Positions 1 to 64,000 of a stretch of DNA of 64,000 nt are shown here, piece by piece. This DNA comes from a virus. Every line of letters starts with the position of its first letter. Positions within the stretch are counted from its first letter, which is position 1. A model generated the notes under the pieces. It saw nothing but the letters and a program-made list of their open reading frames with translations, searched no databases and was not told where the DNA came from. Location: positions 1-64,000 of the IMG/VR virus record IMGVR_UViG_3300027759_004177; one strand, given 5' to 3'. The position numbers and the translations under genes were made by a program.

Positions 1-545
1 TTGTTGGCAGCAATGATACCAATATAAGCCACCCCAGATACAGGCTGGTGATGATGACTGCACATACTACGCAATTCACTTCTAACAACCAACATTCCTT
101 CATATCGATCCTCACTATCGTTGGGAAAAGCTGTGGCATCGGGTCTTGGTTCATATCTACCTGCCATGATTTCGTTGAAATACATCTTGGCCAATCTACG
201 TGCTGTGCCATGGCTGTTGGGATCTGTCGCACGATCAATCAACAGGGTGTCTAAAACTCGTTCAAAAGCTTCTGTAGCTTCATCGATTAGTCGTTCTTTG
301 TCGCCTTCGTGCAAGTAATCGCTGATGTTGTCACCGGCCCAGAAACGTTTCTTGTCACGCTTCATGTTGAATCGAATAGCATCGGCTAGATACTTGCCTT
401 CTTCGTAACCTTTATCGCTCATATGCATTACAGCATCTTCGTATCCGGGATGATACGGTGCTTCATTTACGTATTGTGTAGCTTTGATTGCATCAAATAG
501 TAGATCTTTATCTTTATTTTTATCTTTATTTTTATTTTTGGACAT
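1..545 (-). CDS. folE: GTP cyclohydrolase I (partial, C-terminus outside window)
   Basis: The reading frame opens at an ATG at 545 and runs off the left edge, giving 181 N-terminal residues. Near residue 165 it carries the zinc-site signature MCSHHHQPVSG followed by VAYIGII, matching the C-x-H-H zinc region of GTP cyclohydrolase I, which converts GTP to dihydroneopterin triphosphate. That product feeds folate or 7-deazaguanine (preQ0) synthesis. The first residues are a low-complexity Lys/Asn/Asp run. A sigma70-like promoter lies just upstream. With the QueD-like and DpdA-like genes further right, a role in deazaguanine DNA modification is inferred. The rest of the enzyme cannot be checked here. 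Confidence 0.85.
   Translation of the reverse strand, partial: MSKNKNKDKNKDKDLLFDAIKATQYVNEAPYHPGYEDAVMHMSDKGYEEGKYLADAIRFNMKRDKKRFWAGDNISDYLHEGDKERLIDEATEAFERVLDTLLIDRATDPNSHGTARRLAKMYFNEIMAGRYEPRPDATAFPNDSEDRYEGMLVVRSELRSMCSHHHQPVSGVAYIGIIAAN
503..541 (-). repeat. Short tandem low-complexity repeat in folE start
   Basis: The T-rich stretch repeats units of the type tctttatttt and encodes a K-N-K-D-rich N-terminal tail on the GTP cyclohydrolase. It is a candidate slippage site. No function is evident. Confidence 0.5.
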
Positions 546-582
546 GTATTCTCCGAGTTAGTGTCGTGGATGACTTTGTATT

Positions 583-611
583 ATTGTATGATATTTAGAT
601 TGCAAAGTCAA
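583..611 (-). promoter_or_regulatory. sigma70-type promoter of folE
   Basis: On the minus strand there is TTGACT, exactly 17 bases, then TACAAT. The spacer contains TCTAAATA. The predicted start lies about 30 bases upstream of the folE ATG, with a GGAG Shine-Dalgarno before the ATG. The promoter overlaps the 3' end of the DegT-like gene. Confidence 0.6.
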
Positions 612-1176
612 TGGTTCTCAAGTCTGAATATTGGATATATTTAGGTTTTTCGTCCACTAATGGTAATTTTTGTGATCCCAGTTCGCATACTTCTAACGTG
701 GGACAATAGTGATATCCTTGTTCAAATACTTTTTGTTCGGTCCAGGGCAATATGGATAAATCTCTACCATCACTACGCATACGACTCAGTGTTTGGTAAT
801 CTTGTTTGTTGTCTAACAAGATAGCACCTGCTCTACCTAACTGTAAGGGTTTGCCGTTACCGAAACTTAAACATTGTTTATGGCCTGCACGGTACATTGC
901 TCGTTCAAGTCTGCGAGCACTATCCCAGATATTGGTATGCCCAAATTGATATTCGCCTTGCCACGCCTGGTCTTTTAATTCGTAATGTATACCCAATTGA
1001 CGAATCATTTGCGGAACACTAAGATAGGTATATGCTGTAAACTCTGTGTAAGTGACTCGGTCTAACCTAAAACACAATTCCATTGCGTGTGTGCAACTGT
1101 CGGTGACAACCACATAAGGGGCACCGGTATACTCTGCCAGTGCGTGTTCAAAGTCAAACAGTCTTTTAAAACTCAT
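595..1176 (-). CDS. DegT/DnrJ/EryC1-like PLP aminotransferase, short form
   Basis: The 193-residue product resembles the N-terminal large domain of DegT/DnrJ/EryC1 sugar aminotransferases: FEHALAEYTGAPYVVVTDSC near the N-terminus, a TAYTYLSVP segment, a DSAR acidic motif, and SFGNGKPL, where the Lys would be the PLP-binding residue. Full family members are about 370 residues, so the C-terminal small domain is missing. It may be a reduced phage version or may act with a partner. The likely role is transamination of a nucleotide sugar or keto substrate. It is read divergently from the AMP-binding gene and precedes folE. Confidence 0.6.
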   Translation of the reverse strand: MSFKRLFDFEHALAEYTGAPYVVVTDSCTHAMELCFRLDRVTYTEFTAYTYLSVPQMIRQLGIHYELKDQAWQGEYQFGHTNIWDSARRLERAMYRAGHKQCLSFGNGKPLQLGRAGAILLDNKQDYQTLSRMRSDGRDLSILPWTEQKVFEQGYHYCPTLEVCELGSQKLPLVDEKPKYIQYSDLRTIDFAI

Positions 1177-1204
1177 ATATTCAAATTGCCTTTAGTGGAA
1201 CACT

Positions 1205-1233
1205 ATTATAATATAAATACCATATCAAATCAA
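1205..1233 (-). promoter_or_regulatory. sigma70-type promoter of DegT-like gene
   Basis: The minus strand shows TTGATT, 17 bases, TATAAT. It fires leftward into the DegT-like gene and physically overlaps the rightward late-type motif at 1212-1219. Confidence 0.55.
1212..1219 (+). promoter_or_regulatory. T4-like late promoter (TATAAATA)
   Basis: A perfect TATAAATA octamer, the T4 late promoter core, lies 29 bases before the ATG of the AMP-binding enzyme and points rightward. Confidence 0.5.
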
Positions 1234-1248
1234 ATTTAATTTAATCAA

Positions 1249-2334
1249 ATGAAACGTGCTGTTATCTGTGTTGCCAATCCTTGGGAATATATACCGCTAT
1301 ACGATAAAAATTATAGCATTATGGTATTGAATCCTGCAGCGCCTGCTGATCGAAATCAATACTTGTTGAACAATTCAGACTGGAGCCTATTGGTCACGGC
1401 CGACAACATACAAGAAAGAGACGGTGCCGATTATCCTGGAGAAAAAGTTTACTGGTATACATCGGGCACCACCGGCGACAGTAAATTTTACAGTTTTACC
1501 GAACAACAAGTCGATTATGTGTGTCGTCAAATAATCAAATCCTACGATCTTACTGCCAATGATCGATATGTTGGTGTAATGAGTCTATGGCATGCACACG
1601 GACAAATGATGTATTGGATGAGCCGCATGACTGGCATGGAAACAACATTTTTGCCCATTGGACGATTACAAGAAGTTTCCAAACACAGTCCCACATTCAT
1701 CACCGGCATTCCAGACATATTAAAAGCCTTGATGAAGCAACAGTTTGATAGTTTACGATTTGTTCGTAGTGCCAGTTCTGCTTTGCCTCCACAACTGTAT
1801 TCTGCCATGAAAGAACGTTTTGCTGTACCTATCGTGGAAAGTTTTGGTATGACAGAATCGTGTAGTCACTGTCTGACTAATCCCTTGGAAGGTGAACAAC
1901 GCATAGGCACAGTGGGTTTACCGGATGGAGTAGAAGCACGTATTGAGCAAAATAAACTACTGATTAGAGGGCCGGCTGTGGCCGATTCGGATTGGCTCGA
2001 CACCGGCGATTTGGCCGAGCAAGATGAAGCAGGGTACTTTCGAATTCTAGGACGTAGTGTGGATCGTATCAATGTGCGTGGTTACAAATTGGATCCCTTG
2101 AGCCTGGAAAACAAACTATATGCGGCCTTTCCTGACCTTAAAGATCTAGCAATATTTGGTACCGACTCTGTAAAATGCATATACAATGGACCGTACGATA
2201 AAACGCAAATCAAGGCAGTATTGGTATCTATGGGACAATCGTGTTATCCAACCATACTTGAAGAAGTTGATTCAGTACCTAAAAATGCCGCGGGCAAGGT
2301 GTCAAGGACCATGCTCAATGACCTATTCGCTTAG
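1249..2334 (+). CDS. AMP-forming acyl/aryl-CoA ligase-like enzyme (ANL superfamily)
   Basis: This 361-residue protein carries the classic adenylating-enzyme motifs: phosphate loop YTSGTTGDSK (70-79), ESFGMTES (197-204), DTGDL (251-255), the hinge region GRSVDRINVRGYK (268-280), and PKNAAGKVSR with the expected catalytic Lys350. ANL enzymes activate a carboxylate as acyl-AMP and pass it to CoA, a carrier or an amine. It is shorter than typical members (about 500), with a reduced N-terminal domain. The substrate is unknown. It is one of only four plus-strand genes and has its own TATAAATA promoter. Neighbouring DegT, radical SAM and GalE genes suggest a small modification pathway; this is inference. 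Confidence 0.8.
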   Translation: MKRAVICVANPWEYIPLYDKNYSIMVLNPAAPADRNQYLLNNSDWSLLVTADNIQERDGADYPGEKVYWYTSGTTGDSKFYSFTEQQVDYVCRQIIKSYDLTANDRYVGVMSLWHAHGQMMYWMSRMTGMETTFLPIGRLQEVSKHSPTFITGIPDILKALMKQQFDSLRFVRSASSALPPQLYSAMKERFAVPIVESFGMTESCSHCLTNPLEGEQRIGTVGLPDGVEARIEQNKLLIRGPAVADSDWLDTGDLAEQDEAGYFRILGRSVDRINVRGYKLDPLSLENKLYAAFPDLKDLAIFGTDSVKCIYNGPYDKTQIKAVLVSMGQSCYPTILEEVDSVPKNAAGKVSRTMLNDLFA

Positions 2335-2685
2335 GTGATCTTTTTTAATCTCACGTACTGCACACTCTAGTCGTTCAGCAATAGCGTTTTTAATGGCAAT
2401 ACGTTTGTTGTTGTGATCTCTAATGGCAATGGCACGTCGACCAATTTCTTCTAGCCCTAGTTCTTGTTCACGCCCAGTTTTAAGCAAGGACTCTAGTTCC
2501 CATATCTCGTTGTGTATGCCCACAAGATTCATATATAAATCTTCAATTTTTTCTATGTCGTGTGCTATCGCTTGATTCATGTACCAAGTGAGTTCTTCAG
2601 CATTGGCTCCTCCGGTGCGTTTAAACTTAACGTCGGCGATGGCCAGGCGATCAAATAATTCAATAACAGGAAATGTAGGAGTCAT
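2323..2685 (-). CDS. DUF6165-like small helical protein
   Basis: The 120-residue, charge-rich helical protein contains LFDRLAIADVKFKRTG near the start and GIHNEIWELESLL in the middle, followed by RRAIAIRDHNNKRIAIKNAI. This pattern recalls small bacterial proteins (DUF6165-type) found near surface-polysaccharide genes. The assignment is by eye and weak. Its end overlaps the end of the convergent AMP-binding gene by 12 bases, and its start is coupled to the upstream radical SAM gene by ATGA. Confidence 0.55.
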   Translation of the reverse strand: MTPTFPVIELFDRLAIADVKFKRTGGANAEELTWYMNQAIAHDIEKIEDLYMNLVGIHNEIWELESLLKTGREQELGLEEIGRRAIAIRDHNNKRIAIKNAIAERLECAVREIKKDHLSE

Positions 2686-3710
2686 AGGTATAAGGTCTCT
2701 ATTTTTTTGGGGTTATCTAAAATGTTTTGTATCTGTATATTGCTTATGTTAGGACGACATGGAGCACAAAACTCCACACGAGTTCGATTGTATATTTCGT
2801 AATGACGAGCATTCAACCAACTATCACGGAAGTCTCCTGAGTCCCAATTGGCCAATTCAAACTGTGGATTACCCTTGCCTTCACAACAGATGTATATTTT
2901 ACCATCGGCACAGAATACAGGAAAGTGGAACATCTGGTGACACTTCTTGTAGTTACGTGGCAGAGTTTTGTTTTGATTGGCCCAGTATGGTAACCTGTAC
3001 AACTGACTGTACTTTTCTAGTCTAGCAATGGTCTCTGGGGTAATTGGGTATGCTTGATTGTCAATGATAACAGGACGGAAGTAAATCATACGACCACCCA
3101 ACTTGGCTACCAAGCGAAACAGATCATTCATTGCTTCTTCGGTGTCGTTCAATGGGTTTATCAATGCTTTAAAGTCAACATTGACCCCGGCTTGGATCAG
3201 GCCACGAGCATTGTCACATACCTTGGTAAACAAACTACGAGCAGTTAGGCTACGACGTATTTCTTCATACAAACTTTCTGTGCCGGCATCAATGTCAATA
3301 CCAATCCAGGCCATCTTGCGTAGTTTATCCACGTGAACAGTATCCAGCAGGGTGTCCAGGTTACTGCCGTTTGTGGTCAAACTGGTCAGGAATCCAAGGT
3401 CCAGGGTATGTTCAATGACCTTCTCGTAACTGACCAATACAGTGGGTTCTCCACCGCCGGGATAGGTAATAGTATGAGTTGTGCCGTAACTGCGGGGAGT
3501 GTGTGCTCGCCATCCTGCTAACTTGTCTAGTAATGCAATGTATTCTGTGTATTTCTTTTGTACAGGCTTTTCTGCACGGAAGTCGGCAGAATTGCAGTAG
3601 TAACAGTCTTGATTACACACATTGGTCAGATCTATGTCTACCTGAGCAGGCAAGATCTTCATGGTGTCTTGATTTCTCATCCAATGGACAAGTTCTGCGT
3701 ATTGATACAT
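2682..3710 (-). CDS. Radical SAM protein with SPASM-like C-terminus
   Basis: The 342-residue protein has the radical SAM cluster motif CNQDCYYC (C-x3-C-x2-C, about residues 32-39), a GGGEPT motif for SAM binding, and a C-terminal Cys set (CHQMFHFPVFC, ICCEG, FCAPC) typical of SPASM/twitch auxiliary-cluster domains. Such enzymes generate a 5'-deoxyadenosyl radical and often modify peptides or sugars. The target is unknown. It is coupled to the DUF6165-like gene, and a small peptide substrate encoded nearby is possible but not identified. Confidence 0.75.
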   Translation of the reverse strand: MYQYAELVHWMRNQDTMKILPAQVDIDLTNVCNQDCYYCNSADFRAEKPVQKKYTEYIALLDKLAGWRAHTPRSYGTTHTITYPGGGEPTVLVSYEKVIEHTLDLGFLTSLTTNGSNLDTLLDTVHVDKLRKMAWIGIDIDAGTESLYEEIRRSLTARSLFTKVCDNARGLIQAGVNVDFKALINPLNDTEEAMNDLFRLVAKLGGRMIYFRPVIIDNQAYPITPETIARLEKYSQLYRLPYWANQNKTLPRNYKKCHQMFHFPVFCADGKIYICCEGKGNPQFELANWDSGDFRDSWLNARHYEIYNRTRVEFCAPCRPNISNIQIQNILDNPKKIETLYL

Positions 3711-3736
3711 TATGGGCCCGGGGAATTAGATCCAAG

Positions 3737-4732
3737 TTACGGATAGGTAAGCGATCGTAGATACCACTTATAAGCTGAGTCTATAATAGTACTTATGTCG
3801 CTGTATTCGGCAGTCCAATTTAACCATTCGTGTGCTCGGTCTACCTGTGCCACCAACTCTGCTGGATCTCCTAGTCTAGGAGCAGATACAACAGTACGGA
3901 AATCGGTGTCGTAGTGTTGTTTGACATAGTTGACAATTTCTTGATTGCTGATACCACCACCTGTGCCAAGATTGATCTGCTGTGCACCAACCCATCCATG
4001 AGCTTCGCCGGCGCGATCAGCGGCCATCACATGTGCCTGTGCTAGATCCCATACGTGTATGTAGTCTCTGACGCAAGTACCATCACGTGTTTTATAATCT
4101 GTGCCGTTTAATCCAAATTCTTCTTTACGCAACATAGATTCTAACACTCGTGCCACAATATGTGTGGCATTGGGCTCTTGGCCAAGGTCGTAGTTGAAAG
4201 GTTCAGCACCAGCCGCATTGAAAAATCTAAAACATACGCTTGGGATAGCATGAGCCAAGTAATAGTCTTTTAATATGCGTTCACAAGTGGCTTTGGTATT
4301 GCCATACGGACTGATTGGATCGACACGATGACCTTCAGGAATAGGCAAACGTTCAGGCTCGCCGTACACACTGGCACTTGAACTAAACAAGATCAACGGA
4401 CGTTTGGGCAAAGTTTTTACCACGTCCAAGAACTTTACAAATTTTACCACATTGTTGTCCCAGTACTCGCCGGGATTTGTCATGCTAGGGCCAACAAGAC
4501 TGGTACCAGCACAATGTACAACAACGTCAGGGTTGGCATGTATTAACACACTCAACGCACCATCGCTGACAAAGTCTCCGATAAAATACCCGTCAATGTC
4601 TCGGAGTGTGTGTTCACGTCGGACTTGATCCACTATAGTAACGTGGTAGCCGTGTTGTTTGAATGCCCGTGCCACGTGACTACCAATGTAGCCACACCCA
4701 CCGGTTACAACAACTCGTTTCGTGCTAGTCAT
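3737..4732 (-). CDS. galE: UDP-glucose 4-epimerase
   Basis: The 331-residue short-chain dehydrogenase begins with the NAD-binding TGGCGYIGSH loop (10-19) and contains SSSASVYG and YGNTK (Tyr143, Lys147), the SDR catalytic pair. Further GalE-like motifs are FRFFNAAGA and RDYIHVWDLAQAH. Length and motifs match GalE, which interconverts UDP-glucose and UDP-galactose in the cytoplasm. Its start overlaps the CDGSH-like gene stop by ATGA. It probably supplies UDP-Gal to the glycosyltransferases in this region. Confidence 0.9.
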   Translation of the reverse strand: MTSTKRVVVTGGCGYIGSHVARAFKQHGYHVTIVDQVRREHTLRDIDGYFIGDFVSDGALSVLIHANPDVVVHCAGTSLVGPSMTNPGEYWDNNVVKFVKFLDVVKTLPKRPLILFSSSASVYGEPERLPIPEGHRVDPISPYGNTKATCERILKDYYLAHAIPSVCFRFFNAAGAEPFNYDLGQEPNATHIVARVLESMLRKEEFGLNGTDYKTRDGTCVRDYIHVWDLAQAHVMAADRAGEAHGWVGAQQINLGTGGGISNQEIVNYVKQHYDTDFRTVVSAPRLGDPAELVAQVDRAHEWLNWTAEYSDISTIIDSAYKWYLRSLTYP

Positions 4733-4905
4733 TCAGCCCGTCCGGTAGTACAACTATCACTCCAAAGTTCTTGTGCTTGTTGGCGGTATTGATCCAGTTC
4801 ATATTCGTCTAGTTTAACACGATATGCTTCTTCTGTCAAGGCATGCCAGCCACAACATTTACCTGTTGGGCTACGTCCACACCCGCATTTGGCTTGTTCG
4901 GTCAT
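4729..4905 (-). CDS. Small CDGSH-like Cys/His protein
   Basis: This 58-residue ORF has CGCGRSPTGKCCGWH near its start, spacing that closely recalls the three-Cys one-His 2Fe-2S motif of CDGSH proteins (C-x-C-x2-S...C-x-G-x-H), one residue shorter between the second and third Cys. The rest is an acidic helix. Start and stop both overlap neighbours by ATGA, supporting translation. It may bind an Fe-S cluster or zinc. Confidence 0.6.
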   Translation of the reverse strand: MTEQAKCGCGRSPTGKCCGWHALTEEAYRVKLDEYELDQYRQQAQELWSDSCTTGRAE

Positions 4906-5105
4906 TCTGGAATCCTAACTTTTAATCCACGCCATTGGTCGATTTGTATCTCGCCCCACCCTTTTTCTTTAGTCCAGTCTGCACGATGCGTCCAGGGCCA
5001 TGCTGTACTCATCACTTCATATTCGCCTTCGTGTACAGGATCTAAATCAAATGGAAACCATTCGGTTTTTAGACTTTCAATGTCATCAGTGGTAAAGGTT
5101 GTCAT
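4902..5105 (-). CDS. Hypothetical 67-residue protein
   Basis: I do not recognise this Trp-rich acidic protein (for example EWFPFDLDP and STAWPWTHRADW). It is translationally coupled on both sides by ATGA overlaps, so it is likely real. No signal peptide or membrane segment is seen. Confidence 0.6.
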   Translation of the reverse strand: MTTFTTDDIESLKTEWFPFDLDPVHEGEYEVMSTAWPWTHRADWTKEKGWGEIQIDQWRGLKVRIPE

Positions 5106-5245
5106 TCTTTTCTTGCCTTGTGTTTAGCTAAAGCATCTGCACTACGCTGTTGGAAATCTACCATTGAGTGATACCCCATTTGATAGCAAGGACAATGGTT
5201 GCCTAAAATCTTACGGGCCAACCAGATTCTAAATTTTTTGGTCAT
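5102..5245 (-). CDS. Hypothetical 47-residue basic protein
   Basis: The ORF starts at an ATG at 5245, contains HCPCYQMGYHSM and ends in a Lys/Arg-rich tail. Its stop overlaps the next start as ATGA. It sits in a run of three tiny coupled genes with Cys motifs. Its function is unknown. Confidence 0.5.
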   Translation of the reverse strand: MTKKFRIWLARKILGNHCPCYQMGYHSMVDFQQRSADALAKHKARKE

Positions 5246-5405
5246 GGATAAGATCTCCTGTTACGGCATTGACCTTCATACCGGATTCGTTAATATAATA
5301 AGGTTGGCACATTTTAGTGCCATCCCATCGTTGTCCGCACCAGCACTCACCTTCTGCATTAATGATGCAATTGCCTGAACCGCAACAGCGTGGATCAGTC
5401 ATCAT
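5229..5405 (-). CDS. Small Cys-rich protein
   Basis: The protein of about 58 residues has six Cys residues in its first 34 or so (CCGSGNC, CWCGQRWDG, MC), suggesting a metal or Fe-S site. Similar small CCGSGTC-type proteins occur in proteobacteria (from memory). A GGAGG ribosome-binding site inside the upstream Bax-inhibitor gene end favours the start at 5405 or 5402 rather than the farther upstream ATG. Its function is unknown. Confidence 0.6.
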   Translation of the reverse strand: MMTDPRCCGSGNCIINAEGECWCGQRWDGTKMCQPYYINESGMKVNAVTGDLIHDQKI

Positions 5406-6072
5406 TACGCCCTCCAAACAACTGCAACAGGCTGATAAAAATATTGATAAAGTTTAGGTATAGGCTAAGTGCTCCTAACACTTCTTCGCGACCAGTATCA
5501 CTATCATGTGACACTATTTGGCGAATATTTTGTGTGTCGTATGCAGTTAGTCCCAAAAACACAACAATAGCAATAGCACTGATGACCATTTGCAACACTG
5601 AGCTGCCAACAAAGATATTGACAATGCTGGCAATCACAATGGCAATCAAGCCCACAAACATGAATGATCCTACACTGGTCAAATCTTTTTTGGTAAAGTA
5701 ACCATAAATGCTCATGGTGCCAAACAGCACAGCGCCACCCATAAAGGCTGTAAAGATACTGCCCATGGAATAGATCACAAAGATTGTGGCAAAGCTCAGG
5801 CCCATAAGAGCACTGAACGCATACAAGAATAATTGTAGTCCAGTCTTGCTAAATCTTTCAGACGCAAATGTCATTGCTAGAATACACACCAACGGAGCAA
5901 AGATTACGATCCATTTTGTTAGTCCTGTAAAAAAGACTCGCACTAGCTCTGGACTGGATCCTACAAAATAGCTCACAAACATACTGATAACCACAGCAAG
6001 ACTCATGTGACCATACACACGACCCATTGCTTCATTAATTCCTGCGGCACTACGGTATACTGCTGTATTCAT
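5395..6072 (-). CDS. Bax inhibitor-1 (YccA/TMBIM) family membrane protein
   Basis: The 225-residue protein has about seven hydrophobic segments and the family pattern near residues 84-95 (YAFSALMGLSFA) and LGLTAYDTQNI near the C-terminus. BI-1/YccA proteins sit in the inner membrane; E. coli YccA modulates FtsH proteolysis and other members are calcium channels. A phage copy could temper FtsH or host stress. Its length fits the family. A GGAG site precedes the ATG. Confidence 0.85.
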   Translation of the reverse strand: MNTAVYRSAAGINEAMGRVYGHMSLAVVISMFVSYFVGSSPELVRVFFTGLTKWIVIFAPLVCILAMTFASERFSKTGLQLFLYAFSALMGLSFATIFVIYSMGSIFTAFMGGAVLFGTMSIYGYFTKKDLTSVGSFMFVGLIAIVIASIVNIFVGSSVLQMVISAIAIVVFLGLTAYDTQNIRQIVSHDSDTGREEVLGALSLYLNFINIFISLLQLFGGRNDD

Positions 6073-6087
6073 ACGTTTCTCCTTAAA

Positions 6088-7296
6088 TTAAAATGGCCAT
6101 TTGGCTTTTGTTGCAACGTCCTCGGGCACAGATGCTACAATACGATCCATTGCAATTGCCGGATCCCATTCCCGGCAGAACTTTGCACGATTGGCACGGC
6201 CTTCCTTGGTGTCGGGATCATAATCAATCCAACTAAAGTCTGTGCCATTGCAGTCGGGGCAATGATCGTTGTATTCTTCATCTTCTACACGGTCTTCACT
6301 CTTACCTATCCATCCACACTCTTTGTTATCGCAAATGACATTGGGTGGCTCGGGTGGTTGATTGACCCATGAGCTTGTGTCCCAGTTGTAACCTGACCAT
6401 GACACAACGCCATCCTGTCTAACTGGATTAAATTTTCCGTATTCCCAGTCACCAAACTCCTTGCCATCCCAATACAGGCTACCATAGGTGCTGCCTCCAC
6501 CATAGTTGCAACTATAGTATCCTGGAATTGTGGGTTTTTGTTTCTTGAACTTGAATGTCTCTGAACGTTCCCACTCACTTGGACTGGTTCCGAATTCGGG
6601 ATGACCCCAATCTTTTTCTTCGGGTTCATAGCGTTCCCAGTTGCCTTCATCGTCGGTGATCCGTGCCATGGTAAAGTCTGAACTCTTACCATCGGTGCTG
6701 CCACCAAAGTTATCAATGTCTTCACCGTTATATGTTAGACCAGTAACAATATCTTCGCCATCGAACTCTTCGTAGTGCAGTTCCAGTTTGGTGATATCAA
6801 ACGGTTCAGTAAGTTCGATCTCGCCTTCAAAGAAGGTGCCTTTTTCATTGCTAGTTCCAACAAATACGATCTCGCCCTTCTTGCGGCTTCCAATCCAAAC
6901 TTCGTCGTCGCAACACCACTCTGGGCTGTCTTCGGATGCACCATCACAGTCATCAAATGACTTTTGAAACACAGTTTCGCCCGTTTCATCTTCAATCTGA
7001 ATTGTACCAGCATCGCGACTTACACCATTGGTGTGTCCCATATCATCGCACTCGTACCAGGATCCTGGTGGGAATGGCAACAGGTCTTCGTCTAGATCCA
7101 TGTCTTCACAGGCATCATAGTTCCAGGCGATGTCACTGAGATCAACTTGCTTATTGTTACAATAATCCCAGACTTCCTGGGTGGTTGTGCCCATAACACG
7201 TTCGCCACCGTAGCCCCACATGCTAACCTTATAGGTGCGTGGTGTAAACTTAAGAACAGCTACTAGTTCTTCTGCTGTAATATCTTTGGTTGTCAT
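6088..7296 (-). CDS. Acidic hypothetical protein with C-terminal zinc-ribbon-like Cys pairs
   Basis: This protein of about 402 residues is very acidic and rich in Trp, Gly and Asp. It carries a Cys pair set near the C-terminus (ICDNKECGWIG and HCPDCNG) resembling a zinc ribbon, plus a CDD/CCDDE cluster in the first third. No catalytic family is recognised. The start at 7296 is chosen because the upstream glycosyltransferase stop is immediately before it (TAAAATG); an ATG 18 bases upstream is possible. Confidence 0.65.
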   Translation of the reverse strand: MTTKDITAEELVAVLKFTPRTYKVSMWGYGGERVMGTTTQEVWDYCNNKQVDLSDIAWNYDACEDMDLDEDLLPFPPGSWYECDDMGHTNGVSRDAGTIQIEDETGETVFQKSFDDCDGASEDSPEWCCDDEVWIGSRKKGEIVFVGTSNEKGTFFEGEIELTEPFDITKLELHYEEFDGEDIVTGLTYNGEDIDNFGGSTDGKSSDFTMARITDDEGNWERYEPEEKDWGHPEFGTSPSEWERSETFKFKKQKPTIPGYYSCNYGGGSTYGSLYWDGKEFGDWEYGKFNPVRQDGVVSWSGYNWDTSSWVNQPPEPPNVICDNKECGWIGKSEDRVEDEEYNDHCPDCNGTDFSWIDYDPDTKEGRANRAKFCREWDPAIAMDRIVASVPEDVATKAKWPF

Positions 7297-7297
7297 T

Positions 7298-8491
7298 TTA
7301 GTATTTGCTTTCATGAGTGTGTTTACGATAATCAGTGCTCATACGGCGCCACTGCTCTCCTTTACCTTCTAAAATATCTACAATGCGATCAATACAACCG
7401 TCGGTCCAATCACTAATACGTCCTTGGTTAGGATGGGGATCAGCCAACAAATTGACCAGTTTGGTTTCGGCATCATCTAACGACCAAGGAATGTAAAGTC
7501 GTTCAGGATCGTTAGCAAAAGTTTCAGGGAAACTACGATAAGCAGGATAAAGCACGTTGGCTCCCAGAGTGTCTGCTTCTGAAACGGTGTTTGATACCCA
7601 GTCTTGCAGAGCACAATTAAACAACACACGAGTATCGTTAAGTAGATGATAGTAATCATTTTTTTCCAAATCCTCATATACTGTTAGCCAACCGCGAGCC
7701 TGTAGGTCTCTAGTACGAGCCATGTAGCTGTCATTGTTTGACTTTAGTTTAGCACCACTGAAAATAGCAAACTCCACTGGAAAGTTGTTGTGATTACGAT
7801 GCCATTGTTCAATTAAATCCATAAAGAAGTCTGGTTGCTTTTCCTGATCCCAACGTGCTGCAAATCCCACGCGATATGCACGATCCTGGAATGGTTTTAG
7901 TTCGCCCTCGATGCGACCACGCACTTCCGATTTGCCAAATGCCAAGCCCGAAATGTTATAGATGTTGCCTTCCCAACCGGCCACCTTCATGTGCATGACC
8001 ATTTCTTCATTTGATGCTAGAATAATGTCCGCAAAACTATCCACCATTTTTTCATAAAGCCCCATCCACTTCTGCATACCCCACACATGAACGAAATCAT
8101 CAGGGTCAATACTTTGTGCAAGGCAACGAACGGCAATGCGAGGACGATGAGCAGGATCGATTTGATCCATAATATAAGGTAAGCTCTCGATACCGGGTTG
8201 AAACATGTCTTCAAAATAGATAACATCTTCATTTGTAACTTCTCCCTGTTTCATCTTGCGTACAAGATTCATTAGTTGGCTCATACCAAAGTAAGTACGG
8301 CCATGTGCATCTAGCACTTGTCCTGTGACAATGGCTTGATCATTGCTGAGTGTTTCACCTGTAACAAGTTCGTACGTGATGCCACGACGTTTAAACACAG
8401 ATTCATTCCAGTCTTGTAACTGTAATGTGTATCTTGCTTTGTAGGGCTCTAGGCCCATGTACCATAGTTTACGCATCTTATAAAGCCTCAT
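7298..8491 (-). CDS. GT-B-type glycosyltransferase
   Basis: The protein of about 397 residues resembles family 4-like phage glycosyltransferases. The C-terminal half has a Rossmann-type segment with YRVGFAARWDQEKQPDFF (a donor-binding region) and later NDTRVLFNCALQDWVSNTVSEAD, where the acidic residue would bind the sugar nucleotide. It probably transfers a sugar to DNA, capsid or surface glycans; the acceptor is unknown. The start MRLYKM is favoured because it overlaps the upstream stop as TAATG. Confidence 0.7.
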   Translation of the reverse strand: MRLYKMRKLWYMGLEPYKARYTLQLQDWNESVFKRRGITYELVTGETLSNDQAIVTGQVLDAHGRTYFGMSQLMNLVRKMKQGEVTNEDVIYFEDMFQPGIESLPYIMDQIDPAHRPRIAVRCLAQSIDPDDFVHVWGMQKWMGLYEKMVDSFADIILASNEEMVMHMKVAGWEGNIYNISGLAFGKSEVRGRIEGELKPFQDRAYRVGFAARWDQEKQPDFFMDLIEQWHRNHNNFPVEFAIFSGAKLKSNNDSYMARTRDLQARGWLTVYEDLEKNDYYHLLNDTRVLFNCALQDWVSNTVSEADTLGANVLYPAYRSFPETFANDPERLYIPWSLDDAETKLVNLLADPHPNQGRISDWTDGCIDRIVDILEGKGEQWRRMSTDYRKHTHESKY

Positions 8492-8751
8492 TAGTCTCTG
8501 GGTTTCCAATTCGTATCACGTGGTTTAAACGTGGTACGATCACGCTTGGGAGTACGCCACTGGTCCCATGGTTCACGCCCACGTACCATTTTCATGTATT
8601 CACCGTAGGGTGTGCGTTCGTTGTAAAGATTTTTCTCATCAAACGGATAACCATAGTCTCGACAAAAACGCTCATAGCGTTCTAGGTCTTCAAAGATAGC
8701 GACCACTTCGGGTTTGAAACGAAGATACTTCTTTAGCCATTCTTGGGCCAT
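8491..8751 (-). CDS. Hypothetical 86-residue basic protein
   Basis: This small Arg/Tyr-rich protein (LERYERFCRDYGYPFDEKN) has no recognised domain. It is coupled to the glycosyltransferase by TAATG. A good ribosome-binding site (AAGGAG) precedes the ATG. Confidence 0.6.
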   Translation of the reverse strand: MAQEWLKKYLRFKPEVVAIFEDLERYERFCRDYGYPFDEKNLYNERTPYGEYMKMVRGREPWDQWRTPKRDRTTFKPRDTNWKPRD

Positions 8752-8762
8752 GTTACTACTCC

Positions 8763-9212
8763 TTAAATTACAATTGATTGGGAAGGGCGAGTGAGGTTAT
8801 AATGAATCAAGCAACCGTTCTCGCCATCTTCGGCCACTTGAATTGAAATATTACGATTGGGATATCGATCTGCAATCTGTATGTAAAGATCGTCAGCGAT
8901 CATTTCACACGATTTGAAATCCAGTTCTAAAACGGTATTCTGACCGTTATACAGCGACTCGAGCCATCGTTTGAACTGGATGAACTCGATGTCCCGGTCA
9001 TTGTGGAACACATCGATTGACACCCGGAAATGAAATATATGGCGATGAGGATTAGCAAGGAACGCGACATCATACTCTCCTGCTGTATTTAGCCGGGGAT
9101 CAGTGGCCGCCGCTGGGTAGCAATGGATACCTTCTTTGCGGAAGGTGACCCAGATTCTGCGCCGGGCAGCTGTTTTAACTCTTTCAATTACTGCTCTTTG
9201 TTCTTGATTCAT
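8763..9212 (-). CDS. QueD/6-pyruvoyl-tetrahydropterin-synthase-like T-fold protein
   Basis: The 149-residue protein shows a T-fold order: an EGIHCYPAAATD strand, PHRHIFHFRVSIDV with His residues where QueD has its zinc His-x-His, IEFIQFKRWLESLY, a helix SCEMIADDLYIQI, and a final strand VAEDGENG with the Glu that binds the pterin in the family. The Cys and Asp-His catalytic residues of true QueD are not clear, so it could be a derived paralogue. Context with FolE and the DpdA-like gene suggests the preQ0 pathway. The protein looks conserved among T4-like phages (from memory). Confidence 0.5.
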   Translation of the reverse strand: MNQEQRAVIERVKTAARRRIWVTFRKEGIHCYPAAATDPRLNTAGEYDVAFLANPHRHIFHFRVSIDVFHNDRDIEFIQFKRWLESLYNGQNTVLELDFKSCEMIADDLYIQIADRYPNRNISIQVAEDGENGCLIHYNLTRPSQSIVI

Positions 9213-9213
9213 T

Positions 9214-10314
9214 TTATGCCTTGAGCATGTTAATAAGATTAGGGAAAGTTTTTGTAAAATCTAAATTTCTGCGTTTATCTATTGTGTTTAACGAGTATAC
9301 AACATTGTCTATATTTTTGTCAAATGGTTTGGTAAGAAATTCTGCACAATTATGTAAACTGTTGCCAAATGTTGTGTTTGGATTATATCTATTTAGATCG
9401 CTGATTAAATCACCTAAAATTTTATCACCAAAATTTCTAGCGTCCAAATATTTTGGTTGTGTCAAGTAATGTACTGCTGTGCGATCAATATCTACGCCCA
9501 AATCAATAAGATATTCCCCAGTTTCAACAATGTTGGTAGAGAGCAAGAAATAATTCATTGTTACACCAATTTTCTCCTGGGGCCATTGTTGAATCAATTG
9601 TCGAAGGTTCGTTTCAAACTCCGACCATACTCCTGGATGCCTGATATACTCAAATTGAGCACCTGTGGCTTCAACACTGATTTCCCATTGCACATTGTTA
9701 AACTGTTTTATTTTAGAATAAATTCCAGTTTTTAAATTTGAAAGATTAGTGGTGATGCGTACCAAGCAATCAGGATTGGCCGCATATAATCGATCCAACA
9801 GTTCGCCATTTTCTTTAATCATCAACGGTTCGCCGCCGGCCAAGTATACTTCTTGAAGTCCCGCCAGTTTATCGTGTGTGTAATCTTTCAATTGATCAAA
9901 TGTGGAACAATCGGCATTGACAGTTTGTCCCATTTCAGCCGCCCACAAACTGCTAAAGTATGGACCACAATAAACACAGGCATAGTTACAGACGTTTGAC
10001 CAGCGTAGATCCAGTTGTGTCAGTTTATGCGTACCATCGTAATCAATGTCAACGTCCTTGTGTAATTTGAGCTGGTATGCTCGATTACTAAACTCAGGAT
10101 CTACAGTTTCTCTTTGCTCGCATAGCTGACAGCTTTTGGGCCAGTGACCTGATTTTAAACTGTTTCTTATTTGTTGATTTTGTGTGTTGTCTAATATTAC
10201 AGCAATTGGTGAAGATTTTAAGTTGCCCAGGGTTTCTTGGCTCATGGCACAATTTCTAACAGAACCATCGGGATTAACAGCGACGCCAGTCCACGGAAGC
10301 GGACAAGCGATCAT
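9214..10314 (-). CDS. Twitch/SPASM-type radical SAM protein
   Basis: The 366-residue protein starts with MIACPLPWTGVAVNPDG and an early Cys pair (CQLCEQRE). It has the radical SAM motif CNYACVYC after LDLRWSNV and a GGEPL motif. The early Cys-rich segment before the SAM barrel is common in phage radical SAM proteins. The start is set at 10314 by ATGA overlap with the upstream gene. It is not an obvious QueE, which is shorter and lacks the extra Cys region. The substrate is unknown. Confidence 0.7.
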   Translation of the reverse strand: MIACPLPWTGVAVNPDGSVRNCAMSQETLGNLKSSPIAVILDNTQNQQIRNSLKSGHWPKSCQLCEQRETVDPEFSNRAYQLKLHKDVDIDYDGTHKLTQLDLRWSNVCNYACVYCGPYFSSLWAAEMGQTVNADCSTFDQLKDYTHDKLAGLQEVYLAGGEPLMIKENGELLDRLYAANPDCLVRITTNLSNLKTGIYSKIKQFNNVQWEISVEATGAQFEYIRHPGVWSEFETNLRQLIQQWPQEKIGVTMNYFLLSTNIVETGEYLIDLGVDIDRTAVHYLTQPKYLDARNFGDKILGDLISDLNRYNPNTTFGNSLHNCAEFLTKPFDKNIDNVVYSLNTIDKRRNLDFTKTFPNLINMLKA

Positions 10315-10826
10315 TTTATAACTTCGTCTTGTGTGTATTTGGACCAATCCGTAAACTTAGTACGATCCTTTAAGTCATGTAACTGGTGACACCATACTCC
10401 GGGATTGGTTGCTGCAAAGTCTTTGTCATCCAGCTTTATTGTGGCGTTGTATCCCAAAAGTTGCAGATATGGTAGTTTAACACTGATCATTGGGATGAAA
10501 TTGTTGTACTCGATCAAACAGCCCTGGGCTAGACCTTCTGCACTAGACACATCCAAGTCCAAAGTACACAATAGACCTCGTTGTAAACATGAGGTGATCA
10601 TGCCTTCCCATTCACGCCAAGTATCGCCATCGTCGACGTCAGGATTGGGAAAACTTTGGTTGGCACCAAAATAAACATGGTTGCAATTATTGTCCATGAC
10701 CATATTGATAATAACGCCGGCGTCTTGTACACCAACCACAAATAAAGTTTTATGTCCAAATGCCGGGCTATGCTCTACTTCCCGGCCAACAAAGAAATTT
10801 ACTTGTTCGTGTCCTGCTCTGTTCAT
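10311..10826 (-). CDS. Conserved phage protein of unknown function
   Basis: The 171-residue protein contains NFFVGREVEHSPAFGHKTLF, HVYFGANQSFPNP and YNATIKLDDKDF. I recall similar proteins in T4-like cyanophages without assigned function. The alternating beta and helix pattern suggests a small TIM-like or Rossmann fold. It is coupled on both sides to the radical SAM and transglycosylase genes, so a role in the same base-modification pathway is possible. Confidence 0.6.
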   Translation of the reverse strand: MNRAGHEQVNFFVGREVEHSPAFGHKTLFVVGVQDAGVIINMVMDNNCNHVYFGANQSFPNPDVDDGDTWREWEGMITSCLQRGLLCTLDLDVSSAEGLAQGCLIEYNNFIPMISVKLPYLQLLGYNATIKLDDKDFAATNPGVWCHQLHDLKDRTKFTDWSKYTQDEVIK

Positions 10827-12385
10827 TCTGCCTCCAGTGCGTCTAGTTTAGTTTGATCAAATTCTTGTTCTGTTGTTTCTTCTACAATTTCTACATCATC
10901 TTCAAAATAAAACAATTTACTAAAATTGGCACTACCGTTAACAGCTTTCTTGCCTTTGAATCCTCTAGTACCAACAATTTCACACCAATACCCGGTATCT
11001 CCTTTATACATATCAATGATCTCCATCGATGTTGCTTTATCTGGGGCAGCAAAGATTGCTTCTACGATGTCTTCAAAATATTCACCACCCGGGCCTGAGC
11101 TACGCATCATGGCAGGATGAGCACCGGCATCAAATCTACGATTGGCTTCTTGTACCGCTGTCAAATGCATCCATACATTATGACCCATTAACAATGCGTA
11201 ACTAAAACTATCCCATGACGTTTTGCCTTCTTTGCCATTCTTGTTTACATCGCCTGGTTTGTAGTAGCAAATGTCTTTCATTTTAAACAAGTTACTAAGT
11301 GGACTGTCTTCCCAACGTGGATACTTGCCATCCGCTACCACTCCGTCACTCCACTTGCGTGTGTCTGTTGCGTACTTTTTGTCATCTGCACTAGGAGCCA
11401 TCCTGTATGACCACTTGCCGTTGTCGGGAAACACATTTTCAAAGTATACCTGTCCGTTGGCAGTTGCCAAGAATGGACTAGCACAATCAAAGCTGATAGT
11501 GAAACTAGGATTTACATATTTTCTAACGTTTCGTTGTATTACAGTTAACAGTACTGCCCACTCTAGTTTGCTTGTGCCCAAGAAGTGCATCCAATCGTGA
11601 ACACCTTCTTGTAACAAGTTATCATGACGTAGAGTAACTAAACGTCTGAGAATCAACTCTACGTCACACATGTTTTGTCCACCCATGGCCCATCCGTTAA
11701 AGTGTGTGTCTGGATGTTGCACAGGATCACAATAGTGTTTCATGGTTTCGTACCAATCGTCGGCCTCAATGTGGTTGGCACCTTGTAATACATTTAAGAT
11801 CTTAACACCACCGTTCTTGATACCTTTACGATTGGTCATAAAGTAATCATTGTTGTATTTGGTAGCATCAACAGCTTCCTGGTGCGTACTGATACCACAT
11901 TTCTTACCTGCTTCTTTATCTAGTGCAACCCAGGTTGGAATATCAAGGGTCATACCGTAGTCAGCAATGCCATCAAGCCAAGCCAAAACCTGTTCTCGTT
12001 TTTTCTGTGCTTTGGGACATCCTGAATTGGCCTTCCAATCGCCTTCCCATAATCCTTTGGCAATCTGGAATCCACCAGAGTCGCCTAAGATCAGTGTGTT
12101 GGGATCACGATTGCGTACCATATCCTCTGACCAGTCCTGTTTGGCAAGGTCGAGGTTTGCGTGGCCACCGGAGTAAAGAGACCACTTGTAAGGAAACAAC
12201 GCTTTTTGATCATTCAACCAGTTGAGTTGTTCCATGTCTGTTATGCCTTGCGGAAAACGTGTAGGATCCACATAAGGTCCGGCAGGATCACGTTGCTTGC
12301 CTATGAACGTGGCATAGAAACCACTGATGGCTGGAAGGAACACAGCATAGTCTGATTGTTTGGCAGTTAAGTTATCTTGGCTCAT
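10823..12385 (-). CDS. tRNA-guanine transglycosylase / DpdA-like transglycosylase
   Basis: The protein of about 520 residues shows TGT signatures: LILGDSGGFQ with Asp102, Ser103 and Gln107, LNVLQGAN, a GWAMGGQ loop, MHFLGTS, and SFDCASP with Asp300 as the expected nucleophile (compare MFDC in TGT). TGT exchanges guanine for a 7-deazaguanine in tRNA; the DpdA paralogues do this in DNA, and phage DpdA proteins commonly travel with FolE and QueD. The length is greater than bacterial TGT (about 380), favouring DpdA. The C-terminal part lacks the usual C-x-C-x2-C zinc site. The start at MSQDN is preferred over an ATG 51 bases upstream that lies deeper in the sulfotransferase gene. Confidence 0.7.
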   Translation of the reverse strand: MSQDNLTAKQSDYAVFLPAISGFYATFIGKQRDPAGPYVDPTRFPQGITDMEQLNWLNDQKALFPYKWSLYSGGHANLDLAKQDWSEDMVRNRDPNTLILGDSGGFQIAKGLWEGDWKANSGCPKAQKKREQVLAWLDGIADYGMTLDIPTWVALDKEAGKKCGISTHQEAVDATKYNNDYFMTNRKGIKNGGVKILNVLQGANHIEADDWYETMKHYCDPVQHPDTHFNGWAMGGQNMCDVELILRRLVTLRHDNLLQEGVHDWMHFLGTSKLEWAVLLTVIQRNVRKYVNPSFTISFDCASPFLATANGQVYFENVFPDNGKWSYRMAPSADDKKYATDTRKWSDGVVADGKYPRWEDSPLSNLFKMKDICYYKPGDVNKNGKEGKTSWDSFSYALLMGHNVWMHLTAVQEANRRFDAGAHPAMMRSSGPGGEYFEDIVEAIFAAPDKATSMEIIDMYKGDTGYWCEIVGTRGFKGKKAVNGSANFSKLFYFEDDVEIVEETTEQEFDQTKLDALEAE

Positions 12386-13010
12386 AGTAAAATTGTGTTT
12401 GATTGATAAAATTGTAGTCCTCTTGGAATCTAGCAACTACTTTGGCTTTTAATGTAAAATCGTCCAGTATCCTATTTTTTATAAATTTAGTTACGACTTG
12501 TTGATCGTAATGATCTTCGGAAACATTTGACTCAACCGGGGCTACGGTGAAAGGTTGTGAGATGCAAGCACCCATATTGTCAATCACACACCGATCTAGT
12601 TTAAAATATGTAACAGGTACGCCTGGCAATAGTTGGTCGAGTTGTTTGATAAATCTAATCTGCGGTGTGGTATGATCATCAACGATCAAGGTTTCAAACA
12701 ACAGCCGTTCAGATAAATTATTATAGTGTTCAATAAAGTGATCACTTCCATACCCCGGTCCCAATATCCAACTGCTAATATATGTACCAACTCCACTGAC
12801 CCAACGATCAACAGGGTCTTTTAGCACAACCATTGCGTGTTCAATTCGATCACTGTCGTCACCTAATGTATGATAGTGCCATCCATTGGCCAGTAGTGTG
12901 TTAGACAGATACGTACTGGCGTTTTTAGGAATATTTAGATAAAAGTTTTTTTTATCTGGACTACGCAATCCGCCACCTGCTAAGTATCCGCGTCTAACTG
13001 CTTCTTTCAT
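12372..13010 (-). CDS. Sulfotransferase-family-like protein
   Basis: The 212-residue protein has LNIPKNAST (PAPS 5'-phosphosulfate loop, like HIPKTAGT) near residues 25-33 and VVLKDPVDRWVSGV (3'-phosphate loop, like RDPVDRFLS) around 80. These are hallmarks of carbohydrate sulfotransferases (Sulfotransfer_2 type). It could sulfate a glycan on host surface or virion. Its end overlaps the transglycosylase start, and it abuts the sliding clamp gene. Confidence 0.65.
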   Translation of the reverse strand: MKEAVRRGYLAGGGLRSPDKKNFYLNIPKNASTYLSNTLLANGWHYHTLGDDSDRIEHAMVVLKDPVDRWVSGVGTYISSWILGPGYGSDHFIEHYNNLSERLLFETLIVDDHTTPQIRFIKQLDQLLPGVPVTYFKLDRCVIDNMGACISQPFTVAPVESNVSEDHYDQQVVTKFIKNRILDDFTLKAKVVARFQEDYNFINQTQFYYEPR

Positions 13011-13744
13011 TACTTGGTTTGTGCTGGCAACATGTATTTGTAAACAGCCAAACCTGAATCCACAGTGATTTCAGCAACACCTTCATCACTGATCTTGAAT
13101 GTTTTATCTCCGGGCAAGCTCAAAATACTATTGACAACTGCCACAGGCCAATTCAATTGTTTACTTAAACTGCCCGGTGTTGCGGCAAATGTAAATGATC
13201 CTGCATGGCTGCTGGCTTCGCCAAAGAAAAACTTTAGTTCGCCATTTTCTGTTTTGCTGGAGAATGTGGTAGCATCTGAGTGTGCCATTGCTTGAAACTT
13301 CAACTTCTGAATGCTCAGTGCTGTGGGAACAACTTCAACACCCCACTTGACTGGTTTCATCTTAACGTTCTTGAGTTGATCATTAATGACAGCAGTGGTC
13401 ATAAATCGATATGAATTTTTAAAGTCTCCGCCTTTGTTTTCAAAGTTGATGCTGGCAGGAACATCTGTGCCGTCCGAATCTTTCTGTGTTGCTACAGCAA
13501 GTTTGGCACCTTCCTTGTATTCAGGAATGTTAAGGATGGTGTTTAAACGATCCAAGTTTGGCATACCAAACACGCCTTGGAATTCGGCAATGGGTGCTTT
13601 GAATTCGGCATTCAGAACTACTGTTTTGGTAGCTTGGTCAAAAGCATTAATGGCTGTGCCGTTGGCATCGCCTGTGACCTTGATCATGCTAATAACGCCC
13701 AAGCCATAAGTGTGTTGTACAATATCTTTTAAGTGATCAAACAT
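13010..13744 (-). CDS. DNA polymerase sliding clamp (T4 gp45-like)
   Basis: The 244-residue protein begins MFDHLKDIVQHTYGLG and has the repeating beta-rich, poorly motif-defined sequence of T4 gp45 clamps (228 residues), with PNLDRLNTILNIPEY and a hydrophobic C-terminal strand. As a trimer it tethers the polymerase and, in T4, activates late transcription. Neighbouring polymerase supports the call. An upstream ATG frame extension is rejected because the promoter lies there. Confidence 0.8.
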   Translation of the reverse strand: MFDHLKDIVQHTYGLGVISMIKVTGDANGTAINAFDQATKTVVLNAEFKAPIAEFQGVFGMPNLDRLNTILNIPEYKEGAKLAVATQKDSDGTDVPASINFENKGGDFKNSYRFMTTAVINDQLKNVKMKPVKWGVEVVPTALSIQKLKFQAMAHSDATTFSSKTENGELKFFFGEASSHAGSFTFAATPGSLSKQLNWPVAVVNSILSLPGDKTFKISDEGVAEITVDSGLAVYKYMLPAQTK

Positions 13745-13769
13745 TTTTTTATTCTCCGTAAGTGTAGTA

Positions 13770-13798
13770 ATTGTATAATAGTATTTAGAAAAAGTCAA
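13770..13798 (-). promoter_or_regulatory. sigma70-type promoter of sliding clamp
   Basis: TTGACT, 17 bases, TACAAT on the minus strand. The spacer contains TCTAAATA, as at folE. A GGAGAAT Shine-Dalgarno follows before the ATG at 13744. Confidence 0.6.
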
Positions 13799-14745
13799 TG
13801 GTCTCGTCTTTTTATTTCGCCTAATACCTGATGTGCTTTGACCGTTTCCAGTGTGCCAGGCCGTTTGAGTTCGATCCAACTGACTGTGGTTCCTTGACCA
13901 TGTACGTCTTTGATGTAATATACCTCAAAACCCAAACTCTCACACATGGGTATCAACATGCTTTTTGGCATATAACTCATCCAAAAACTTTCTGCATAGT
14001 TGGCACCGTCGACTAAGTCGCCGTTGTTATAACTAAACATAAAAATGCCACCCGGACGTAACAGTCCCTTGACCGATTTTAAATATTCTTTTATAGTATC
14101 GAGACTGCGATAGTTTAGGAAATTCCAACAAAATACAAATCCAAATTGTCCCTGAGGCAATGCATCAAAATTGGTATCTTTGACAAGATATAGTCTTAGT
14201 CTGCGTTGATACTCATCTGGAAACTGACTGACTGTAGATTGTAAAAAATCTCTGTAGTGATCAGTGACATATAACGGATCAGCAGCCACAATGTGTTTGG
14301 TCCACTCACCATCCCGGCATCCAATTTCTAGTGCTGGATATTTCCAATTGGTATTTAATTGTATGCGATTATGAATTTCTGTTTGTAAAGATTCAGATAA
14401 CTCCATCACCCGTAATTTTCGTATGTTGCTCACTGCCTCTTCTTCGACACGCAATTCTAATTCGTAGTTATTGGTAAACAAGTGAGCCGCTTCCACGTGT
14501 ATCTGTTGATTTATTTTGTCGATGATGAGATCGAATCGAGACTGACTAAATTGTAAATCCTGGTGTAGTCTAGCAAAATCTCCAGTCAATTGATGGATTT
14601 CTGTTTGTACATCTGCCAATGGCGTTTCGTTGGCAATAGCACCAATGCGATTTTCTAAACTGTTAATACCCAAGGTAATGTCGTGAGTCGTGTACTCTGA
14701 TTTTAACAGCTCTCGGATTCGAACAAGTTCAGTTAATTTTTTCAT
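13795..14745 (-). CDS. SAM-dependent methyltransferase with N-terminal coiled coil
   Basis: In this 316-residue protein, residues 1-110 are helical and heptad-like. The second half is a class I methyltransferase with ALEIGCRDGEW (motif I) near 138, FVFCWNFLNY, and a LLRPGGIFMFSYNN motif. The substrate is unknown; sugar or protein methylation is possible. It overlaps the polymerase stop by one base and its 3' end overlaps the clamp promoter. Confidence 0.7.
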   Translation of the reverse strand: MKKLTELVRIRELLKSEYTTHDITLGINSLENRIGAIANETPLADVQTEIHQLTGDFARLHQDLQFSQSRFDLIIDKINQQIHVEAAHLFTNNYELELRVEEEAVSNIRKLRVMELSESLQTEIHNRIQLNTNWKYPALEIGCRDGEWTKHIVAADPLYVTDHYRDFLQSTVSQFPDEYQRRLRLYLVKDTNFDALPQGQFGFVFCWNFLNYRSLDTIKEYLKSVKGLLRPGGIFMFSYNNGDLVDGANYAESFWMSYMPKSMLIPMCESLGFEVYYIKDVHGQGTTVSWIELKRPGTLETVKAHQVLGEIKRRDH

Positions 14746-17405
14746 TATTCAAAACTAAACAAATCATCAAAGGTTGTTTTAATATCTGTTGATTCAGCAA
14801 TACGCCACTCTAGCACACCCAACAAGTTCTCTACCTTTTGATCCACAATGGTTGATTCCATTGTGCTATCATCGAATGGCAAGTCTTTGAACCACTGCGG
14901 TATATGAGTTTCGTCTGTGGGATAGCCCACAGACGTATATCCCACTGGATTGTCTTTGAGTTTACACACGATGGTTTTCATACCGTCTACGATGGTTGTT
15001 GAATAGTTGTCGCCATGCATACGCTTTAGGTTGTTCCAGTTCATTGCGGCTCTAACGTGTCCGGGCATGTTGGCTTTGCCCAGACGTGCTTCTTCTGCTG
15101 CATACTTGGTCAAGTTGTTCACACGCTTGGGCGTGCCTTTTTCCCAGGCTGGTCTGGTAGCAAACAATAACTTGAATTCTTTGACTTTTTCAATAACAGC
15201 TTCTCGGCCGGCACCTGTTAACACATCCATGAGTAGCTCACTCAAGAAGTCTTGTACTACCTTGGGTGTATCTGATCGCTTGAGATCCAAGCCCATGGCC
15301 TTCATCTTGCCTGGCTTGCCGTGTGTGTCTAGTCGCACACCTTCCATGTCAAAGATCAACACGCCATAACGTTTCTTTTTGATAAACAAGCCCTTACTTG
15401 CAATAAGTTCACGACCGGCTGCAATAATGGCACCCATCTCTCTAGGACAATGACAAGCACGTTCCATGAATGTTGGGAAACTGGCATTTACTGAGTCGGC
15501 AATGGTATCATATAACTGCACACAGATTTCTCTGTTCCATTCCATGCGACCTGCGGCTACTTCCTCTTTGATTTGCGGCCAGGCTGAGAAATAGACCGAG
15601 TCCGTGTCGCCGTAGATGATACTTGCGCCAACGTGGTCATACTGGCCGGTAATAGCTTCATTGACGTGTGCGTCCATGTGCTTTGCAATGATCCGGCCCG
15701 TAAGCGTCGTAGATTGGCCAATCCTTTGATCAAAGAAGCGGCAACCCGGGTTAAGGATCGCCCCGTAAAGTGAGTTAAGGTTAATTTTTTTAACGAGTTG
15801 CCGCTTGTCCCAGAACGCTTGATCTTCCTTAGATGTTGCGGTTTTCTTCTTATCTTGCATTTCCTTACGTTCAGCATACCATCTCTCCAATAGGCCAGGG
15901 ATAATACCCTTGACATCATATTTAAATATTGTGCCATTGGCACTCAAAGTCCATGGCTGACGACTGTCAAATATCAAGCGCCATACATCTGCGGCACTCA
16001 TTACATCCGAACCACCCTGTTCCCAGTCTACAGTAATCTCAGTGCCTGGTTCCATGTTCATCACTGCTTGATACTCTAGGGTACCAAACATGTTTTCCCA
16101 GGCATCAGCAAAGCTCGATCCACTCGCCAGCTTTTCTTGGATGTAGTGGTCGGTCATTACAGTTCTTAACTGACCAACGACCGTTTCTGGTCCCATGTTA
16201 AGAGCACGGATCGCTGACGGGTAGAGACTGTTAAGGTCGATCGCTCCGATGTATTCGTGCATACCTTTTTTGGGGTAAGCAACGTAGGCACCTGCCGCTT
16301 GTGTGTCACCTTGATCATCTCTGCTTCTCCTGTTAGGTACTACTAGCCCACGGCTGTGAGCCTCATTGATAATGGCTTGTTCGGTAACTGCCACAGCACC
16401 CATGGTGGTTTGCAGTAGCACAGTATTGTCATGTGCTAGTTCATTAGCCAAGTCTAAGAAGCGTAGTTTCTTATCTAACTTGGCAAGAATCATTGTGTCT
16501 TGGCGATTGTAGTCAATGAACTTGGGAAAGTCTTTGTTGTACAGTTGATCCAAGGTGCCTTCGTACTGTGTCTTGCGGTCACCCAGTTCGTATTCGGCAA
16601 TGGCATCCAGGCTATAACTGTGACGTTCTTCATAAGTGTATTTGCGATACAGTTGCATGTAGTCTAAGTGAACACGACCCAGCAAGTCAAAGGTCAAGTT
16701 CTCTGCACCAAAGCGTTCAAACACACGTTGCTTGGGCAGTTGCCCCCACAAGCATAGTCTACGTGTGTCGTCCTTGCTGAGAACTCTAGTGATACGCATT
16801 GTGGTATAAGGAATATCGAAGCCCTCACTGTTCCATCCCGACAAGATATCTGCATCTTCAATCAGGTCAAGGAATGTGTTGAGCATGTCCTCTTCTCGTT
16901 CAAACAAAAAACAGTTGTCATATTGAGCACAAATTTCTTCAGCAGTTTGCCAACTGTAACTCTTGGGCGGAACCACCAGCGTGACCATTTTGTCCATCCA
17001 GTCCATGTAGACTGAGACAGCAGTGATAGCGTTAAAGGGATCTTCAGGTTTTGAATAGCCTCTAAGTGGATCAAAGTCCACCTCAATGTCAAAAAAGGCT
17101 GTTTGTAGTTTTGGCGAGTCTACGCCTAGATAATTTTCTTCAAGACAACGGAAGATGGGATTGATATCTGACTCCCATAGTCGCTTGTTACCGTTGATGC
17201 GTTGCTCTTTGTGGAACTCTTTGCCGTTTTTTGTGGCAAAGCGTGTGACAGGCGTGTCAAAGATTGTGCGGAATTTTCCTCTGGGGTCATCGTAGTAGAA
17301 CACATAGTTGGCCGGATACTCAGTATAAATTCGTTCTCCGTTCACACGTTCTACCACGTGTATGCGATCTTTGTCGCGATCAAACAATGCATCTATATAA
17401 CTCAT
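14745..17405 (-). CDS. Family B DNA polymerase (T4 gp43-like)
   Basis: The 886-residue replicative polymerase (T4 gp43 is 898) has exonuclease motif FFDIEVDF (Asp106, Glu108), a second exonuclease region with LSGWNSEGFD, polymerase motif A DLNSLYPSAI, motif B with KKINLNSLYGA, and motif C YGDTDSVY. Proofreading and polymerase sites look intact. The start MSYIDAL is chosen because it follows a ggagag ribosome site and matches the gp43 N-terminus; an ATG 33 bases upstream is less likely. It works with the sliding clamp gene and the loader at 41.5 kb. Confidence 0.95.
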   Translation of the reverse strand: MSYIDALFDRDKDRIHVVERVNGERIYTEYPANYVFYYDDPRGKFRTIFDTPVTRFATKNGKEFHKEQRINGNKRLWESDINPIFRCLEENYLGVDSPKLQTAFFDIEVDFDPLRGYSKPEDPFNAITAVSVYMDWMDKMVTLVVPPKSYSWQTAEEICAQYDNCFLFEREEDMLNTFLDLIEDADILSGWNSEGFDIPYTTMRITRVLSKDDTRRLCLWGQLPKQRVFERFGAENLTFDLLGRVHLDYMQLYRKYTYEERHSYSLDAIAEYELGDRKTQYEGTLDQLYNKDFPKFIDYNRQDTMILAKLDKKLRFLDLANELAHDNTVLLQTTMGAVAVTEQAIINEAHSRGLVVPNRRSRDDQGDTQAAGAYVAYPKKGMHEYIGAIDLNSLYPSAIRALNMGPETVVGQLRTVMTDHYIQEKLASGSSFADAWENMFGTLEYQAVMNMEPGTEITVDWEQGGSDVMSAADVWRLIFDSRQPWTLSANGTIFKYDVKGIIPGLLERWYAERKEMQDKKKTATSKEDQAFWDKRQLVKKINLNSLYGAILNPGCRFFDQRIGQSTTLTGRIIAKHMDAHVNEAITGQYDHVGASIIYGDTDSVYFSAWPQIKEEVAAGRMEWNREICVQLYDTIADSVNASFPTFMERACHCPREMGAIIAAGRELIASKGLFIKKKRYGVLIFDMEGVRLDTHGKPGKMKAMGLDLKRSDTPKVVQDFLSELLMDVLTGAGREAVIEKVKEFKLLFATRPAWEKGTPKRVNNLTKYAAEEARLGKANMPGHVRAAMNWNNLKRMHGDNYSTTIVDGMKTIVCKLKDNPVGYTSVGYPTDETHIPQWFKDLPFDDSTMESTIVDQKVENLLGVLEWRIAESTDIKTTFDDLFSFE

Positions 17406-17474
17406 AACTCTCCAATGTGTGCCGCTTTGAGCCGACACTTGCTCTACATGCTGATTAAGTCAGCGACTCTGTAT

Positions 17475-17503
17475 ATTATACTATCTTACTTAGCGTTTAG
17501 CAA
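17475..17503 (-). promoter_or_regulatory. sigma70-type promoter of DNA polymerase gene
   Basis: TTGCTA, 17 bases, TATAAT on the minus strand, about 70 bases upstream of the polymerase ATG. It overlaps the 3' end of the oxygenase gene. Confidence 0.5.
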
Positions 17504-18011
17504 GAGCAATATCAAAAGAAATTGCCCGTCGTGTGCCAACAAATTCACATTTTGGAACCGAATGTCTAATATGACTGGGCCATATTAAAAGCATGCCTGC
17601 TGTGGGATTTATGATATGTATTTTGGTATCATTGTGAAACTGTATAGGTCCAGATCCTGTGGGAATTTCTACATAGTAAGTACCGCTGAAATGGCATTCA
17701 TCGTGCTGATGTGGAGCATGACACAACTCAGCAGTCATAGCAAACGGCCAGATGCCAATCAGCACTGACCGTTGGGAAAAATTATTGTATTGTTGTTGTA
17801 AAAATATATTAACGTGGGTGTTGATAAAATTTACAAATGGATTATTTTGATACAGTTGATCAATTTGATCAATGTTGTTGGCATTTCTTAGACCACGTAG
17901 TTCGTTAGTCCAATTTAAATCTGCTGTGCCATTGAACCAAGACTGTGCATAGTTTACAAAATCTTGATCCTGACATTCGTACAACCAGTCATCAAACACC
18001 TGATGCAACAT
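17490..18011 (-). CDS. 2OG-Fe(II) oxygenase-like protein
   Basis: The 173-residue protein has a double-stranded beta-helix pattern: HAPHQHDECHFSGTYYVEIP supplies the His-x-Asp/Glu pair, and GMLLIWPSHIRHSVP followed by RRAISFDI supplies the distal His and the Arg for 2-oxoglutarate. This is typical of phage putative 2OG-Fe(II) oxygenases. The substrate may be protein, DNA or a small molecule. It is coupled by one-base overlap to the membrane protein gene. Confidence 0.7.
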   Translation of the reverse strand: MLHQVFDDWLYECQDQDFVNYAQSWFNGTADLNWTNELRGLRNANNIDQIDQLYQNNPFVNFINTHVNIFLQQQYNNFSQRSVLIGIWPFAMTAELCHAPHQHDECHFSGTYYVEIPTGSGPIQFHNDTKIHIINPTAGMLLIWPSHIRHSVPKCEFVGTRRAISFDIALAKR

Positions 18012-18316
18012 TAGGTGGTTTTAATAATAAATCTAATCAGTCCAATGGCATCTATAAAAATAAGAAATGCATAATTGGCCAATAGACCAAAACTGCCTCG
18101 TGTCCAGCAGGTCCAAGCTGCCGCTGCACAACCAGCAATAAAAATACTGTATAAGGGAATGACAGGAATTTCTGGAACACTTACAGCAAAGATAATGGCA
18201 CTGACTACACTACAGGCCCAACTAAAAACTTCAGCACAAAAACGCAAAGGCCACTCGTGGTAGTCTTTTTTTATGTAGTCCCAGGTAGCGTAGATCCAGT
18301 CGCCGAACGGAAACAT
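18011..18316 (-). CDS. Small membrane protein (three hydrophobic segments)
   Basis: The 101-residue protein begins FPFGDWIYATWDYIKKDYHEWPLR (in two parts: FPFGDWIYATWD, YIKKDYHEW), then has three hydrophobic stretches. Similar proteins occur in cyanophages; no function is known. It is fused into the DsbA-oxygenase operon by overlaps. Confidence 0.55.
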   Translation of the reverse strand: MFPFGDWIYATWDYIKKDYHEWPLRFCAEVFSWACSVVSAIIFAVSVPEIPVIPLYSIFIAGCAAAAWTCWTRGSFGLLANYAFLIFIDAIGLIRFIIKTT

Positions 18317-18576
18317 TAAAGTGTTTTACCTACAGTTTCAAGAATTGTGTTTAATTCTTCGTGATCGTTGTTGGTTTCACCTAGTTTGGATTTTTGGGCA
18401 ATCTTGATAGCCTTCTTCAAGATAGCTGGTTTGATTTCCATTTCTTCAGCAATAGCTTTTACTGTGTCTGATAGACCGGCATTGAGGTCCTCAATTTCTT
18501 GTAGCACAGCCATACCTTCGTTGATGATTTGGGTTAATTTGGCTTTTTGCTCATTGCTAAACATACGTGTTGACAT
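18316..18576 (-). CDS. dsbA: Late-transcription DNA-binding protein DsbA
   Basis: The 86-residue helical protein shows the T4 DsbA pattern: QKAKLTQIINEGMAVLQEIE, LSDTVKAIAEEMEIKPAILK and KKAIKIAQKSKLG. T4 DsbA (89 residues) binds double-stranded DNA near late promoters and boosts late transcription. Its presence fits the TAAATA late motifs in this window. An AGGAG site precedes the ATG. Confidence 0.8.
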   Translation of the reverse strand: MSTRMFSNEQKAKLTQIINEGMAVLQEIEDLNAGLSDTVKAIAEEMEIKPAILKKAIKIAQKSKLGETNNDHEELNTILETVGKTL

Positions 18577-18600
18577 TTGAATCTCCTAGTTGAAAAACAT

Positions 18601-18629
18601 ATTATATACTACTTATTTTGATAAAGCAA
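18601..18629 (-). promoter_or_regulatory. sigma70-type promoter of dsbA operon
   Basis: TTGCTT, 17 bases, TATAAT on the minus strand, 25 bases before the dsbA start. Confidence 0.55.
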
Positions 18630-18692
18630 GAGTGTTTTGGAAAAGTTGCTCACTTTAAACATACATTCCGGGGCACGACTCCCAAATATGTT

Positions 18693-18707
18693 AGCCCAGC
18701 AGCCGGG
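18693..18707. other. GC-rich hairpin in gap
   Basis: The gap 18577-18731 contains a short dyad (GCCC...GGGC) without a T-run. It may be a weak transcript-end structure behind the 18732 gene. I see no RNA gene here. Confidence 0.3.
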
Positions 18708-18731
18708 CATACACTAGTAACGCATAACGTC

Positions 18732-19388
18732 CTAAGGTAGTGTATTCGGTTTAATTTCTGATTTTTCGTACATGACTGTGTCAGTGTCACCCAGGGCCCA
18801 TTTGGCGTCTGTTTCCACACTCCATCTACGAGTGGCCACACGAAAGTCTGGCTGTTTGAGTTCTCGAGGATTGCTACTGGGTTCTAATATGATTAGTCTG
18901 TTGTTGGGTTGTGCGGCAAACTGTCCGTTATCACAGCGTATGAAATTGTAGCTCTTGTGATCTTCCACATCCTCTGAGAAGCCAGTATCAAGTGTGTTAA
19001 AGTCTGGATGTGCTGAGTCCACAGTAAACATGTATTCGCCTGACATCCAGGCTCCATTCTTGAGTTTGAACTTGCAACGCATACTTTGTAGTTGTGCTTT
19101 TTTGATCACAGTGATATCGTAACTGAGACAGTCCCATAACTGTAGGTAATCCAACGGTAGTGGTTCGCCCTCTATGGGTTTCCAGCAGTAAGCATGTAAC
19201 GGTAACTTGTCATACAAAGCACCATACTGATTGAGATAGCTTTCAATACGGAATGCTTGACCTCTTAAACTTTTAATGCTAACCCACCACACAGGTTCTA
19301 ATTCACCGTGACCTTGCTCAAAATCATACAAAAACTCTCTACGAACAAAACATTTTACAGCGGGTAAGTTAGCTACTATGTGACTCAT
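18732..19388 (-). CDS. Conserved T4-like phage protein, unknown function
   Basis: The 218-residue protein starts MSHIVANLPAVKCFVRREFL and has YGALYDKLPLHAYCW, PLDYLQLWDCLSYDITVI and an acidic centre. I recall the same signature in marine T4-like phages with no function. It is coupled to the next upstream gene by ATGA. Confidence 0.65.
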   Translation of the reverse strand: MSHIVANLPAVKCFVRREFLYDFEQGHGELEPVWWVSIKSLRGQAFRIESYLNQYGALYDKLPLHAYCWKPIEGEPLPLDYLQLWDCLSYDITVIKKAQLQSMRCKFKLKNGAWMSGEYMFTVDSAHPDFNTLDTGFSEDVEDHKSYNFIRCDNGQFAAQPNNRLIILEPSSNPRELKQPDFRVATRRWSVETDAKWALGDTDTVMYEKSEIKPNTLP

Positions 19389-20161
19389 TCACAGTTCCAA
19401 CGACGTCGTGCCTTGCAAATAGCTTTGTCTGGAGTTTTAGCACACGAAATGTTGTGCATGTTCATTTGACCCTTGCTACGTGAGCAATAGCTCTTACGAC
19501 GTTTTGAGGCTTTGCCGCCCTTCTTTAACTTACTAGGCTTGGTAGTCACAGCAGTCTTTAACTTTGAGCCTGGATTCTCTCTACGATAGGCTTTGACAGC
19601 TTTGCGACTCATACCGTCGGTCTTGTCTTTCTTGTTGGCTTTTTGCCAATCTTCCATTACAGGAGTTGTAGTTGCAAATACGTATAGTTCATCATCAGTT
19701 AAACTTTCTAGGTCTTCCCAGATCACTTCTGCATCTACTGAATTGCGTTCAGCAAGATCGTCGATGATTGATTCAATAAGATCAAATTCTTCATTTACTG
19801 TATCGACTATACCGTTTTCATGTTGACTAATCATATAGTCCATAACATTAACAATCATTCCTTTGGCTTGTGCTATTTTAGCTTGGCACCACTCTGGCAA
19901 ATTTTCATTATCTTGTATGGCTTTTTCTAAATGGGTACTAACTCTTTGAATAGTTTGTAGATCATTTTTAAACATGCCAGCTTCGTCGTTGTATTCTCTA
20001 TCAAAGTTTTCGGCCACACTTTCGGCTGGCACACAGTTGTTGACTCTAACTCCGCCCTTGACCTTGGTCTTGGGGTTGCCAATTTTTTTACCTGTCCAAC
20101 ACTTGGGATCCAAGCGTGTTTTAGTAGCTTTAGCTTCTGTTATAAATTCATTAGATTTCAT
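19385..20161 (-). CDS. Putative head-packaged internal protein with basic Cys C-terminus
   Basis: The 258-residue protein opens with MKSNEFITE followed by Ala, nearly identical to the capsid-targeting peptide of T4 internal proteins (M-K-T-Y-Q-E-F-I-A-E) and matching the prohead protease rule [LI]-x-E before A/G. Residues about 16-45 hold LDPKCWTGKK and VRVNNCVP, a motif also present in the protein at 25186. The middle is acidic and helical; the C-terminus is Lys/Arg-rich with KSYCSRSKGQ and ARRRWNC. It probably enters the head with DNA; its function after ejection is unknown. Confidence 0.6.
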   Translation of the reverse strand: MKSNEFITEAKATKTRLDPKCWTGKKIGNPKTKVKGGVRVNNCVPAESVAENFDREYNDEAGMFKNDLQTIQRVSTHLEKAIQDNENLPEWCQAKIAQAKGMIVNVMDYMISQHENGIVDTVNEEFDLIESIIDDLAERNSVDAEVIWEDLESLTDDELYVFATTTPVMEDWQKANKKDKTDGMSRKAVKAYRRENPGSKLKTAVTTKPSKLKKGGKASKRRKSYCSRSKGQMNMHNISCAKTPDKAICKARRRWNCE

Positions 20162-21408
20162 TTTTTCTTTCCTGATTTCATGTTGGCACACCAGTGATAC
20201 ATTCGAGCACGTTCACCTGATGCATTCTTTGCTTTTTTACGTAAACTAGTCACACTTCCTGAACAACTGGCACCCGAACGTTTAACACGACCTGGACGAC
20301 TTTTGCCTTTGACCTTACCGTCGGCAAAGTTTTCCGCTATATCTTGCTTGGCTTTGTTTGCTTGAAATATTTTCTGTTCTTCTGGAGTGGGTTTTCTTAA
20401 CAAGTGCAGGTATTGATCTACCGGCAACGGTTTGACTTCTGTAGGAGTGATCTCTTTTACACCTGGGCGAGAATACCATTCAGCATCTGCTGCCCCACGA
20501 ACAAATAATGGTCGTCCTTGTTCATCTTTAGTTGGTAGTATGTGTAGATAGACATTTTCACCGTGTCTGATCTTGCCACCAAAAAATATTAGATGAGGAT
20601 CTTTCTTCCATCCAAAAGTACCAGTATTGGAACCACGCTCGGCCAAACTGTAAGCTATAGCAAAGTTAGGATCATCTGTGGCATAGATAGCATTTTTATT
20701 ACTTTTTTTAGCACCACCTATGTCATGGGCTTGCCTTGGAGTCAGCGGACCATTGATTTCTTGTGTGGAACCATGATACAAAACTTCTGGATATGATTCT
20801 GAACCTTCTGCTATACCCGACTTGGACTCACCGCCGTCACCACCTTCACCGGAACCGCTCCCACCGCCGTAGTAGCCATATCCTGGAAAAAAGTATCCAC
20901 CACCACCACCGCGAGACTTGCGTTTCTTTTTACGGGATTCGGACAGAAATGTGTCAGCAAAGCGTTTGCAAAGTTCTAGTATCTTGGCATTTTTTGTTTC
21001 TATGCTGGTATCAGGATCTTCTTCGGGGTTTTTATAGCCACAGTACACATGTTCAATACCAAAATCATCCAATAGTTGTTGACAATCTTCACCGTAGCGT
21101 TCACGATGGTCTGGAACACGAGCCGTGTTGCAAGGACTCAAGGTAGTCACAACAATACACTCTGGTCCTGGGTTGGGAGTTCTGTCCAAGGCCGCACGCT
21201 CTGCATGTACACGTAGACCATTTTTGGTTGCATGATTGATGCCAAATGTTCTGGTGCCGTCGGGACAGATCACACAAGCCGCTACCATGCCAAAATATTC
21301 AGAATCTTTTTGTTGGCCTGCAAGAACCATCTCGCACAGTTCTGCAAGTATGGCATCTAGTTCTGACTCGGGGTCAAACTGGGCTGTAAGGATTTCTTGG
21401 ATAATCAC
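20158..21408 (-). CDS. Deaminase-like plus ADP-ribosyltransferase-like fusion protein
   Basis: The 416-residue protein has three parts. Residues about 35-150 resemble a zinc deaminase: GLRVHAERAALD (His-Ala-Glu) and TTLSPCNTARVP with a second Cys 16 residues later (YGEDC) instead of the usual C-x2-C. A Gly-rich linker with RKKKRKSRGGGGG follows. Residues about 205-345 resemble an ART fold: EVLYHGSTQEI, then AIYATDDPNFAIAYSLA. The C-terminal 50 residues are basic with GASCSGSVTSLRKKA and MYHWCANMKSGKK. An IAE-G site lies between the modules, a possible prohead-protease cut. It may be a head-packaged host-takeover protein, as T4 Alt is. Catalysis is unproven. Confidence 0.55.
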   Translation of the reverse strand: MIIQEILTAQFDPESELDAILAELCEMVLAGQQKDSEYFGMVAACVICPDGTRTFGINHATKNGLRVHAERAALDRTPNPGPECIVVTTLSPCNTARVPDHRERYGEDCQQLLDDFGIEHVYCGYKNPEEDPDTSIETKNAKILELCKRFADTFLSESRKKKRKSRGGGGGYFFPGYGYYGGGSGSGEGGDGGESKSGIAEGSESYPEVLYHGSTQEINGPLTPRQAHDIGGAKKSNKNAIYATDDPNFAIAYSLAERGSNTGTFGWKKDPHLIFFGGKIRHGENVYLHILPTKDEQGRPLFVRGAADAEWYSRPGVKEITPTEVKPLPVDQYLHLLRKPTPEEQKIFQANKAKQDIAENFADGKVKGKSRPGRVKRSGASCSGSVTSLRKKAKNASGERARMYHWCANMKSGKKK

Positions 21409-21450
21409 TATCGTCGCCTTCGTTCTGTTCTGGATATACTGGATATTCGT

Positions 21451-22500
21451 TCATTTTGGTTTGTATGTTTGTGCGTCAGGGTCTGGTTTAGAATTTCTAA
21501 TGTCAATCTTGACAGCCGGTGTTGGGTTGATTTTTTTTGTACTGGGAGTTTTGGGTGGAGTATAAGTTTGTTGAACAGCAAGCTCAGCTGGCTTGTTGAC
21601 CTGAATAGCTTCTTCCATTCCAAAATATTCTGGATTGTCACTGGCAAAATCACGCATGATGATACCAGCATTGGCATTGGCTTCATTTTCTTCATCAGTG
21701 CCAGTGTTGCCTGAATTGTCGTCTAATATACCAGCTAAGTTTTGTTTATGATGAGTAAGTTCGTGTGCTAAGGTACGCAACACATCAACAGGATGACGTC
21801 CAGCAGTGACCAAATACAAGCATTTGTTGTCGGCATCGTACGTGCCAAAACTGGTGTTCATTGGCCGGTCCAGTAGTTCTATCTTGGGCAGTTGTTTAAT
21901 ATCTAATTCTTTTTGTAGCCAAGGCAAGAACTTTTTTACAAATTTATTTGTCACGCTTTCGTTGATGCTTTCTCTGTAGACCGATCTGGCACGTTTGATA
22001 TAATTGCCTAACATTTGTACCTTGCGTTGTAAGAACACAAGATATTCGTCCATTTCTTGTTCTGTGGTGGGTGTAGGATAATCTAATTCTATGTCTGCTG
22101 CCAAACCGGGTGGTATGCCCATTCGTGTGCGTTCGGCTCGGTTGACCAATGTTGGTATGGTGTTCTGAACCAGTTCTATGATTTGATCCAATTTGGCACG
22201 TTCACGTTGTAGAGTCTTTAGATCTTTTTGTGTTTTGGGTTGGGCAACAGATGCGGGTTCAGTCATGGATGCCACGGGCGGTGTAGTCTGTGGTTGATTC
22301 AATTGACGTTTGATATCATACAACTGCGACAAGTTTTTGGCGGGTAACCCAAACTTGTGAGTGTCAATGGTTTCATTTTTTTTACGACCAGCACAATGAG
22401 CCCGTTGACTAAATCCTTTTGGATTAGCACAGTTGATAGAGCTTTTGTATTTCCGGCTCCACTTTTCATCTAGGGGCGAAAAAACTTCGTTAATTTTCAT
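21451..22500 (-). CDS. Putative packaged zinc metallopeptidase (HExxH)
   Basis: The 349-residue protein opens MKINEVFSPLDE-KW, a capsid-targeting-like start, then SINCANPKGFSQRAHCAGRK, a Cys module seen in phage structural proteins. A Pro/Gln-rich and coiled region leads to a C-terminal peptidase core with LRTLAHELTHHKQN (HExxH zinc site) and EENEANANAG, where a downstream Glu would be the third ligand (gluzincin-like). It may degrade host proteins or peptidoglycan-linked targets after entry. The start is fixed by ATGA overlap with dps. Confidence 0.65.
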   Translation of the reverse strand: MKINEVFSPLDEKWSRKYKSSINCANPKGFSQRAHCAGRKKNETIDTHKFGLPAKNLSQLYDIKRQLNQPQTTPPVASMTEPASVAQPKTQKDLKTLQRERAKLDQIIELVQNTIPTLVNRAERTRMGIPPGLAADIELDYPTPTTEQEMDEYLVFLQRKVQMLGNYIKRARSVYRESINESVTNKFVKKFLPWLQKELDIKQLPKIELLDRPMNTSFGTYDADNKCLYLVTAGRHPVDVLRTLAHELTHHKQNLAGILDDNSGNTGTDEENEANANAGIIMRDFASDNPEYFGMEEAIQVNKPAELAVQQTYTPPKTPSTKKINPTPAVKIDIRNSKPDPDAQTYKPK

Positions 22501-22934
22501 TTTGCTGTGGCACGTAGCATCCAACTATGTTTTCTATGAGCATCCATGCGTTCAGCAAGGAAATTACTGAAACCATGCTCGCCCGCTTGTTCAGCAACAT
22601 CATAAACTCGTTTCAGTAGTTTGACCATGTTGTCGCTATCTTGTAGTAATTCTTGTACCATGGCTTCGGCTGGAAGTATGCTGGTTTCATCTTCTATGCG
22701 GCTCAGCATGTTGAATCTGCTGCTGGAACCTGGTGCATAGGCACCCATAGCACGAATACGTTCAGCGAAGCCGTCTATGTTGCCGTAGACTTCTTCGTAG
22801 ATTTTTCCAAATAGATCATGCAGTTGGCCGAAGTCTGGACCTTCCACGTTCCAATGAAAGTAGTGTGCTTTTAGATAAAAAGTGTATTCGCTGGCAAAGC
22901 CAATCTTGGCCGCTTTGATTAATTGTTCGTTCAT
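22497..22934 (-). CDS. dps: Dps/ferritin-like DNA-protection protein
   Basis: The 145-residue four-helix protein has the Dps motif LKAHYFHWNVEGPDFGQLHD followed by YEEVYGNIDGFAERIRAMG, carrying the ferroxidase His, Asp and Glu residues. Dps oxidises Fe(II) with peroxide and shields DNA. Here it could guard phage DNA or bind in the virion. Length fits a minimal Dps lacking a long N-terminal tail. It is coupled on both sides to packaged-cargo genes. Confidence 0.85.
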   Translation of the reverse strand: MNEQLIKAAKIGFASEYTFYLKAHYFHWNVEGPDFGQLHDLFGKIYEEVYGNIDGFAERIRAMGAYAPGSSSRFNMLSRIEDETSILPAEAMVQELLQDSDNMVKLLKRVYDVAEQAGEHGFSNFLAERMDAHRKHSWMLRATAK

Positions 22935-25183
22935 TTGATATCCTTGACGCTTTCTGTTAATTCACTGACCAGGCTGGCAATTTTTGTATTGCGTTCGTTC
23001 TGTAGTCGAGTCCAGTAGTTGGTAGTTTCGCCAAACTGCTCCAAGTCACGTTTCTCTTTGGCACGTTTTTTGGCGTAGTCAGTCTGTGGATTGCGTGGCA
23101 AGGGTTTGACAGGCTGACCAGCATTGACCTTACGCTCACGTTCACGACGCTTGAAAAAATCTGTTTGTGCTTCTTTAATATCTAGTCCGTATTTGTTTTT
23201 GTATAGATCCATCAGTTGTGGAATATACGCACGGGTAACACCGTAGTCGCTTTTCATTTTCATCTTACCCAATTCCATGGCATAAGCATCGTATGCGGCA
23301 TTGAGTACTTGGTCGTGTGTTGCTAACCCATCGGGCATACGTTCTAGTGCTCGTATTAGAATAGGATCTACACGATCGCCAGCTTCTGCTACACCTTCAC
23401 CTGCGTGTTTGAAGTATTGTACTTCACGTTCGTGTTTTTCTGCACCAGCTCGAGTTGGGAATGTGCCCAAGTTCTTGCCCTTACCACTGTACAAACGATA
23501 TTGACTACCAAGTTTACGAATGGTCTCATCTACAGCATTTTCATTCCAATAGTCATCTTTTGGATCTGTTTTGGCAGTTTCCTCGTCATACTCGATGTCA
23601 GCTAAATTCATACTATGCATACCATGGTTATATAAGTCTACAATAACAAAACGACCGCTTGGACTAAACTCAGACAGCCTGCCTGGTTTACCTTTAAATT
23701 CATTGGATCCTGTAACCTTAATAGGATCACCTACCTGTAAATCCGTATCGACTACCTTGGTGGTCACAGAGTATTGTTGTTCTACACTTTCTTTGGCCCA
23801 TTGGTCGTGTTCACTTGACCAACTATTTTGACCGTTGTGCCAACTATCTTCTTCCAGACCTTTGAAGTCAGGAGTGGGCAACTTATATTTTTTACTGAGT
23901 TGTTTGTCCAACAAGTAATAACTACGATCAGGGGCAGGGGCCTGGCTGATTTGAAAACGCTGTTGGTATTTGTGTGCAAAATCCTGACGCATGGTTGTTA
24001 TCATGGGATCGTTGGGGTTGGCATACACACGTTCTAAGAATATCAGAGCATCTGCATAGGCCTGATTGGTTGTTTTGTTGTCGGTCATTGGTACAACGTC
24101 ACCTTCACTGAACTGTAATGGCATTTGACTCAAATGTTGTGCTTTAAATTCTTTAAAATAATTGTGATCGGTAAACAACTGTTGCCATACTTGTGGACGT
24201 GTTTGTTCTGTATAGTCTGTGGCAATAGCACTAACAATTTGTTCAACTTCTTGGAATGTTAAATCTTCCCATTGTCCGTCGCCAAAGTATAATTTTGTAG
24301 ATTGGCTATGTGCCCATGCTTGTGAAAACGCTTGGTTATTATGTTGTGCAATGTTCTGCAAGTCAGCGGGACTAATTGCTTCTCTCATATTAACTCGTTG
24401 TTGATATGTGCCGGTATTAGCAGCATCCACTGGAAAACCAAGGCTGGATAATTGGTGCGAACGTTGTTGAGCTTCTGGATTACTAGGCATCTGCACAACA
24501 TTGGTGCCTGGTAATTCTTGTTGTGCAGGCGGGGCAGTTAATTGTTGCGCCATTTGTCCTATTGCATTGGATTGATTTTTTCCCTTGATTACTCTACCAG
24601 GCGGAGTAACTGCAGGTGCTAGTGTTGCTTGCGGAGCCGCAGGTTGTGTCTTGGCTGTTGCGGCACCTTGATCTTTGGCCTGTTGATAATTGGCCAATTG
24701 AGATACGCTGGCACCTGGACTAGGAGCAGCTACAGTCTTGGCGGGTTGGGTCGCTGTTTGTTTTGCAACTACATTTGAAATATCGGCAGGTTGATCTTTG
24801 TTTGTATCGTGTGAGGATTCAATGTCTTGCGCCATCTTGGCCGCTTGCTGTGGTGTCACGTTGGGCATGTTGGCTATTTGAGCATTTAGATCACGAAAGT
24901 CTTTTTCTTTACGACGCATGTCGTTCACTAGGTCATTGATCTGTTTGGTCTGTTGTTGATTTGTTTTGGTCTGTTGATCTAGTGCTTGATCTTGTTTTTG
25001 ATTCAAACTGTTTTGTATGTCAATGTACCCAAGTGCAGCTTCTTCAGGGCTTTTTGCAGCAGGCACAGCACGATACGCATTGTCAAGAGCATTTTTGACT
25101 CGTGCGTCTTGGCTGGTCCCGCCTACAAATCTGCCAGCGGCAGCATCTTGTTTTTTCTTTTCAAATAAATCAAATACAAACAT
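22931..25183 (-). CDS. Large Gln/Ala-rich putative packaged protein
   Basis: The 750-residue protein begins MFVFDLFE-KK, with LFE as a possible prohead cleavage site. The first 300 residues are coiled coil plus Ala/Gln/Pro linker; the middle has GDGQWEDLTFQEVEQIV and a small beta domain VGDPIKVTGSNEFKGKPGRL (KOW/SH3-like); the end has YRLYSGKGKNLGTF and a basic helical tail. No enzyme motif is clear. Gene order and N-terminus suggest an internal head or ejection protein. Confidence 0.55.
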   Translation of the reverse strand: MFVFDLFEKKKQDAAAGRFVGGTSQDARVKNALDNAYRAVPAAKSPEEAALGYIDIQNSLNQKQDQALDQQTKTNQQQTKQINDLVNDMRRKEKDFRDLNAQIANMPNVTPQQAAKMAQDIESSHDTNKDQPADISNVVAKQTATQPAKTVAAPSPGASVSQLANYQQAKDQGAATAKTQPAAPQATLAPAVTPPGRVIKGKNQSNAIGQMAQQLTAPPAQQELPGTNVVQMPSNPEAQQRSHQLSSLGFPVDAANTGTYQQRVNMREAISPADLQNIAQHNNQAFSQAWAHSQSTKLYFGDGQWEDLTFQEVEQIVSAIATDYTEQTRPQVWQQLFTDHNYFKEFKAQHLSQMPLQFSEGDVVPMTDNKTTNQAYADALIFLERVYANPNDPMITTMRQDFAHKYQQRFQISQAPAPDRSYYLLDKQLSKKYKLPTPDFKGLEEDSWHNGQNSWSSEHDQWAKESVEQQYSVTTKVVDTDLQVGDPIKVTGSNEFKGKPGRLSEFSPSGRFVIVDLYNHGMHSMNLADIEYDEETAKTDPKDDYWNENAVDETIRKLGSQYRLYSGKGKNLGTFPTRAGAEKHEREVQYFKHAGEGVAEAGDRVDPILIRALERMPDGLATHDQVLNAAYDAYAMELGKMKMKSDYGVTRAYIPQLMDLYKNKYGLDIKEAQTDFFKRRERERKVNAGQPVKPLPRNPQTDYAKKRAKEKRDLEQFGETTNYWTRLQNERNTKIASLVSELTESVKDIK

Positions 25184-25185
25184 TC

Positions 25186-26280
25186 TTATACTCCGCCCTG
25201 TTGTTTAGCTAATTGTGCCGCTGCTTGATCTTTTTGCATGCCTTTACTGATCAGTTGTTGTAACTGTTGACCCAATTGGGGATCTTTGATCAAATTTGCC
25301 ACAGGATCTGCCAGAGCACTGGCTGCATCTTTATCTTGTGATGATAATGGATCACTGTCGTCGGCCTTGCTTAAGGCCGCAGTTGCTTTTTGTATATTAA
25401 GATCCGGAACTTTTGATTTTAAATTTTGTAAATTTTTTGTGATGGTGTCAATTTCTTGACCAGCTTGTGTGTTCGTATTTGTGTTGCCACCTGTGGCTGT
25501 GCCACCCGAAGTCATTCCATAGGTACCAACTAATTCGTTCATGTAGGCTTCGTATTCTTCATCTACGGGCACACAGTTAGGAACCATGCGGTTGCCTTTT
25601 TTCTTCATACCAACTTGCTTGTGAGTATCCCAACATTTTTCATCTAGTTTGGATTCATCGGTGCCAACCAGGCGTCCTGTAAAAGGATGTTCACCGGATT
25701 TTTTCTTGGTGGCCTTTTCTGTGCCACGCACCTGATCACCGGGACGTTGCTTGGGATTGGCAAAACTGAATTTGCCACCTTCTTTGATTAGTCCGGCACG
25801 ACGTGCCGCAAATTCAAGATCAAGACGACGTTGTTTATATTCTGGATAAAACTGAGCCATCTTTGGATTTTGTAACGCCTGATCAATTGCATCTAGTTTG
25901 GCATAGTAGTCGGACAGAGTATTCAACTTGTTGTGGCCACCACGATTGACCGAAGCATGTGCCTTGGGATCATCTACGTAACTACCATCATCGTCGGTGC
26001 TTTCATCAAATTCAACGTTGTAATCTTTCTGCAATTGATCAACAACACGATCAAAGATTGGTTCAAAATCGTCTTTGGCATGTAGTCCAGTGTCAATTAC
26101 TACTTCATCATAATAATTGTGAATAATTTCACTTACGTATTTTTCAACTTCATCTTTTGGATGTGCATACACATCGTAAATGTCGACTCGACCGTTAACA
26201 ATATCTTGAATCAATAAGTCAGCCTCGGACATCGATTCTTCAACTCGTTTGAGAGATTCTAAAATTTGGTAGATATCCAT
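25186..26280 (-). CDS. Putative packaged protein with KCW/NCVP motif
   Basis: The 364-residue acidic protein begins MDIYQILESLKRVEE (ILE-S could be a protease site). It contains LIKEGGKFSFANPKQRPGD (IKE-G, another candidate site), then KLDEKCWDTHKQVGMKKKG and MVPNCVP, a module shared with the protein at 19385. The C-terminus is Gln/Ala-rich and helical. The function is unknown. Confidence 0.5.
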   Translation of the reverse strand: MDIYQILESLKRVEESMSEADLLIQDIVNGRVDIYDVYAHPKDEVEKYVSEIIHNYYDEVVIDTGLHAKDDFEPIFDRVVDQLQKDYNVEFDESTDDDGSYVDDPKAHASVNRGGHNKLNTLSDYYAKLDAIDQALQNPKMAQFYPEYKQRRLDLEFAARRAGLIKEGGKFSFANPKQRPGDQVRGTEKATKKKSGEHPFTGRLVGTDESKLDEKCWDTHKQVGMKKKGNRMVPNCVPVDEEYEAYMNELVGTYGMTSGGTATGGNTNTNTQAGQEIDTITKNLQNLKSKVPDLNIQKATAALSKADDSDPLSSQDKDAASALADPVANLIKDPQLGQQLQQLISKGMQKDQAAAQLAKQQGGV

Positions 26281-26465
26281 TACTTGACCTTTTTAACCTT
26301 GACTGTGCCGCCTGGAGTTTTTTGATTGCTGTAGGACTTTTGACGCTTAATAAGATCTGTAGTAGCCCCGCCTAGCCCTGTAGAGACAGTGGCCACGCTA
26401 GACGAGCCTGTAGCGCCACCAGATGCATTTTCTTTTAGAGTTTTAATAAATTCAGAGCTTTTCAT
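26280..26465 (-). CDS. Small putative packaged protein
   Basis: The 61-residue protein starts MKSSEFIKTLKE-NAS, very like T4 internal-protein targeting peptides, followed by a Gly/Ser/Thr-rich body and a basic tail (VKVKKVK). If the N-terminus is cleaved, a small basic DNA-binding peptide would remain in the head. It has a late-type promoter. Confidence 0.55.
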   Translation of the reverse strand: MKSSEFIKTLKENASGGATGSSSVATVSTGLGGATTDLIKRQKSYSNQKTPGGTVKVKKVK

Positions 26466-26488
26466 TGTATTTTTTTCCGTGTTAAGTA

Positions 26489-26494
26489 TATTTA
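26489..26494 (-). promoter_or_regulatory. T4-like late promoter motif (AATAAATATAC)
   Basis: TAAATA core 24 bases upstream of the small packaged protein ATG on the minus strand. Confidence 0.4.
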
Positions 26495-26764
26495 TTCTGT
26501 TGTAGTGAACTCGGGCTTAGAAGCTACCCCGTCCACTGTTATATCTTTAATCTGTATCTTGCCGTTGTTACCTATTTGTTCTATACGCAGTTGATGAACT
26601 CCGGGTTTGAGATCAACCACGATGTTTTCTCTAATAAAAACTTCATGCCCGGGCCATCCAAAGTCGCGTTCGGTCAGCAAATCACCGTCTACATACACCC
26701 TGTAGCTCGGGCTAACCTCACCCCAGTGGGCATACACATCGGCGGTTATTAGGTGTTGTTTCAT
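26492..26764 (-). CDS. Small beta-sandwich (carbohydrate-binding-like) protein
   Basis: The 90-residue protein shows a carbohydrate-binding-module pattern: YRVYVDGDLLTERDF, then VDLKPGVHQLRIEQIGN and KIQIKDITVDG. A related layout is seen in the gene at 27994. It may be a virion decoration or glycan-binding protein. It is coupled to the nucleotidyltransferase gene by ATGA. Confidence 0.5.
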   Translation of the reverse strand: MKQHLITADVYAHWGEVSPSYRVYVDGDLLTERDFGWPGHEVFIRENIVVDLKPGVHQLRIEQIGNNGKIQIKDITVDGVASKPEFTTTE

Positions 26765-27963
26765 TTGGGATCAAACATCAATTTGGCACGTTCTGCTTCA
26801 AGATCGGCAATTTTTTGCTTTAGTTTAGCCACATAATCAGCGGGTAGCTTTTCTGTAGCAATACGCTCTTTGATGGAATCAATATCTTGATTGATATACT
26901 TGATATGTGTCAAAATTAAATTGTCAACTTCGCTTTCGCTTAATCTATTTCTTGCCCAAGCAATATCTTCTTCGGCCAAGTTAAAAGCACGTAGATTTTT
27001 GCCTGGTGTGCCAGGACCAACATCCACTGTCATGCTGGTGCTGTAACGTGGATCACGGGCTTGCTTTTTATTTTTAGCTACTACACCTACTCCAGCAGCT
27101 TCTTCTTTGACAGTTTTTAATCTGTTTACAAAATCATGTAGTTCTTGTTTTTCTTTGGCGCTCAATGAACCGGGATTTTTTTTGTAACGATATGCCAATA
27201 GTTTATAGTAACCATGTTCGCTGTTGGGCTTGCTGGGCACAAAATGACTGACTGCTTCTGCAACAGGTTCTTCTTTGGGTACTGTGACTTTTTGTAGTTT
27301 GGTTTTGTTGGGCAATGGTGCAGGAGCCACATCAACAGCCGGTAAAAGATTATTGTTCATAATCTTTTCTGCTTCGTGTGTGTACTTGCCGTATAAATCT
27401 TTGATTATTTGCTGGCGTTGTGCATTATTGGCTTTGCTGTATAAATCTCTAATGCTGGTAGCACCTGTAATGGATTGCCCCAGTATTTCAAATGGCTCTA
27501 CATTGACCACTTGAATATATGCGTGTTTGTCTGCACTTTCAACTCGACTCAGATCATCGGGTAATGGTTGCAGTTTTGCTGGTGAACCGTCTTTGTTAGT
27601 GCCTTTGGCAAACAAGCTGGGTTTTTCGTCTACATCTTTTTGGCTAACAGGGAAGATCATGACAGTATTGCCGAGATCTTGTATGCCCAAGGCTTGAGCA
27701 GCTACCGCAGGGTTGTAATTGTTTGACAGTTGTAGTATGCGGTCAGATGGAATTCCCATCAAATTCATAAAATAAATTCGATCGGAAAGTTTAAAAGGGC
27801 TTTTTGGGGGGTCTACTTTGCCGCTAGTACCAATATAAACGTTGTTACGTCCATATGTACTGACTAGATTATTATAGACTATTGCGTGGCCACGATGGAA
27901 AGGCTGGAATCTTCCACAAAAAATAACAACAACACGGCGTTCTGCTAGTTCATTAAGAAACAT
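26761..27963 (-). CDS. NMN adenylyltransferase-like nucleotidyltransferase with packaging-type N-terminus
   Basis: The first 12 residues, MFLNELAERRVV, carry LAE-R, a possible prohead cleavage site. Then VVIFCGRFQPFHRGHAIVY gives the HxGH nucleotidyltransferase site, and ITGATSIRDLY matches the ISGTxIR motif of NadM/NadR-type enzymes that make NAD from NMN and ATP. The C-terminal 200 residues are helical and basic with no known domain. If packaged, it could restore host NAD early in infection. The activity is predicted, not shown. Confidence 0.65.
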   Translation of the reverse strand: MFLNELAERRVVVIFCGRFQPFHRGHAIVYNNLVSTYGRNNVYIGTSGKVDPPKSPFKLSDRIYFMNLMGIPSDRILQLSNNYNPAVAAQALGIQDLGNTVMIFPVSQKDVDEKPSLFAKGTNKDGSPAKLQPLPDDLSRVESADKHAYIQVVNVEPFEILGQSITGATSIRDLYSKANNAQRQQIIKDLYGKYTHEAEKIMNNNLLPAVDVAPAPLPNKTKLQKVTVPKEEPVAEAVSHFVPSKPNSEHGYYKLLAYRYKKNPGSLSAKEKQELHDFVNRLKTVKEEAAGVGVVAKNKKQARDPRYSTSMTVDVGPGTPGKNLRAFNLAEEDIAWARNRLSESEVDNLILTHIKYINQDIDSIKERIATEKLPADYVAKLKQKIADLEAERAKLMFDPK

Positions 27964-27985
27964 AGTAATAGTCTTTCTATTACTA

Positions 27986-27991
27986 TATTTA
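27986..27991 (-). promoter_or_regulatory. T4-like late promoter motif (GATAAATATAG)
   Basis: TAAATA core 23 bases upstream of the nucleotidyltransferase ATG. Confidence 0.4.
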
Positions 27992-27993
27992 TC

Positions 27994-28434
27994 TTAGATG
28001 TTTTCAAGCAACCAAAAGTAGAAAGGGCTTTCAAATGCCAGGATCCAAGCACCGTTCCAGCCTAGGTCTTGACATTTATCCAACACAGGACGCTCAGGGT
28101 CGTCACCAACAAATTGAGTTTTTGTATAGATCAAATTGCCCAAGTTGATCTCATCAATTTCAACGCTACGAATATTCAACAGCATGTCTTTGAGGATAGC
28201 TGTTTTGTCTTCGTTTTGTACAGTATCGGCCCAGTCCTTGTTTTCTAATCTGATCTTTAGAGTGCAAGGACCTTCTTCTACTTCAGCATCAAACTCTACA
28301 TAAAATGTTTCTTCACTAGCTACAGCAATGGTGCCCGCATTGTATACAATATCATTGATTAAAATACTGTACTCGGGTTGTTTTGCCCAGTATGTGCCAG
28401 CAAGACCAATTTTAAAATGTAGAGTTTCTGTCAT
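27994..28434 (-). CDS. Beta-rich virion-type protein (carbohydrate-binding-like)
   Basis: The 146-residue protein has a beta-sandwich pattern (YSILINDIVYNAGTI, FDAEVEEGPCTLKIRLENKD, LLNIRSVEIDEINLG) like the smaller protein at 26492, suggesting an ancient duplication. Pfam-level identity is not clear. It is a probable structural or glycan-binding protein. Confidence 0.5.
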   Translation of the reverse strand: MTETLHFKIGLAGTYWAKQPEYSILINDIVYNAGTIAVASEETFYVEFDAEVEEGPCTLKIRLENKDWADTVQNEDKTAILKDMLLNIRSVEIDEINLGNLIYTKTQFVGDDPERPVLDKCQDLGWNGAWILAFESPFYFWLLENI

Positions 28435-28437
28435 TGA

Positions 28438-29316
28438 TCAAGCGCCTGGGGCTGTTTCCATGGGTTTGATTTCTGGTTTGGCACCTTGTTGTGCCAGTGT
28501 ATCTTCGATGATGCCCATGCTACCACGCTTGCCAATGGCAATCTTGTCAAGGTCTCCGGCATACTCATAGTGTCCCACGTGGTTAAGCAACACTTTGCTG
28601 TGTGCCCAAATTTCGCCACCCAGCTTTTGCCAGCGTCGGCAGAACAGCCAATCTTCACTTAGATAGTGGCCACGCTCGTCAATTTCGCAATCAAAGATCG
28701 AATACATCATGGGCTCGTACTGCTTGCCAAGGCCCACATCATCCACGTATTTGCACTCGGGGTGTGCAGCAATTAGTTTTTTGTATACATCACGTTTGAA
28801 CAACAAGAAACCTGTGCCCATTGTGTCCACGGTGAAGATATCACCTTGGATCTTGGTTTCATTTTTCAAGTTGATAACATAACTCACAGGTAGGGCCTTT
28901 TTAGGATACAAGCCGCCAATGACTTCTTTGTCATACGCAATCATGCTCAGGATTGATTCTGGTTGGAAACGAATGTCTGCATCAATAAACATAAAATGAG
29001 TGGCTTCTGGATTGGTCATCATTTTGGCCATCAAGTTGTTTCTAGCACGAGTTACCAGACTTTCGTTAACCATTGTGTCCAGGCTCCAATTCAATCCAGC
29101 CTGCCCAGCCAGCAAGGTAAAACGCAAGAAACTGGTCATAGTTGGCTCACTTACCATACCACCGTAACAAGGGATTCCAATATGTAGGTGTACCTTTTTA
29201 AAATCAAATGGTGTGCCGGCCTGTTGCTGTGGCTCCGCTTGTTGTTGCTTTTGTTTGGCTGCTGCGGCTTTGATTAAGGCCACAGCATCATCTTGACTGA
29301 TTTTCTTGTCGCTCAT
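28438..29316 (-). CDS. GT-A-type glycosyltransferase
   Basis: The 292-residue protein has an N-terminal Gln-rich segment, then HIGIPCYGGMV and a MFIDADIRF motif, the DxD-type metal site of GT-A enzymes, followed by GTGFLLFKRDVY. It probably adds a sugar to a virion or host component. It lies next to two sugar-binding-like genes. Donor and acceptor are unknown. Confidence 0.7.
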   Translation of the reverse strand: MSDKKISQDDAVALIKAAAAKQKQQQAEPQQQAGTPFDFKKVHLHIGIPCYGGMVSEPTMTSFLRFTLLAGQAGLNWSLDTMVNESLVTRARNNLMAKMMTNPEATHFMFIDADIRFQPESILSMIAYDKEVIGGLYPKKALPVSYVINLKNETKIQGDIFTVDTMGTGFLLFKRDVYKKLIAAHPECKYVDDVGLGKQYEPMMYSIFDCEIDERGHYLSEDWLFCRRWQKLGGEIWAHSKVLLNHVGHYEYAGDLDKIAIGKRGSMGIIEDTLAQQGAKPEIKPMETAPGA

Positions 29317-29342
29317 TGATATACTCTCTTTAGGTTAATTGA

Positions 29343-29507
29343 TTAGGCTTTTTGGATTTCAACAAGTGCACCTGCACCCGCCAATTCTGTTACCACTGCT
29401 TCTAAACTTGCAGTCACATCGTCGGTTAAAACAGTGGACTCTACATCTGTATCTTTTAGTAATTTGGTCACTGTAATCACTACAGTTTCGGTTTGCATCT
29501 TTGCCAT
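29343..29507 (-). CDS. Hypothetical 54-residue protein
   Basis: The ORF MAKMQTETVVITVTKLLKD with an acidic middle ends VEIQKA. A strong AAGGAG site precedes the ATG and a TAAATA late promoter lies just upstream. It is acidic and likely a small late protein. The function is unknown. Confidence 0.55.
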   Translation of the reverse strand: MAKMQTETVVITVTKLLKDTDVESTVLTDDVTASLEAVVTELAGAGALVEIQKA

Positions 29508-29531
29508 CACGGGCTCCTTGATAATATGCTA

Positions 29532-30263
29532 TTATTTATTAGACAATACTACCAGCTCATGATAATTTGAAACTATGCCCGGGCTTATCAAGTTAAGGAA
29601 TGTGATCATGTTGACATCGTTGGAGTAAAAATACAAGTTCCAGATAAATCCTGTGCTTTTGAACAGCATGTCTCTGGCACTTCGTGGTATTTGAACCTGT
29701 TCCGTACCCTGGTTTTCTAAATAGTTTAGTAAATTTTGTTTGATTTCGGGAGTATATCTACCATCTTTTAAGATTATCTTGTACCGGTACCCGTTGTTTT
29801 CTTTGCGTATGATAGCTCCAGCATTTAATACCGATTCGGCTGCCTGGTCGGCAGGTCCGGAGATTGATCGTACGTACTGTTTTTGGTTGGCAGCAAAATG
29901 AGTATTGACAAAGGTTTGCAATGCTGAATCGGAATCGGCGTAAACTTGAATCATGGGTTCTTCTATCCGCAATTTTATTCCCAGACCACGGTCGTGCCTG
30001 ACTTCTCTCAACATGGTCAAAAACTCAACATCGGCATTTTCTAAATCTCTATGATTTCTATTTCCCCACCAACCGCCATAATTGACGTTCTTTGCCATGA
30101 CTCGGCGATGTTCAAGTGCCGCATCCATTGGTCCTTTGGCATCGATCAAGCGACCTGCAGGACAGTATACAACTAACTTGTATAAGAATTTACCATAAAA
30201 CTTTTTGACGGTATGGTCTACAGTAATTTTAGGATTGCACTGAATCCAGAACGATATATCCAT
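29532..30263 (-). CDS. Hypothetical 243-residue protein
   Basis: I do not recognise this basic protein. Visible features are a beta-rich N-terminus (KFYGKFLYKLVVYCPAGRL) and GGWWGNRNHRDLENADVEFL. The first 35 bases overlap the end of the ClpA-like gene, and no later convenient start is seen. Confidence 0.55.
   Translation of the reverse strand: MDISFWIQCNPKITVDHTVKKFYGKFLYKLVVYCPAGRLIDAKGPMDAALEHRRVMAKNVNYGGWWGNRNHRDLENADVEFLTMLREVRHDRGLGIKLRIEEPMIQVYADSDSALQTFVNTHFAANQKQYVRSISGPADQAAESVLNAGAIIRKENNGYRYKIILKDGRYTPEIKQNLLNYLENQGTEQVQIPRSARDMLFKSTGFIWNLYFYSNDVNMITFLNLISPGIVSNYHELVVLSNK
29533..29538 (-). promoter_or_regulatory. T4-like late promoter motif (AATAAATAATAGC)
   Basis: TAAATA core 26 bases upstream of the 54-residue ORF. 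Confidence 0.4.
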
Positions 30264-32523
30264 TAGAGTCTATTATAGGTGCTGTTGGGGTAAATTGTCC
30301 CAATACATTAAATTCAAACTTGTCTTCAATCCAGTCTACTTCAATCACAGTATTGGCTGGAATGTTTTCAAACAAGATCTTTTTACTCAGGGGCACTTTG
30401 ATCAAGTCGCTAATCTTACGTCCCAAGGGTCTAGCACCCATCTTGCTGTCGTAGCCAACTTCAACCAGGTGCTCCACTGCTGTTTCTGTAAGGCGTATTT
30501 TGATACTTTTCTCACTCAACAACTCATTGACTTCGTTGATAAACTTGGCCACAATCTTCTTGATGCTTACTGTGTCTAGTTTATTAAACTTGCAAATACC
30601 ATCCAAACGATTGCGGAACTCGGGCTTAAAGAAGTCTTTGACTGCTCGGTCATCTTCGGTTGATTTAGCAAGCTCACGTCCAAATCCAATGTTGTTCTTT
30701 TCATTGTCTGCGGCACCCAAGTTACTGGTAAGGATAACAATAGCGTTGCGAGCATCTGCTTTCTTACCATTGCTTGAAGTGATAGTGCCTTCGTCCATCA
30801 ACTGCAACAAAATATTAGTCACATCTGGGTGTGCCTTTTCTACTTCGTCAAACAGTATAATACAGTTGGGATTTTTTTCAATGTCGCTGATCAACATGCC
30901 GCCACCTAGGTTTGAGTCGTCGTAGCCCACATAACCCGGGGGAGCACCAATCAACTTGGCCAGTGCATGTTTCTCTTGATACTCACTCATGTCGTAGCGT
31001 AGCAGTTTCATTCCCATACCTTCAGCCAACAGTTTGGCAAGTTCTGTCTTACCTGTACCTGTGGGTCCTAAAAATAAGAAGTTGCCGATAGGCTTATTCA
31101 TTGCTTTGAGTCCAGCACGGGCAACATAGATCTTTTCTAGCACAGTTTCAACCACTTGATCCTGTCCGTACAGTTTGCCTTTAACTGTTTGTTCTAGGTC
31201 CACCAGAGTCTTGGTGCTTTCGCTACCAATTTGTTCTGCTGGAATTTTTGTAAACTTGCTGATAATATCTACGATGTGGTTTTTACGCACAGTCCAGGCC
31301 AGGGCATTGATTTTTAAACGTGCGGCAGCTGTGTCTATTAGATCGATGGCTTTGTCTGGTAGCTTTTTGTCTGGTTGGTAGCGTACACTGAGTTCTACTG
31401 CGGCATCAATGGCTTCGTCGCTGATACTGCCACCGTGGAACTTTTCAAAGTATTCACGCAGGCCACGCAGGATTTCTTTGGCCACAGGGATAGTGGGCTC
31501 TTCAATGGTCATCCTGCAGAAGCGACGCATCAAGGCACGATCTTTTTCAAAGCTCTGTGTGTATTCTTCCCAGGTTGTACTAGCAATAACCTTTAGTTGC
31601 CCTTTGCTTAATGCAGGTTTGATCATGTTGGCAAAGTCCACTGAGCTGTTACTGCCAGAACCGGCGCCACGCATTTGATGTGCTTCGTCAATGAACAGGA
31701 TACATTTGCCCTTGGCCTGCAATGCACCAATCACATCTTTGAACTTTTCTTCAAACTCGCCACGGTACTTGGATCCTGCTAGCAAACTGGCAATGTCAAG
31801 GTTGTAAACAACATAATCTTTAAGGTATTCGGGCACACGTCCATCATTGATGTTACGTGCTAGTCCTTCAGCAATGGCAGTTTTACCTACACCTGCATCA
31901 CCCACCATCAACACATTACTCTTGTTGCGTTTGGCAAGCACCTGTGCAATTTCTTCTAGCTCAAACTCACGTCCTACCACAGGATCAATCTTGCCTTCCT
32001 TGGCAGCCACGTTTAAGTTTTCACAATATTCTTTGAGAATTTCATCTGATCGCACATTGGGACTTACACGACGTCCTTTGGTTTCCACATAGTTTTCGTT
32101 GTAGAAGTCTACTATATGGCCTCGTTCTAACCCATACTTGATAAAGAAGTAACTGGCATGACTGTTTGATTCGGATGCAATGCTTAAGAAGATGTCAATG
32201 ACCTGTACATGGTTACGACCACTGAACAGGACCTGTGTGAATGCACGATTAAACACACGCTCTAAAGCATGTGTTTTTTTAGGATCTTTGGCAGATTCTA
32301 AATCACCACTGGCGATGTATGTTTGTTTGCCGAGATATTCTTCAAGGTCGGCCAACAAAGAATCAACATCGGCACCATAAGCAACCAGTAGATCATTGAA
32401 TGGTTTAAAACTGACCAAACCATGTGCCAAGTGCTCTAATGTTACGTATTCGTGATTGTATCTTTTTGCGGTATCAGTTGCGTTGGCAATAACGATTTCA
32501 ATTTCGGGATTGTGTTGTATCAT
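30229..32523 (-). CDS. ClpA-like AAA+ unfoldase
   Basis: The 764-residue double-AAA+ protein has an N-domain (to about 140), Walker A GDAGVGKTA (208-216), FIDEAH (277-282), a second Walker A GPTGTGKTE (486-494), FDEVEKAHPDV and FKPEFRNRLD. It lacks the ClpB middle coiled coil and keeps an IGF tripeptide at 612-614 in the loop where ClpA docks on ClpP. It should therefore be able to feed substrates into host ClpP. It precedes dnaJ in transcription order reversed (dnaJ lies upstream). It probably remodels host or phage proteins. Confidence 0.9.
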   Translation of the reverse strand: MIQHNPEIEIVIANATDTAKRYNHEYVTLEHLAHGLVSFKPFNDLLVAYGADVDSLLADLEEYLGKQTYIASGDLESAKDPKKTHALERVFNRAFTQVLFSGRNHVQVIDIFLSIASESNSHASYFFIKYGLERGHIVDFYNENYVETKGRRVSPNVRSDEILKEYCENLNVAAKEGKIDPVVGREFELEEIAQVLAKRNKSNVLMVGDAGVGKTAIAEGLARNINDGRVPEYLKDYVVYNLDIASLLAGSKYRGEFEEKFKDVIGALQAKGKCILFIDEAHQMRGAGSGSNSSVDFANMIKPALSKGQLKVIASTTWEEYTQSFEKDRALMRRFCRMTIEEPTIPVAKEILRGLREYFEKFHGGSISDEAIDAAVELSVRYQPDKKLPDKAIDLIDTAAARLKINALAWTVRKNHIVDIISKFTKIPAEQIGSESTKTLVDLEQTVKGKLYGQDQVVETVLEKIYVARAGLKAMNKPIGNFLFLGPTGTGKTELAKLLAEGMGMKLLRYDMSEYQEKHALAKLIGAPPGYVGYDDSNLGGGMLISDIEKNPNCIILFDEVEKAHPDVTNILLQLMDEGTITSSNGKKADARNAIVILTSNLGAADNEKNNIGFGRELAKSTEDDRAVKDFFKPEFRNRLDGICKFNKLDTVSIKKIVAKFINEVNELLSEKSIKIRLTETAVEHLVEVGYDSKMGARPLGRKISDLIKVPLSKKILFENIPANTVIEVDWIEDKFEFNVLGQFTPTAPIIDSNGYIVLDSVQS

Positions 32524-32531
32524 AAAAATAT

Positions 32532-33374
32532 TTATTGAGGGTTGAGTAAATTGCGTACAATTTCTAGTTGTGGTTCAGATAAATCTTGTGGTACAGTTAT
32601 TACAACTTCAGCATAAAGATGTCCACGTGCTTCAGTATTCATTTGATATAAGCCTTGATTGTGTATTCTAAATCTTGTGTTTGGTTGTGTACCAGGCGGC
32701 ACAGTTAACTCAAATTCTCGACCATCTAATCCAGAGACTCGTACCAGGCCACCTGTTATTGCTAACAAACAGTTTACACTAACCGGGGTATATAAGTCAA
32801 TATTATTGACAATAAAATTTTCGGCTGGGTGTACATTAAATTGGACATATAGGTCTCCACGTGGAATGGTGTTAAATAGGTTATCTCCTAGTCCAGTGTA
32901 CTTGATATTGGTACCATTGGTTACACCTCTTGGTATGGTTACTTCTACTGTGCTTCGTTCTCCATTGGATGTGGCAACACTGATGGTCTTTGTCTGCTGT
33001 TCCAACGTGGTAACCAAAGGCACAGGTATTTCTATACGCAGATCTCGATTGCGACGTTGCTGTTGTCTAACTCCGCCAAACGGATCTCCAAAACCAAATT
33101 GTTTGAATATGGCGTCAATATCAGGGTGATTCATACCGGCAGAGGAAAAGTGCCATTGGTTAACACCGTTGCCACCAAATCCATTGCGTTGCATATCATA
33201 CTGTTGACGCCGATTATTATCGCTTAAGGTATCGTAGGCACTTTGTATTTCTTGAAATTTGGTTTTATCGCCACCTTTGTCGGGATGGTGTTGACTTGCA
33301 AGTTTACGATAAGCACGTTTAATCTCTTCCGCAGTGGCTTTTTCGGTAACTCCTAAAATATCGTAATAAGTCAT
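32532..33374 (-). CDS. DnaJ/CbpA-type J-domain co-chaperone
   Basis: The 280-residue protein starts with MTYYDILGVTEKATAEEIKR and has HPD at 30-32 in the J-domain, then a short Gly-rich linker and two C-terminal peptide-binding beta domains with GLGDNLFNTIPRGDLYVQF. The Cys zinc-finger of DnaJ is absent, as in CbpA. It should stimulate host DnaK. The gene has its own consensus promoter with the start codon at the predicted +1 (leaderless). Confidence 0.9.
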   Translation of the reverse strand: MTYYDILGVTEKATAEEIKRAYRKLASQHHPDKGGDKTKFQEIQSAYDTLSDNNRRQQYDMQRNGFGGNGVNQWHFSSAGMNHPDIDAIFKQFGFGDPFGGVRQQQRRNRDLRIEIPVPLVTTLEQQTKTISVATSNGERSTVEVTIPRGVTNGTNIKYTGLGDNLFNTIPRGDLYVQFNVHPAENFIVNNIDLYTPVSVNCLLAITGGLVRVSGLDGREFELTVPPGTQPNTRFRIHNQGLYQMNTEARGHLYAEVVITVPQDLSEPQLEIVRNLLNPQ

Positions 33375-33380
33375 TGTAGT

Positions 33381-33409
33381 ATTATAAATGAAAAAGCCGG
33401 CAGAGTCAA
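33381..33409 (-). promoter_or_regulatory. sigma70 promoter of dnaJ, leaderless
   Basis: TTGACT, exactly 17 bases, TATAAT on the minus strand, then ACTACA and the dnaJ ATG. Transcription would start at or within a base or two of the ATG. The spacer contains the right arm and T-run of the terminator of the upstream gene. Confidence 0.7.
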
Positions 33410-33421
33410 CTTACCGGCCTT
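33391..33421 (-). terminator. Rho-independent terminator after Lys-rich secreted peptide gene
   Basis: On the minus strand, GCCGG, a 13-base loop, CCGGC, then TTTTT. It ends transcription of the 33438 gene while the same bases form part of the dnaJ promoter. Confidence 0.65.
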
Positions 33422-33437
33422 CGAAATAATAAAAAAA

Positions 33438-33641
33438 TTATTTCTTTTTCTTGTCGTCTTTTTTGGCAGGTGCCTTGGGTGCATCTGGAACTTTGGTTCC
33501 TTCAGCCTTTTTGTGCTTCTTGACTTTCTTTTCGGCCACTGGTTTTTTGTTGGCTGGCTTGTCGGCGGCCTGTGCTGGTACTGCCACAACCGCTACAAAC
33601 ACAGCAATCACTGTCCATACTGCAAAATTAATAATTTTCAT
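33438..33641 (-). CDS. Lys-rich periplasmic peptide with signal sequence
   Basis: The 67-residue product starts MKIINFAVWTVIAVFVAVV and ends the hydrophobic stretch with VPAQAADK, a clear signal peptidase I site (AQA). The mature part is Lys/Pro/Ala-rich with no Cys. A similar layout occurs at 62937 (plus strand). An AAGGAAAA site precedes the ATG. It may coat or bind the cell envelope; its role is unknown. Confidence 0.7.
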   Translation of the reverse strand: MKIINFAVWTVIAVFVAVVAVPAQAADKPANKKPVAEKKVKKHKKAEGTKVPDAPKAPAKKDDKKKK

Positions 33642-33651
33642 TTTCTTTTCC

Positions 33652-34101
33652 TTATAGTGGCGGTTGATCATCTTGTGGTACTACCTTACCAAACTTACTT
33701 GCAGCAGGGGCTGGTGTGTTGTTAAATCCGCCACCGAAGCTTGATTGTACAGGAGCAGGTGCGGATGTTGCAACCGGTGTGCTACCAAAACTAGGAGCCG
33801 GTGTTGGCAATGTTGCACCAGCTTTGTCGTTCAACTTTTCTTGTGTGCGACCATATGCAGCAATACCAAGTATAGCACCCATGGCCATGTGGAACAGGCC
33901 GGCACCTTGTAGTGTGATTGGACTCCATTGCGTACGAACCTCGCCACCGCCTACCACTTGTACCAAGCTCCATAGTACTGGAAATAGCACAAAGTCAGTG
34001 GTACACACCAACATGTACATCCAACCCATGGCTGGACGCCATTTGGAATTCATCCAATCTTCGTTTTTCTTTGCACTTTCGCTTTTGATTTCTTCTGACA
34101 T
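33652..34101 (-). CDS. Holin (phage holin of T4-like cyanophage/GTA type)
   Basis: The 149-residue protein has WRPAMGWMYMLVCTTDFVLF and FHMAMGAILGIAAYGRTQEK, giving two or three membrane segments, followed by a Pro/Ala-rich tail. This is the pattern of the three-TM holin family near endolysin genes. It starts the lysis cassette, with spanin and endolysin genes following upstream. A late promoter lies before it. Confidence 0.7.
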   Translation of the reverse strand: MSEEIKSESAKKNEDWMNSKWRPAMGWMYMLVCTTDFVLFPVLWSLVQVVGGGEVRTQWSPITLQGAGLFHMAMGAILGIAAYGRTQEKLNDKAGATLPTPAPSFGSTPVATSAPAPVQSSFGGGFNNTPAPAASKFGKVVPQDDQPPL

Positions 34102-34140
34102 GCTAGCTCCTTGTTGAACATTTTGTTCTTGTTATTTTTA

Positions 34141-34148
34141 TATTTATA
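34141..34148 (-). promoter_or_regulatory. T4-like late promoter (TATAAATA) of holin gene
   Basis: A perfect TATAAATA on the minus strand lies 39 bases before the holin ATG, with an AAGGAG site in between. Confidence 0.5.
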
Positions 34149-34401
34149 CTGCTGAGGCTATAGTAATTAAGCCAGTTATTAGCACATTGAGTTTTTCTTT
34201 GAATGCAAGATCGCTCATGTCCTGTAATATTGCCAGCTGACTTTGTGCATCACGCATGATTTCAGCTACTTCAGCGTTGCTCATCTGGCCTGCTTTGGCC
34301 TGTTCAACCACTTGATTGATCTGTTGTGCAAATATAGCAAATGTTTCGTCGCCTGAATTGGCAATTTCTGCCAGTTGTGATTGTATGTTATCTAAGTTCA
34401 T
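34144..34401 (-). CDS. Hypothetical 85-residue helical protein
   Basis: The acidic helical protein (QSQLAEIANSGDE, VVEQAKAGQMSNAEVAEIM) ends in a hydrophobic stretch. It is coupled by ATGA to the upstream lipoprotein gene and lies in the lysis cassette. The function is unknown. Confidence 0.55.
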   Translation of the reverse strand: MNLDNIQSQLAEIANSGDETFAIFAQQINQVVEQAKAGQMSNAEVAEIMRDAQSQLAILQDMSDLAFKEKLNVLITGLITIASAV

Positions 34402-34799
34402 CTTGGTCTTTTCCCCACTACGTGTTGTATAGTTTGAGCCGAGTGCTCAACGCTTTCAAACTTCAACTTACAAAATACAGGGCTTACAGATCCTTTGGTG
34501 TAGGCGACCCGAAGTCCTTGTGCTATTTTGTTTAACTCTTTACTGGCATTGATACCGTTTTTATTACGTGGAATTTGTTCTTCGTAAAATTCAAACAGTT
34601 GTGTTTTGTCTGCAATTATGATAGCATTGGCCTCCGACATGTCTTTGTTGGAACAATGTTGCTTTGCATTGTAAGCATCTGTGCGAATTTCTGTAATGAT
34701 GCGATACTCGTTGGGATCGTATCCGGTCATCATATAAGCATCGTACAACGCACAACCGTTTAGTGCTACTATTGATAACGCAATTAAAAGACGCTTCAT
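34398..34799 (-). CDS. Lipoprotein, possible spanin component
   Basis: The 133-residue protein starts MKRLLIALSIVALNGCALYD, a lipobox with Cys16. The mature part is small and helical with two Cys. It is a good outer-membrane lipoprotein candidate in the lysis cassette. Exact role versus the smaller lipoprotein upstream is unclear. Confidence 0.6.
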   Translation of the reverse strand: MKRLLIALSIVALNGCALYDAYMMTGYDPNEYRIITEIRTDAYNAKQHCSNKDMSEANAIIIADKTQLFEFYEEQIPRNKNGINASKELNKIAQGLRVAYTKGSVSPVFCKLKFESVEHSAQTIQHVVGKRPR

Positions 34800-34821
34800 A
34801 ATTTCTCCTTATCTTACCTGA

Positions 34822-34869
34822 CTAGAATTGGTCCGCTTCTGTGTCTGATGTATAGTTACGCTTCTTCAT
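34822..34869 (-). CDS. 15-residue peptide ORF with ideal ribosome site
   Basis: The ORF MKKRNYTSDTEADQF has AGGAGG four bases upstream and overlaps the o-spanin stop as ATGA. The strong Shine-Dalgarno is part of the upstream gene end. It could be a leader peptide or a remnant. It is predicted from signals only. Confidence 0.35.
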   Translation of the reverse strand: MKKRNYTSDTEADQF

Positions 34870-35132
34870 TTTACCTCCTCGAAAATAGATCTTTGAGTTT
34901 TGTACCACTCAATCCAAGCATCTATTTTGACTCGGCATTCATGATACTGCGTGTAGTTGTCAGTAACTACTCTTACAACTTCGCTTAACTTTGTAGTGTT
35001 GGGATCAACTTGTTCTAAGCTAGGACAAGCTATCTTTAATTCTTCCGGCACTTCGGGAAAGTGACGAGCAACAGGAGTGTTCAAACAACCTGTTAATAGC
35101 AAGGCCGAGACAAGGATTAATAATCTTTTCAT
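34866..35132 (-). CDS. Rz1-like outer-membrane spanin lipoprotein
   Basis: The 88-residue protein begins MKRLLILVSALLLTGCLN with the lipobox LTGC, then a short mature chain. Its position directly downstream of the two-TM coiled-coil protein is the usual Rz/Rz1 order. It would span the periplasm with that protein for outer-membrane fusion at lysis. Confidence 0.65.
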   Translation of the reverse strand: MKRLLILVSALLLTGCLNTPVARHFPEVPEELKIACPSLEQVDPNTTKLSEVVRVVTDNYTQYHECRVKIDAWIEWYKTQRSIFEEVK

Positions 35133-35593
35133 TTCTTAACCTTTTTGATGTCTCGTGCCGATTCGTTTAGGATTTCAACTGCTGCGGGATCTAATCGACA
35201 CTCTGCATCGATCTTGACCGCATCTTGTTTTAATCGAGACTGTACAACAACCTTGCTTTCTTGTATGGCCTGATTCTTTTCTTTAACTGCTGTAGATAAC
35301 TTGGCATTGGCGTCTTTGCTTTTGGCTTCAGACACAGCAATTTTTGCTTCTAGGTCAGCAATTCGATCACGCCATGCATCGTTGGTGGCTTCACCACCTT
35401 TGAAATACACACCGACAAGTAATAACACAATTCCAATGGGTTTCAATAATCTAGCATAGGCATCGAAGAACGGAATCCAACGTCCAACCCAACCAGCGGC
35501 CAGACCAATGACACCTGCCAACAGCATTGCATTAACGATCCAATGAGTCAATCCTGCTGGCAACATTGCCCACATTGTAGCAAATTGCCACAT
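35129..35593 (-). CDS. Rz-like inner-membrane spanin
   Basis: The 154-residue protein has two hydrophobic segments (NAMLLAGVIGLAAGWVG and LKPIGIVLLLVGVYF) and then a coiled-coil periplasmic part (DRIADLEAKIAVSEAKSKDA). That layout resembles i-spanins, although a second TM is unusual. It is coupled to the lipoprotein gene. Confidence 0.55.
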   Translation of the reverse strand: MWQFATMWAMLPAGLTHWIVNAMLLAGVIGLAAGWVGRWIPFFDAYARLLKPIGIVLLLVGVYFKGGEATNDAWRDRIADLEAKIAVSEAKSKDANAKLSTAVKEKNQAIQESKVVVQSRLKQDAVKIDAECRLDPAAVEILNESARDIKKVKK

Positions 35594-35596
35594 GCG

Positions 35597-36232
35597 TTAG
35601 GCTCCAAATACGTGTAGTGCGTGTTCGTAATGTTTCTTACGATCTTCCAACCCAATTGTTCCGCCGTTGATGCGTTTGGTCATTGTTAGAATATCACCCG
35701 AGTCAGCGTATTGATTGAGATTGTTTGATTCCCAGAACCATGCAGCACTTTGTATAGCACCTTCAAATGTTGACAGGAACTCGCTGGCTTCTTCTACAGG
35801 AATGTCTAAACTTTCAGCAAACTTGGTGTAGTTTTGTTTACCAGTGAGTTGTATCAAGCCACGACCGCAGTAACGGAACCCATCGCCTGATGCTTCATCT
35901 CCGTTGCCCATGCGGTTGGCATACACACGATTGGCAATGGCTTCTTGCTTGTTAGGTAGTCCGGCATATTGATTGGCAATATCATCAGTTGGAAAGTATT
36001 TGGGAAATATCTTGCGTAGAGTTTCTGCACGATAGTTTAGATTTTCTTTTAATGCACGGAAGCCGCCTGACTCGTGAGCACACTGAGCCAGGAAAGCGGC
36101 CACACGTTGTGGTGTGTTGATTTCATAGTCAGGCAGGATTTGGCATAAGGCTTCGTACCAATGATCCAGGTATGGATTGCCTGGTAGTAGTTGTGCTAGT
36201 TGTTCTTGTGTAAAATCAAAATTGAAAGACAT
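35597..36232 (-). CDS. GH19 chitinase-like endolysin
   Basis: The 211-residue glycoside hydrolase family 19-like lysozyme has AAFLAQCAHESGGF with catalytic Glu54, GRGLIQLTGKQNY, and MTKRINGG. It should cleave peptidoglycan between N-acetyl sugars. It has no signal peptide, so it needs the holin. It lies directly after the spanin genes. Confidence 0.9.
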   Translation of the reverse strand: MSFNFDFTQEQLAQLLPGNPYLDHWYEALCQILPDYEINTPQRVAAFLAQCAHESGGFRALKENLNYRAETLRKIFPKYFPTDDIANQYAGLPNKQEAIANRVYANRMGNGDEASGDGFRYCGRGLIQLTGKQNYTKFAESLDIPVEEASEFLSTFEGAIQSAAWFWESNNLNQYADSGDILTMTKRINGGTIGLEDRKKHYEHALHVFGA

Positions 36233-36245
36233 AGTTTATAACCTT

Positions 36246-36362
36246 TTATTTTTTGCTAAACATTCCTAACATTTTAGCTTGAATTGCTTTGGCCCAAAAT
36301 GGCTGTGGGAAATTCCAACCTACAAATGCTCCTACTGCTACCCATAATAATGTATCTAACAT
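36246..36362 (-). CDS. 38-residue membrane peptide
   Basis: The ORF MLDTLLWVAVGAFVGWNFPQ has one membrane segment and a short basic tail. An AAGGAG site precedes it. Similar tiny proteins occur in cyanophages. It could assist holin or act elsewhere. Confidence 0.55.
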   Translation of the reverse strand: MLDTLLWVAVGAFVGWNFPQPFWAKAIQAKMLGMFSKK

Positions 36363-36384
36363 GTTTGTTCTCCTTGTTATAATG

Positions 36385-36945
36385 TTATCTAATAATGCCG
36401 GCTAGGTTTCTCAGACTTTCGGTGAAATCATTCTTTGGCGCCCGGGTATCAACATCAAGCCCGGCGGCTGTTTTCAATTGATCAATCGCTTCTTGTCCGT
36501 ACATGGATTCGTATTTTTCGGGTGTATTGGGAATTAGATTTTGTAATGCTTCTAAACTTAGTTGTGTTTCTTTGTGACTCTTGTAATAGCGTACACGCCA
36601 TTCATCTGTGGCTTGGTCAGTCAAGTTCATTAGGTCGTCCATTAAGGCCATAACATTGTCGGCCAGCTGTTCATTGCGGTCCATTTCAACAAACACGATG
36701 TAACTGCCGTCGTCCATTTCGCCTGAACTGACATCGGCATCAACTACCCAGTTGTATCCCTTTTCAATAAAGGCCACTAGATCGTTGGCAGGTTCTTTGC
36801 TGTCTACTTTAAAACTTAGCACAACAATATCAGCGTCGTCGCCCAGTTTGCTTTTGAATTCATCAATATGTAGTTCAGGGTGGATCAATCGGGCTAGATC
36901 TCCGGCTTCCAAACCTTCAAAGAGATTATTGTTGTGGTTGATCAT
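36385..36945 (-). CDS. Hypothetical protein with prohead-cleavage-like N-terminus
   Basis: The 186-residue acidic protein starts MINHNNNLFE-GLEAG, where LFE-G fits the T4 gp21 rule. It contains DDADIVVLSFKVDSKEP and a helical middle. It may be a head or core component. It is coupled to the next gene by overlap. Confidence 0.5.
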   Translation of the reverse strand: MINHNNNLFEGLEAGDLARLIHPELHIDEFKSKLGDDADIVVLSFKVDSKEPANDLVAFIEKGYNWVVDADVSSGEMDDGSYIVFVEMDRNEQLADNVMALMDDLMNLTDQATDEWRVRYYKSHKETQLSLEALQNLIPNTPEKYESMYGQEAIDQLKTAAGLDVDTRAPKNDFTESLRNLAGIIR

Positions 36946-37456
36946 TGATTTTATCCTGTTGATCTACGGTGTCATTGTCAGCACCAGTTTCGTATGCTGC
37001 ATCAATGTCTTCCATGTCAATTGTGCCTGATTCTAGTTCCAAAGCACCTTGTTGTATATCGCTCATGAGCTTTTTAGGCATGACAATTTCAACCAGCCAT
37101 ATGGGGCTCTGTTTCATTTTAGGTACTCGGGTACCGGGTTTAAAATCGTTGGGAGTTTTGACCGTGTCTGGATGCTCAAAGAAATCTTGCTTGTATTGTA
37201 CATCACATTCGTATTCGGCCAAACGTGCAGCACCCTTAGGGTCCGGCATTTTTTTGTATGGCCACATGAATGTGCAAGTTACAAAGTATTTTTGATATGT
37301 GGGGCCTTCTACCAATTCGCCCTGTTTCCAGTTGGCAAACGCATACAGATCCAACTCATCAAGTACTCGTTCAAAGTCAAGCAGAGTGTTAACAGCGGAA
37401 TCTGTTACAAAAATTTCTTTGGTGTTGTCTAGTAGTTCTCTAATATTTGCTGGCAT
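36926..37456 (-). CDS. Conserved T4-like phage protein, unknown function
   Basis: The 176-residue protein starts MPANIRELLDNTKEIF and has a signature (LVEGPTYQKYFVTCTFMWPY) that I recall from T4-like marine phages. The farther upstream ATG would extend it across the phoH promoter region and is rejected. A TAAATA motif sits 9 bases before this ATG. The function is unknown. Confidence 0.65.
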   Translation of the reverse strand: MPANIRELLDNTKEIFVTDSAVNTLLDFERVLDELDLYAFANWKQGELVEGPTYQKYFVTCTFMWPYKKMPDPKGAARLAEYECDVQYKQDFFEHPDTVKTPNDFKPGTRVPKMKQSPIWLVEIVMPKKLMSDIQQGALELESGTIDMEDIDAAYETGADNDTVDQQDKINDQPQQ

Positions 37457-37597
37457 AGTACAGTTATTTATCTGAATTTGTACTGATACCGGGTTGAATT
37501 TAATTATGTGGGTATTTATTGTTATGTTGGGTCGTCTAATACTTATGCGTTTTTTAAAGTCAAAAACACACAGTTTAAACTTTTGCCCGTGGACACC

Positions 37598-37603
37598 TAA
37601 ATA
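37598..37603 (+). promoter_or_regulatory. T4-like late promoter motif of phoH (CTAAATATC)
   Basis: TAAATA core 42 bases before the phoH start on the plus strand. Confidence 0.4.
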
Positions 37604-37645
37604 TCTTAGTAGACAGCACGACACTACCACTTCAAGGAGGCAACT

Positions 37646-38407
37646 TTGTCCAAAAGGCAACAACGCAGAGCAGAGGCTCTAGTAGTAAATGATCACAACC
37701 CCAACAGTTTCAAAGGCAACAACACCGTAAGAATGGACCTGTACCAGAAGCAACAACATCGTCCTATTACGTTAATCCCAAAGAGTTTAACACAAGAAAA
37801 ATACATTGATTTATTAACCGATCCTGAGCGGCTCATAGTATTTGCTACAGGACCAGCTGGTACAGGTAAAACCATGCTGGCTGTACTGGCTGCTCTGAAA
37901 GCATTCAGATCCGGGGAAATCGATCGTATTGTAGTGACCAGACCCGCAGTCGGGGTCGACGATGAAGAACATGGATTTTTACCTGGGGATCTAAATGAAA
38001 AAATGGCTCCTTGGACCAGGCCCATATTCGACATCATTGGTGATTATTATCGCCAAAGTGAAATTGCACGTATGCTAGATGACAACCAAATAGAGATCTC
38101 TCCCCTGGCATACATGAGAGGTAGAACATTTAAAAATTCGTGGATCATTGCAGACGAAATGCAAAACGCGACACCAAGTCAGATGAAAATGTTACTCACG
38201 CGATTAGGAGAAGGTAGTAAAATGGTAGTAACTGGTGACACTCGACAAGCGGATCGCCGGGAAGACGACAACGGTCTTCTCAATTTCCAACGGTTAGTAG
38301 ATGACTACCGCAGTTGTAAATACGTTTCCGGTATAGAATTTGATCACCGAGACATACAACGCCACCCGGCTGTGCTTGAAATACTTAAAATTTACAAGGA
38401 GGTCTGA
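37646..38407 (+). CDS. phoH: PhoH-like ATPase
   Basis: The 253-residue P-loop NTPase has GPAGTGKT (69-76), VVTRPAVGVDDEEHGFLPGD, IIADEMQNATPSQMK (Walker B), VVTGDTRQAD. PhoH proteins are common in marine phages and may act as RNA helicase/nuclease partners. It starts at TTG, five bases after AAGGAGG, with no better ATG. It is on the plus strand among minus-strand genes. Confidence 0.9.
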   Translation: MSKRQQRRAEALVVNDHNPNSFKGNNTVRMDLYQKQQHRPITLIPKSLTQEKYIDLLTDPERLIVFATGPAGTGKTMLAVLAALKAFRSGEIDRIVVTRPAVGVDDEEHGFLPGDLNEKMAPWTRPIFDIIGDYYRQSEIARMLDDNQIEISPLAYMRGRTFKNSWIIADEMQNATPSQMKMLLTRLGEGSKMVVTGDTRQADRREDDNGLLNFQRLVDDYRSCKYVSGIEFDHRDIQRHPAVLEILKIYKEV

Positions 38408-38985
38408 GTTACGATACGGTAAACTTCTTCCCAGTTTTTAACTGTACGAACATGGTCGTGATAGTGATGCATATTATGACCATGTTCCATTAACAAACTG
38501 TTGAGACCTAACTTGGCACCTAGTTCGGCATTGGCGATTTTGTCTTCAATCCACCAGCATCCTGTATCTCTGTACGGATATAGTGCCGCATCTTTGTCTG
38601 CCCCAGTATCCAAACACACAATCTTTTGAAATACAGTTTCTCCAAACAATTTACGCAGATTCATTTCACGCAATTTAACAGCATTGGGATCTACACTCAC
38701 ACTGGTGATGCAATGGAATACATATCCGTGTTCTTTGTGTAGTTTTTCCACATAGTACATGGCGTCTCGCAGGGGCGGAAGGAATCCAATACTGGCACTT
38801 TCGTTAAACAACTTGATCAATCTAACTGTCTGTTCTCTACTGATGCCATAACGCTTGCCAATGTCGTAGTCTAAGTTACCGCCGGGTATTTGTTCAAAAC
38901 CATGCTGTTCCATCCAGATTTCAAACGCATATTCCCAGTTAAGGAGTACACCATCGGCATCAACTAATATTACACTTTCTTTCAT
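38392..38985 (-). CDS. HAD-superfamily phosphatase (5'-nucleotidase-like)
   Basis: The 197-residue HAD protein starts MKESVILVDADGVLLNW with motif I (Asp9, Asp11) and has a C-terminal WIEDKIANAELGAKLGL, the motif IV acidic pair. It resembles 5'(3')-deoxyribonucleotidases, perhaps trimming nucleotides during host DNA use. Its end overlaps phoH convergently by 16 bases. Confidence 0.65.
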   Translation of the reverse strand: MKESVILVDADGVLLNWEYAFEIWMEQHGFEQIPGGNLDYDIGKRYGISREQTVRLIKLFNESASIGFLPPLRDAMYYVEKLHKEHGYVFHCITSVSVDPNAVKLREMNLRKLFGETVFQKIVCLDTGADKDAALYPYRDTGCWWIEDKIANAELGAKLGLNSLLMEHGHNMHHYHDHVRTVKNWEEVYRIVTQTSL

Positions 38986-39647
38986 ACGACCTTTACATAA
39001 TTTAATGTTGTGACACAGGCATCGCCACGATATCCATCTCGTTTGTGCGTTTTAACACGCCCTTGTATTTGTCCTGCCTGCACTATTTTCTTTTGTTCTC
39101 TAGCCCAATAAAATATTAAATTGCCTTCGGCATCATGTCCGTACACAGCATAACAGTCCATACTCTTGATATATCTACTGTCGATCAGGGTAAACTCTGT
39201 GATAATTTTATCGCCCATTTGCCCAATATAACGACTGGCATATTCGAATCGAGCACTGAGTTCACGAACATGATCTTTCTTTTGATAGTCACTGGCCAAT
39301 TTTGGTGCCCAGGCCATTAAACCAAAATCTTTGGCAGTTACAGATGGCTGTGACAGCAGATTGTTTATTTGCCCCAAAAACTTATCGTCACGACTGGACA
39401 GGGTCTGCATGATTCCGGTTTGTTGTAGATATTGCACAATGCCTTCAGCATGCTTTCGATCATGATCTGATACTGTCGGTAAGTTGGCACGGTTGCCTTC
39501 AAGATACTCACGTATCAGTTGACGATTGGGGGCAATAGTACGACCGTCGTCTGTAGTGATTGCATCACGTTCAACACGATCCTGGTTGTGTGCAAATGCG
39601 GCTATGGCTGTGGCCAACGCTTCTAAAGTGGGGAATTTTTGCTTCAT
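38982..39647 (-). CDS. OB-fold-like DNA-associated protein
   Basis: The 221-residue protein has a helical N-terminus and a C-terminal part (SRYIGQMGDKIITEFTLIDS, DAEGNLIFYWAREQ, IQGRVKTHKRDGYRGDACVT) that resembles an OB-type domain often attached to phage primases and ssDNA-binding proteins. I infer nucleic-acid binding. It follows a tiny leaderless ORF whose stop overlaps its ATG. Confidence 0.5.
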   Translation of the reverse strand: MKQKFPTLEALATAIAAFAHNQDRVERDAITTDDGRTIAPNRQLIREYLEGNRANLPTVSDHDRKHAEGIVQYLQQTGIMQTLSSRDDKFLGQINNLLSQPSVTAKDFGLMAWAPKLASDYQKKDHVRELSARFEYASRYIGQMGDKIITEFTLIDSRYIKSMDCYAVYGHDAEGNLIFYWAREQKKIVQAGQIQGRVKTHKRDGYRGDACVTTLNYVKVV

Positions 39648-39673
39648 TTGGGTCGCTTATTATCCATTTTCAT
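39644..39673 (-). CDS. Leaderless 9-residue leader peptide ORF
   Basis: MKMDNKRPK begins six bases after a consensus -10 box and ends with TGA overlapping the next ATG (ATGA). Translation would start at the 5' end of the mRNA and re-initiate at the OB-like gene. Confidence 0.4.
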   Translation of the reverse strand: MKMDNKRPK

Positions 39674-39679
39674 ACTGTA

Positions 39680-39708
39680 ATTATAGCATAAATGGATTTA
39701 TTTGTCAA
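39680..39708 (-). promoter_or_regulatory. Perfect consensus sigma70 promoter
   Basis: TTGACA, exactly 17 bases, TATAAT on the minus strand, the full E. coli consensus. The spacer begins AATAAATCC. The start site falls on the ATG of the tiny leader ORF. Confidence 0.8.
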
Positions 39709-39734
39709 CTAACAAATTTACTGTAAATAACTGC

Positions 39735-40631
39735 ATGATTCGACTATATTTAAACGGTGGACACGCCATGGGTGATACACTTATGGCCATGTGTTTGTTT
39801 AACAGCCTGAATCAGCCGGTTCATATAACTACAGGCATAGATTCTTGGTACACCACTTGGAAACGTATTTTTAACATTGGCAATCAAATTAACCTTGATC
39901 CTGTTATAAATTCTGTTGTCTGGATCGATCCGCCACATCCGACTCATTTAGAAAGTTTTAAAATATTCAGTAGGTACGATCAATTTGATCATGTGAACGT
40001 GTTTGGGCAATCTTTACCCGTTGGACGCCGTGGAAAAAAATTAGCGGCAGTACTAATCAACGATGGTAACTATGTAAAAGATTTTGAATTTTTTTCCAAT
40101 ATCAAAGACCATAGTGATCCTTATCCATTTATAAAATTTCATACCAAAAAAACATACAACGCAATCTTAGATTTAATACAAGCAGCCGGCTATGATCCTG
40201 TGATCATTGACAGCCGCAATATATCAATTGAACATAAAGTGTTTGTACTCAATGAACTGTGTGATTTTGTTATAGGGTATGAAGGCGGTATATGCCATTT
40301 GGCACACTCATTAAAAATACCTGCTGTTATATTACCCTGGCGTGTTGTCCCAGGAGAAACGCATCAAACTGATTTTTTACACCTTGATCGAAGAACATAT
40401 TTTGTTCGAGATGTGGATGAAATTTTGTCCTGGTCTGTGGGACATTTTAAAACGTTAATTGATGGATTACATTGCGAAACAGGATACAATAATCAGTGGA
40501 TGACAGAATCCACATTTCCCAATCCTACTAAATTTGTTGATTATTTTAAAGCAGGTTCTACCGATAGCTTTAATGTGCAGATAGATTGGGCACTACAGTA
40601 TATAGATAATCCAACTCTAGGCGGATATTAA
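39735..40631 (+). CDS. GT9-like glycosyltransferase
   Basis: The protein of about 298 residues starts MIRLYLNGGHAMGDTL, a Gly-rich loop like heptosyltransferases, and has CDFVIGYEGGICHLAHSLKI and ILPW, resembling the donor site of GT-B family 9 (ADP-heptose transferases). It may alter LPS or another surface glycan. It is on the plus strand; a farther upstream ATG (39702) is less likely. Confidence 0.6.
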   Translation: MIRLYLNGGHAMGDTLMAMCLFNSLNQPVHITTGIDSWYTTWKRIFNIGNQINLDPVINSVVWIDPPHPTHLESFKIFSRYDQFDHVNVFGQSLPVGRRGKKLAAVLINDGNYVKDFEFFSNIKDHSDPYPFIKFHTKKTYNAILDLIQAAGYDPVIIDSRNISIEHKVFVLNELCDFVIGYEGGICHLAHSLKIPAVILPWRVVPGETHQTDFLHLDRRTYFVRDVDEILSWSVGHFKTLIDGLHCETGYNNQWMTESTFPNPTKFVDYFKAGSTDSFNVQIDWALQYIDNPTLGGY

Positions 40632-40870
40632 CCTTTTTTAAATCTAGCTACGTATTGGTGTAGGCTATTGAGATAAGCAGTTTGGTTGGTCAATTTGGAT
40701 TCTAAACGGTCTAATCGACCTTTTAACTCATGATTCTGTTGCTGTAATTGTTCCACTGTGACAGTGGCTTCTTTGAGACGTTTTTCGTGGTTAAGCAAAT
40801 TGGGACGTGGCGGAGCATTGGGATCCACAGCCCGTTTCTTTTTGACCTTGTACATATCAAGTAAGCTCAT
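40628..40870 (-). CDS. Small coiled-coil protein
   Basis: The 80-residue basic protein has MYKVKKKRAVDPNAPPRPNL then a coiled coil (VEQLQQQNHELKGRLDRLES). It is coupled to the cupin gene by ATGA and overlaps the end of the convergent glycosyltransferase by four bases. The function is unknown. Confidence 0.55.
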   Translation of the reverse strand: MSLLDMYKVKKKRAVDPNAPPRPNLLNHEKRLKEATVTVEQLQQQNHELKGRLDRLESKLTNQTAYLNSLHQYVARFKKG

Positions 40871-41190
40871 ATGTAATATTTATCTGCGGGTAAGGAAGGT
40901 AATTTTATCGCTACAACTTCAGTATCTTCAAGATAGTGTGCGTGGTAATGTTCGCCTGGTTCACTGACATAGATATCCCCAGGTCCAAATTCTTCTCCGT
41001 TGATTATCATGCGACCTTTTGTGATCAATTGTAATTCTGTGATTACTTTGTGATAGTGCGGGATATCTACTGCACCGGCCGGATTGCCTTGCCAACATAC
41101 TTCAAATTCTTTTGTGCGTATTACGGCCTTGGGGAAATCTCCTACAAACCAGCCACGGTCACCGCTGTCACTGAGCCGGTACTTCTTCAT
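40867..41190 (-). CDS. Cupin-fold protein
   Basis: The 107-residue protein has the cupin motifs VDIPHYHKVITELQLITKG and PGDIYVSEPGEHYHAHY, with His residues for a metal. It resembles small sugar isomerases or regulatory cupins. The substrate is unknown. It overlaps the end of the gene upstream. Confidence 0.7.
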   Translation of the reverse strand: MKKYRLSDSGDRGWFVGDFPKAVIRTKEFEVCWQGNPAGAVDIPHYHKVITELQLITKGRMIINGEEFGPGDIYVSEPGEHYHAHYLEDTEVVAIKLPSLPADKYYI

Positions 41191-41533
41191 CTTTGGTTTC
41201 TTCTTTGGGAATAAACTGTTCCAAGTAGGGCATGTCCAACTGTGCCATCACATTGATCACATACTTGGGATAGGCTTCTAAGAAATACTTGAACAGGCCA
41301 TCAAAATCTCGTTGTTCACTATTGTATCTGTTTTGTACCACAGTTTTTTCACTGAGGTTTAATACTATGCCTGCATACTGACTATCTTTGCTGGTCAGTC
41401 CTTTGGTAAATTCAATACGTTCGTCGTACTGATAGTTGTCGGGGTTTTTATTCCATCCGGCAATCTGTGTTTGCACACCGGGGCGAGGTTTTTGTACATA
41501 AAATGCCACTAGGTGTAGGTCTTTGATTTTCAT
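41168..41533 (-). CDS. Conserved T4-like phage protein next to clamp loader
   Basis: The 121-residue protein (MKIKDLHLVAFYVQKPRPGV, FDGLFKYFLEAYPKYVINVM) is coupled to the clamp-loader gene. T4 has gp62 at this place, but I cannot match this sequence to gp62. It may be a loader-associated or unrelated protein. Confidence 0.5.
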   Translation of the reverse strand: MKIKDLHLVAFYVQKPRPGVQTQIAGWNKNPDNYQYDERIEFTKGLTSKDSQYAGIVLNLSEKTVVQNRYNSEQRDFDGLFKYFLEAYPKYVINVMAQLDMPYLEQFIPKEETKDEEVPAQ

Positions 41534-42447
41534 AGTTGTGTAAGTTCAATAAGTGTTGCGGATAAGTTAATCTCTGGATCAGAACACATGGTATGATTGA
41601 CTAGTCCTTTGCGTATGGCCAAAATTGCTTCGTCTTGTTTGGCTGGATCCTTTGACCATAACTCTAAGTTGTCGTACATCCAACGAAAAATTTCATCCAT
41701 GTCTTCACCAGCAGCTTGACTGCAAATACTTTTACGTGCTTCTGTAATCTTACCTGCTTTGAACAAAGTAACAGCATCCAGTTTCCAATCTTTGATACCG
41801 CGATCGTTTTCACCTGGTGTAGTCAATGTGCCTGTGGTTGAGTTTGCTTGTAACAAGTTCAGGCACTTGCGTAAGTCTGGGTATGTGGCCTTGACATAGC
41901 TGTCTAGGGTATCTAGATCAAACTCTACTGCTTCAGTAACCAATACTGTGGCAGTACGAGCAGTAAACTCTGTTACATCACTTTTATCAATATGAAAACC
42001 CTGGCAACGACTGTGCAAGGCTGGGATAATCTTGTGTGGCAAGTTGCAAGTAAGGATAAAGCGAGCTGACTCCTGATAGGTTTCCATGAGTCCACGCATG
42101 ATGGCCTGTGCATTGTGCGTCAAGTAGTCGGCTTCGTCCAAGAGTACCACTTTGAACGGACCAAATGGCATTGTACTAACAAAGCCTTCCACTCGGGTTT
42201 TAATAAAGTCGACTCCATTATCTCTTGAAGCGTTGATGTGTAGGGTGTCGTAGTCTTCGATTCCGAGTTCATTGATTAGTACCTTGGCTAGTGTGGTTTT
42301 ACCTGTGCCTGGACTACCACTTAACAGTATATGCGGAATGGCACCTTCCCGGATCCACGAATCAACCTGTGTACGTTGATTGGCATCAGTGAACACATAG
42401 TCACCAACTGTTTTGGGTCTGTATTTTTCTGTCCAGAGTTCTTTCAT
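41530..42447 (-). CDS. Clamp loader large subunit (T4 gp44-like)
   Basis: The 305-residue AAA+ ATPase has MKELWTEKYRPKTVGDYVFT, Walker A GSPGTGKTT (44-52), VVLLDEADYL (Walker B) and FILTCNLPHKIIPALHSRCQ with the sensor and arginine-finger region. It loads the sliding clamp onto primed DNA. It overlaps the next small gene by ATGA. Confidence 0.9.
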   Translation of the reverse strand: MKELWTEKYRPKTVGDYVFTDANQRTQVDSWIREGAIPHILLSGSPGTGKTTLAKVLINELGIEDYDTLHINASRDNGVDFIKTRVEGFVSTMPFGPFKVVLLDEADYLTHNAQAIMRGLMETYQESARFILTCNLPHKIIPALHSRCQGFHIDKSDVTEFTARTATVLVTEAVEFDLDTLDSYVKATYPDLRKCLNLLQANSTTGTLTTPGENDRGIKDWKLDAVTLFKAGKITEARKSICSQAAGEDMDEIFRWMYDNLELWSKDPAKQDEAILAIRKGLVNHTMCSDPEINLSATLIELTQL

Positions 42448-42635
42448 TTTTTTACCTGATTGATTATTGATTTTGCTATTGTGTTGGCACGGTCGTCTTG
42501 AATTGAGTAGACATGTAATTGGTCCGCCATGTTGCGAATACGTTGGCTTAGTGCGCCATTGCCAATTTCTGATTCAACTAAATGAGCAATATTGTGTAAT
42601 TGAATAACAGCATCAACTAGCTTGATATTTCTCAT
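42444..42635 (-). CDS. Hypothetical 63-residue helical protein
   Basis: This protein (LVDAVIQLHNIAHLVESEIG) has no known domain. It is coupled on both sides by ATGA overlaps to the clamp loader and a small membrane peptide. Confidence 0.55.
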   Translation of the reverse strand: MRNIKLVDAVIQLHNIAHLVESEIGNGALSQRIRNMADQLHVYSIQDDRANTIAKSIINQVKK

Positions 42636-42772
42636 ACTAGTTCTTCGGCAATGCCCAGTAATTCTGCTGTTATTAACAAACCAGCAGCAATTTGTAAATC
42701 ATAATATGCTAAAAAATAGCAGGCGGCGATACGCAATGCACTCTTGACGAGGCTGATATTTCTGTGATTCAT
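42632..42772 (-). CDS. 46-residue hydrophobic peptide
   Basis: The ORF MNHRNISLVKSALRIAACYF then hydrophobic to the end suggests one membrane segment. It is coupled by ATGA to the next gene. Confidence 0.5.
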   Translation of the reverse strand: MNHRNISLVKSALRIAACYFLAYYDLQIAAGLLITAELLGIAEELV

Positions 42773-42978
42773 TTTTTACCTTTGAAAAATTTAATTAAAT
42801 TATAAAAACGTGTTTTGTATGGACTAGCCAAAATCTGGTTAACTATACTTGGATGATGCGGACAACGCCCTTGCATGTAATCGCAGGCAGGAGTGTACTG
42901 TTGTTTACATAAACTACAACGTGGTGGTTTGCTGCTTACTTGTTTTTGAGTATGTCTACTACTCGTTCCTGTTCCCAT
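42769..42978 (-). CDS. Small zinc-ribbon-like protein
   Basis: The 69-residue basic protein has CSLCKQQYTPACDYMQGRCP, a Cys-His cluster that could bind zinc. The start overlaps the upstream gene by 43 bases, so the real start may be later. Confidence 0.5.
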   Translation of the reverse strand: MGTGTSSRHTQKQVSSKPPRCSLCKQQYTPACDYMQGRCPHHPSIVNQILASPYKTRFYNLIKFFKGKK

Positions 42979-43160
42979 AGTTCTTCCCCGACAAATTTTG
43001 GTAACCGATTATATTCTTCTTCTAGCCAACATTTTAACATATACAGTTCGTGTTTGCAAGAACTACTTGTCCATCCGTCATTGTAAGGACTGTGTATTTC
43101 GCCCAAACTGGTACGTATAGCAGAGTATGCTGATTCTATATCAGGTTTGCGGAATCCCAT
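42936..43160 (-). CDS. Hypothetical 74-residue protein
   Basis: Features are GFRKPDIESAYSAIRTSLGE and SSCKHELYMLKCWLEEEYN. Its start overlaps the stop of the upstream ORF. The function is unknown. Confidence 0.55.
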   Translation of the reverse strand: MGFRKPDIESAYSAIRTSLGEIHSPYNDGWTSSSCKHELYMLKCWLEEEYNRLPKFVGEELWEQERVVDILKNK

Positions 43161-43309
43161 TAACTTGGAATAATATGTGGAATGTAAGGAACGTTTCTAG
43201 GGCCGTGGCGTTGTTCCAACAACATTCTGGCCTCTGCTAAATCTCGAGCCCACACACGATCCTTTTTCTCGCCTTCGGGTGTGCGTACAGTGGTTTCGTA
43301 CATGGGCAT
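43160..43309 (-). CDS. Hypothetical 49-residue protein
   Basis: The ORF starts MPMYETTVRTPEGEKKDRVW and ends near IPHIIPS; a second ATG six bases in is possible. It lies directly after groES. Confidence 0.45.
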   Translation of the reverse strand: MPMYETTVRTPEGEKKDRVWARDLAEARMLLEQRHGPRNVPYIPHIIPS

Positions 43310-43310
43310 A

Positions 43311-43685
43311 TTACCAACGATCCACTTTGTCTTTTAATACAGCATCGCTTAGGCTATCGTCCCCGGTAGGTTCAGAATCTGAAACCAGTAAAATGTCGTT
43401 TGGGTCAACTCGGCGAATAGTTACTTCTCCTGCGGTGTCTTCGATGGTGACACCACGAGTCCAACGACCATGACTTACCAGGATCCATTGTCCAATTCGG
43501 ATATCTTGTTGATCTGGACCAGTGGCATATACCCTGGCCCAGCGTGGTCTGATACCAGCGGTACGGGCATCATCGTTTAGCAAATAGATGCCACTGCTTA
43601 ATTGACGTTCTTTGAAATTCATGTCAGCTACCAGCACATGATCATTTAATGCCTTGATTGATGTTACTTTGATAGGTTTAAACAT
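43311..43685 (-). CDS. GroES-like co-chaperonin (T4 gp31-like)
   Basis: The 124-residue protein has the Cpn10 layout: IKALNDHVLVADMNFKERQL with mobile-loop region SSGIYLLNDDARTAG, then RVYATGPDQQDIRIGQWIL and DPNDILLVSD. T4 gp31 replaces GroES so that GroEL can fold the capsid protein; a similar role is inferred. Confidence 0.8.
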   Translation of the reverse strand: MFKPIKVTSIKALNDHVLVADMNFKERQLSSGIYLLNDDARTAGIRPRWARVYATGPDQQDIRIGQWILVSHGRWTRGVTIEDTAGEVTIRRVDPNDILLVSDSEPTGDDSLSDAVLKDKVDRW

Positions 43686-43687
43686 AA

Positions 43688-44143
43688 TTAGATTCTTGTG
43701 GGCCCGTTTGATGTCTTGGAATTTGGCATAGGTTCTTGTTTGACCACCGTGGTTTTTGCCACACTACCAGCCAACGTACCACGTGCCGGTGGAGCGACAG
43801 GTTCTGTAGATTCTACAGGTTCGATTGAAGTCGGTTGTACTAGATTGGTCGCCAAATCATGCAATTCCTTGGCTCGGTTACTTTCAATCAATGATTGTTG
43901 TTGAGCATACACCTCTGGATCGTTAGGGCTATATCCGCCTGTGCGTTTAGTAGGTGCAGGATTTACAGCATAGACCTGATCCATCACTTGATTGCGTCCA
44001 GCAATAACTTTGCCGCCAACACCAAGTCGGTCTCCGCGAGCATTAACTTTCATGTTGCCCACGGCATTGACTGTTTCGTTGGCCAGTTTGACCTTGTCCA
44101 TGTCAATGGTTTTACCGCGAGCTGTTTTGTATACTTTTGTCAT
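43688..44143 (-). CDS. Conserved phage protein, unknown function
   Basis: The 151-residue protein starts MTKVYKTARGKTIDMDKVKL and has AVGNMKVNARGDRLGVGG, a signature I recall in T4-like phages without function. The rest is Pro/Thr-rich. It has a TATAAATA promoter and an AGGAG site. Confidence 0.65.
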   Translation of the reverse strand: MTKVYKTARGKTIDMDKVKLANETVNAVGNMKVNARGDRLGVGGKVIAGRNQVMDQVYAVNPAPTKRTGGYSPNDPEVYAQQQSLIESNRAKELHDLATNLVQPTSIEPVESTEPVAPPARGTLAGSVAKTTVVKQEPMPNSKTSNGPTRI

Positions 44144-44163
44144 TGTGCTTCTCCTATATGCAT

Positions 44164-44171
44164 TATTTATA
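44164..44171 (-). promoter_or_regulatory. T4-like late promoter (TATAAATA)
   Basis: A perfect TATAAATA on the minus strand, followed by ATGCATATAGGAGAAGC before the ATG at 44143. Confidence 0.55.
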
Positions 44172-44182
44172 AACTGGGTAGT

Positions 44183-44707
44183 TTATTTTAAAAATTCTTC
44201 GATCGGAAGATCATAATACAAACTGTTAATTTTGTGTACACCCAACAGATATAAAATGTAACTTGCTGTGCTAGATCCACGTCCCAATCCCCACACTACA
44301 CCATTCTTACGCATGGTATCAACAAAATATTTTAAATAACGCAACAGGTTAAACAAGTCACGTTCTTGATACAGCAATAGTTCTTGACCCACTCGTTGCA
44401 GTTCTTCCTGCGTAGTACACAAACTTAAAACGTGCTGGGCTATATCTAATTCCAAATACTCTAGGGGCATGTGCCATGTGGATTGCTGAATGTGATCAAA
44501 TAGTTCTTGCGGAACCGGCTCTTTGTAATCCAGCGGCAAGTATCTTTTTAATAAAGGAAAGTCTAAATGTAATTTCTGTACCGAATGATTATAGGACTCA
44601 GGATCTGTGATACTAAAATTTTCAATCCGGAGATCAGGATTGCGATACAACTCATCCACCAACTCACTGCTTGAGATAACCAATTGTCCGTAGGGATCAA
44701 ACTTCAT
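44183..44707 (-). CDS. DnaE (Pol III alpha)-like fragment protein
   Basis: The 174-residue protein ends with VWGLGRGSSTASYILYLLG followed by YYDLPIEEFLK, resembling the GRGSAAGSLVAY core of bacterial Pol III alpha, but without the catalytic Asp residues of the palm. The N-terminal part has helical segments like the DnaE fingers/palm side. It may be a decoy, a fossil or a clamp-binding regulator. It is coupled to the next gene by ATGA. Confidence 0.6.
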   Translation of the reverse strand: MKFDPYGQLVISSSELVDELYRNPDLRIENFSITDPESYNHSVQKLHLDFPLLKRYLPLDYKEPVPQELFDHIQQSTWHMPLEYLELDIAQHVLSLCTTQEELQRVGQELLLYQERDLFNLLRYLKYFVDTMRKNGVVWGLGRGSSTASYILYLLGVHKINSLYYDLPIEEFLK

Positions 44708-44940
44708 TGAATGTCTATAATGTTTTTAAATTGTTTGGATTGTTTTTCCATGTCCTGTAGCGCCTTGGCATTACGAACTTGTATTTCTGCCTGGTAGTCT
44801 TGCATCAGCATCTGTAATTGCTGAACCATGGCTGGTTGTCCAATTTGATAAGCATAGGTAATACGTTTGAGCAAATCCCCGTATTTGTTATTAAGCTCAT
44901 CTAAGGTTAATTTAGATAGGTCTGGTAATAATGGATGCAT
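44704..44940 (-). CDS. Small helical protein
   Basis: The 78-residue protein (MHPLLPDLSKLTLDELNNKY, MQDYQAEIQVRN) is helical and acidic. It sits just downstream of a strong promoter and is coupled to the DnaE-like gene. The function is unknown. Confidence 0.6.
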   Translation of the reverse strand: MHPLLPDLSKLTLDELNNKYGDLLKRITYAYQIGQPAMVQQLQMLMQDYQAEIQVRNAKALQDMEKQSKQFKNIIDIQ

Positions 44941-44947
44941 AATAAAC

Positions 44948-44987
44948 GACTCCTTGTATAATTATATAGCAATTATCGCAAGGAGTC
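44948..44987. repeat. 9-bp inverted repeat around promoter and ribosome site
   Basis: GACTCCTTG at 44948-44956 and its complement CAAGGAGTC at 44979-44987. One arm overlaps the -35 box and the other the AAGGAG ribosome site of the 44704 gene. Transcripts that read through from upstream could fold and hide the ribosome site. Confidence 0.5.
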
Positions 44988-44989
44988 AA
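44961..44989 (-). promoter_or_regulatory. sigma70-type promoter
   Basis: TTGACT, 17 bases, TATAAT on the minus strand, feeding the 44704 and DnaE-like genes. Confidence 0.65.
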
Positions 44990-45007
44990 CGGATATTTTT
45001 GGATGTA

Positions 45008-46243
45008 TTACCAAGCTGCTAAGTTAGCTCGTTTCCAATTGTTGGCGCCCAAGCAGATATAAACATAACTGGTATCGTAACTGATTTGGCCAGTTGCACC
45101 AATGCTGTTTGCAAAACTTGGCACATAGGTGTTGCTCACAAATAAATTGGCATTGGCCACAATACCTGCGGTATTGATAGTAAGTTTTTTGACTGCTGTG
45201 GTTGTTTTAGTATTGGTAGTATAGAATTCTAGTCGGCTACCAATGTTGGCCACTGTTTGATTTTCATCGGCCAGCATGTCAATACGGGTGGTAGTGATAG
45301 TGGGCCAACCACTGTTGACTGCGGTGTTGGCATGATAAGGAGTTGCACCAAAACGTGCTACGATATCTCCACTGTTAACAGCACTAGGAACACCTACATT
45401 ACCATTGAAACGACGACCCACAAAGGCCGCATAGTGACTATGCCCGGCAGCAGATGAATTTCCTTGTGCGTCTAGGTAAAAACGACCAGGGTAATTTTCT
45501 TGCCCAGTAATATGCAGCATAACACCACTGTTCTGTGGCAATAAAATAGCACCAGCGGCATTGCCAGTGATCGTAACACTACTACGAGAACTAACAGTAC
45601 TATCAATAACAGTTAAATTTCCGGTAACTTGTGTGTTACCACGAAGCGTACTACGGTTACGCATGGAGTCAGCGATAAAATATGTTGATCCGCCGTCAAT
45701 ACTGCTAAAATCAAAAATGTAGTTGCCATTGGCATCAAATGTGATAGCACTAGTAGCACTAGAGTATCCACTGATATCACTTACACCAATACTGACTGAC
45801 GCGGGCAATGTCAGTGTTTGTGTGGTATAGTCGGATATCACAATCCACACACGCACAGCACCGTAACCGCCGGCTGTGCCTACAGAAGGCCAGCCACTCA
45901 AGGCCAGGGTTACTGCACCACTGGCAGTGATCTTTTGAAAATTGCCCACTGTGAAATTTACAGTGGCAGTACCACTGATACTGCCCAGGTCTACCAGAGC
46001 CTGTGTCCATGCTTTGAGCTGTGGACGAATAAGTTGTGTGCCGGCCATGTCATTGTTGAGTGTAGACCCATCCAATGCCGCGGTTAAAATAGCTTTGCTC
46101 TGCAGATCAGTAATCTCATTGCGAGCAAATGTAAAGTTGTTTTTGGTGTTGGTAAAGTTGTCGCGAAATCCCTGACTGGAGTTGTCCTGTCCGGCTACGG
46201 GAAATGTACCGTCGATGTTGGTTGGAACGATTCTTGATGCCAT
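45008..46243 (-). CDS. Tail fibre / adhesin-type structural protein
   Basis: The 411-residue protein is Thr/Ser/Gly-rich and beta-heavy, with an N-terminal module DGTFPVAGQDNSSQGFRDNF and a C-terminal GATGQISYDTSYVYICLGAN. Both ends are shared with the short gene next door. It probably forms a trimeric fibre end or adaptor. It has its own TAAATA promoter. Confidence 0.75.
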   Translation of the reverse strand: MASRIVPTNIDGTFPVAGQDNSSQGFRDNFTNTKNNFTFARNEITDLQSKAILTAALDGSTLNNDMAGTQLIRPQLKAWTQALVDLGSISGTATVNFTVGNFQKITASGAVTLALSGWPSVGTAGGYGAVRVWIVISDYTTQTLTLPASVSIGVSDISGYSSATSAITFDANGNYIFDFSSIDGGSTYFIADSMRNRSTLRGNTQVTGNLTVIDSTVSSRSSVTITGNAAGAILLPQNSGVMLHITGQENYPGRFYLDAQGNSSAAGHSHYAAFVGRRFNGNVGVPSAVNSGDIVARFGATPYHANTAVNSGWPTITTTRIDMLADENQTVANIGSRLEFYTTNTKTTTAVKKLTINTAGIVANANLFVSNTYVPSFANSIGATGQISYDTSYVYICLGANNWKRANLAAW

Positions 46244-46265
46244 TTATCTTATCCTAATTATTGTA

Positions 46266-46271
46266 TATTTA
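46266..46271 (-). promoter_or_regulatory. T4-like late promoter motif (CATAAATATACAA)
   Basis: TAAATA core 23 bases upstream of the 411-residue fibre gene ATG. Confidence 0.4.
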
Positions 46272-46280
46272 TGAAGCCGT

Positions 46281-46601
46281 TTACCAGGTGCTTACATTTG
46301 CTCGGACCCAGGAATTGGTCGCAATACACACATACAAATGCTGACTGGTCCAGGCTATTTGTCCCACTGTACCGGAACTGCTGGCACTGGCGGGATAGCT
46401 GACGTTGCCCACGTTACCGGTAATGTAAGTAACTTTTGGTGTTAGTGCTACGTCGTCTTGCAAATCCGTAATTTCAAGTCTTGCGGTGTTTAGATTATTT
46501 TTAATATTTCTAAAATTATCTCTAAAACCCTGTGTGTCATTGTCTTGCCCGGCTATTGGGTAAGTAATGTCAATGTTGTTTGAGTTTATAGTTGATGCCA
46601 T
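46281..46601 (-). CDS. Short tail-fibre paralogue
   Basis: The 106-residue protein has DITYPIAGQDNDTQGFRDNF at the start and GTVGQIAWTSQHLYVCIATN at the end, like the larger 45008 protein but without the 300-residue middle. It looks like an internal-deletion copy or a separate cap or connector protein. Confidence 0.7.
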   Translation of the reverse strand: MASTINSNNIDITYPIAGQDNDTQGFRDNFRNIKNNLNTARLEITDLQDDVALTPKVTYITGNVGNVSYPASASSSGTVGQIAWTSQHLYVCIATNSWVRANVSTW

Positions 46602-49600
46602 TTAAGTAAACACTCCATATTGTGGGAATTTAACATATTTATCCTCACTTCCGGGCTCGTAGTACTGATCTCTGAAAGTGAAGAATTTGGTAGTATCGTT
46701 GTTAAATGTTGTTCGGATTCTCAGTGCTGGGTTGCTTATAAACACTTTGTAAAATGGTACTGTTTGTCCTGGTGCCAAATCCAGGCTATAGGTCAATATG
46801 GCGCTTGATAAGGTTTTACCAAACAGTATTCGTACACGTTCGTACACAGTGATTTCTTGCACAAATGTCAAATTGACTATGCCATTGGTAATATCGATTC
46901 TCCATATTCCGCCACGACGATTAACAGTTGATGTGCCCTGGCTTTTTTCTAAAAATCCAGGTACAACTGTGTAGGTATCATATGATCCTGAGTCGTAACC
47001 TTCTACTACTGTGGTTTCAGTGTTGTCACCGATGTACGAAGCTGAATAATCTACCCATCCGTCGTAGGGCCCAGCATCTTCAAATTGTTCTTGTTTAGAA
47101 AATATTATAGTTTCGCCGTCGGCAAAATTGTCAATGCCGTCAATGCCGCCAATGGCTCGAACATATTCAACTGGTCGACCATTGATTTGGCTGTATGGCA
47201 CACTAACTGCATAAGTCACCGAAGCCACAATGGTACCAACGTTGACATTTTGATCGCTGTCAAAAGTGGTTTCTCTGTCTTTAATATATGCTCCTGTGCT
47301 GATATCGTAATTAGAACTATAATAATTATCAACCTGATAACGATCTACGGTAAACTCAATTTGATTGAAATCAAAATTTGATTTACGAATCTTGTAAGCA
47401 ATTTTTTCTCCCTCGCCGGGCTCGGCGTGGGCAATCACAACAGCTTTGGTATAGCCTAATGGAATAGTAAATCCTGTGGCAGTGGTAGCATCGGGTTGAT
47501 TACTGGTCATCCAGGGTGGCAAACTACTTTGATCCTGGTAACCAATGATTTGTTCCATTCTACGTGTCATATTATCCGAGCTGTTGGGATAGATAATGTT
47601 ATATGCGATTCCGTCTTGGCTGATGTAGGGGTTATCAATCACTGTGCTTAAATCTGTGGATTGAGCAGGACCAATGCCTTGATCATTTTCGCCCGGATCT
47701 ATTACCTCTACATAAACAACTTCATATTTAATTCCGTATGTGGCGTCTAGCACGTAAGCTACCTTTACATCACCAAACGTGTATGTTTTGGTAAAATGAT
47801 TTTCCGCCATGGCAGTTTGATATTCGGTCAACTCGCTAGGACTCAACCCCGGCAAAAACAACATTGTTAAATCTTTTTGTACACCAAAATTTGGATCATT
47901 GAGTCTATAGATTGAACTTTCATTGAATATATTAGAATCAGAAATCAATGCGTTATACATTTGTCTTTTGCTCACCGGGGGCATGGCTTTTAAATAAAGA
48001 TTTTCGTATGGTTCAGTGTCTATAAGATTTAATTTTAATGTAAATGTTCTAGTACTTGATGCACTTCCATCAACTGTTTCGGCTCGGACTCTAAATGTAA
48101 CGGTTCTGTCAATGACCAATAATTCATTATCAAATGTGGTAGTATAGTCATCGACGCTGAAAGATTCAAACGTGGCTCGTCCAGCAATTTCTCCAGTTGG
48201 CAACAACGTTAGTCCTTGTGGCAATCTGCAAGATACTCCTCGTTCATCAACTAAACTATATGTAATTTTGGCACCAATAGCACTTACAGCCTCAACACGT
48301 AATTCGCTGATAGTACCATTGTCAATGGTGCCCAGGTCCAGCGGACTTGTCCAAGTAATAATACTGTTGGGATCTCCAACCACCGGCAAAGTAAAATATG
48401 TAGGCCTACTACAGTATTCTACCTGATAAAAACTAGAATTTGTTACTGTTGCACTTAGCGACGATGAGTTACTGACCCAGAGACTGTTGTCCAATAAGGT
48501 CACATTTCCTGAGACCGGGGTCACATAAATTGTTGAGGATGTGACATTGGCCAACACAGACAAATTAGCTGCTGCAACGCTGTTGGCAAATCTTTGTGTG
48601 ACGAACTGAGTGGTGTTTACTGTAATGTTAGCATTGATTGATAATCTAATGTTACTGGTGGTTCCATATCCTACAGTTTTACATACTTCGATACCAAAAT
48701 CAAATTCTTCATAGGCCGATGTTTGAGGATTAATTTTTCCAAAAATCCACCCCGAGTCGCTGTCTAATAACACCCCGGGCAAGTTTGATACTGTGGTACT
48801 GACAAAGTCAAAACTACCTGGTAAACCGTTGTTGAGATCGTCTCGATTGAGTGGATCAAACGGACTACCATCATAGGTACCTGCGGTGTTGACAATTCGA
48901 TATGTTAAATTTTCAGTGCCTACATCAAAATCGTAGCCGTCAATTTTAGCAGCATAATATGCATCTTGTCTGCCCGCAGGCAGTATGGTGGAAGTATTGC
49001 GTATCACAGGAATATACACATTTCCCGAGTCAACTGTTAGATACACATCATCTATACTTAAACTACTATCAGCAGTATAGTTAGGCCGACTGACCACATT
49101 GATCACATAGGTTTGCAAGTCATAGTTTGCGCCATCGAATGCTTGTACAGTAAAAGTATATGCTACGTTTTGACTCAGTTGGTTAAATTGATATGGGCCG
49201 GTATCGTATTCTTGTTGCGACACAGAAATACCATTAACAGTTTCTTCACCATCGTACCCACTTGGACCGTATTGTCCAACTAACTCCACAGGCTCTAGAT
49301 ATCCAGTGATTGCTCCGGTGCTGTTTAAGGTCAGACCAGGTGGTAGTCGACCACTGGTCACAGCCCAGTTGATTTCAACTGCAGGATTCAATTGTATTAC
49401 TTCTAGCTGTTGATCGAAGAAGTCACCATCAAAATAACTACCAAGGAACGTGGTTTCTGGCTCAATGATCGGACCATAAATGTTGGTCACATTTAAACTA
49501 AAAGCACGATCGGTAATGCGATTTAAACTGTTGGTAGCACGAACAGTAAATCTATAACTTCGTGATTCATTGACTTTGATAGGATCAAGTATAGTCGGTA

Positions 49601-50312
49601 CACCTTGTAACAGTCCTGGACTGTAAAAATCTATAGTATCTCCTGTTGTGACAGCACTGGTAGTGGCAACGGTCAATGTAACGATATTGGTCGCGGTGTT
49701 GATGTCAGCCACACGAGTGTTGGCAGCAATTTTTGACCCAAACACATAGTCATTGACACTTATTGTTTGAGTGTTTGATACTTTTACAGTGGTGCTGGTA
49801 GAAAATTGTGTAGCTGTTATGGTCTTGGTCACACGGTGACTAATAAGTTGCATGCCCGGGGGCAACTCTCCTGACACTAAACTGTAGATAATACCTAAAC
49901 CAGCAGAACTTTGGGCTTGTATAGTCAGAGAATAAAAATTACCATTGGGTACTGTTCCAAGAATGCCCTCGGGTGTTGTCCATTGAAAATCTTGATTGAC
50001 AGTATTGGTAATGATTATGATAAATTTACCGTCTAATACTTGGCCGTCGCTGCTGATCACTCTAACTATGAACTCATAGTCTAAAGAAATAAAATAATTG
50101 TTTGATGAAGTAACATACTGCGGAGTTCCAGAAATAATTCCTGTGGTGCTTAAAGTTAGTCCAGGTGGCAAATCTCCGCTGATTTTAGAATAAGTTAATG
50201 TGGCTCCAGTGTTGCTGGTATCGGCTACCACTAACTTGGTAGTAGATGGACTGCCGATTGGAAAATTAGCAATGGATCCTGGTGGTGTTACCCAAGTTAA
50301 ACTATCTGCCAT
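46602..50312 (-). CDS. Giant putative tail-fibre / baseplate protein with Ig-like repeats
   Basis: The 1236-residue protein contains at least four putative-Ig modules of the He_PIG type: ISGDLPPGLTLSTTGIISGT, VSGELPPGM, TSGRLPPGLTLNSTGAITG, and LPQGLTLLPTGEIAG. The C-terminal half is Thr/Tyr-rich without repeats. Such proteins extend from T4-like baseplates. It is likely a long-tail-fibre or baseplate-wedge component. Confidence 0.7.
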   Translation of the reverse strand: MADSLTWVTPPGSIANFPIGSPSTTKLVVADTSNTGATLTYSKISGDLPPGLTLSTTGIISGTPQYVTSSNNYFISLDYEFIVRVISSDGQVLDGKFIIIITNTVNQDFQWTTPEGILGTVPNGNFYSLTIQAQSSAGLGIIYSLVSGELPPGMQLISHRVTKTITATQFSTSTTVKVSNTQTISVNDYVFGSKIAANTRVADINTATNIVTLTVATTSAVTTGDTIDFYSPGLLQGVPTILDPIKVNESRSYRFTVRATNSLNRITDRAFSLNVTNIYGPIIEPETTFLGSYFDGDFFDQQLEVIQLNPAVEINWAVTSGRLPPGLTLNSTGAITGYLEPVELVGQYGPSGYDGEETVNGISVSQQEYDTGPYQFNQLSQNVAYTFTVQAFDGANYDLQTYVINVVSRPNYTADSSLSIDDVYLTVDSGNVYIPVIRNTSTILPAGRQDAYYAAKIDGYDFDVGTENLTYRIVNTAGTYDGSPFDPLNRDDLNNGLPGSFDFVSTTVSNLPGVLLDSDSGWIFGKINPQTSAYEEFDFGIEVCKTVGYGTTSNIRLSINANITVNTTQFVTQRFANSVAAANLSVLANVTSSTIYVTPVSGNVTLLDNSLWVSNSSSLSATVTNSSFYQVEYCSRPTYFTLPVVGDPNSIITWTSPLDLGTIDNGTISELRVEAVSAIGAKITYSLVDERGVSCRLPQGLTLLPTGEIAGRATFESFSVDDYTTTFDNELLVIDRTVTFRVRAETVDGSASSTRTFTLKLNLIDTEPYENLYLKAMPPVSKRQMYNALISDSNIFNESSIYRLNDPNFGVQKDLTMLFLPGLSPSELTEYQTAMAENHFTKTYTFGDVKVAYVLDATYGIKYEVVYVEVIDPGENDQGIGPAQSTDLSTVIDNPYISQDGIAYNIIYPNSSDNMTRRMEQIIGYQDQSSLPPWMTSNQPDATTATGFTIPLGYTKAVVIAHAEPGEGEKIAYKIRKSNFDFNQIEFTVDRYQVDNYYSSNYDISTGAYIKDRETTFDSDQNVNVGTIVASVTYAVSVPYSQINGRPVEYVRAIGGIDGIDNFADGETIIFSKQEQFEDAGPYDGWVDYSASYIGDNTETTVVEGYDSGSYDTYTVVPGFLEKSQGTSTVNRRGGIWRIDITNGIVNLTFVQEITVYERVRILFGKTLSSAILTYSLDLAPGQTVPFYKVFISNPALRIRTTFNNDTTKFFTFRDQYYEPGSEDKYVKFPQYGVFT

Positions 50313-50313
50313 A

Positions 50314-53300
50314 TTAGAGAATTACCGCTGTAATTATTTTTACACCCGGCTCTTGATTATCTTCTAAACTCTTAGCAAATACTGCCAAGGGGTGATCTTT
50401 ACTCTTTCCTACGCTGACAGCGTGTCCAGGATTAGCACCAGCAGTAACTAATAAATCTCCTTTGGAAACAGGACCAATGACTTTGAGAGGAATACGTCCA
50501 CGGAGGGCCACTGGCAAACCTTCTTCCATTGCATTCATTAAATAAGCAGGTTCTGTGGAAATAGCGCCAGCAACACTGACGTCAGCAAACGTATTGGTTG
50601 TTGTAATTTCGTGTGTGCCACCAAAGACAACAACAGTACCCGGTTCATACTGTGCATCACTTGTATATCGTTCTGCCAAGTCAGCATACTTGGCTTGTGT
50701 ACTTACACCAAAGAATGTGTTAAACCATGTTGTAGTACTACCAATGTTGCTGGTGAGATTGCCGCCTGGTATAATATTACCGCCAACATATATTGTGCCA
50801 CCAACACCCACACCGCCTACGACCTGCAAGGCGCCTGTGGTAGTACTGGTACTGGCAGTTGAGTTGGCAACCATGGCACTACCAACCATCAAATTACCAT
50901 TGCTTGCTTGTGACCAATCCACAGTGGTTGTTGGTATACTAGTTACACCGTCAAACAATCTCCAACCGCCTGTAGTGGCCTGACGAACAAGTCCGGTAAA
51001 CACGTTGGCTGCTCTTCTGTATCGGCCAACTGTGCCAATGTCAAAAGTATTGGCATTGTTGGCATTGGCCAAGAATATGATTGGATTTTCAACAGTCAAT
51101 GTTGATGTGCTTACACTGGTTCCGTTACCACCAAATGTCAAATTACCAATGATGCTGACGTTACCGGCAACGTTTAAGTTACCTTGTATACCCACTCCAC
51201 CTTGTACACGCAACGCACCTGTTGTGGTACTGACACTAGTTGTTGGTATATAAATTTCTACACCGGCAGGATCTCCTGGGCGATCCTGACCGATAATACG
51301 CATACGTTCGTTGCCAGAGGAGAATCCATTGGTACTGAACACAATGTCGTTTTTGGTGCCATTGCCACTGGTGCTGAGGTACATGCTACCATTACCAGTT
51401 GTTCCAACAGGAGCACTCATAAAGACATAACCATCATGTGGACCAGTTACACCATAGGTAGCATCAGCAAAAGACTCGCTGGTAATACCCATATCAATCC
51501 AGCCCGAATCATTGTCGCCGTTTGAGCTGTAGGCAATCAAATCTGTTGATGCACTAGAACCTGCACTATGATTACGCATGGCCAATTGTACAAATGAGTT
51601 TGTATTACCTACAAAAATACCTGAGGCATTGGTTAGTCCAGCATATCCGGGGAAGAAGTAGTTGTCTATTTCGAGTGTTTTGGCACCTTCGCCTTGATAA
51701 ATGGTTCCTGTGGTTGCAACCAAGTTACCAGTCAAGTACAGACCATCGCCAGTTTTAAAGCGACCTTGTTCTGTGCCTGACACAAATCCGTTGGCGGCAA
51801 ACACAATGTCGCCACGTGAGCCATCGGCTGTGGCAAGAACTAGATTACCACCTGTGCCGGCAGGAGCACTTACAAAAATGTATCCGTCGCCGGCTTTGGT
51901 AATACCAAATGCAGGATCATTGAACCCTGAACTGGTAATACCCATGTCAATGTAACCTTGATTATTGTTACCGTTGTTGGCATAGGCAATATAGTCGGTT
52001 GATGCACTGGTGCCTGAACTGCGATTGGTCAACGCACTTTGAACAAATGAATTGGCCGACTTGCTGGCCGTTAATAAACTGTTTGTCAATCCGCCTGACG
52101 TAACAAAAGCTACCGCTGTGGCGTCAGTGCTGACAGTCAGGTTACCGCCAGTGATGTGTATGTTTCCTGCAGAATTTAATTTTGCAACCACGGCTGTGGT
52201 TGTAATTGAAATATTAGGGAATGCGACATTACCAACTACAGATAAGTTACCAGTAACAGTTAAGTTAGTAAGGTTACCAACTGTGGTAATGTTGGGCTGT
52301 GCGGCAGTACCAATGGTACCTACAATGTTGGCACCAGTGTTACCAATGGTGCCGGCATTGACTGTGGCCGCTGTCAATAACAACGTGGTGGTTTGTGTCT
52401 GGAATATGCCAGTGGTTGCGAGTAATCCAGTGATCGAACCCGATTCGGCTTGTAAACTGTTAGCGTTTATAGTGCCTAACACAATCAGATTTCCTAGACT
52501 ACCAACTGTGGTTATGTATGGTTGTACAGGATTTACAATATTACCGTAGTAATTACCGACATAGCCGCCGGCAGTGATGTTACCAGCCACACCTACACCA
52601 CCAAGTACTACTATAGCACCGGTATTGGTTGATACGGAAGGAGTAGTGGTTGCAAATATAGTATTACCAGCAAACAAACTACTAGTTCCGTTGTAGATAG
52701 GATATCCTGCTTCTGCCACATCGGCAGTATTTAATACACGATAGCCACGTTGATAGATATTACCTGCGGCCCAGATATCGTTGCTGGTACCAATACCACC
52801 AGTGGCAATTAATGCACCGGTGATATTGCTAGTTGCTGGAGTAGCATTACTTAAATATAACGCACCAAATTGAACATTACCATAAACACCATCATAAATT
52901 ACACTATTACCTACAGTGGCAGCATTATTAGGAGTAATCTTGTAAACAAAATTATTACTGGTTGCCTGATAACCAAAGAACGCATACATGTTACTGCTGA
53001 AGTGGTTGCTGACGTTACCAATGATACCAACGTCTTTGACATCGCTAGGTGTGGTATTGGCGTGAACAATTAACAGACCTGAGTCACTGGATGTGGTAAT
53101 CTGTGTGGTTGATATAGTTGCCACAACGTAAAGATTTGCAAACGGTCTGTCCGGACTACCAAGATTGTATGTACCATATGCAGTTGGCACAATATTACCA
53201 GCCACATTGATATTTCCATATATGTTGGTACCATTGACTGCGGCATTGGTGTATGGACCGTTGATATTGGTTATTACTACGTTACCTACATTACCCTGGG

Positions 53301-53502
53301 AGATATTGGCAGTGGTAATTGCAAGTGTGCTAAATGCTGGTCCAGTGGCATAGTCTCCGCCACCATTGAAAAAACTGGTTATGTTGCTGAAATTTTCATC
53401 AACTTTGAAAAATGCGTTGCGAATACTATCGCCGGTACCGTCATTAGCGGTGGTACCTTCGTTGATATCTTTAATAGAAGTGGGTTGCCAGGTCAATGCC
53501 AT
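50314..53502 (-). CDS. Long tail-fibre protein with VGGVGV repeats and chaperone-like C-terminus
   Basis: The 1062-residue protein starts MALTWQPTSIKDINEGTTAN and repeats GALVVLGGVGVAGNI / GALRVQGGVGIQGNL / GALQVVGGVGVGGTI along its length, each likely a beta-turn. The end has KYADLAERYTSDAQYEPGTV followed by a small domain common in phage fibres (peptidase G2-like/chaperone region). It should be a fibrous receptor-binding or connector protein. It is driven by a late promoter. Confidence 0.75.
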   Translation of the reverse strand: MALTWQPTSIKDINEGTTANDGTGDSIRNAFFKVDENFSNITSFFNGGGDYATGPAFSTLAITTANISQGNVGNVVITNINGPYTNAAVNGTNIYGNINVAGNIVPTAYGTYNLGSPDRPFANLYVVATISTTQITTSSDSGLLIVHANTTPSDVKDVGIIGNVSNHFSSNMYAFFGYQATSNNFVYKITPNNAATVGNSVIYDGVYGNVQFGALYLSNATPATSNITGALIATGGIGTSNDIWAAGNIYQRGYRVLNTADVAEAGYPIYNGTSSLFAGNTIFATTTPSVSTNTGAIVVLGGVGVAGNITAGGYVGNYYGNIVNPVQPYITTVGSLGNLIVLGTINANSLQAESGSITGLLATTGIFQTQTTTLLLTAATVNAGTIGNTGANIVGTIGTAAQPNITTVGNLTNLTVTGNLSVVGNVAFPNISITTTAVVAKLNSAGNIHITGGNLTVSTDATAVAFVTSGGLTNSLLTASKSANSFVQSALTNRSSGTSASTDYIAYANNGNNNQGYIDMGITSSGFNDPAFGITKAGDGYIFVSAPAGTGGNLVLATADGSRGDIVFAANGFVSGTEQGRFKTGDGLYLTGNLVATTGTIYQGEGAKTLEIDNYFFPGYAGLTNASGIFVGNTNSFVQLAMRNHSAGSSASTDLIAYSSNGDNDSGWIDMGITSESFADATYGVTGPHDGYVFMSAPVGTTGNGSMYLSTSGNGTKNDIVFSTNGFSSGNERMRIIGQDRPGDPAGVEIYIPTTSVSTTTGALRVQGGVGIQGNLNVAGNVSIIGNLTFGGNGTSVSTSTLTVENPIIFLANANNANTFDIGTVGRYRRAANVFTGLVRQATTGGWRLFDGVTSIPTTTVDWSQASNGNLMVGSAMVANSTASTSTTTGALQVVGGVGVGGTIYVGGNIIPGGNLTSNIGSTTTWFNTFFGVSTQAKYADLAERYTSDAQYEPGTVVVFGGTHEITTTNTFADVSVAGAISTEPAYLMNAMEEGLPVALRGRIPLKVIGPVSKGDLLVTAGANPGHAVSVGKSKDHPLAVFAKSLEDNQEPGVKIITAVIL

Positions 53503-53524
53503 ATATTAAATCCTTATATAGCAT

Positions 53525-53530
53525 TATTTA
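53525..53530 (-). promoter_or_regulatory. T4-like late promoter motif (GATAAATAATGC)
   Basis: TAAATA core 23 bases upstream of the long-fibre ATG, with TATAAGGA as ribosome site. No -35 box is seen. Confidence 0.5.
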
Positions 53531-53569
53531 TCGGATTTGGCTCGAGCTGGGCCGTTGGCTAGTTGTGTG

Positions 53570-53896
53570 TTATGTTGGGCTAAAACTGCTTCCGCAACCG
53601 CAAGTAGTAACTGCGTTGGGGTTTTTGATGGCAAACGTACTGCCGTATTGATCTTCTCGGTAGTCTATTTCTGCACCTTGCAAATATCCACCGCTCATGC
53701 TGTCTACTAGAACCTGTACACCGCTGATGTCTAACTCCCAATCATCTTCTGCTTGAGTATCATCTAGGGTGAAACCGTAGCTCATGCCGCTACAGCCACC
53801 GCCTTGTACAAAAACTCTGAGTTTTAAACTGGGGTTATTTTCCTCGGCCAAAATTTCTTGTAATTTTGCCACTGCTGATTCAGTTATTGTGATCAT
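53570..53896 (-). CDS. A-type Fe-S carrier (IscA/ErpA-like)
   Basis: The 108-residue protein has all three conserved Cys residues in place: [11 protein letters not shown] (Cys35) and CGCGSSF (Cys99, Cys101). A-type carriers deliver 2Fe-2S or 4Fe-4S clusters to apo-proteins. The start MITITES is set by ATGA overlap with the SOD gene. It could serve the radical SAM enzymes of this phage. Confidence 0.9.
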
Positions 53897-54435
53897 AATC
53901 TGCGATTGATGGCGTCCCAATCCATGATACGCCATAAGTTGTCTAGGTATTTTTCTTTGTTGGTTCCATAATCTATGGTCCATGCATGTTCCCACCAATC
54001 CACTAGCAGAGCTATGTCTGTGCGTTTTTGATGATTATGTATAGTTTTAATGGTTCCTGATTTGCTAAGATAAATCCAATTGGATCCTTGCAGTTTCATG
54101 GCTTCTTCTTTGAAACGTTTTTTAAAATCCACAAAATTTTTATGATTGCGTTCGATAATACTCAGTATCACGCCATGTGGTTTGCGAGTACCGGGGCGAG
54201 CAAATTGACTGAACCAGATACTGTGCAAGTAAGCACCGGCTTCGTTAAATGTACGATCTCCCTCTTTCTTATTGAAACGGTCAACATAGCCTTTGTACAA
54301 TTTACCGTAATGATTGTCTATGGTGGCCGCACTGGTCACAGGTGCCAGGGCAGTACGAGCATAGGGCAGTTTGATCTGCTCTAGGTCAACTTGGCTTTTT
54401 GCTTCTAGGAGGTCTAAGGTTTCGCGGAGGTCCAT
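53893..54435 (-). CDS. Fe/Mn superoxide dismutase
   Basis: The 180-residue protein matches SodA/Sod[21 protein letters not shown], then His42, His71, Asp146 and His150 (from [23 protein letters not shown]) as metal ligands, and [11 protein letters not shown] near the end. All four ligands are present. The second-shell residues cannot show Fe versus Mn by eye. A phage SOD is unusual; it would protect against oxidative burst from host damage. It follows IF-1 with a four-base gap. Confidence 0.9.
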
Positions 54436-54439
54436 GCTA

Positions 54440-54664
54440 CTATTTAGCACGATACACCACACGTCCTCGCGTTAAGTCGTATGGGCTCATTTCTACGTCT
54501 ACACGATCGCCTAATAGTACTCGGATATTGTTTTGTCTAAGCCTGCCGCCGATTGTGGCAGTGATTTTTGATTGTTGCTCGTTGTCTAATATGATTCTAA
54601 ACATGGCATTGGGCAATACTTCGTCCACTACTCCGGACATTTTAATGATATCTTCTTTACTCAC
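54440..54664 (-). CDS. infA: Translation initiation factor IF-1
   Basis: The 74-residue protein is nearly the full length of bacterial IF-1 (72) and keeps its S1/OB pattern: [38 protein letters not shown] and [16 protein letters not shown]-1 binds the 30S A site at initiation. A phage copy could bias host ribosomes toward phage or leaderless mRNAs. It begins the three-gene SOD-IscA unit with a late promoter. Confidence 0.93.
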
Positions 54665-54695
54665 GTTGGGCCGATTCTCCTTTATATGCTAGTAT

Positions 54696-54701
54696 TATTT
54701 A
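54696..54701 (-). promoter_or_regulatory. T4-like late promoter motif (GTAAATAATAC)
   Basis: TAAATA core about 32 bases upstream of the IF-1 ATG, with AAAGGAG in between. Confidence 0.45.
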
Positions 54702-55088
54702 CCTACGCATCTTGGAGATGTCCACAGCTTCTTCGTCACTGAAAATAGGTACTGCGTTGCTCTTGTGCATGGTGCCAATGCCTTTGACCTTGGTACCGGT
54801 GTACTCTTGATTGGCGGGAGTGGTGCAAGCCACCCAACCGGTGTCGCGGCTGGCGATATAGGGTGTTTCACGTCCCGGAGGTATTGTTACTTTGAGAGTG
54901 AGTGAATCTGTAGACAAAGTACGTCGCTTACGTTTGGTTTCTTGTTCTATGCCCAATTCCTTGAGCTTGGCTTTCCACATGGTGTCTAGCTGTTCGGCCT
55001 TGCGTTTGGCTTCGGCACTGGCCCATTTTTTGGGTCCACGTTTTTTACCGGTAGTAGTTAGCCACGGTCCTTCGAGGTGCATTGTCAT
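54699..55088 (-). CDS. Conserved phage protein, unknown function
   Basis: The 129-residue basic protein contains TPYIASRDTGWVACTTPANQ and GTKVKGIGTMHKSNAVPIFS, a block I recall in T4-like cyanophages. The ATG lies at the predicted transcription start (leaderless). The function is unknown. Confidence 0.65.
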   Translation of the reverse strand: MTMHLEGPWLTTTGKKRGPKKWASAEAKRKAEQLDTMWKAKLKELGIEQETKRKRRTLSTDSLTLKVTIPPGRETPYIASRDTGWVACTTPANQEYTGTKVKGIGTMHKSNAVPIFSDEEAVDISKMRR

Positions 55089-55094
55089 AGTAGT

Positions 55095-55123
55095 ATTATA
55101 CTATTTTAGGATTTATCGGACAA
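55095..55123 (-). promoter_or_regulatory. sigma70-type promoter, leaderless
   Basis: TTGTCC, 17 bases (starting GATAAATCC), TATAAT on the minus strand, then ACTACT and ATG. The start site coincides with the ATG at 55088. Confidence 0.65.
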
Positions 55124-55465
55124 CCGTGCAGGAACAGGTTCCCAGTTGTGTTTTGCACTGATCAGGTGATTTGATTCTTCGAAATAGAATATATGTTCCG
55201 GGAATCGATTTTTAATAACATCAATGATTTCTTCTGTGGTTTGACCCTGTGCTAAAAACTTGCGATTATCTCGATCATACCAATAATAAACATCGCCTTG
55301 TTGTTCGACTTCAACACGATGCACAATTTCATCTATTCGTTTTCGTATCTTGTCTGTTAGTTCAGTGTCCACTTCTCGAAAAGCATCCATGATACCTAGA
55401 ATAATGTTGGCTATAAACCAAGTGGTGGCCAACCAAAGTAAACCTATTGTGATATCTTCGAACAT
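55106..55465 (-). CDS. Membrane-anchored small protein
   Basis: The 119-residue protein has an N-terminal membrane segment (ITIGLLWLATTWFIANIILG), then VEVEQQGDVYYWYDRDNRKF. It could be an inner-membrane phage protein. Its end overlaps the leaderless promoter. Confidence 0.55.
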   Translation of the reverse strand: MFEDITIGLLWLATTWFIANIILGIMDAFREVDTELTDKIRKRIDEIVHRVEVEQQGDVYYWYDRDNRKFLAQGQTTEEIIDVIKNRFPEHIFYFEESNHLISAKHNWEPVPARLSDKS

Positions 55466-55468
55466 ATA

Positions 55469-56146
55469 TTAGTCCCAAAGTGCTTCAAAATATTTACCGA
55501 ATAACCGCAAACCGTTGGCTTTGCGGAACTGCCAGGCACGATGTCCGGCTTCATCATACTTGGTTTTGCTGACTGAGTTGTTGATGTCATCTATCCATGC
55601 CCGTCTTTGATCACGATCTGTAATGTCGTATGCGGAATGATCAAAGAACTGGCCTTCAGCATCATCTGCGACCTTTTGTTCAAAAGCCCAGATCATTTCT
55701 GCCAGGATCCAATCCCAACGCTGGAAGTGCAAGCTGTCAGTGTCCCACTCGTTTTCCTTGGGTTCCGCTACTGTGCTACGCAAGTGTTCGGGGACATCTT
55801 CGTCATCTACAAAAGGTGCACCATGTTTGGTGGCCTGCAACTGTTTCAGCATGGGCAAGATAATATCGCTTAAGGTATGATCCATGCTCCAGGTATCATA
55901 CGGATCAATGCGGATGATGTTGACCTGTGGGTGAACTAGATCCAGCACCCACTTGATGGCCCGACACGCAGGCTCGATATACTTTGTGGCCTGTTCTACC
56001 CAGGCCGGATGGTCAACATAATCTCGATCTTCGATAATGCCACGGTTTCGACCACACTTTGACCATGCAGTCCAGAAGAACACATACTCTAACACAGTAT
56101 ATGGACTGATCCAATGATCTCTGTAGTTGCTTTTGTAAATTTTCAT
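55469..56146 (-). CDS. Conserved T4-like phage protein, unknown function
   Basis: The 225-residue Trp-rich protein has VLEYVFFWTAWSKCGRNRGI and EGQFFDHSAYDITDRDQRRA. I recall homologues in marine T4-like phages. It is coupled by ATGA to the next gene. No enzymatic motif is seen. Confidence 0.6.
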   Translation of the reverse strand: MKIYKSNYRDHWISPYTVLEYVFFWTAWSKCGRNRGIIEDRDYVDHPAWVEQATKYIEPACRAIKWVLDLVHPQVNIIRIDPYDTWSMDHTLSDIILPMLKQLQATKHGAPFVDDEDVPEHLRSTVAEPKENEWDTDSLHFQRWDWILAEMIWAFEQKVADDAEGQFFDHSAYDITDRDQRRAWIDDINNSVSKTKYDEAGHRAWQFRKANGLRLFGKYFEALWD

Positions 56147-56382
56147 TTATTGAATTTTTTCAAATCTTCGCTGAGATTTTTGACATGCTCTTCGTACTCC
56201 AAACGGTCCAACAAAAGTTTATACATGGAATAAAATAATGCTACCATACATAAACCAGCAAAGGTGTACAAGGTGTACTGATCGCCCACCAAACGATTGT
56301 AAAAAGCAAATGCCAAACCCACGCTCACTGCCATGGTTGTCATTGCAACAATTTGTAAAACTGCTTTGATTTTTAAGTTCAT
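56143..56382 (-). CDS. Small membrane protein
   Basis: The 79-residue protein has two hydrophobic segments (LQIVAMTTMAVSVGLAFAFY and TLYTFAGLCMVALFYSMYKL) and a charged tail. It is driven by a consensus-like promoter. Confidence 0.6.
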   Translation of the reverse strand: MNLKIKAVLQIVAMTTMAVSVGLAFAFYNRLVGDQYTLYTFAGLCMVALFYSMYKLLLDRLEYEEHVKNLSEDLKKFNK

Positions 56383-56431
56383 AATACTCTCACTTTCCGA
56401 AGTTATTGATTAAATTTATCACTACACTTAC

Positions 56432-56460
56432 ATTATACATTAAAAGGATTTATTGGTCAA
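56432..56460 (-). promoter_or_regulatory. sigma70-type promoter
   Basis: TTGACC, 17 bases starting AATAAATCC, TATAAT on the minus strand. It closely matches the promoters at 39680, 55095 and 60231. Confidence 0.65.
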
Positions 56461-56677
56461 GCTGATCTTGCGGTAGATTTTTAACGGTTTCTATGGCTTT
56501 ACGAGCATATTTTTTGATATGTTCTTCGCAACTCATGCGTTCTATATCCTCTAGTGCTGTCATCATAATTTCTGCTTCTTCAGCCATTTTATACACACGG
56601 TTGCGTAGATTACTGGAATCTATCCATGACCCAACAGCACTGACAAGACGAGCAATTAACCAACTCCAATTGATCAT
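56450..56677 (-). CDS. Hypothetical 75-residue protein
   Basis: The protein starts MINWSWLIARLVSAVGSWID and has an acidic Cys-containing end. It is coupled to the next gene by ATGA and overlaps the promoter that serves the gene downstream. The function is unknown. Confidence 0.5.
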   Translation of the reverse strand: MINWSWLIARLVSAVGSWIDSSNLRNRVYKMAEEAEIMMTALEDIERMSCEEHIKKYARKAIETVKNLPQDQLDQ

Positions 56678-56901
56678 AGCCAGCGAGCCGCAAACACAGT
56701 GGCATCCTCGGCCCGTTCAAATCTAAATGCAAATCCTTCTGTGCTTTGCCAACCGTGCAAGTGATAGCGACCACCGGGCTGTTGTTCAACCCAGCTCAGT
56801 ATGTTTAACGGTTTTCTAAATGTTCTTGGTACCAGCATTTCATCCCAAGGTATGACGACTTCAGTCCATTCTGGCGGCGGCCAACTTTTATCTTGTATCA
56901 T
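56674..56901 (-). CDS. Member of small F-x-L-x-W tail family
   Basis: The 75-residue protein ends FAFRFERAEDATVFAARWL. Similar endings occur in neighbouring small proteins (56898, 58751, 59551, 59807, 60049), suggesting a local family. It is coupled by ATGA. The function is unknown. Confidence 0.6.
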   Translation of the reverse strand: MIQDKSWPPPEWTEVVIPWDEMLVPRTFRKPLNILSWVEQQPGGRYHLHGWQSTEGFAFRFERAEDATVFAARWL

Positions 56902-57143
56902 TTAAACTTTAAACTAAACAAGGTAGCATCTCGTGCTTCTGTAAAGTAAAAGGCAGCAACTTCGTCAAACATAGCACTGACATCTGAAGTTTCCACCAAC
57001 TCTGTCCAAAGCAAACTTAGGTTCTGTTCTTTGCACCAACGTTTCATTTTCCACATCACAAATGCAGGATCTCCAATTAACACTCGATGACATTGATCAA
57101 GTACCGCTTGCGGCGGAGTAAGGTCGGCCTTGTTTATATACAT
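56898..57143 (-). CDS. Member of small F-x-L-x-W tail family
   Basis: The 81-residue protein ends AAFYFTEARDATLFSLKFK, the family tail. Its last gene partner upstream is the halogenase, with which it overlaps by one base. The function is unknown. Confidence 0.6.
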   Translation of the reverse strand: MYINKADLTPPQAVLDQCHRVLIGDPAFVMWKMKRWCKEQNLSLLWTELVETSDVSAMFDEVAAFYFTEARDATLFSLKFK

Positions 57144-58720
57144 TATCGGTTGATGTGTTTGATCAATTCCCAGTGTGTTGGTACTAGGTCTAGCACACCA
57201 CGGGCCATTTCATCACGGTGTTTATAGAACAACCGAGCACGTGGTAACAGGGCTTCCGTGATTGGACGTGTTGGACAATCCGCAAATGCCCTCATGGTGG
57301 TGATAGTCTGTGCCCAGTCGTACTTGTTATAACGTGTATGGTCGAAGTCTTTCTCACGTCTGTAGATATCGCTAAAATGACGACCAAACCAGCCGTGTAC
57401 CATATCAACAGCTTCCTCACGTTTGGCGGCTTGCTCACGCCAAAACTCTGTGTCTGAGCGTTCTGTCAAGGCATAGTGTGCCCACAGGAAGTCTCCAGTA
57501 ATTTTAACTTCTCTGCTCATTAAACGACTTAGTACACGATCCTCGCCGTCGTTCCAATGGCCATCGTGCTTCTTAAGTACTGCCACTACTAGTTCATTGA
57601 TAAGTGTAGTAAAGCTAATGCTAGTAGCTTCCAAAGGTTCTAGGAAGTTTGAGCTCAATCCACAGGCGATCACGTTGCGATGAGCACTACGATCCAAGAT
57701 ACCATTATCAAACTTTAATGTAACTTTGTGATCCCAAGTCATTCCTAGATTCTGCCAGTAAGCACCTAGCTCTTCTACAGCTTGTTCTGTGGTAGTGTAA
57801 CGTGTATCATAAACGTAACCCGAACCCATGTCGTCACGCAAGGGAACTCGCCACGACCAGCCATGCTTGAATGCTGTGGCGTGTAGGTTGGGTACGCAGA
57901 ATTCTTCTTGTTTGCCTTGATAGTTTACACGTCCGCCAACGGCGTTTTTACAAGGTAGTCGATCTTCGTAACTGACCCATTTGGCCACGGGTCCAATTAG
58001 TAAACGCTTAAAACCTGTGCAGTCAATGTACAAGTCTGCGGTGTGAGTTTCTCCGCTATCGTCAACAATGCCAGTGACTTCTTCACGTTCGTTACGATCA
58101 ACTCGTACAATATGACGCTCTAAGGTACGAACACCGTTGGGAACGGCCACTTTGTCTCGAATAGTCTGTCCAACTTTGAATGCGTTGATGTTGTAAGCAT
58201 AGCCCGGCACACGACTTGAATACTGATGTCCCGCTAGATCTCTATGAGCACGACGATTTTGTACTAAATGATATGTGTCTGACGCATACTGATAGTAATC
58301 CGCTTCTGTAATGATGCCACGTTTAAGCATTTCAATCCAGTAGTCAGCTATGAGTACAGAGTCATCCTTGGCACAACTAACACGCTTGCCAAATTCATCT
58401 ATACTGTGGTTAATACCCTTTTCTGTAACAAAGTCGCCAAACCCGTGCCAGCGAGTGTCTGAACCTGTGCGCCACCCATCAAAGGTGACTCCGTATTTGA
58501 ATGTACTGCCCGATTCACGCATCCACACATCTTCTGATAATCCCATTTTTTCTAAATGATTACGGAACTGTGGTACTGTGGTTTCGCCTACACCAATGAT
58601 GGGAACTTCTTTACTGTGTATTACAGTAACTTCTATTCCAGGCAGTTGACTACTTAAAAAGCCAGCACTAAGCCAGCCCGCGGTTCCGCCGCCTACGACT
58701 ATGATTTTTTTAACTTGCAT
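57143..58720 (-). CDS. Flavin-dependent tryptophan halogenase-like enzyme
   Basis: The 525-residue flavoprotein has GGGTAGW (10-16), the catalytic Lys75 in GSTFKYGV, the halogenase motif WSWRVP (288-293) and SSNFLEPLEATS with Glu364 in the expected place (a Ser is replaced by Ala next to it). Such enzymes use FADH2 and halide to halogenate an aromatic ring. Related halogenases exist in marine cyanophages (VirX1). The substrate is unknown. A FAD reductase is not seen and may come from the host. Confidence 0.85.
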   Translation of the reverse strand: MQVKKIIVVGGGTAGWLSAGFLSSQLPGIEVTVIHSKEVPIIGVGETTVPQFRNHLEKMGLSEDVWMRESGSTFKYGVTFDGWRTGSDTRWHGFGDFVTEKGINHSIDEFGKRVSCAKDDSVLIADYWIEMLKRGIITEADYYQYASDTYHLVQNRRAHRDLAGHQYSSRVPGYAYNINAFKVGQTIRDKVAVPNGVRTLERHIVRVDRNEREEVTGIVDDSGETHTADLYIDCTGFKRLLIGPVAKWVSYEDRLPCKNAVGGRVNYQGKQEEFCVPNLHATAFKHGWSWRVPLRDDMGSGYVYDTRYTTTEQAVEELGAYWQNLGMTWDHKVTLKFDNGILDRSAHRNVIACGLSSNFLEPLEATSISFTTLINELVVAVLKKHDGHWNDGEDRVLSRLMSREVKITGDFLWAHYALTERSDTEFWREQAAKREEAVDMVHGWFGRHFSDIYRREKDFDHTRYNKYDWAQTITTMRAFADCPTRPITEALLPRARLFYKHRDEMARGVLDLVPTHWELIKHINR

Positions 58721-58744
58721 TTGGGATCTCTTTAGTTGAACAAG

Positions 58745-58750
58745 TATTTA
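58745..58750 (-). promoter_or_regulatory. T4-like late promoter motif (GATAAATACTTG)
   Basis: TAAATA core 25 bases upstream of the halogenase ATG; an AAAGAGAT site follows. Confidence 0.45.
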
Positions 58751-59062
58751 TCATGACCATTTAAGCGTAAACCAAATACGTTGTTCTTCATTATCGAAAT
58801 GTATGACCATGCCAGCACAATGATCTTCTCCACGTGGCAAGTTTTTTTGCATCCATTCTGTGACATCATAATGATTAACATGCCACCAGGCATAGTCCTC
58901 AATGATCAACAGGTAATCACCATCTATAGGACCGCGGGCAGGTATAAATCTGTTTTTACTATCCATTTGTATAGTCCCGTTAAGGAACTTTAGTGTTTCG
59001 CCATTGTGCTTGACTTCTATTAAGTTCAATTGCTCGGTGATTTTGGTCACATGTTTTGTCAC
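58751..59062 (-). CDS. Member of small F-x-L-x-W tail family
   Basis: The 103-residue protein contains GDYLLIIEDYAWWHVNHYDV and ends VIHFDNEEQRIWFTLKWS. The tail shares the F-x(3-5)-F-T-L-K-W pattern. It is coupled by ATGA to the gene upstream. Confidence 0.6.
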   Translation of the reverse strand: MTKHVTKITEQLNLIEVKHNGETLKFLNGTIQMDSKNRFIPARGPIDGDYLLIIEDYAWWHVNHYDVTEWMQKNLPRGEDHCAGMVIHFDNEEQRIWFTLKWS

Positions 59063-59346
59063 AGAGATGCAATGTCTTTACAAATAAGTTTGAGCCATAC
59101 CAGCTCTCGATCGCCAACACGGCCCCAACTGGTATCATTGACAGGTGCTTTGACCAAGGTAACACCATTGGCATTTTCCAACCATACTCGACTGCTGTTC
59201 TTTACAGCTTCGTCGTGGAAGTGCCTCCACCCACCCAACGGAGATGATTGGATTTGGCCAGGCTTGACGTCAAAGTGTGCTAGATATTTTTCTCTATATC
59301 CAAACACAGTAACATCATCTTGTATTTCGTAATAATAGTTGATCAT
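59059..59346 (-). CDS. Hypothetical 95-residue protein
   Basis: The ORF starts MINYYYEIQDDVTVFGYREK, set by ATGA overlap with the upstream gene, and ends with a similar but less clear tail (VGDRELVWLKLICKD). The function is unknown. Confidence 0.55.
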   Translation of the reverse strand: MINYYYEIQDDVTVFGYREKYLAHFDVKPGQIQSSPLGGWRHFHDEAVKNSSRVWLENANGVTLVKAPVNDTSWGRVGDRELVWLKLICKDIASL

Positions 59347-59573
59347 TTCTCTACCCATGATTCGCATCGTGCTCGTGCTGTAGGTTCCCATTCTTCGTAG
59401 AATAAATGTGCTGCACCTTGGCTACCATGGTCACCACTACGTTCCATGATGTCACGTATGTCAGGAAAATAGTTTAAGAACGCTTGGCCAAACCTGTAGT
59501 CTGGCGCTTTAAGTCTGGTCCATGCCAAGTGTTTAAGGAACTCATCATATTCAGCGGCGGTGATTTTCTGCAC
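59343..59573 (-). CDS. Hypothetical 76-residue protein
   Basis: It begins MQKITAAEYDEFLKHLAWTR. There is no family signature. It is coupled downstream by ATGA and its 5' end overlaps the previous gene. Confidence 0.55.
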   Translation of the reverse strand: MQKITAAEYDEFLKHLAWTRLKAPDYRFGQAFLNYFPDIRDIMERSGDHGSQGAAHLFYEEWEPTARARCESWVEK

Positions 59574-59817
59574 AGTTGCCCCATTTTAATTTAAAAAAAG
59601 TATAGTCCTTTTCTTCTAGTTCGCCTGTGATTGACACTTTATATCCCAGCTGACCGGGATCAGGATCACACCAAAACACAGGTTCTCCCACAGCATGTTC
59701 CATGACCCACCGACCATGCTCGGTCTTTTGCCATTCGCTTATGGGAAATCCTGCATATAAGTAAGGATCTTCTACATCGCCCATGCGAAAAGTATGAAAG
59801 ATTGCCTTAACCACCAT
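59551..59817 (-). CDS. Member of small F-x-L-x-W tail family
   Basis: The 88-residue protein carries KDYTFFKLKWGN near the end. It overlaps both neighbours. The function is unknown. Confidence 0.55.
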   Translation of the reverse strand: MVVKAIFHTFRMGDVEDPYLYAGFPISEWQKTEHGRWVMEHAVGEPVFWCDPDPGQLGYKVSITGELEEKDYTFFKLKWGNCAENHRR

Positions 59818-60058
59818 TCACATATACTCCCGCTGCTTGTTCTTGTTGATCCCGGCGTTGGCCAGCTGTTTTGAGTTGGAACATCATGGCATCCGTTTCT
59901 GTGTAAAAATGAAAGTCCATCCAGTCGGCATTGGGATGATAACGCCAGGTTGAATCTCCAGGCAAGCCGTAGGTTTCGCAGGTCCATGCCAGTAGCTCGT
60001 TCCACATAAAATCCTTATTGTAAGGATCTTGCCAAGGAACACGTATTGTTATTGCCAT
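59807..60058 (-). CDS. Member of small F-x-L-x-W tail family (variant)
   Basis: The 83-residue protein contains MDFHFYTETDAMMFQLKT, a variant of the family tail, followed by a Gln-rich end. It starts inside the end of the 60049 gene. Confidence 0.55.
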   Translation of the reverse strand: MAITIRVPWQDPYNKDFMWNELLAWTCETYGLPGDSTWRYHPNADWMDFHFYTETDAMMFQLKTAGQRRDQQEQAAGVYVNGG

Positions 60059-60225
60059 CTTAACCTAAAATGAGTTGCCTGCTCGTCGGTTTCAAATGTA
60101 AACGTGTATCTATAACTGGGAAATTGGCTGGCCCAATTCCAACAATCCATTCCAAAATGTGAATCGCACCAGTCGATGATGTTGAACACGTTTTTGTCTT
60201 TACAATCTAAGGTTACAGTAGTCAT
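60049..60225 (-). CDS. Leaderless small F-x-L-x-W tail protein
   Basis: The 58-residue Trp/Cys-containing protein ends YTFTFETDEQATHFRLRWQ, the clearest version of the tail. Its ATG lies five bases after TATAAT, so the mRNA is probably leaderless, though AAGG in that gap could act for read-through transcripts. It overlaps the next ORF start by ten bases. Confidence 0.55.
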   Translation of the reverse strand: MTTVTLDCKDKNVFNIIDWCDSHFGMDCWNWASQFPSYRYTFTFETDEQATHFRLRWQ

Positions 60226-60230
60226 ACCTT

Positions 60231-60259
60231 ATTATACATTAAAAAGATTTACTGGTCAG
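60231..60259 (-). promoter_or_regulatory. sigma70-type promoter, leaderless
   Basis: CTGACC, 17 bases starting AGTAAATCT, TATAAT on the minus strand, followed by AAGGT and ATG. Confidence 0.6.
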
Positions 60260-60674
60260 TTTTTTTGAGTGTTTCCCACATCTTCTTTTGTTCCAAAAAC
60301 TTTTGTTCGAGTTTGTGATAGTGTTTGGCTGCTGCCTTGAGTTCTGCAAACTCTTGTTCAAGTTCGATATTTCGGTTGATGCGTGTGGGAATCATCAGTT
60401 CGTTCTTGACGGCCAGCATGGTTTCCTTGAGACTTAGGCCATCGATCACCAGGTCCTGTTCGGTAATCTCAACTTTGGGTCGTTTTGTATAATATGAATC
60501 TACTACCCAGGTAGGGTTAGTGGTAGCAGCAGTGGTGTAGGTAATTCCGGCACTACCACCTGTAATAGTTATATTAGAGTAATTGCTACCCGAATAAGCG
60601 GTTGAATAGGTGGGACTTAAAGTATACCCGCCGGTTGATATTTTTACTGAATTTTGTTTTTTTGTTTTTGCCAT
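60249..60674 (-). CDS. Hypothetical structural-type protein
   Basis: The 141-residue protein has a Ser/Thr/Gly/Tyr-rich first half (GGYTLSPTYSTAYSGSNYSN), then a charged coiled-coil half (LELEQ-type, ELKAAAKHYHKLEQKF). It looks like a small virion protein. Its N-terminal gene end borders the porin terminator. Confidence 0.55.
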   Translation of the reverse strand: MAKTKKQNSVKISTGGYTLSPTYSTAYSGSNYSNITITGGSAGITYTTAATTNPTWVVDSYYTKRPKVEITEQDLVIDGLSLKETMLAVKNELMIPTRINRNIELEQEFAELKAAAKHYHKLEQKFLEQKKMWETLKKTDQ

Positions 60675-60710
60675 AAAAAAGCCCTATACCGTAGTATAAG
60701 GCCTTTTAGT
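60671..60710. terminator. Bidirectional rho-independent terminator after porin gene
   Basis: A hairpin with arms GCC-TATAC and GTATA-GGC is flanked by A6 on one side and TTTT on the other. It ends porin transcription and may isolate it from the 60249 gene. Confidence 0.7.
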
Positions 60711-60725
60711 TACAATGTCAAACTA

Positions 60726-61877
60726 TTAGAATGAATGTTTCATTCCAACTGACAATGACTTATTATCTACTCCTGAAGTCATTGCAGCTGCGGATCCGTA
60801 AACAGCAGTCATTTTGGATACACCGCTGTTATCGGTCGTGGCCAACATGCTGTACAAACTGGTACGCTTGCTTAGATCATAGTTGACAGCCAAACCGGTT
60901 GTGCTACTCTTGTTGGCAGTGGTATACTTGTCTTGTGCGACTGTATACTCAACACCAACCCACATAGGAGCAGTCACTTGATATTTGACGCCAGCTGTGG
61001 TAATGTCAAGATCGTTTCCTACTCGAGTAGTGAACAGGTTGTTATCAAATCTACTCATGGTTTTGGCAGCACTGATTTTGAATTTGTCAAATTGGTAACT
61101 GGCACCAAACACAGAATTACGTAGTGCTGTGGCACCAGTAGTGTTGGCCACAGTACCATATCCAGCAGATGCTGTAAATCCACCTTGAACGTATCTTAGT
61201 GTGGCTTCCCGCATGATTCCAGCATTGATTGTGGTGGCACTACCAGATCCTGGTGATGTAAACAAACTTGCTGTCAATCCTTTGAACGCAGGAGATGTGT
61301 AGCCGATACCGTTGCTGAAAATTTGTGGTGTTGTGCCGCTGGTACTGGCTCCGCCGATGTTGGTTCCTGCATCCTGACCTGTGATCACATTGGTACCATT
61401 CAAACGACTACCAAGTACCCAGTAGTTGATCAAGCCCATACCATTTACTCCCAATGCGTCGTTGCCGACTACTACAGCGTACAATGGATTGATTTGACGA
61501 CCAATTTTTATTTCACCCAATGAATTTTTTGCACTGATGTTGGCGGCACGGTTAAACACTTCGGCTGTGCCTGTGGTACTTTGTGCAGCTCCAGTGGTGC
61601 TTGATCCAACTGCGCCGGTGCCCAGTGACACCTGTGATTCCAAGTTGAAACCAATGGCCAAACCACCACCTGCATCTTCAGTTCCGCGAATACCAAACCT
61701 ACTGGTACTCCAACCATGAGAATTTAAACCTGATTGATTTGCTGTGGAACCGCTTGCTTGTTGTATTGCGTAATAACTTTGGTCTAGATTTCCATAGACA
61801 TTCACGCTGGATGCCTGTGCTTGAACTGTGGTACTAAACACGCCAGCCAGAAGAGCCGACAGTAGTAATTTTTTCAT
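60726..61877 (-). CDS. Burkholderiales-type Gram-negative porin
   Basis: The 383-residue protein starts with a signal peptide MKKLLLSALLAGVFSTTVQA cleaved near AQA-SSV. It then has the opening SVNVYGNLDQSYY, the motif GIRGTEDAGGGLAIGFNLES, long Ser/Thr/Gly strands, and a C-terminal Phe (SVGMKHSF) for BAM insertion. It fits the betaproteobacterial trimeric porins. An AAGGAAAAAC site and a TAAATA motif precede it, and terminators bracket it. A porin gene in a phage is very unusual; it may change host permeability or receptor exposure. Confidence 0.9.
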   Translation of the reverse strand: MKKLLLSALLAGVFSTTVQAQASSVNVYGNLDQSYYAIQQASGSTANQSGLNSHGWSTSRFGIRGTEDAGGGLAIGFNLESQVSLGTGAVGSSTTGAAQSTTGTAEVFNRAANISAKNSLGEIKIGRQINPLYAVVVGNDALGVNGMGLINYWVLGSRLNGTNVITGQDAGTNIGGASTSGTTPQIFSNGIGYTSPAFKGLTASLFTSPGSGSATTINAGIMREATLRYVQGGFTASAGYGTVANTTGATALRNSVFGASYQFDKFKISAAKTMSRFDNNLFTTRVGNDLDITTAGVKYQVTAPMWVGVEYTVAQDKYTTANKSSTTGLAVNYDLSKRTSLYSMLATTDNSGVSKMTAVYGSAAAMTSGVDNKSLSVGMKHSF

Positions 61878-61927
61878 GTTTTTCCTTTTTGATTTTAAAT
61901 ATGAAGTTTTGTGAAACTTGCTAGTGT

Positions 61928-61933
61928 TATTTA
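61928..61933 (-). promoter_or_regulatory. T4-like late promoter motif (GTAAATAACAC) of porin
   Basis: TAAATA core about 50 bases upstream of the porin ATG inside a CTAGT...ACTAG dyad. The gap 61878-62015 also has TATAAT about 100 bases upstream and a small CCCAA...TTGGG hairpin at 61966-61981. Confidence 0.4.
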
Positions 61934-61965
61934 CTAGAAGTGAGTTGACCTGCAAAAATAATTAT

Positions 61966-61981
61966 CCCAATCATGCTTGGG
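61966..61981. repeat. Small inverted repeat in porin leader (CCCAA-N6-TTGGG)
   Basis: A five-bp dyad just downstream of a TATAAT box that precedes the porin gene. It could be an operator or weak attenuator. Confidence 0.35.
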
Positions 61982-62015
61982 TATTATATGCTACTATTAT
62001 GATATTGTTGGCTAT

Positions 62016-62390
62016 TTAGTTTGGGAGATCAAAATAGCGACGAGTTGTCAACAACCATCCAATTTGGTTAAAGTCCGACTCTACTTCTTCTGTCACATAG
62101 CTTTCTTCAACAAAGCCGGTAAAGTCTGTGCCTTGAAATCCGGTGCCTGAGCAGTACCAATCTATGTAACTGTCGTCTTCTCGGATGTCAGCTACAATGC
62201 TGGCCGCATAACGCCAGGTGCAGTCCCAATGTATATTTTTAAGTATACCCCAGACATCTTCAGGAACATATTCATTGTTGCAAAGTGCGGCATATAAATT
62301 TTGGGCATAGATTTCTTGCTGTCGTACTTTGGATATGATCCAATCTGTACTACGGATATCACGCTCAAGATTAAAAACTCTGCGACCCAT
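62016..62390 (-). CDS. Conserved phage protein, unknown function
   Basis: The 124-residue acidic protein contains QNLYAALCNNEYVPEDVWGI and WYCSGTGFQGTDFTGFVEES. I recall homologues in T4-like phages. A terminator lies just upstream. The function is unknown. Confidence 0.6.
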   Translation of the reverse strand: MGRRVFNLERDIRSTDWIISKVRQQEIYAQNLYAALCNNEYVPEDVWGILKNIHWDCTWRYAASIVADIREDDSYIDWYCSGTGFQGTDFTGFVEESYVTEEVESDFNQIGWLLTTRRYFDLPN

Positions 62391-62410
62391 AAAGTATTTA
62401 ATTGGCTCAT

Positions 62411-62440
62411 AAAAAAAGCACCGCGAACGGTGCTTTTTTT
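62411..62440. terminator. Bidirectional rho-independent terminator
   Basis: GCACCG-CGAA-CGGTGC stem-loop with A7 and T7 flanks. It separates the HTH gene from the 62016 gene. Confidence 0.8.
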
Positions 62441-62458
62441 GACAGTTTTGTTACAGTA

Positions 62459-62725
62459 TTACACTAAACCAGCTGCCAATGCTTTGTAACCAGCAGCAAC
62501 CAAACGACGGCTTGGTTTGCCATGACGATATTCAGTTACAGCAACACCGTTGCCTGCCACACGCTTGTTGCCATAGATAGCAAAACCAGCATGACGAATG
62601 TCGCTGATTGTAGCGGTTGGGTTCTTGATGGAGAAACGCTTGGCGATTTGGCTCGCTGTCAAAGTTTCACCCTTTAATACTAGTGCGTTAAACAACTTAC
62701 CTTGTTTTGTTGAAAGATCAAACAT
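62459..62725 (-). CDS. Winged-helix/HTH DNA-binding protein
   Basis: The 88-residue protein has LTASQIAKRFSIKNPTATIS and DIRHAGFAIYGNKRV, an HTH with a wing, then a basic tail. It is a likely transcription regulator. Its own leader holds a 16-base palindrome, a possible operator. Confidence 0.65.
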   Translation of the reverse strand: MFDLSTKQGKLFNALVLKGETLTASQIAKRFSIKNPTATISDIRHAGFAIYGNKRVAGNGVAVTEYRHGKPSRRLVAAGYKALAAGLV

Positions 62726-62748
62726 GTTAATTTCCTTTTAAGTTAAAC

Positions 62749-62764
62749 GCTGTTAATCAACAGC
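62749..62764. promoter_or_regulatory. Palindrome in HTH gene leader, possible operator
   Basis: GCTGTT-AATC-AACAGC, a six-bp dyad between the -10 box and the ribosome site of the HTH gene. It could be an autoregulatory site or an RNA hairpin. Confidence 0.45.
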
Positions 62765-62772
62765 ATGAATGT

Positions 62773-62801
62773 ATTATGCACTATTTTTTTGGATCTTGCA
62801 A
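62773..62801 (-). promoter_or_regulatory. sigma70-type promoter of HTH gene
   Basis: TTGCAA, 17 bases, CATAAT on the minus strand. Confidence 0.45.
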
Positions 62802-62936
62802 CAACTAATTTTACCAAACTGTCAATTTTACCATTGTTTGGCGTATTTGTAAACCAAGTGTACCGGGCCAGCGTTAAATACATTATCCAGGGTCATAACC
62901 TTGGGTATTTCAATTAACCTTATGAGGAAATATAAA

Positions 62937-63077
62937 ATGAAATCATTAATCACTTTAATCGCAACCGCTTTTGCTGTAACCGCTTTTGCTCAGGCACCAG
63001 CCAAAAAAGAAGAGCCAAAGAAAGATGCCCCAAAAGCTGAAGCTAAGAAAGAAGAGAAAAAAGACGCTAAGAAGTAA
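62937..63077 (+). CDS. Lys/Ala-rich periplasmic peptide with signal sequence
   Basis: The 46-residue product starts MKSLITLIATAFAVTAFAQA, a clean signal peptide with AQA cut, then a Lys/Glu/Ala/Pro-rich tail (APAKKEEPKKDAPKAEAKKE). A GAGG site precedes the ATG and a TAAATACATT motif lies about 57 bases upstream. It mirrors the protein at 33438. A strong terminator follows. Its function is unknown. Confidence 0.75.
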   Translation: MKSLITLIATAFAVTAFAQAPAKKEEPKKDAPKAEAKKEEKKDAKK

Positions 63078-63090
63078 TTCTTGCTGTCTT

Positions 63091-63120
63091 AAAAAAACCG
63101 CCTTCGGGCGGTTTTTTATT
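63091..63120. terminator. Bidirectional terminator with UUCG loop
   Basis: A-rich tract, CCGCC-TTCG-GGCGG stem-loop, then TTTTTT. It serves the plus-strand peptide gene and the minus-strand oxygenase gene. Confidence 0.85.
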
Positions 63121-63129
63121 GTCTGCTGT

Positions 63130-63930
63130 TTATTTGTAAAGTATTTCGTCTGGTACCGAATTAATAAAAGATACTTGAAAGTTGGTTCTGGTATCCGTCA
63201 TATGATCAATGCCATGAAGAATTCTAGTATTGACCAGGCACCAACAACGTTTGAGTTCTTCGTCTGTGCTACGGTAAGCATCAACCACAGTCAATTTGGA
63301 GTTATCAAAACGTCTAACTCCGCGGTCACGGATCAGCGGCTCTCCATGCTCTTGCCAGTAGTATAAAGTGGTATCGGGGCCACCTTTTCTAAAACAGTAA
63401 ATCAACACAAAATCTCTTGTTAGATCAGCATGTGCTCCAACTGTGGGCTGTTCCGGTGTTCCTTTGGCAAAAAACAAACCTGTGTTTAAAAAGTTATCGG
63501 TTAGATTTTCTTTGACCCAAACACTAAATTCATCCTCGGCTGGCAGATCTTCCTTGGCCATGCCAGGATTTACCAATTGGCTAAAACTCACTCGAGCTTG
63601 ATGTGCGGCTCTAAAAGTACGCCCGTCCCAACTTAGTTCGTCTGTGTCTTTGCCAATAACACGGCCATTTATACCGCTGAATAGCCCGCTCCATTCGGGA
63701 TTGGGTGCCGCCAATGCACGATCAATCATGTGTTGTGGGGGAATAGGCAAATGATCCAGCAGTTTGTAACCCCAAGTTGGTATTACAGCGTTGGGATCGG
63801 TAGTTGCACCATAAGCATACACGCCACGCTTGGTACTTTTTTTACTTTCTTCTACCTGGGTATCAAGGTACAGTATTTCCGTGTTTTTGTAGTCTTCTGC
63901 GGTGACAACTTCTGTGTCTTTGTATTCCAT
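63130..63930 (-). CDS. 2OG-Fe(II) oxygenase-like protein
   Basis: The 266-residue protein has VGAHADLTRDFVLIYCF (His-x-Asp) and TRILHGIDHMTDTRTNFQVS with the distal His and an Arg, the 2OG-Fe(II) facial triad pattern. An N-terminal region has SWDGRTFRAAHQARVSFSQL. The substrate is unknown. An AGGAG site and late motif precede the ATG. Confidence 0.6.
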   Translation of the reverse strand: MEYKDTEVVTAEDYKNTEILYLDTQVEESKKSTKRGVYAYGATTDPNAVIPTWGYKLLDHLPIPPQHMIDRALAAPNPEWSGLFSGINGRVIGKDTDELSWDGRTFRAAHQARVSFSQLVNPGMAKEDLPAEDEFSVWVKENLTDNFLNTGLFFAKGTPEQPTVGAHADLTRDFVLIYCFRKGGPDTTLYYWQEHGEPLIRDRGVRRFDNSKLTVVDAYRSTDEELKRCWCLVNTRILHGIDHMTDTRTNFQVSFINSVPDEILYK

Positions 63931-63962
63931 GTTTTACTCCTGAAAATATATAGAACTATATA

Positions 63963-63968
63963 TATTTA
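63963..63968 (-). promoter_or_regulatory. T4-like late promoter motif (GTAAATATATATAG)
   Basis: TAAATA core 33 bases upstream of the oxygenase ATG. Confidence 0.4.
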
Positions 63969-64000
63969 CTTATGCAATCTGAAGTAAAATGCAAATACAA

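Follow-up and report, generated by a model that had tools for sequence, protein, structure and literature searches.

The 64,000-nucleotide stretch of viral DNA analysed here (hereafter the window) carries, at positions 60726-61877 of the minus strand, a gene for an outer-membrane porin, and the question it raises is what such a protein does in a phage. The window spans the initial 64 kb of the 357-kb virus record IMGVR_UViG_3300027759_004177 (G000), which encodes the gp23 capsid protein, portal, TerL, gp43 polymerase, clamp loader and UvsX of a T4-like jumbo phage (PHROGs matches 138, 213, 36964, 262, 168 and 97). The nearest cultured phages by capsid protein were Vibrio phage 2.275.O (69%), Sinorhizobium phage Phosso (68%) and PA5oct (67%). 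A GroEL-type chaperonin gene is also present in the record (168340-169959).

The initial annotation, made from the letters of the window, had described a complete porin with a signal peptide and a C-terminal phenylalanine. This description was borne out. The coding sequence starts with ATG downstream of an AAGGA and specifies 383 amino acids, of which residues 1-22 (MKKLLLSALLAGVFSTTVQAQA; 61812-61877, minus strand) were recognized as the signal peptide by inspection, with a helix at residues 2-12 in the model; as in general porins, the protein ends in a phenylalanine, here within the tripeptide HSF. The Pfam Porin_4 profile matched it at 1.1e-35 (124.4 bits against a cut-off of 27) over profile positions 3-309 of 310. 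Omp32 was matched by sequence in the PDB (3.5e-14) and was also the solved structure closest to the predicted fold (3e-27). The AlphaFold model, built with 22 locus-derived relatives (mean pLDDT 73.6), predicts a 16-stranded barrel with short helices in the constricting loop L3. Eyelet-type residues are retained among 34 viral porins: R60 in 32, E80 and R110 in all 34. In Omp32 the eyelet arginines are R38, R75 and R133; R60 and R110 are present in the phage protein and Ile186 takes the place of the third (R133). Because only two of the three eyelet arginines are present, we filed the protein as a general porin and not as a member of the anion-selective Omp32 subtype. Omp32 is described as anion-selective and was solved with malate.

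The porin had also been placed between phage genes, with an assembly join at its edges as the point to check. Both flanks are indeed genes of the 357-kb phage record, and the independent IMG/VR contig 3300032287_003317 (L002) is collinear with the window, with 95% identity along an 11.3-kb stretch that includes the porin and its two flanks and reaches the end of the window, so that no join lies at either edge. Downstream, a 141-aa gene with no assigned function (60249-60674, minus strand) begins immediately beyond the porin terminator and is retained as a neighbour both in L002 and in G448, the closest relative. Upstream lies a 124-aa gene, also with no assigned function (62016-62390, minus strand), which is a conserved neighbour in L002 and in G448 is found beyond a phosphoesterase-like gene. 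Between the window and L002 the porin shows 15 synonymous and 5 nonsynonymous changes (dN/dS 0.10), and TctC1, encoded 9 kb from the porin in a block that is collinear in both phages, has a dN/dS of 0.03. The porin gene is complete, is carried by a phage, evolves under purifying selection and belongs to the viral porin lineage described below. Divergence along the block is mosaic, dS ranging from about 0 to 0.83 in neighbouring genes. The high values, 0.83 in a tryptophan-halogenase-like gene (57143-58720) and 0.61 in the gene behind the porin (60249-60674), stand amid neighbours near zero, a pattern that suggests recombination. A 46-aa lysine-rich secreted peptide (MKSLITLIATAFAVTAFAQAPAKKEEPKK...; 62937-63077, plus strand) is identical in L002.

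Directly 3′ of the porin, an intrinsic terminator hairpin is followed by a U-run (60677-60706, minus strand; -18.5 kcal/mol, z -4.6) and is identical in L002, in agreement with the terminator claimed behind the gene. Overlapping it, a site scan found a sigma-70-like promoter that would read into the next gene (60693-60721, minus strand; TTGACA-17-TATACT, 11/12 match), in a region where promoter-like sites occur at chance level (7 seen, 6.9 expected). The 138-nt porin upstream region (61878-62015, minus strand) contains an AAGGA ribosome-binding site, GTAAATA (61928-61933) and TATAAT (61983-61988), and both TAAATA and TATAAT are retained in L002. It also holds a 16-nt dyad, CCCAATCATGCTTGGG (61966-61981), which is a perfect palindrome in L002; the interval originally annotated, 60671-61981, spans terminator to dyad. 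The proposal that the porin has its own upstream region with a late TAAATA motif and dyads therefore stands as far as the presence of the motif and the dyad is concerned, but its late-promoter part is weak: chance alone would put plain TAAATA in ~14 of the 149 upstream gaps of the carrier. The late-like motif enriched in the carrier is [AT]TAAATA (35 of 149 gaps, 9.7 expected), and it is absent from the porin upstream gap, where just GTAAATA occurs with TATAAT farther upstream. Late-promoter control of the porin is thus not supported. Since the CCCAA-N6-TTGGG dyad occurs once in the whole phage record, an operator common to the porin and the transport genes was ruled out. A search of Rfam gave no match.

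Viral relatives of the porin, sought in IMG/VR with a six-sequence porin alignment, are encoded on 50 contigs, and each of the 29 records checked whole carries exactly one. Uncultured-phage porins are also present in a structure library of viral proteins; a search of 50,697 phage records for relatives of the porin or of TctC found none. The porin of viral contig L025 is 50% identical (306 bits). The phage protein is like the general porins of the Omp32 type (Porin_4, PF13609; Comamonadaceae, Burkholderiales) in family, in its 16 predicted strands, L3 helices, eyelet Arg and Glu and C-terminal HxF, but it differs from them in being phage-encoded, in lying in a virus-only clade and in sequence, the best bacterial porin reaching about 31% identity by BLAST and 37% in the best profile match. 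The best porin in a sample of 399 Burkholderiaceae genomes scored 111 bits; none exceeded this in that sample or in a second one of 399 genomes of the order, with few candidates scored per genome, and no porin in the order sample was better than E 1e-28. A tree of 84 porins, built by a quick method and with some weak deep forks, placed the viral sequences in three virus-only groups (7, 15 and 10 members) and two singletons, giving 5 label changes, a number as low as which was reached in 0 of 500 shuffles. BLASTP and a tree had been suggested as a way to find the donor; the nearest relatives are viral, and recent capture from a sampled host was rejected for lack of a close bacterial relative in the genomes searched. 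The label "Burkholderiales-type" holds at family level, through the Omp32 and Porin_4 matches; a precise host clade is not supported. The porin family, and not sample metadata, points to a host that is probably beta-proteobacterial (Burkholderiales-like). On the same basis the porin-bearing contigs appear to come mostly from freshwater. Because none of 24 relatives selected by gp23 has a porin match over cut-off, we regard the porin as an accessory gene, and its being a core gene of the phage group is ruled out.

What the porin might serve is suggested by the transport genes of these phages. G000 encodes three TctC-type secreted binding proteins (70909-71871, 190105-191058 and 198613-199527), all matching this component of the tripartite tricarboxylate transporter over cut-off, as well as a full-length DctP-type protein without evident signal peptide (184349-185335) and a partial DctP (198018-198488). 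No TctA permease was found in the record, which leaves the tripartite transporter incomplete there, and the porin of G000 shares no operon with a transport gene. Beside the DctP-type gene lies another candidate outer-membrane barrel (183167-183655), whose OMP_b-brl match is below cut-off; in G018 and G033, DctP-type genes adjoin TctC.

Around other viral porins the arrangement is tighter in several clades. In L026, TctA begins 61 nt behind the porin, and 8 nt further on comes a secreted SBP whose TctC match is only weak. Spacers of 20 nt and 8 nt separate the porin from a TctC-like SBP in L041/L164 (a 316-kb T4-like phage record with gp23) and from a secreted binding-protein-like gene, overlapping a weak TctC match, in L034; in L072 the order is porin, 4 nt, a 190-aa gene, TctC. 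Elsewhere a conserved 179-182-aa secreted protein comes after the porin (the group of L043, L053, L060, L069 and L070), which in L070, where it was checked, is an OmpA-domain protein, or the genes that follow are enzyme genes unrelated to transport (the group of L056 and L065). Among 30 virus records with a porin, 8 encode TctA. When, among records of at least 90 kb, distinct porin-bearing viruses were compared with porin-less gp23 relatives, TctA or TctC was found in 8/11 against 3/16 (p 0.015), TctA alone in 4/11 against 0/16 (p 0.019) and TctC alone in 6/11 against 3/16, which is not significant (p 0.10); where both occur, the porin-Tct distance is shorter than under random placement (combined p 0.018), and all these tests, devised after examples had been seen and involving few viruses, mostly as fragment records, are supportive and not conclusive.

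We give roughly even credence to the reading that the protein works as a general diffusion porin like Omp32, made during infection and feeding solute uptake by phage and host. It draws on the intact Omp32-like fold, the retained eyelet residues and the low dN/dS of both porin and TctC1, and also on the three TctC and the DctP genes of G000, the porin-Tct adjacency in other phages and the TctA/TctC association. Counted against it are the absence from G000 of a porin-transport operon and of TctA, the p value for TctC alone, the different proteins at the same locus in G448 (see below), the OmpA-domain and enzyme neighbours in other clades, and Ile186. The host's Sec and BAM machinery would export the porin, which would provide additional diffusion pores through which small solutes, probably anionic ones such as organic acids, could pass. 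Periplasmic TctC-type, and perhaps DctP-type, binding proteins of the phage would catch these solutes and pass them to permeases, which would be the host's in G000 and partly the phage's own in TctA-encoding relatives. Overall, phage production would have more carbon or building blocks at its disposal. Among the three functions offered by the initial annotation (altered nutrient entry, a block to superinfection and replacement of a lost receptor), nutrient entry has the most support, all of it circumstantial.

The porin might alternatively act by changing the cell surface, taking the place of the host's outer-membrane proteins or crowding them out, which would keep a second phage from binding; superinfection exclusion has been proposed for lambdoid phage porins. 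We consider this unlikely, and keep it alive mainly because of what occupies the locus in G448 (374 kb), the closest relative, whose capsid protein is 94% identical. There the flanking genes are kept, and in place of the porin stand two tandem 183-aa secreted proteins (L267 10004-11168, corresponding to G448 168004-169168) and the phosphoesterase-like gene. With its own terminator in the window and different genes at this locus in the closest relative, the porin is cassette-like, as had been annotated. One of the 183-aa proteins matches the C-terminal half of the Porin_4 profile at a score exactly at cut-off; as this weak match is one of two tandem secreted proteins, a truncated porin remnant was ruled out. 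To judge by their size, they may be small barrels without a wide pore, in which case the conserved item at the locus could be an outer-membrane barrel and not a channel. The presence of a single porin in all 29 records and the OmpA-domain protein adjoining other viral porins also fit exclusion, whereas the transporter genes adjoining the porin in several viral clades do not. Loop conservation points the same way as the transporter genes: at 45-60% strand identity the loop/strand ratio was 0.85 in viral porin pairs versus 0.51 in bacterial pairs (p 1e-5, or 1e-4 skipping gaps), the opposite of an arms race, although the pairs are not fully independent and the bacterial ones may be paralogues differing in function, and at 60-85% viral and bacterial pairs were alike. 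The well-kept viral loops are suggestive, and speak mildly against an arms race on the porin surface. Elsewhere in G448, a 106-aa frame (L267 2311-2631; G448 160311-160631) has a local gp23 capsid match, 54% over 24 residues, far from the true capsid gene.

A further possibility, which we hold to be quite improbable, is that late production of outer-membrane pores or barrels strains the envelope and thereby aids release, setting the timing of lysis. A release-aiding role has been suggested for phage CsgG pores, and a curli operon is known from the phages Melnitz and HTVC008M (PMC9004378). G000 carries a curli-type operon with the same gene order as in Melnitz (CsgF, CsgG, curlin repeat, FecR, curlin repeat; 111089-116287, minus strand), in which CsgG has a C-terminal SH3-like extension; this is a neighbouring system and not the porin itself. 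In L070 the porin adjoins such an operon, a single cluster (7173-12171) comprising porin, OmpA-domain protein, CsgF, CsgG, curlin, FecR and a PstS-like binding protein. Against a role in lysis stand the conserved eyelet residues, the transporter neighbours and the lack of the enriched late-type [AT]TAAATA upstream of the porin. That the gene is a chance passenger or an assembly join, stemming from recent capture or misassembly of a host gene and without function, would suit its accessory distribution but is extremely improbable given the collinear L002 contig, the dN/dS of the porin, the virus-only clades and the absence of a close bacterial gene.

Phage-borne outer-membrane porins occur in lambdoid prophages, namely NmpC of DLP12 in E. 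coli and Lc of PA-2; these are enterobacterial porins of temperate lambdoid prophages and not of T4-like jumbo phages. In marine viral contigs an OmpL porin was found beside glnK-amtB (PMC8115048); it too is a virus-borne porin beside a nutrient transporter gene, but the porin was reported as Bacteroidetes-like, the contigs were short, the transporter is another one and no recurrent lineage was shown. A viral tctA on a SUP05 contig, identified by a domain match only (PMC4164917), likewise belongs to a virus-borne tripartite tricarboxylate transporter, but no porin or binding protein was reported with it. Viral porins and viral tctA are thus already known, each reported singly; in the literature searched, outside which most subscription journals and preprints lie, we found no account of T4-like jumbo phages having a recurrent porin lineage with Tct neighbours.

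We propose tentatively, with rather less than even confidence, that freshwater T4-like phages of Burkholderiales-like hosts carry their own trans-envelope import line, consisting of the porin, TctC/DctP and in some of them TctA, as long-lived viral gene lineages, whereby infected cells would be reprogrammed to use organic acids as food. The nutrient genes of phages described so far mostly act inside the cell, or are isolated components of the periplasm or inner membrane, PstS and AmtB for example. If the proposal is true, lytic phages also govern host outer-membrane traffic, with effects on infected-cell metabolism, solute entry and superinfection. A family of ~390-aa proteins with a PP-loop-like motif (SGGADGNT) and no Pfam or PHROG assignment recurs in several viral contigs next to genes for TctC, TctA and CsgF, and has members in G000 (116392-117558, 194166-195461 and 199538-200725) and in L164 (1431-2615).
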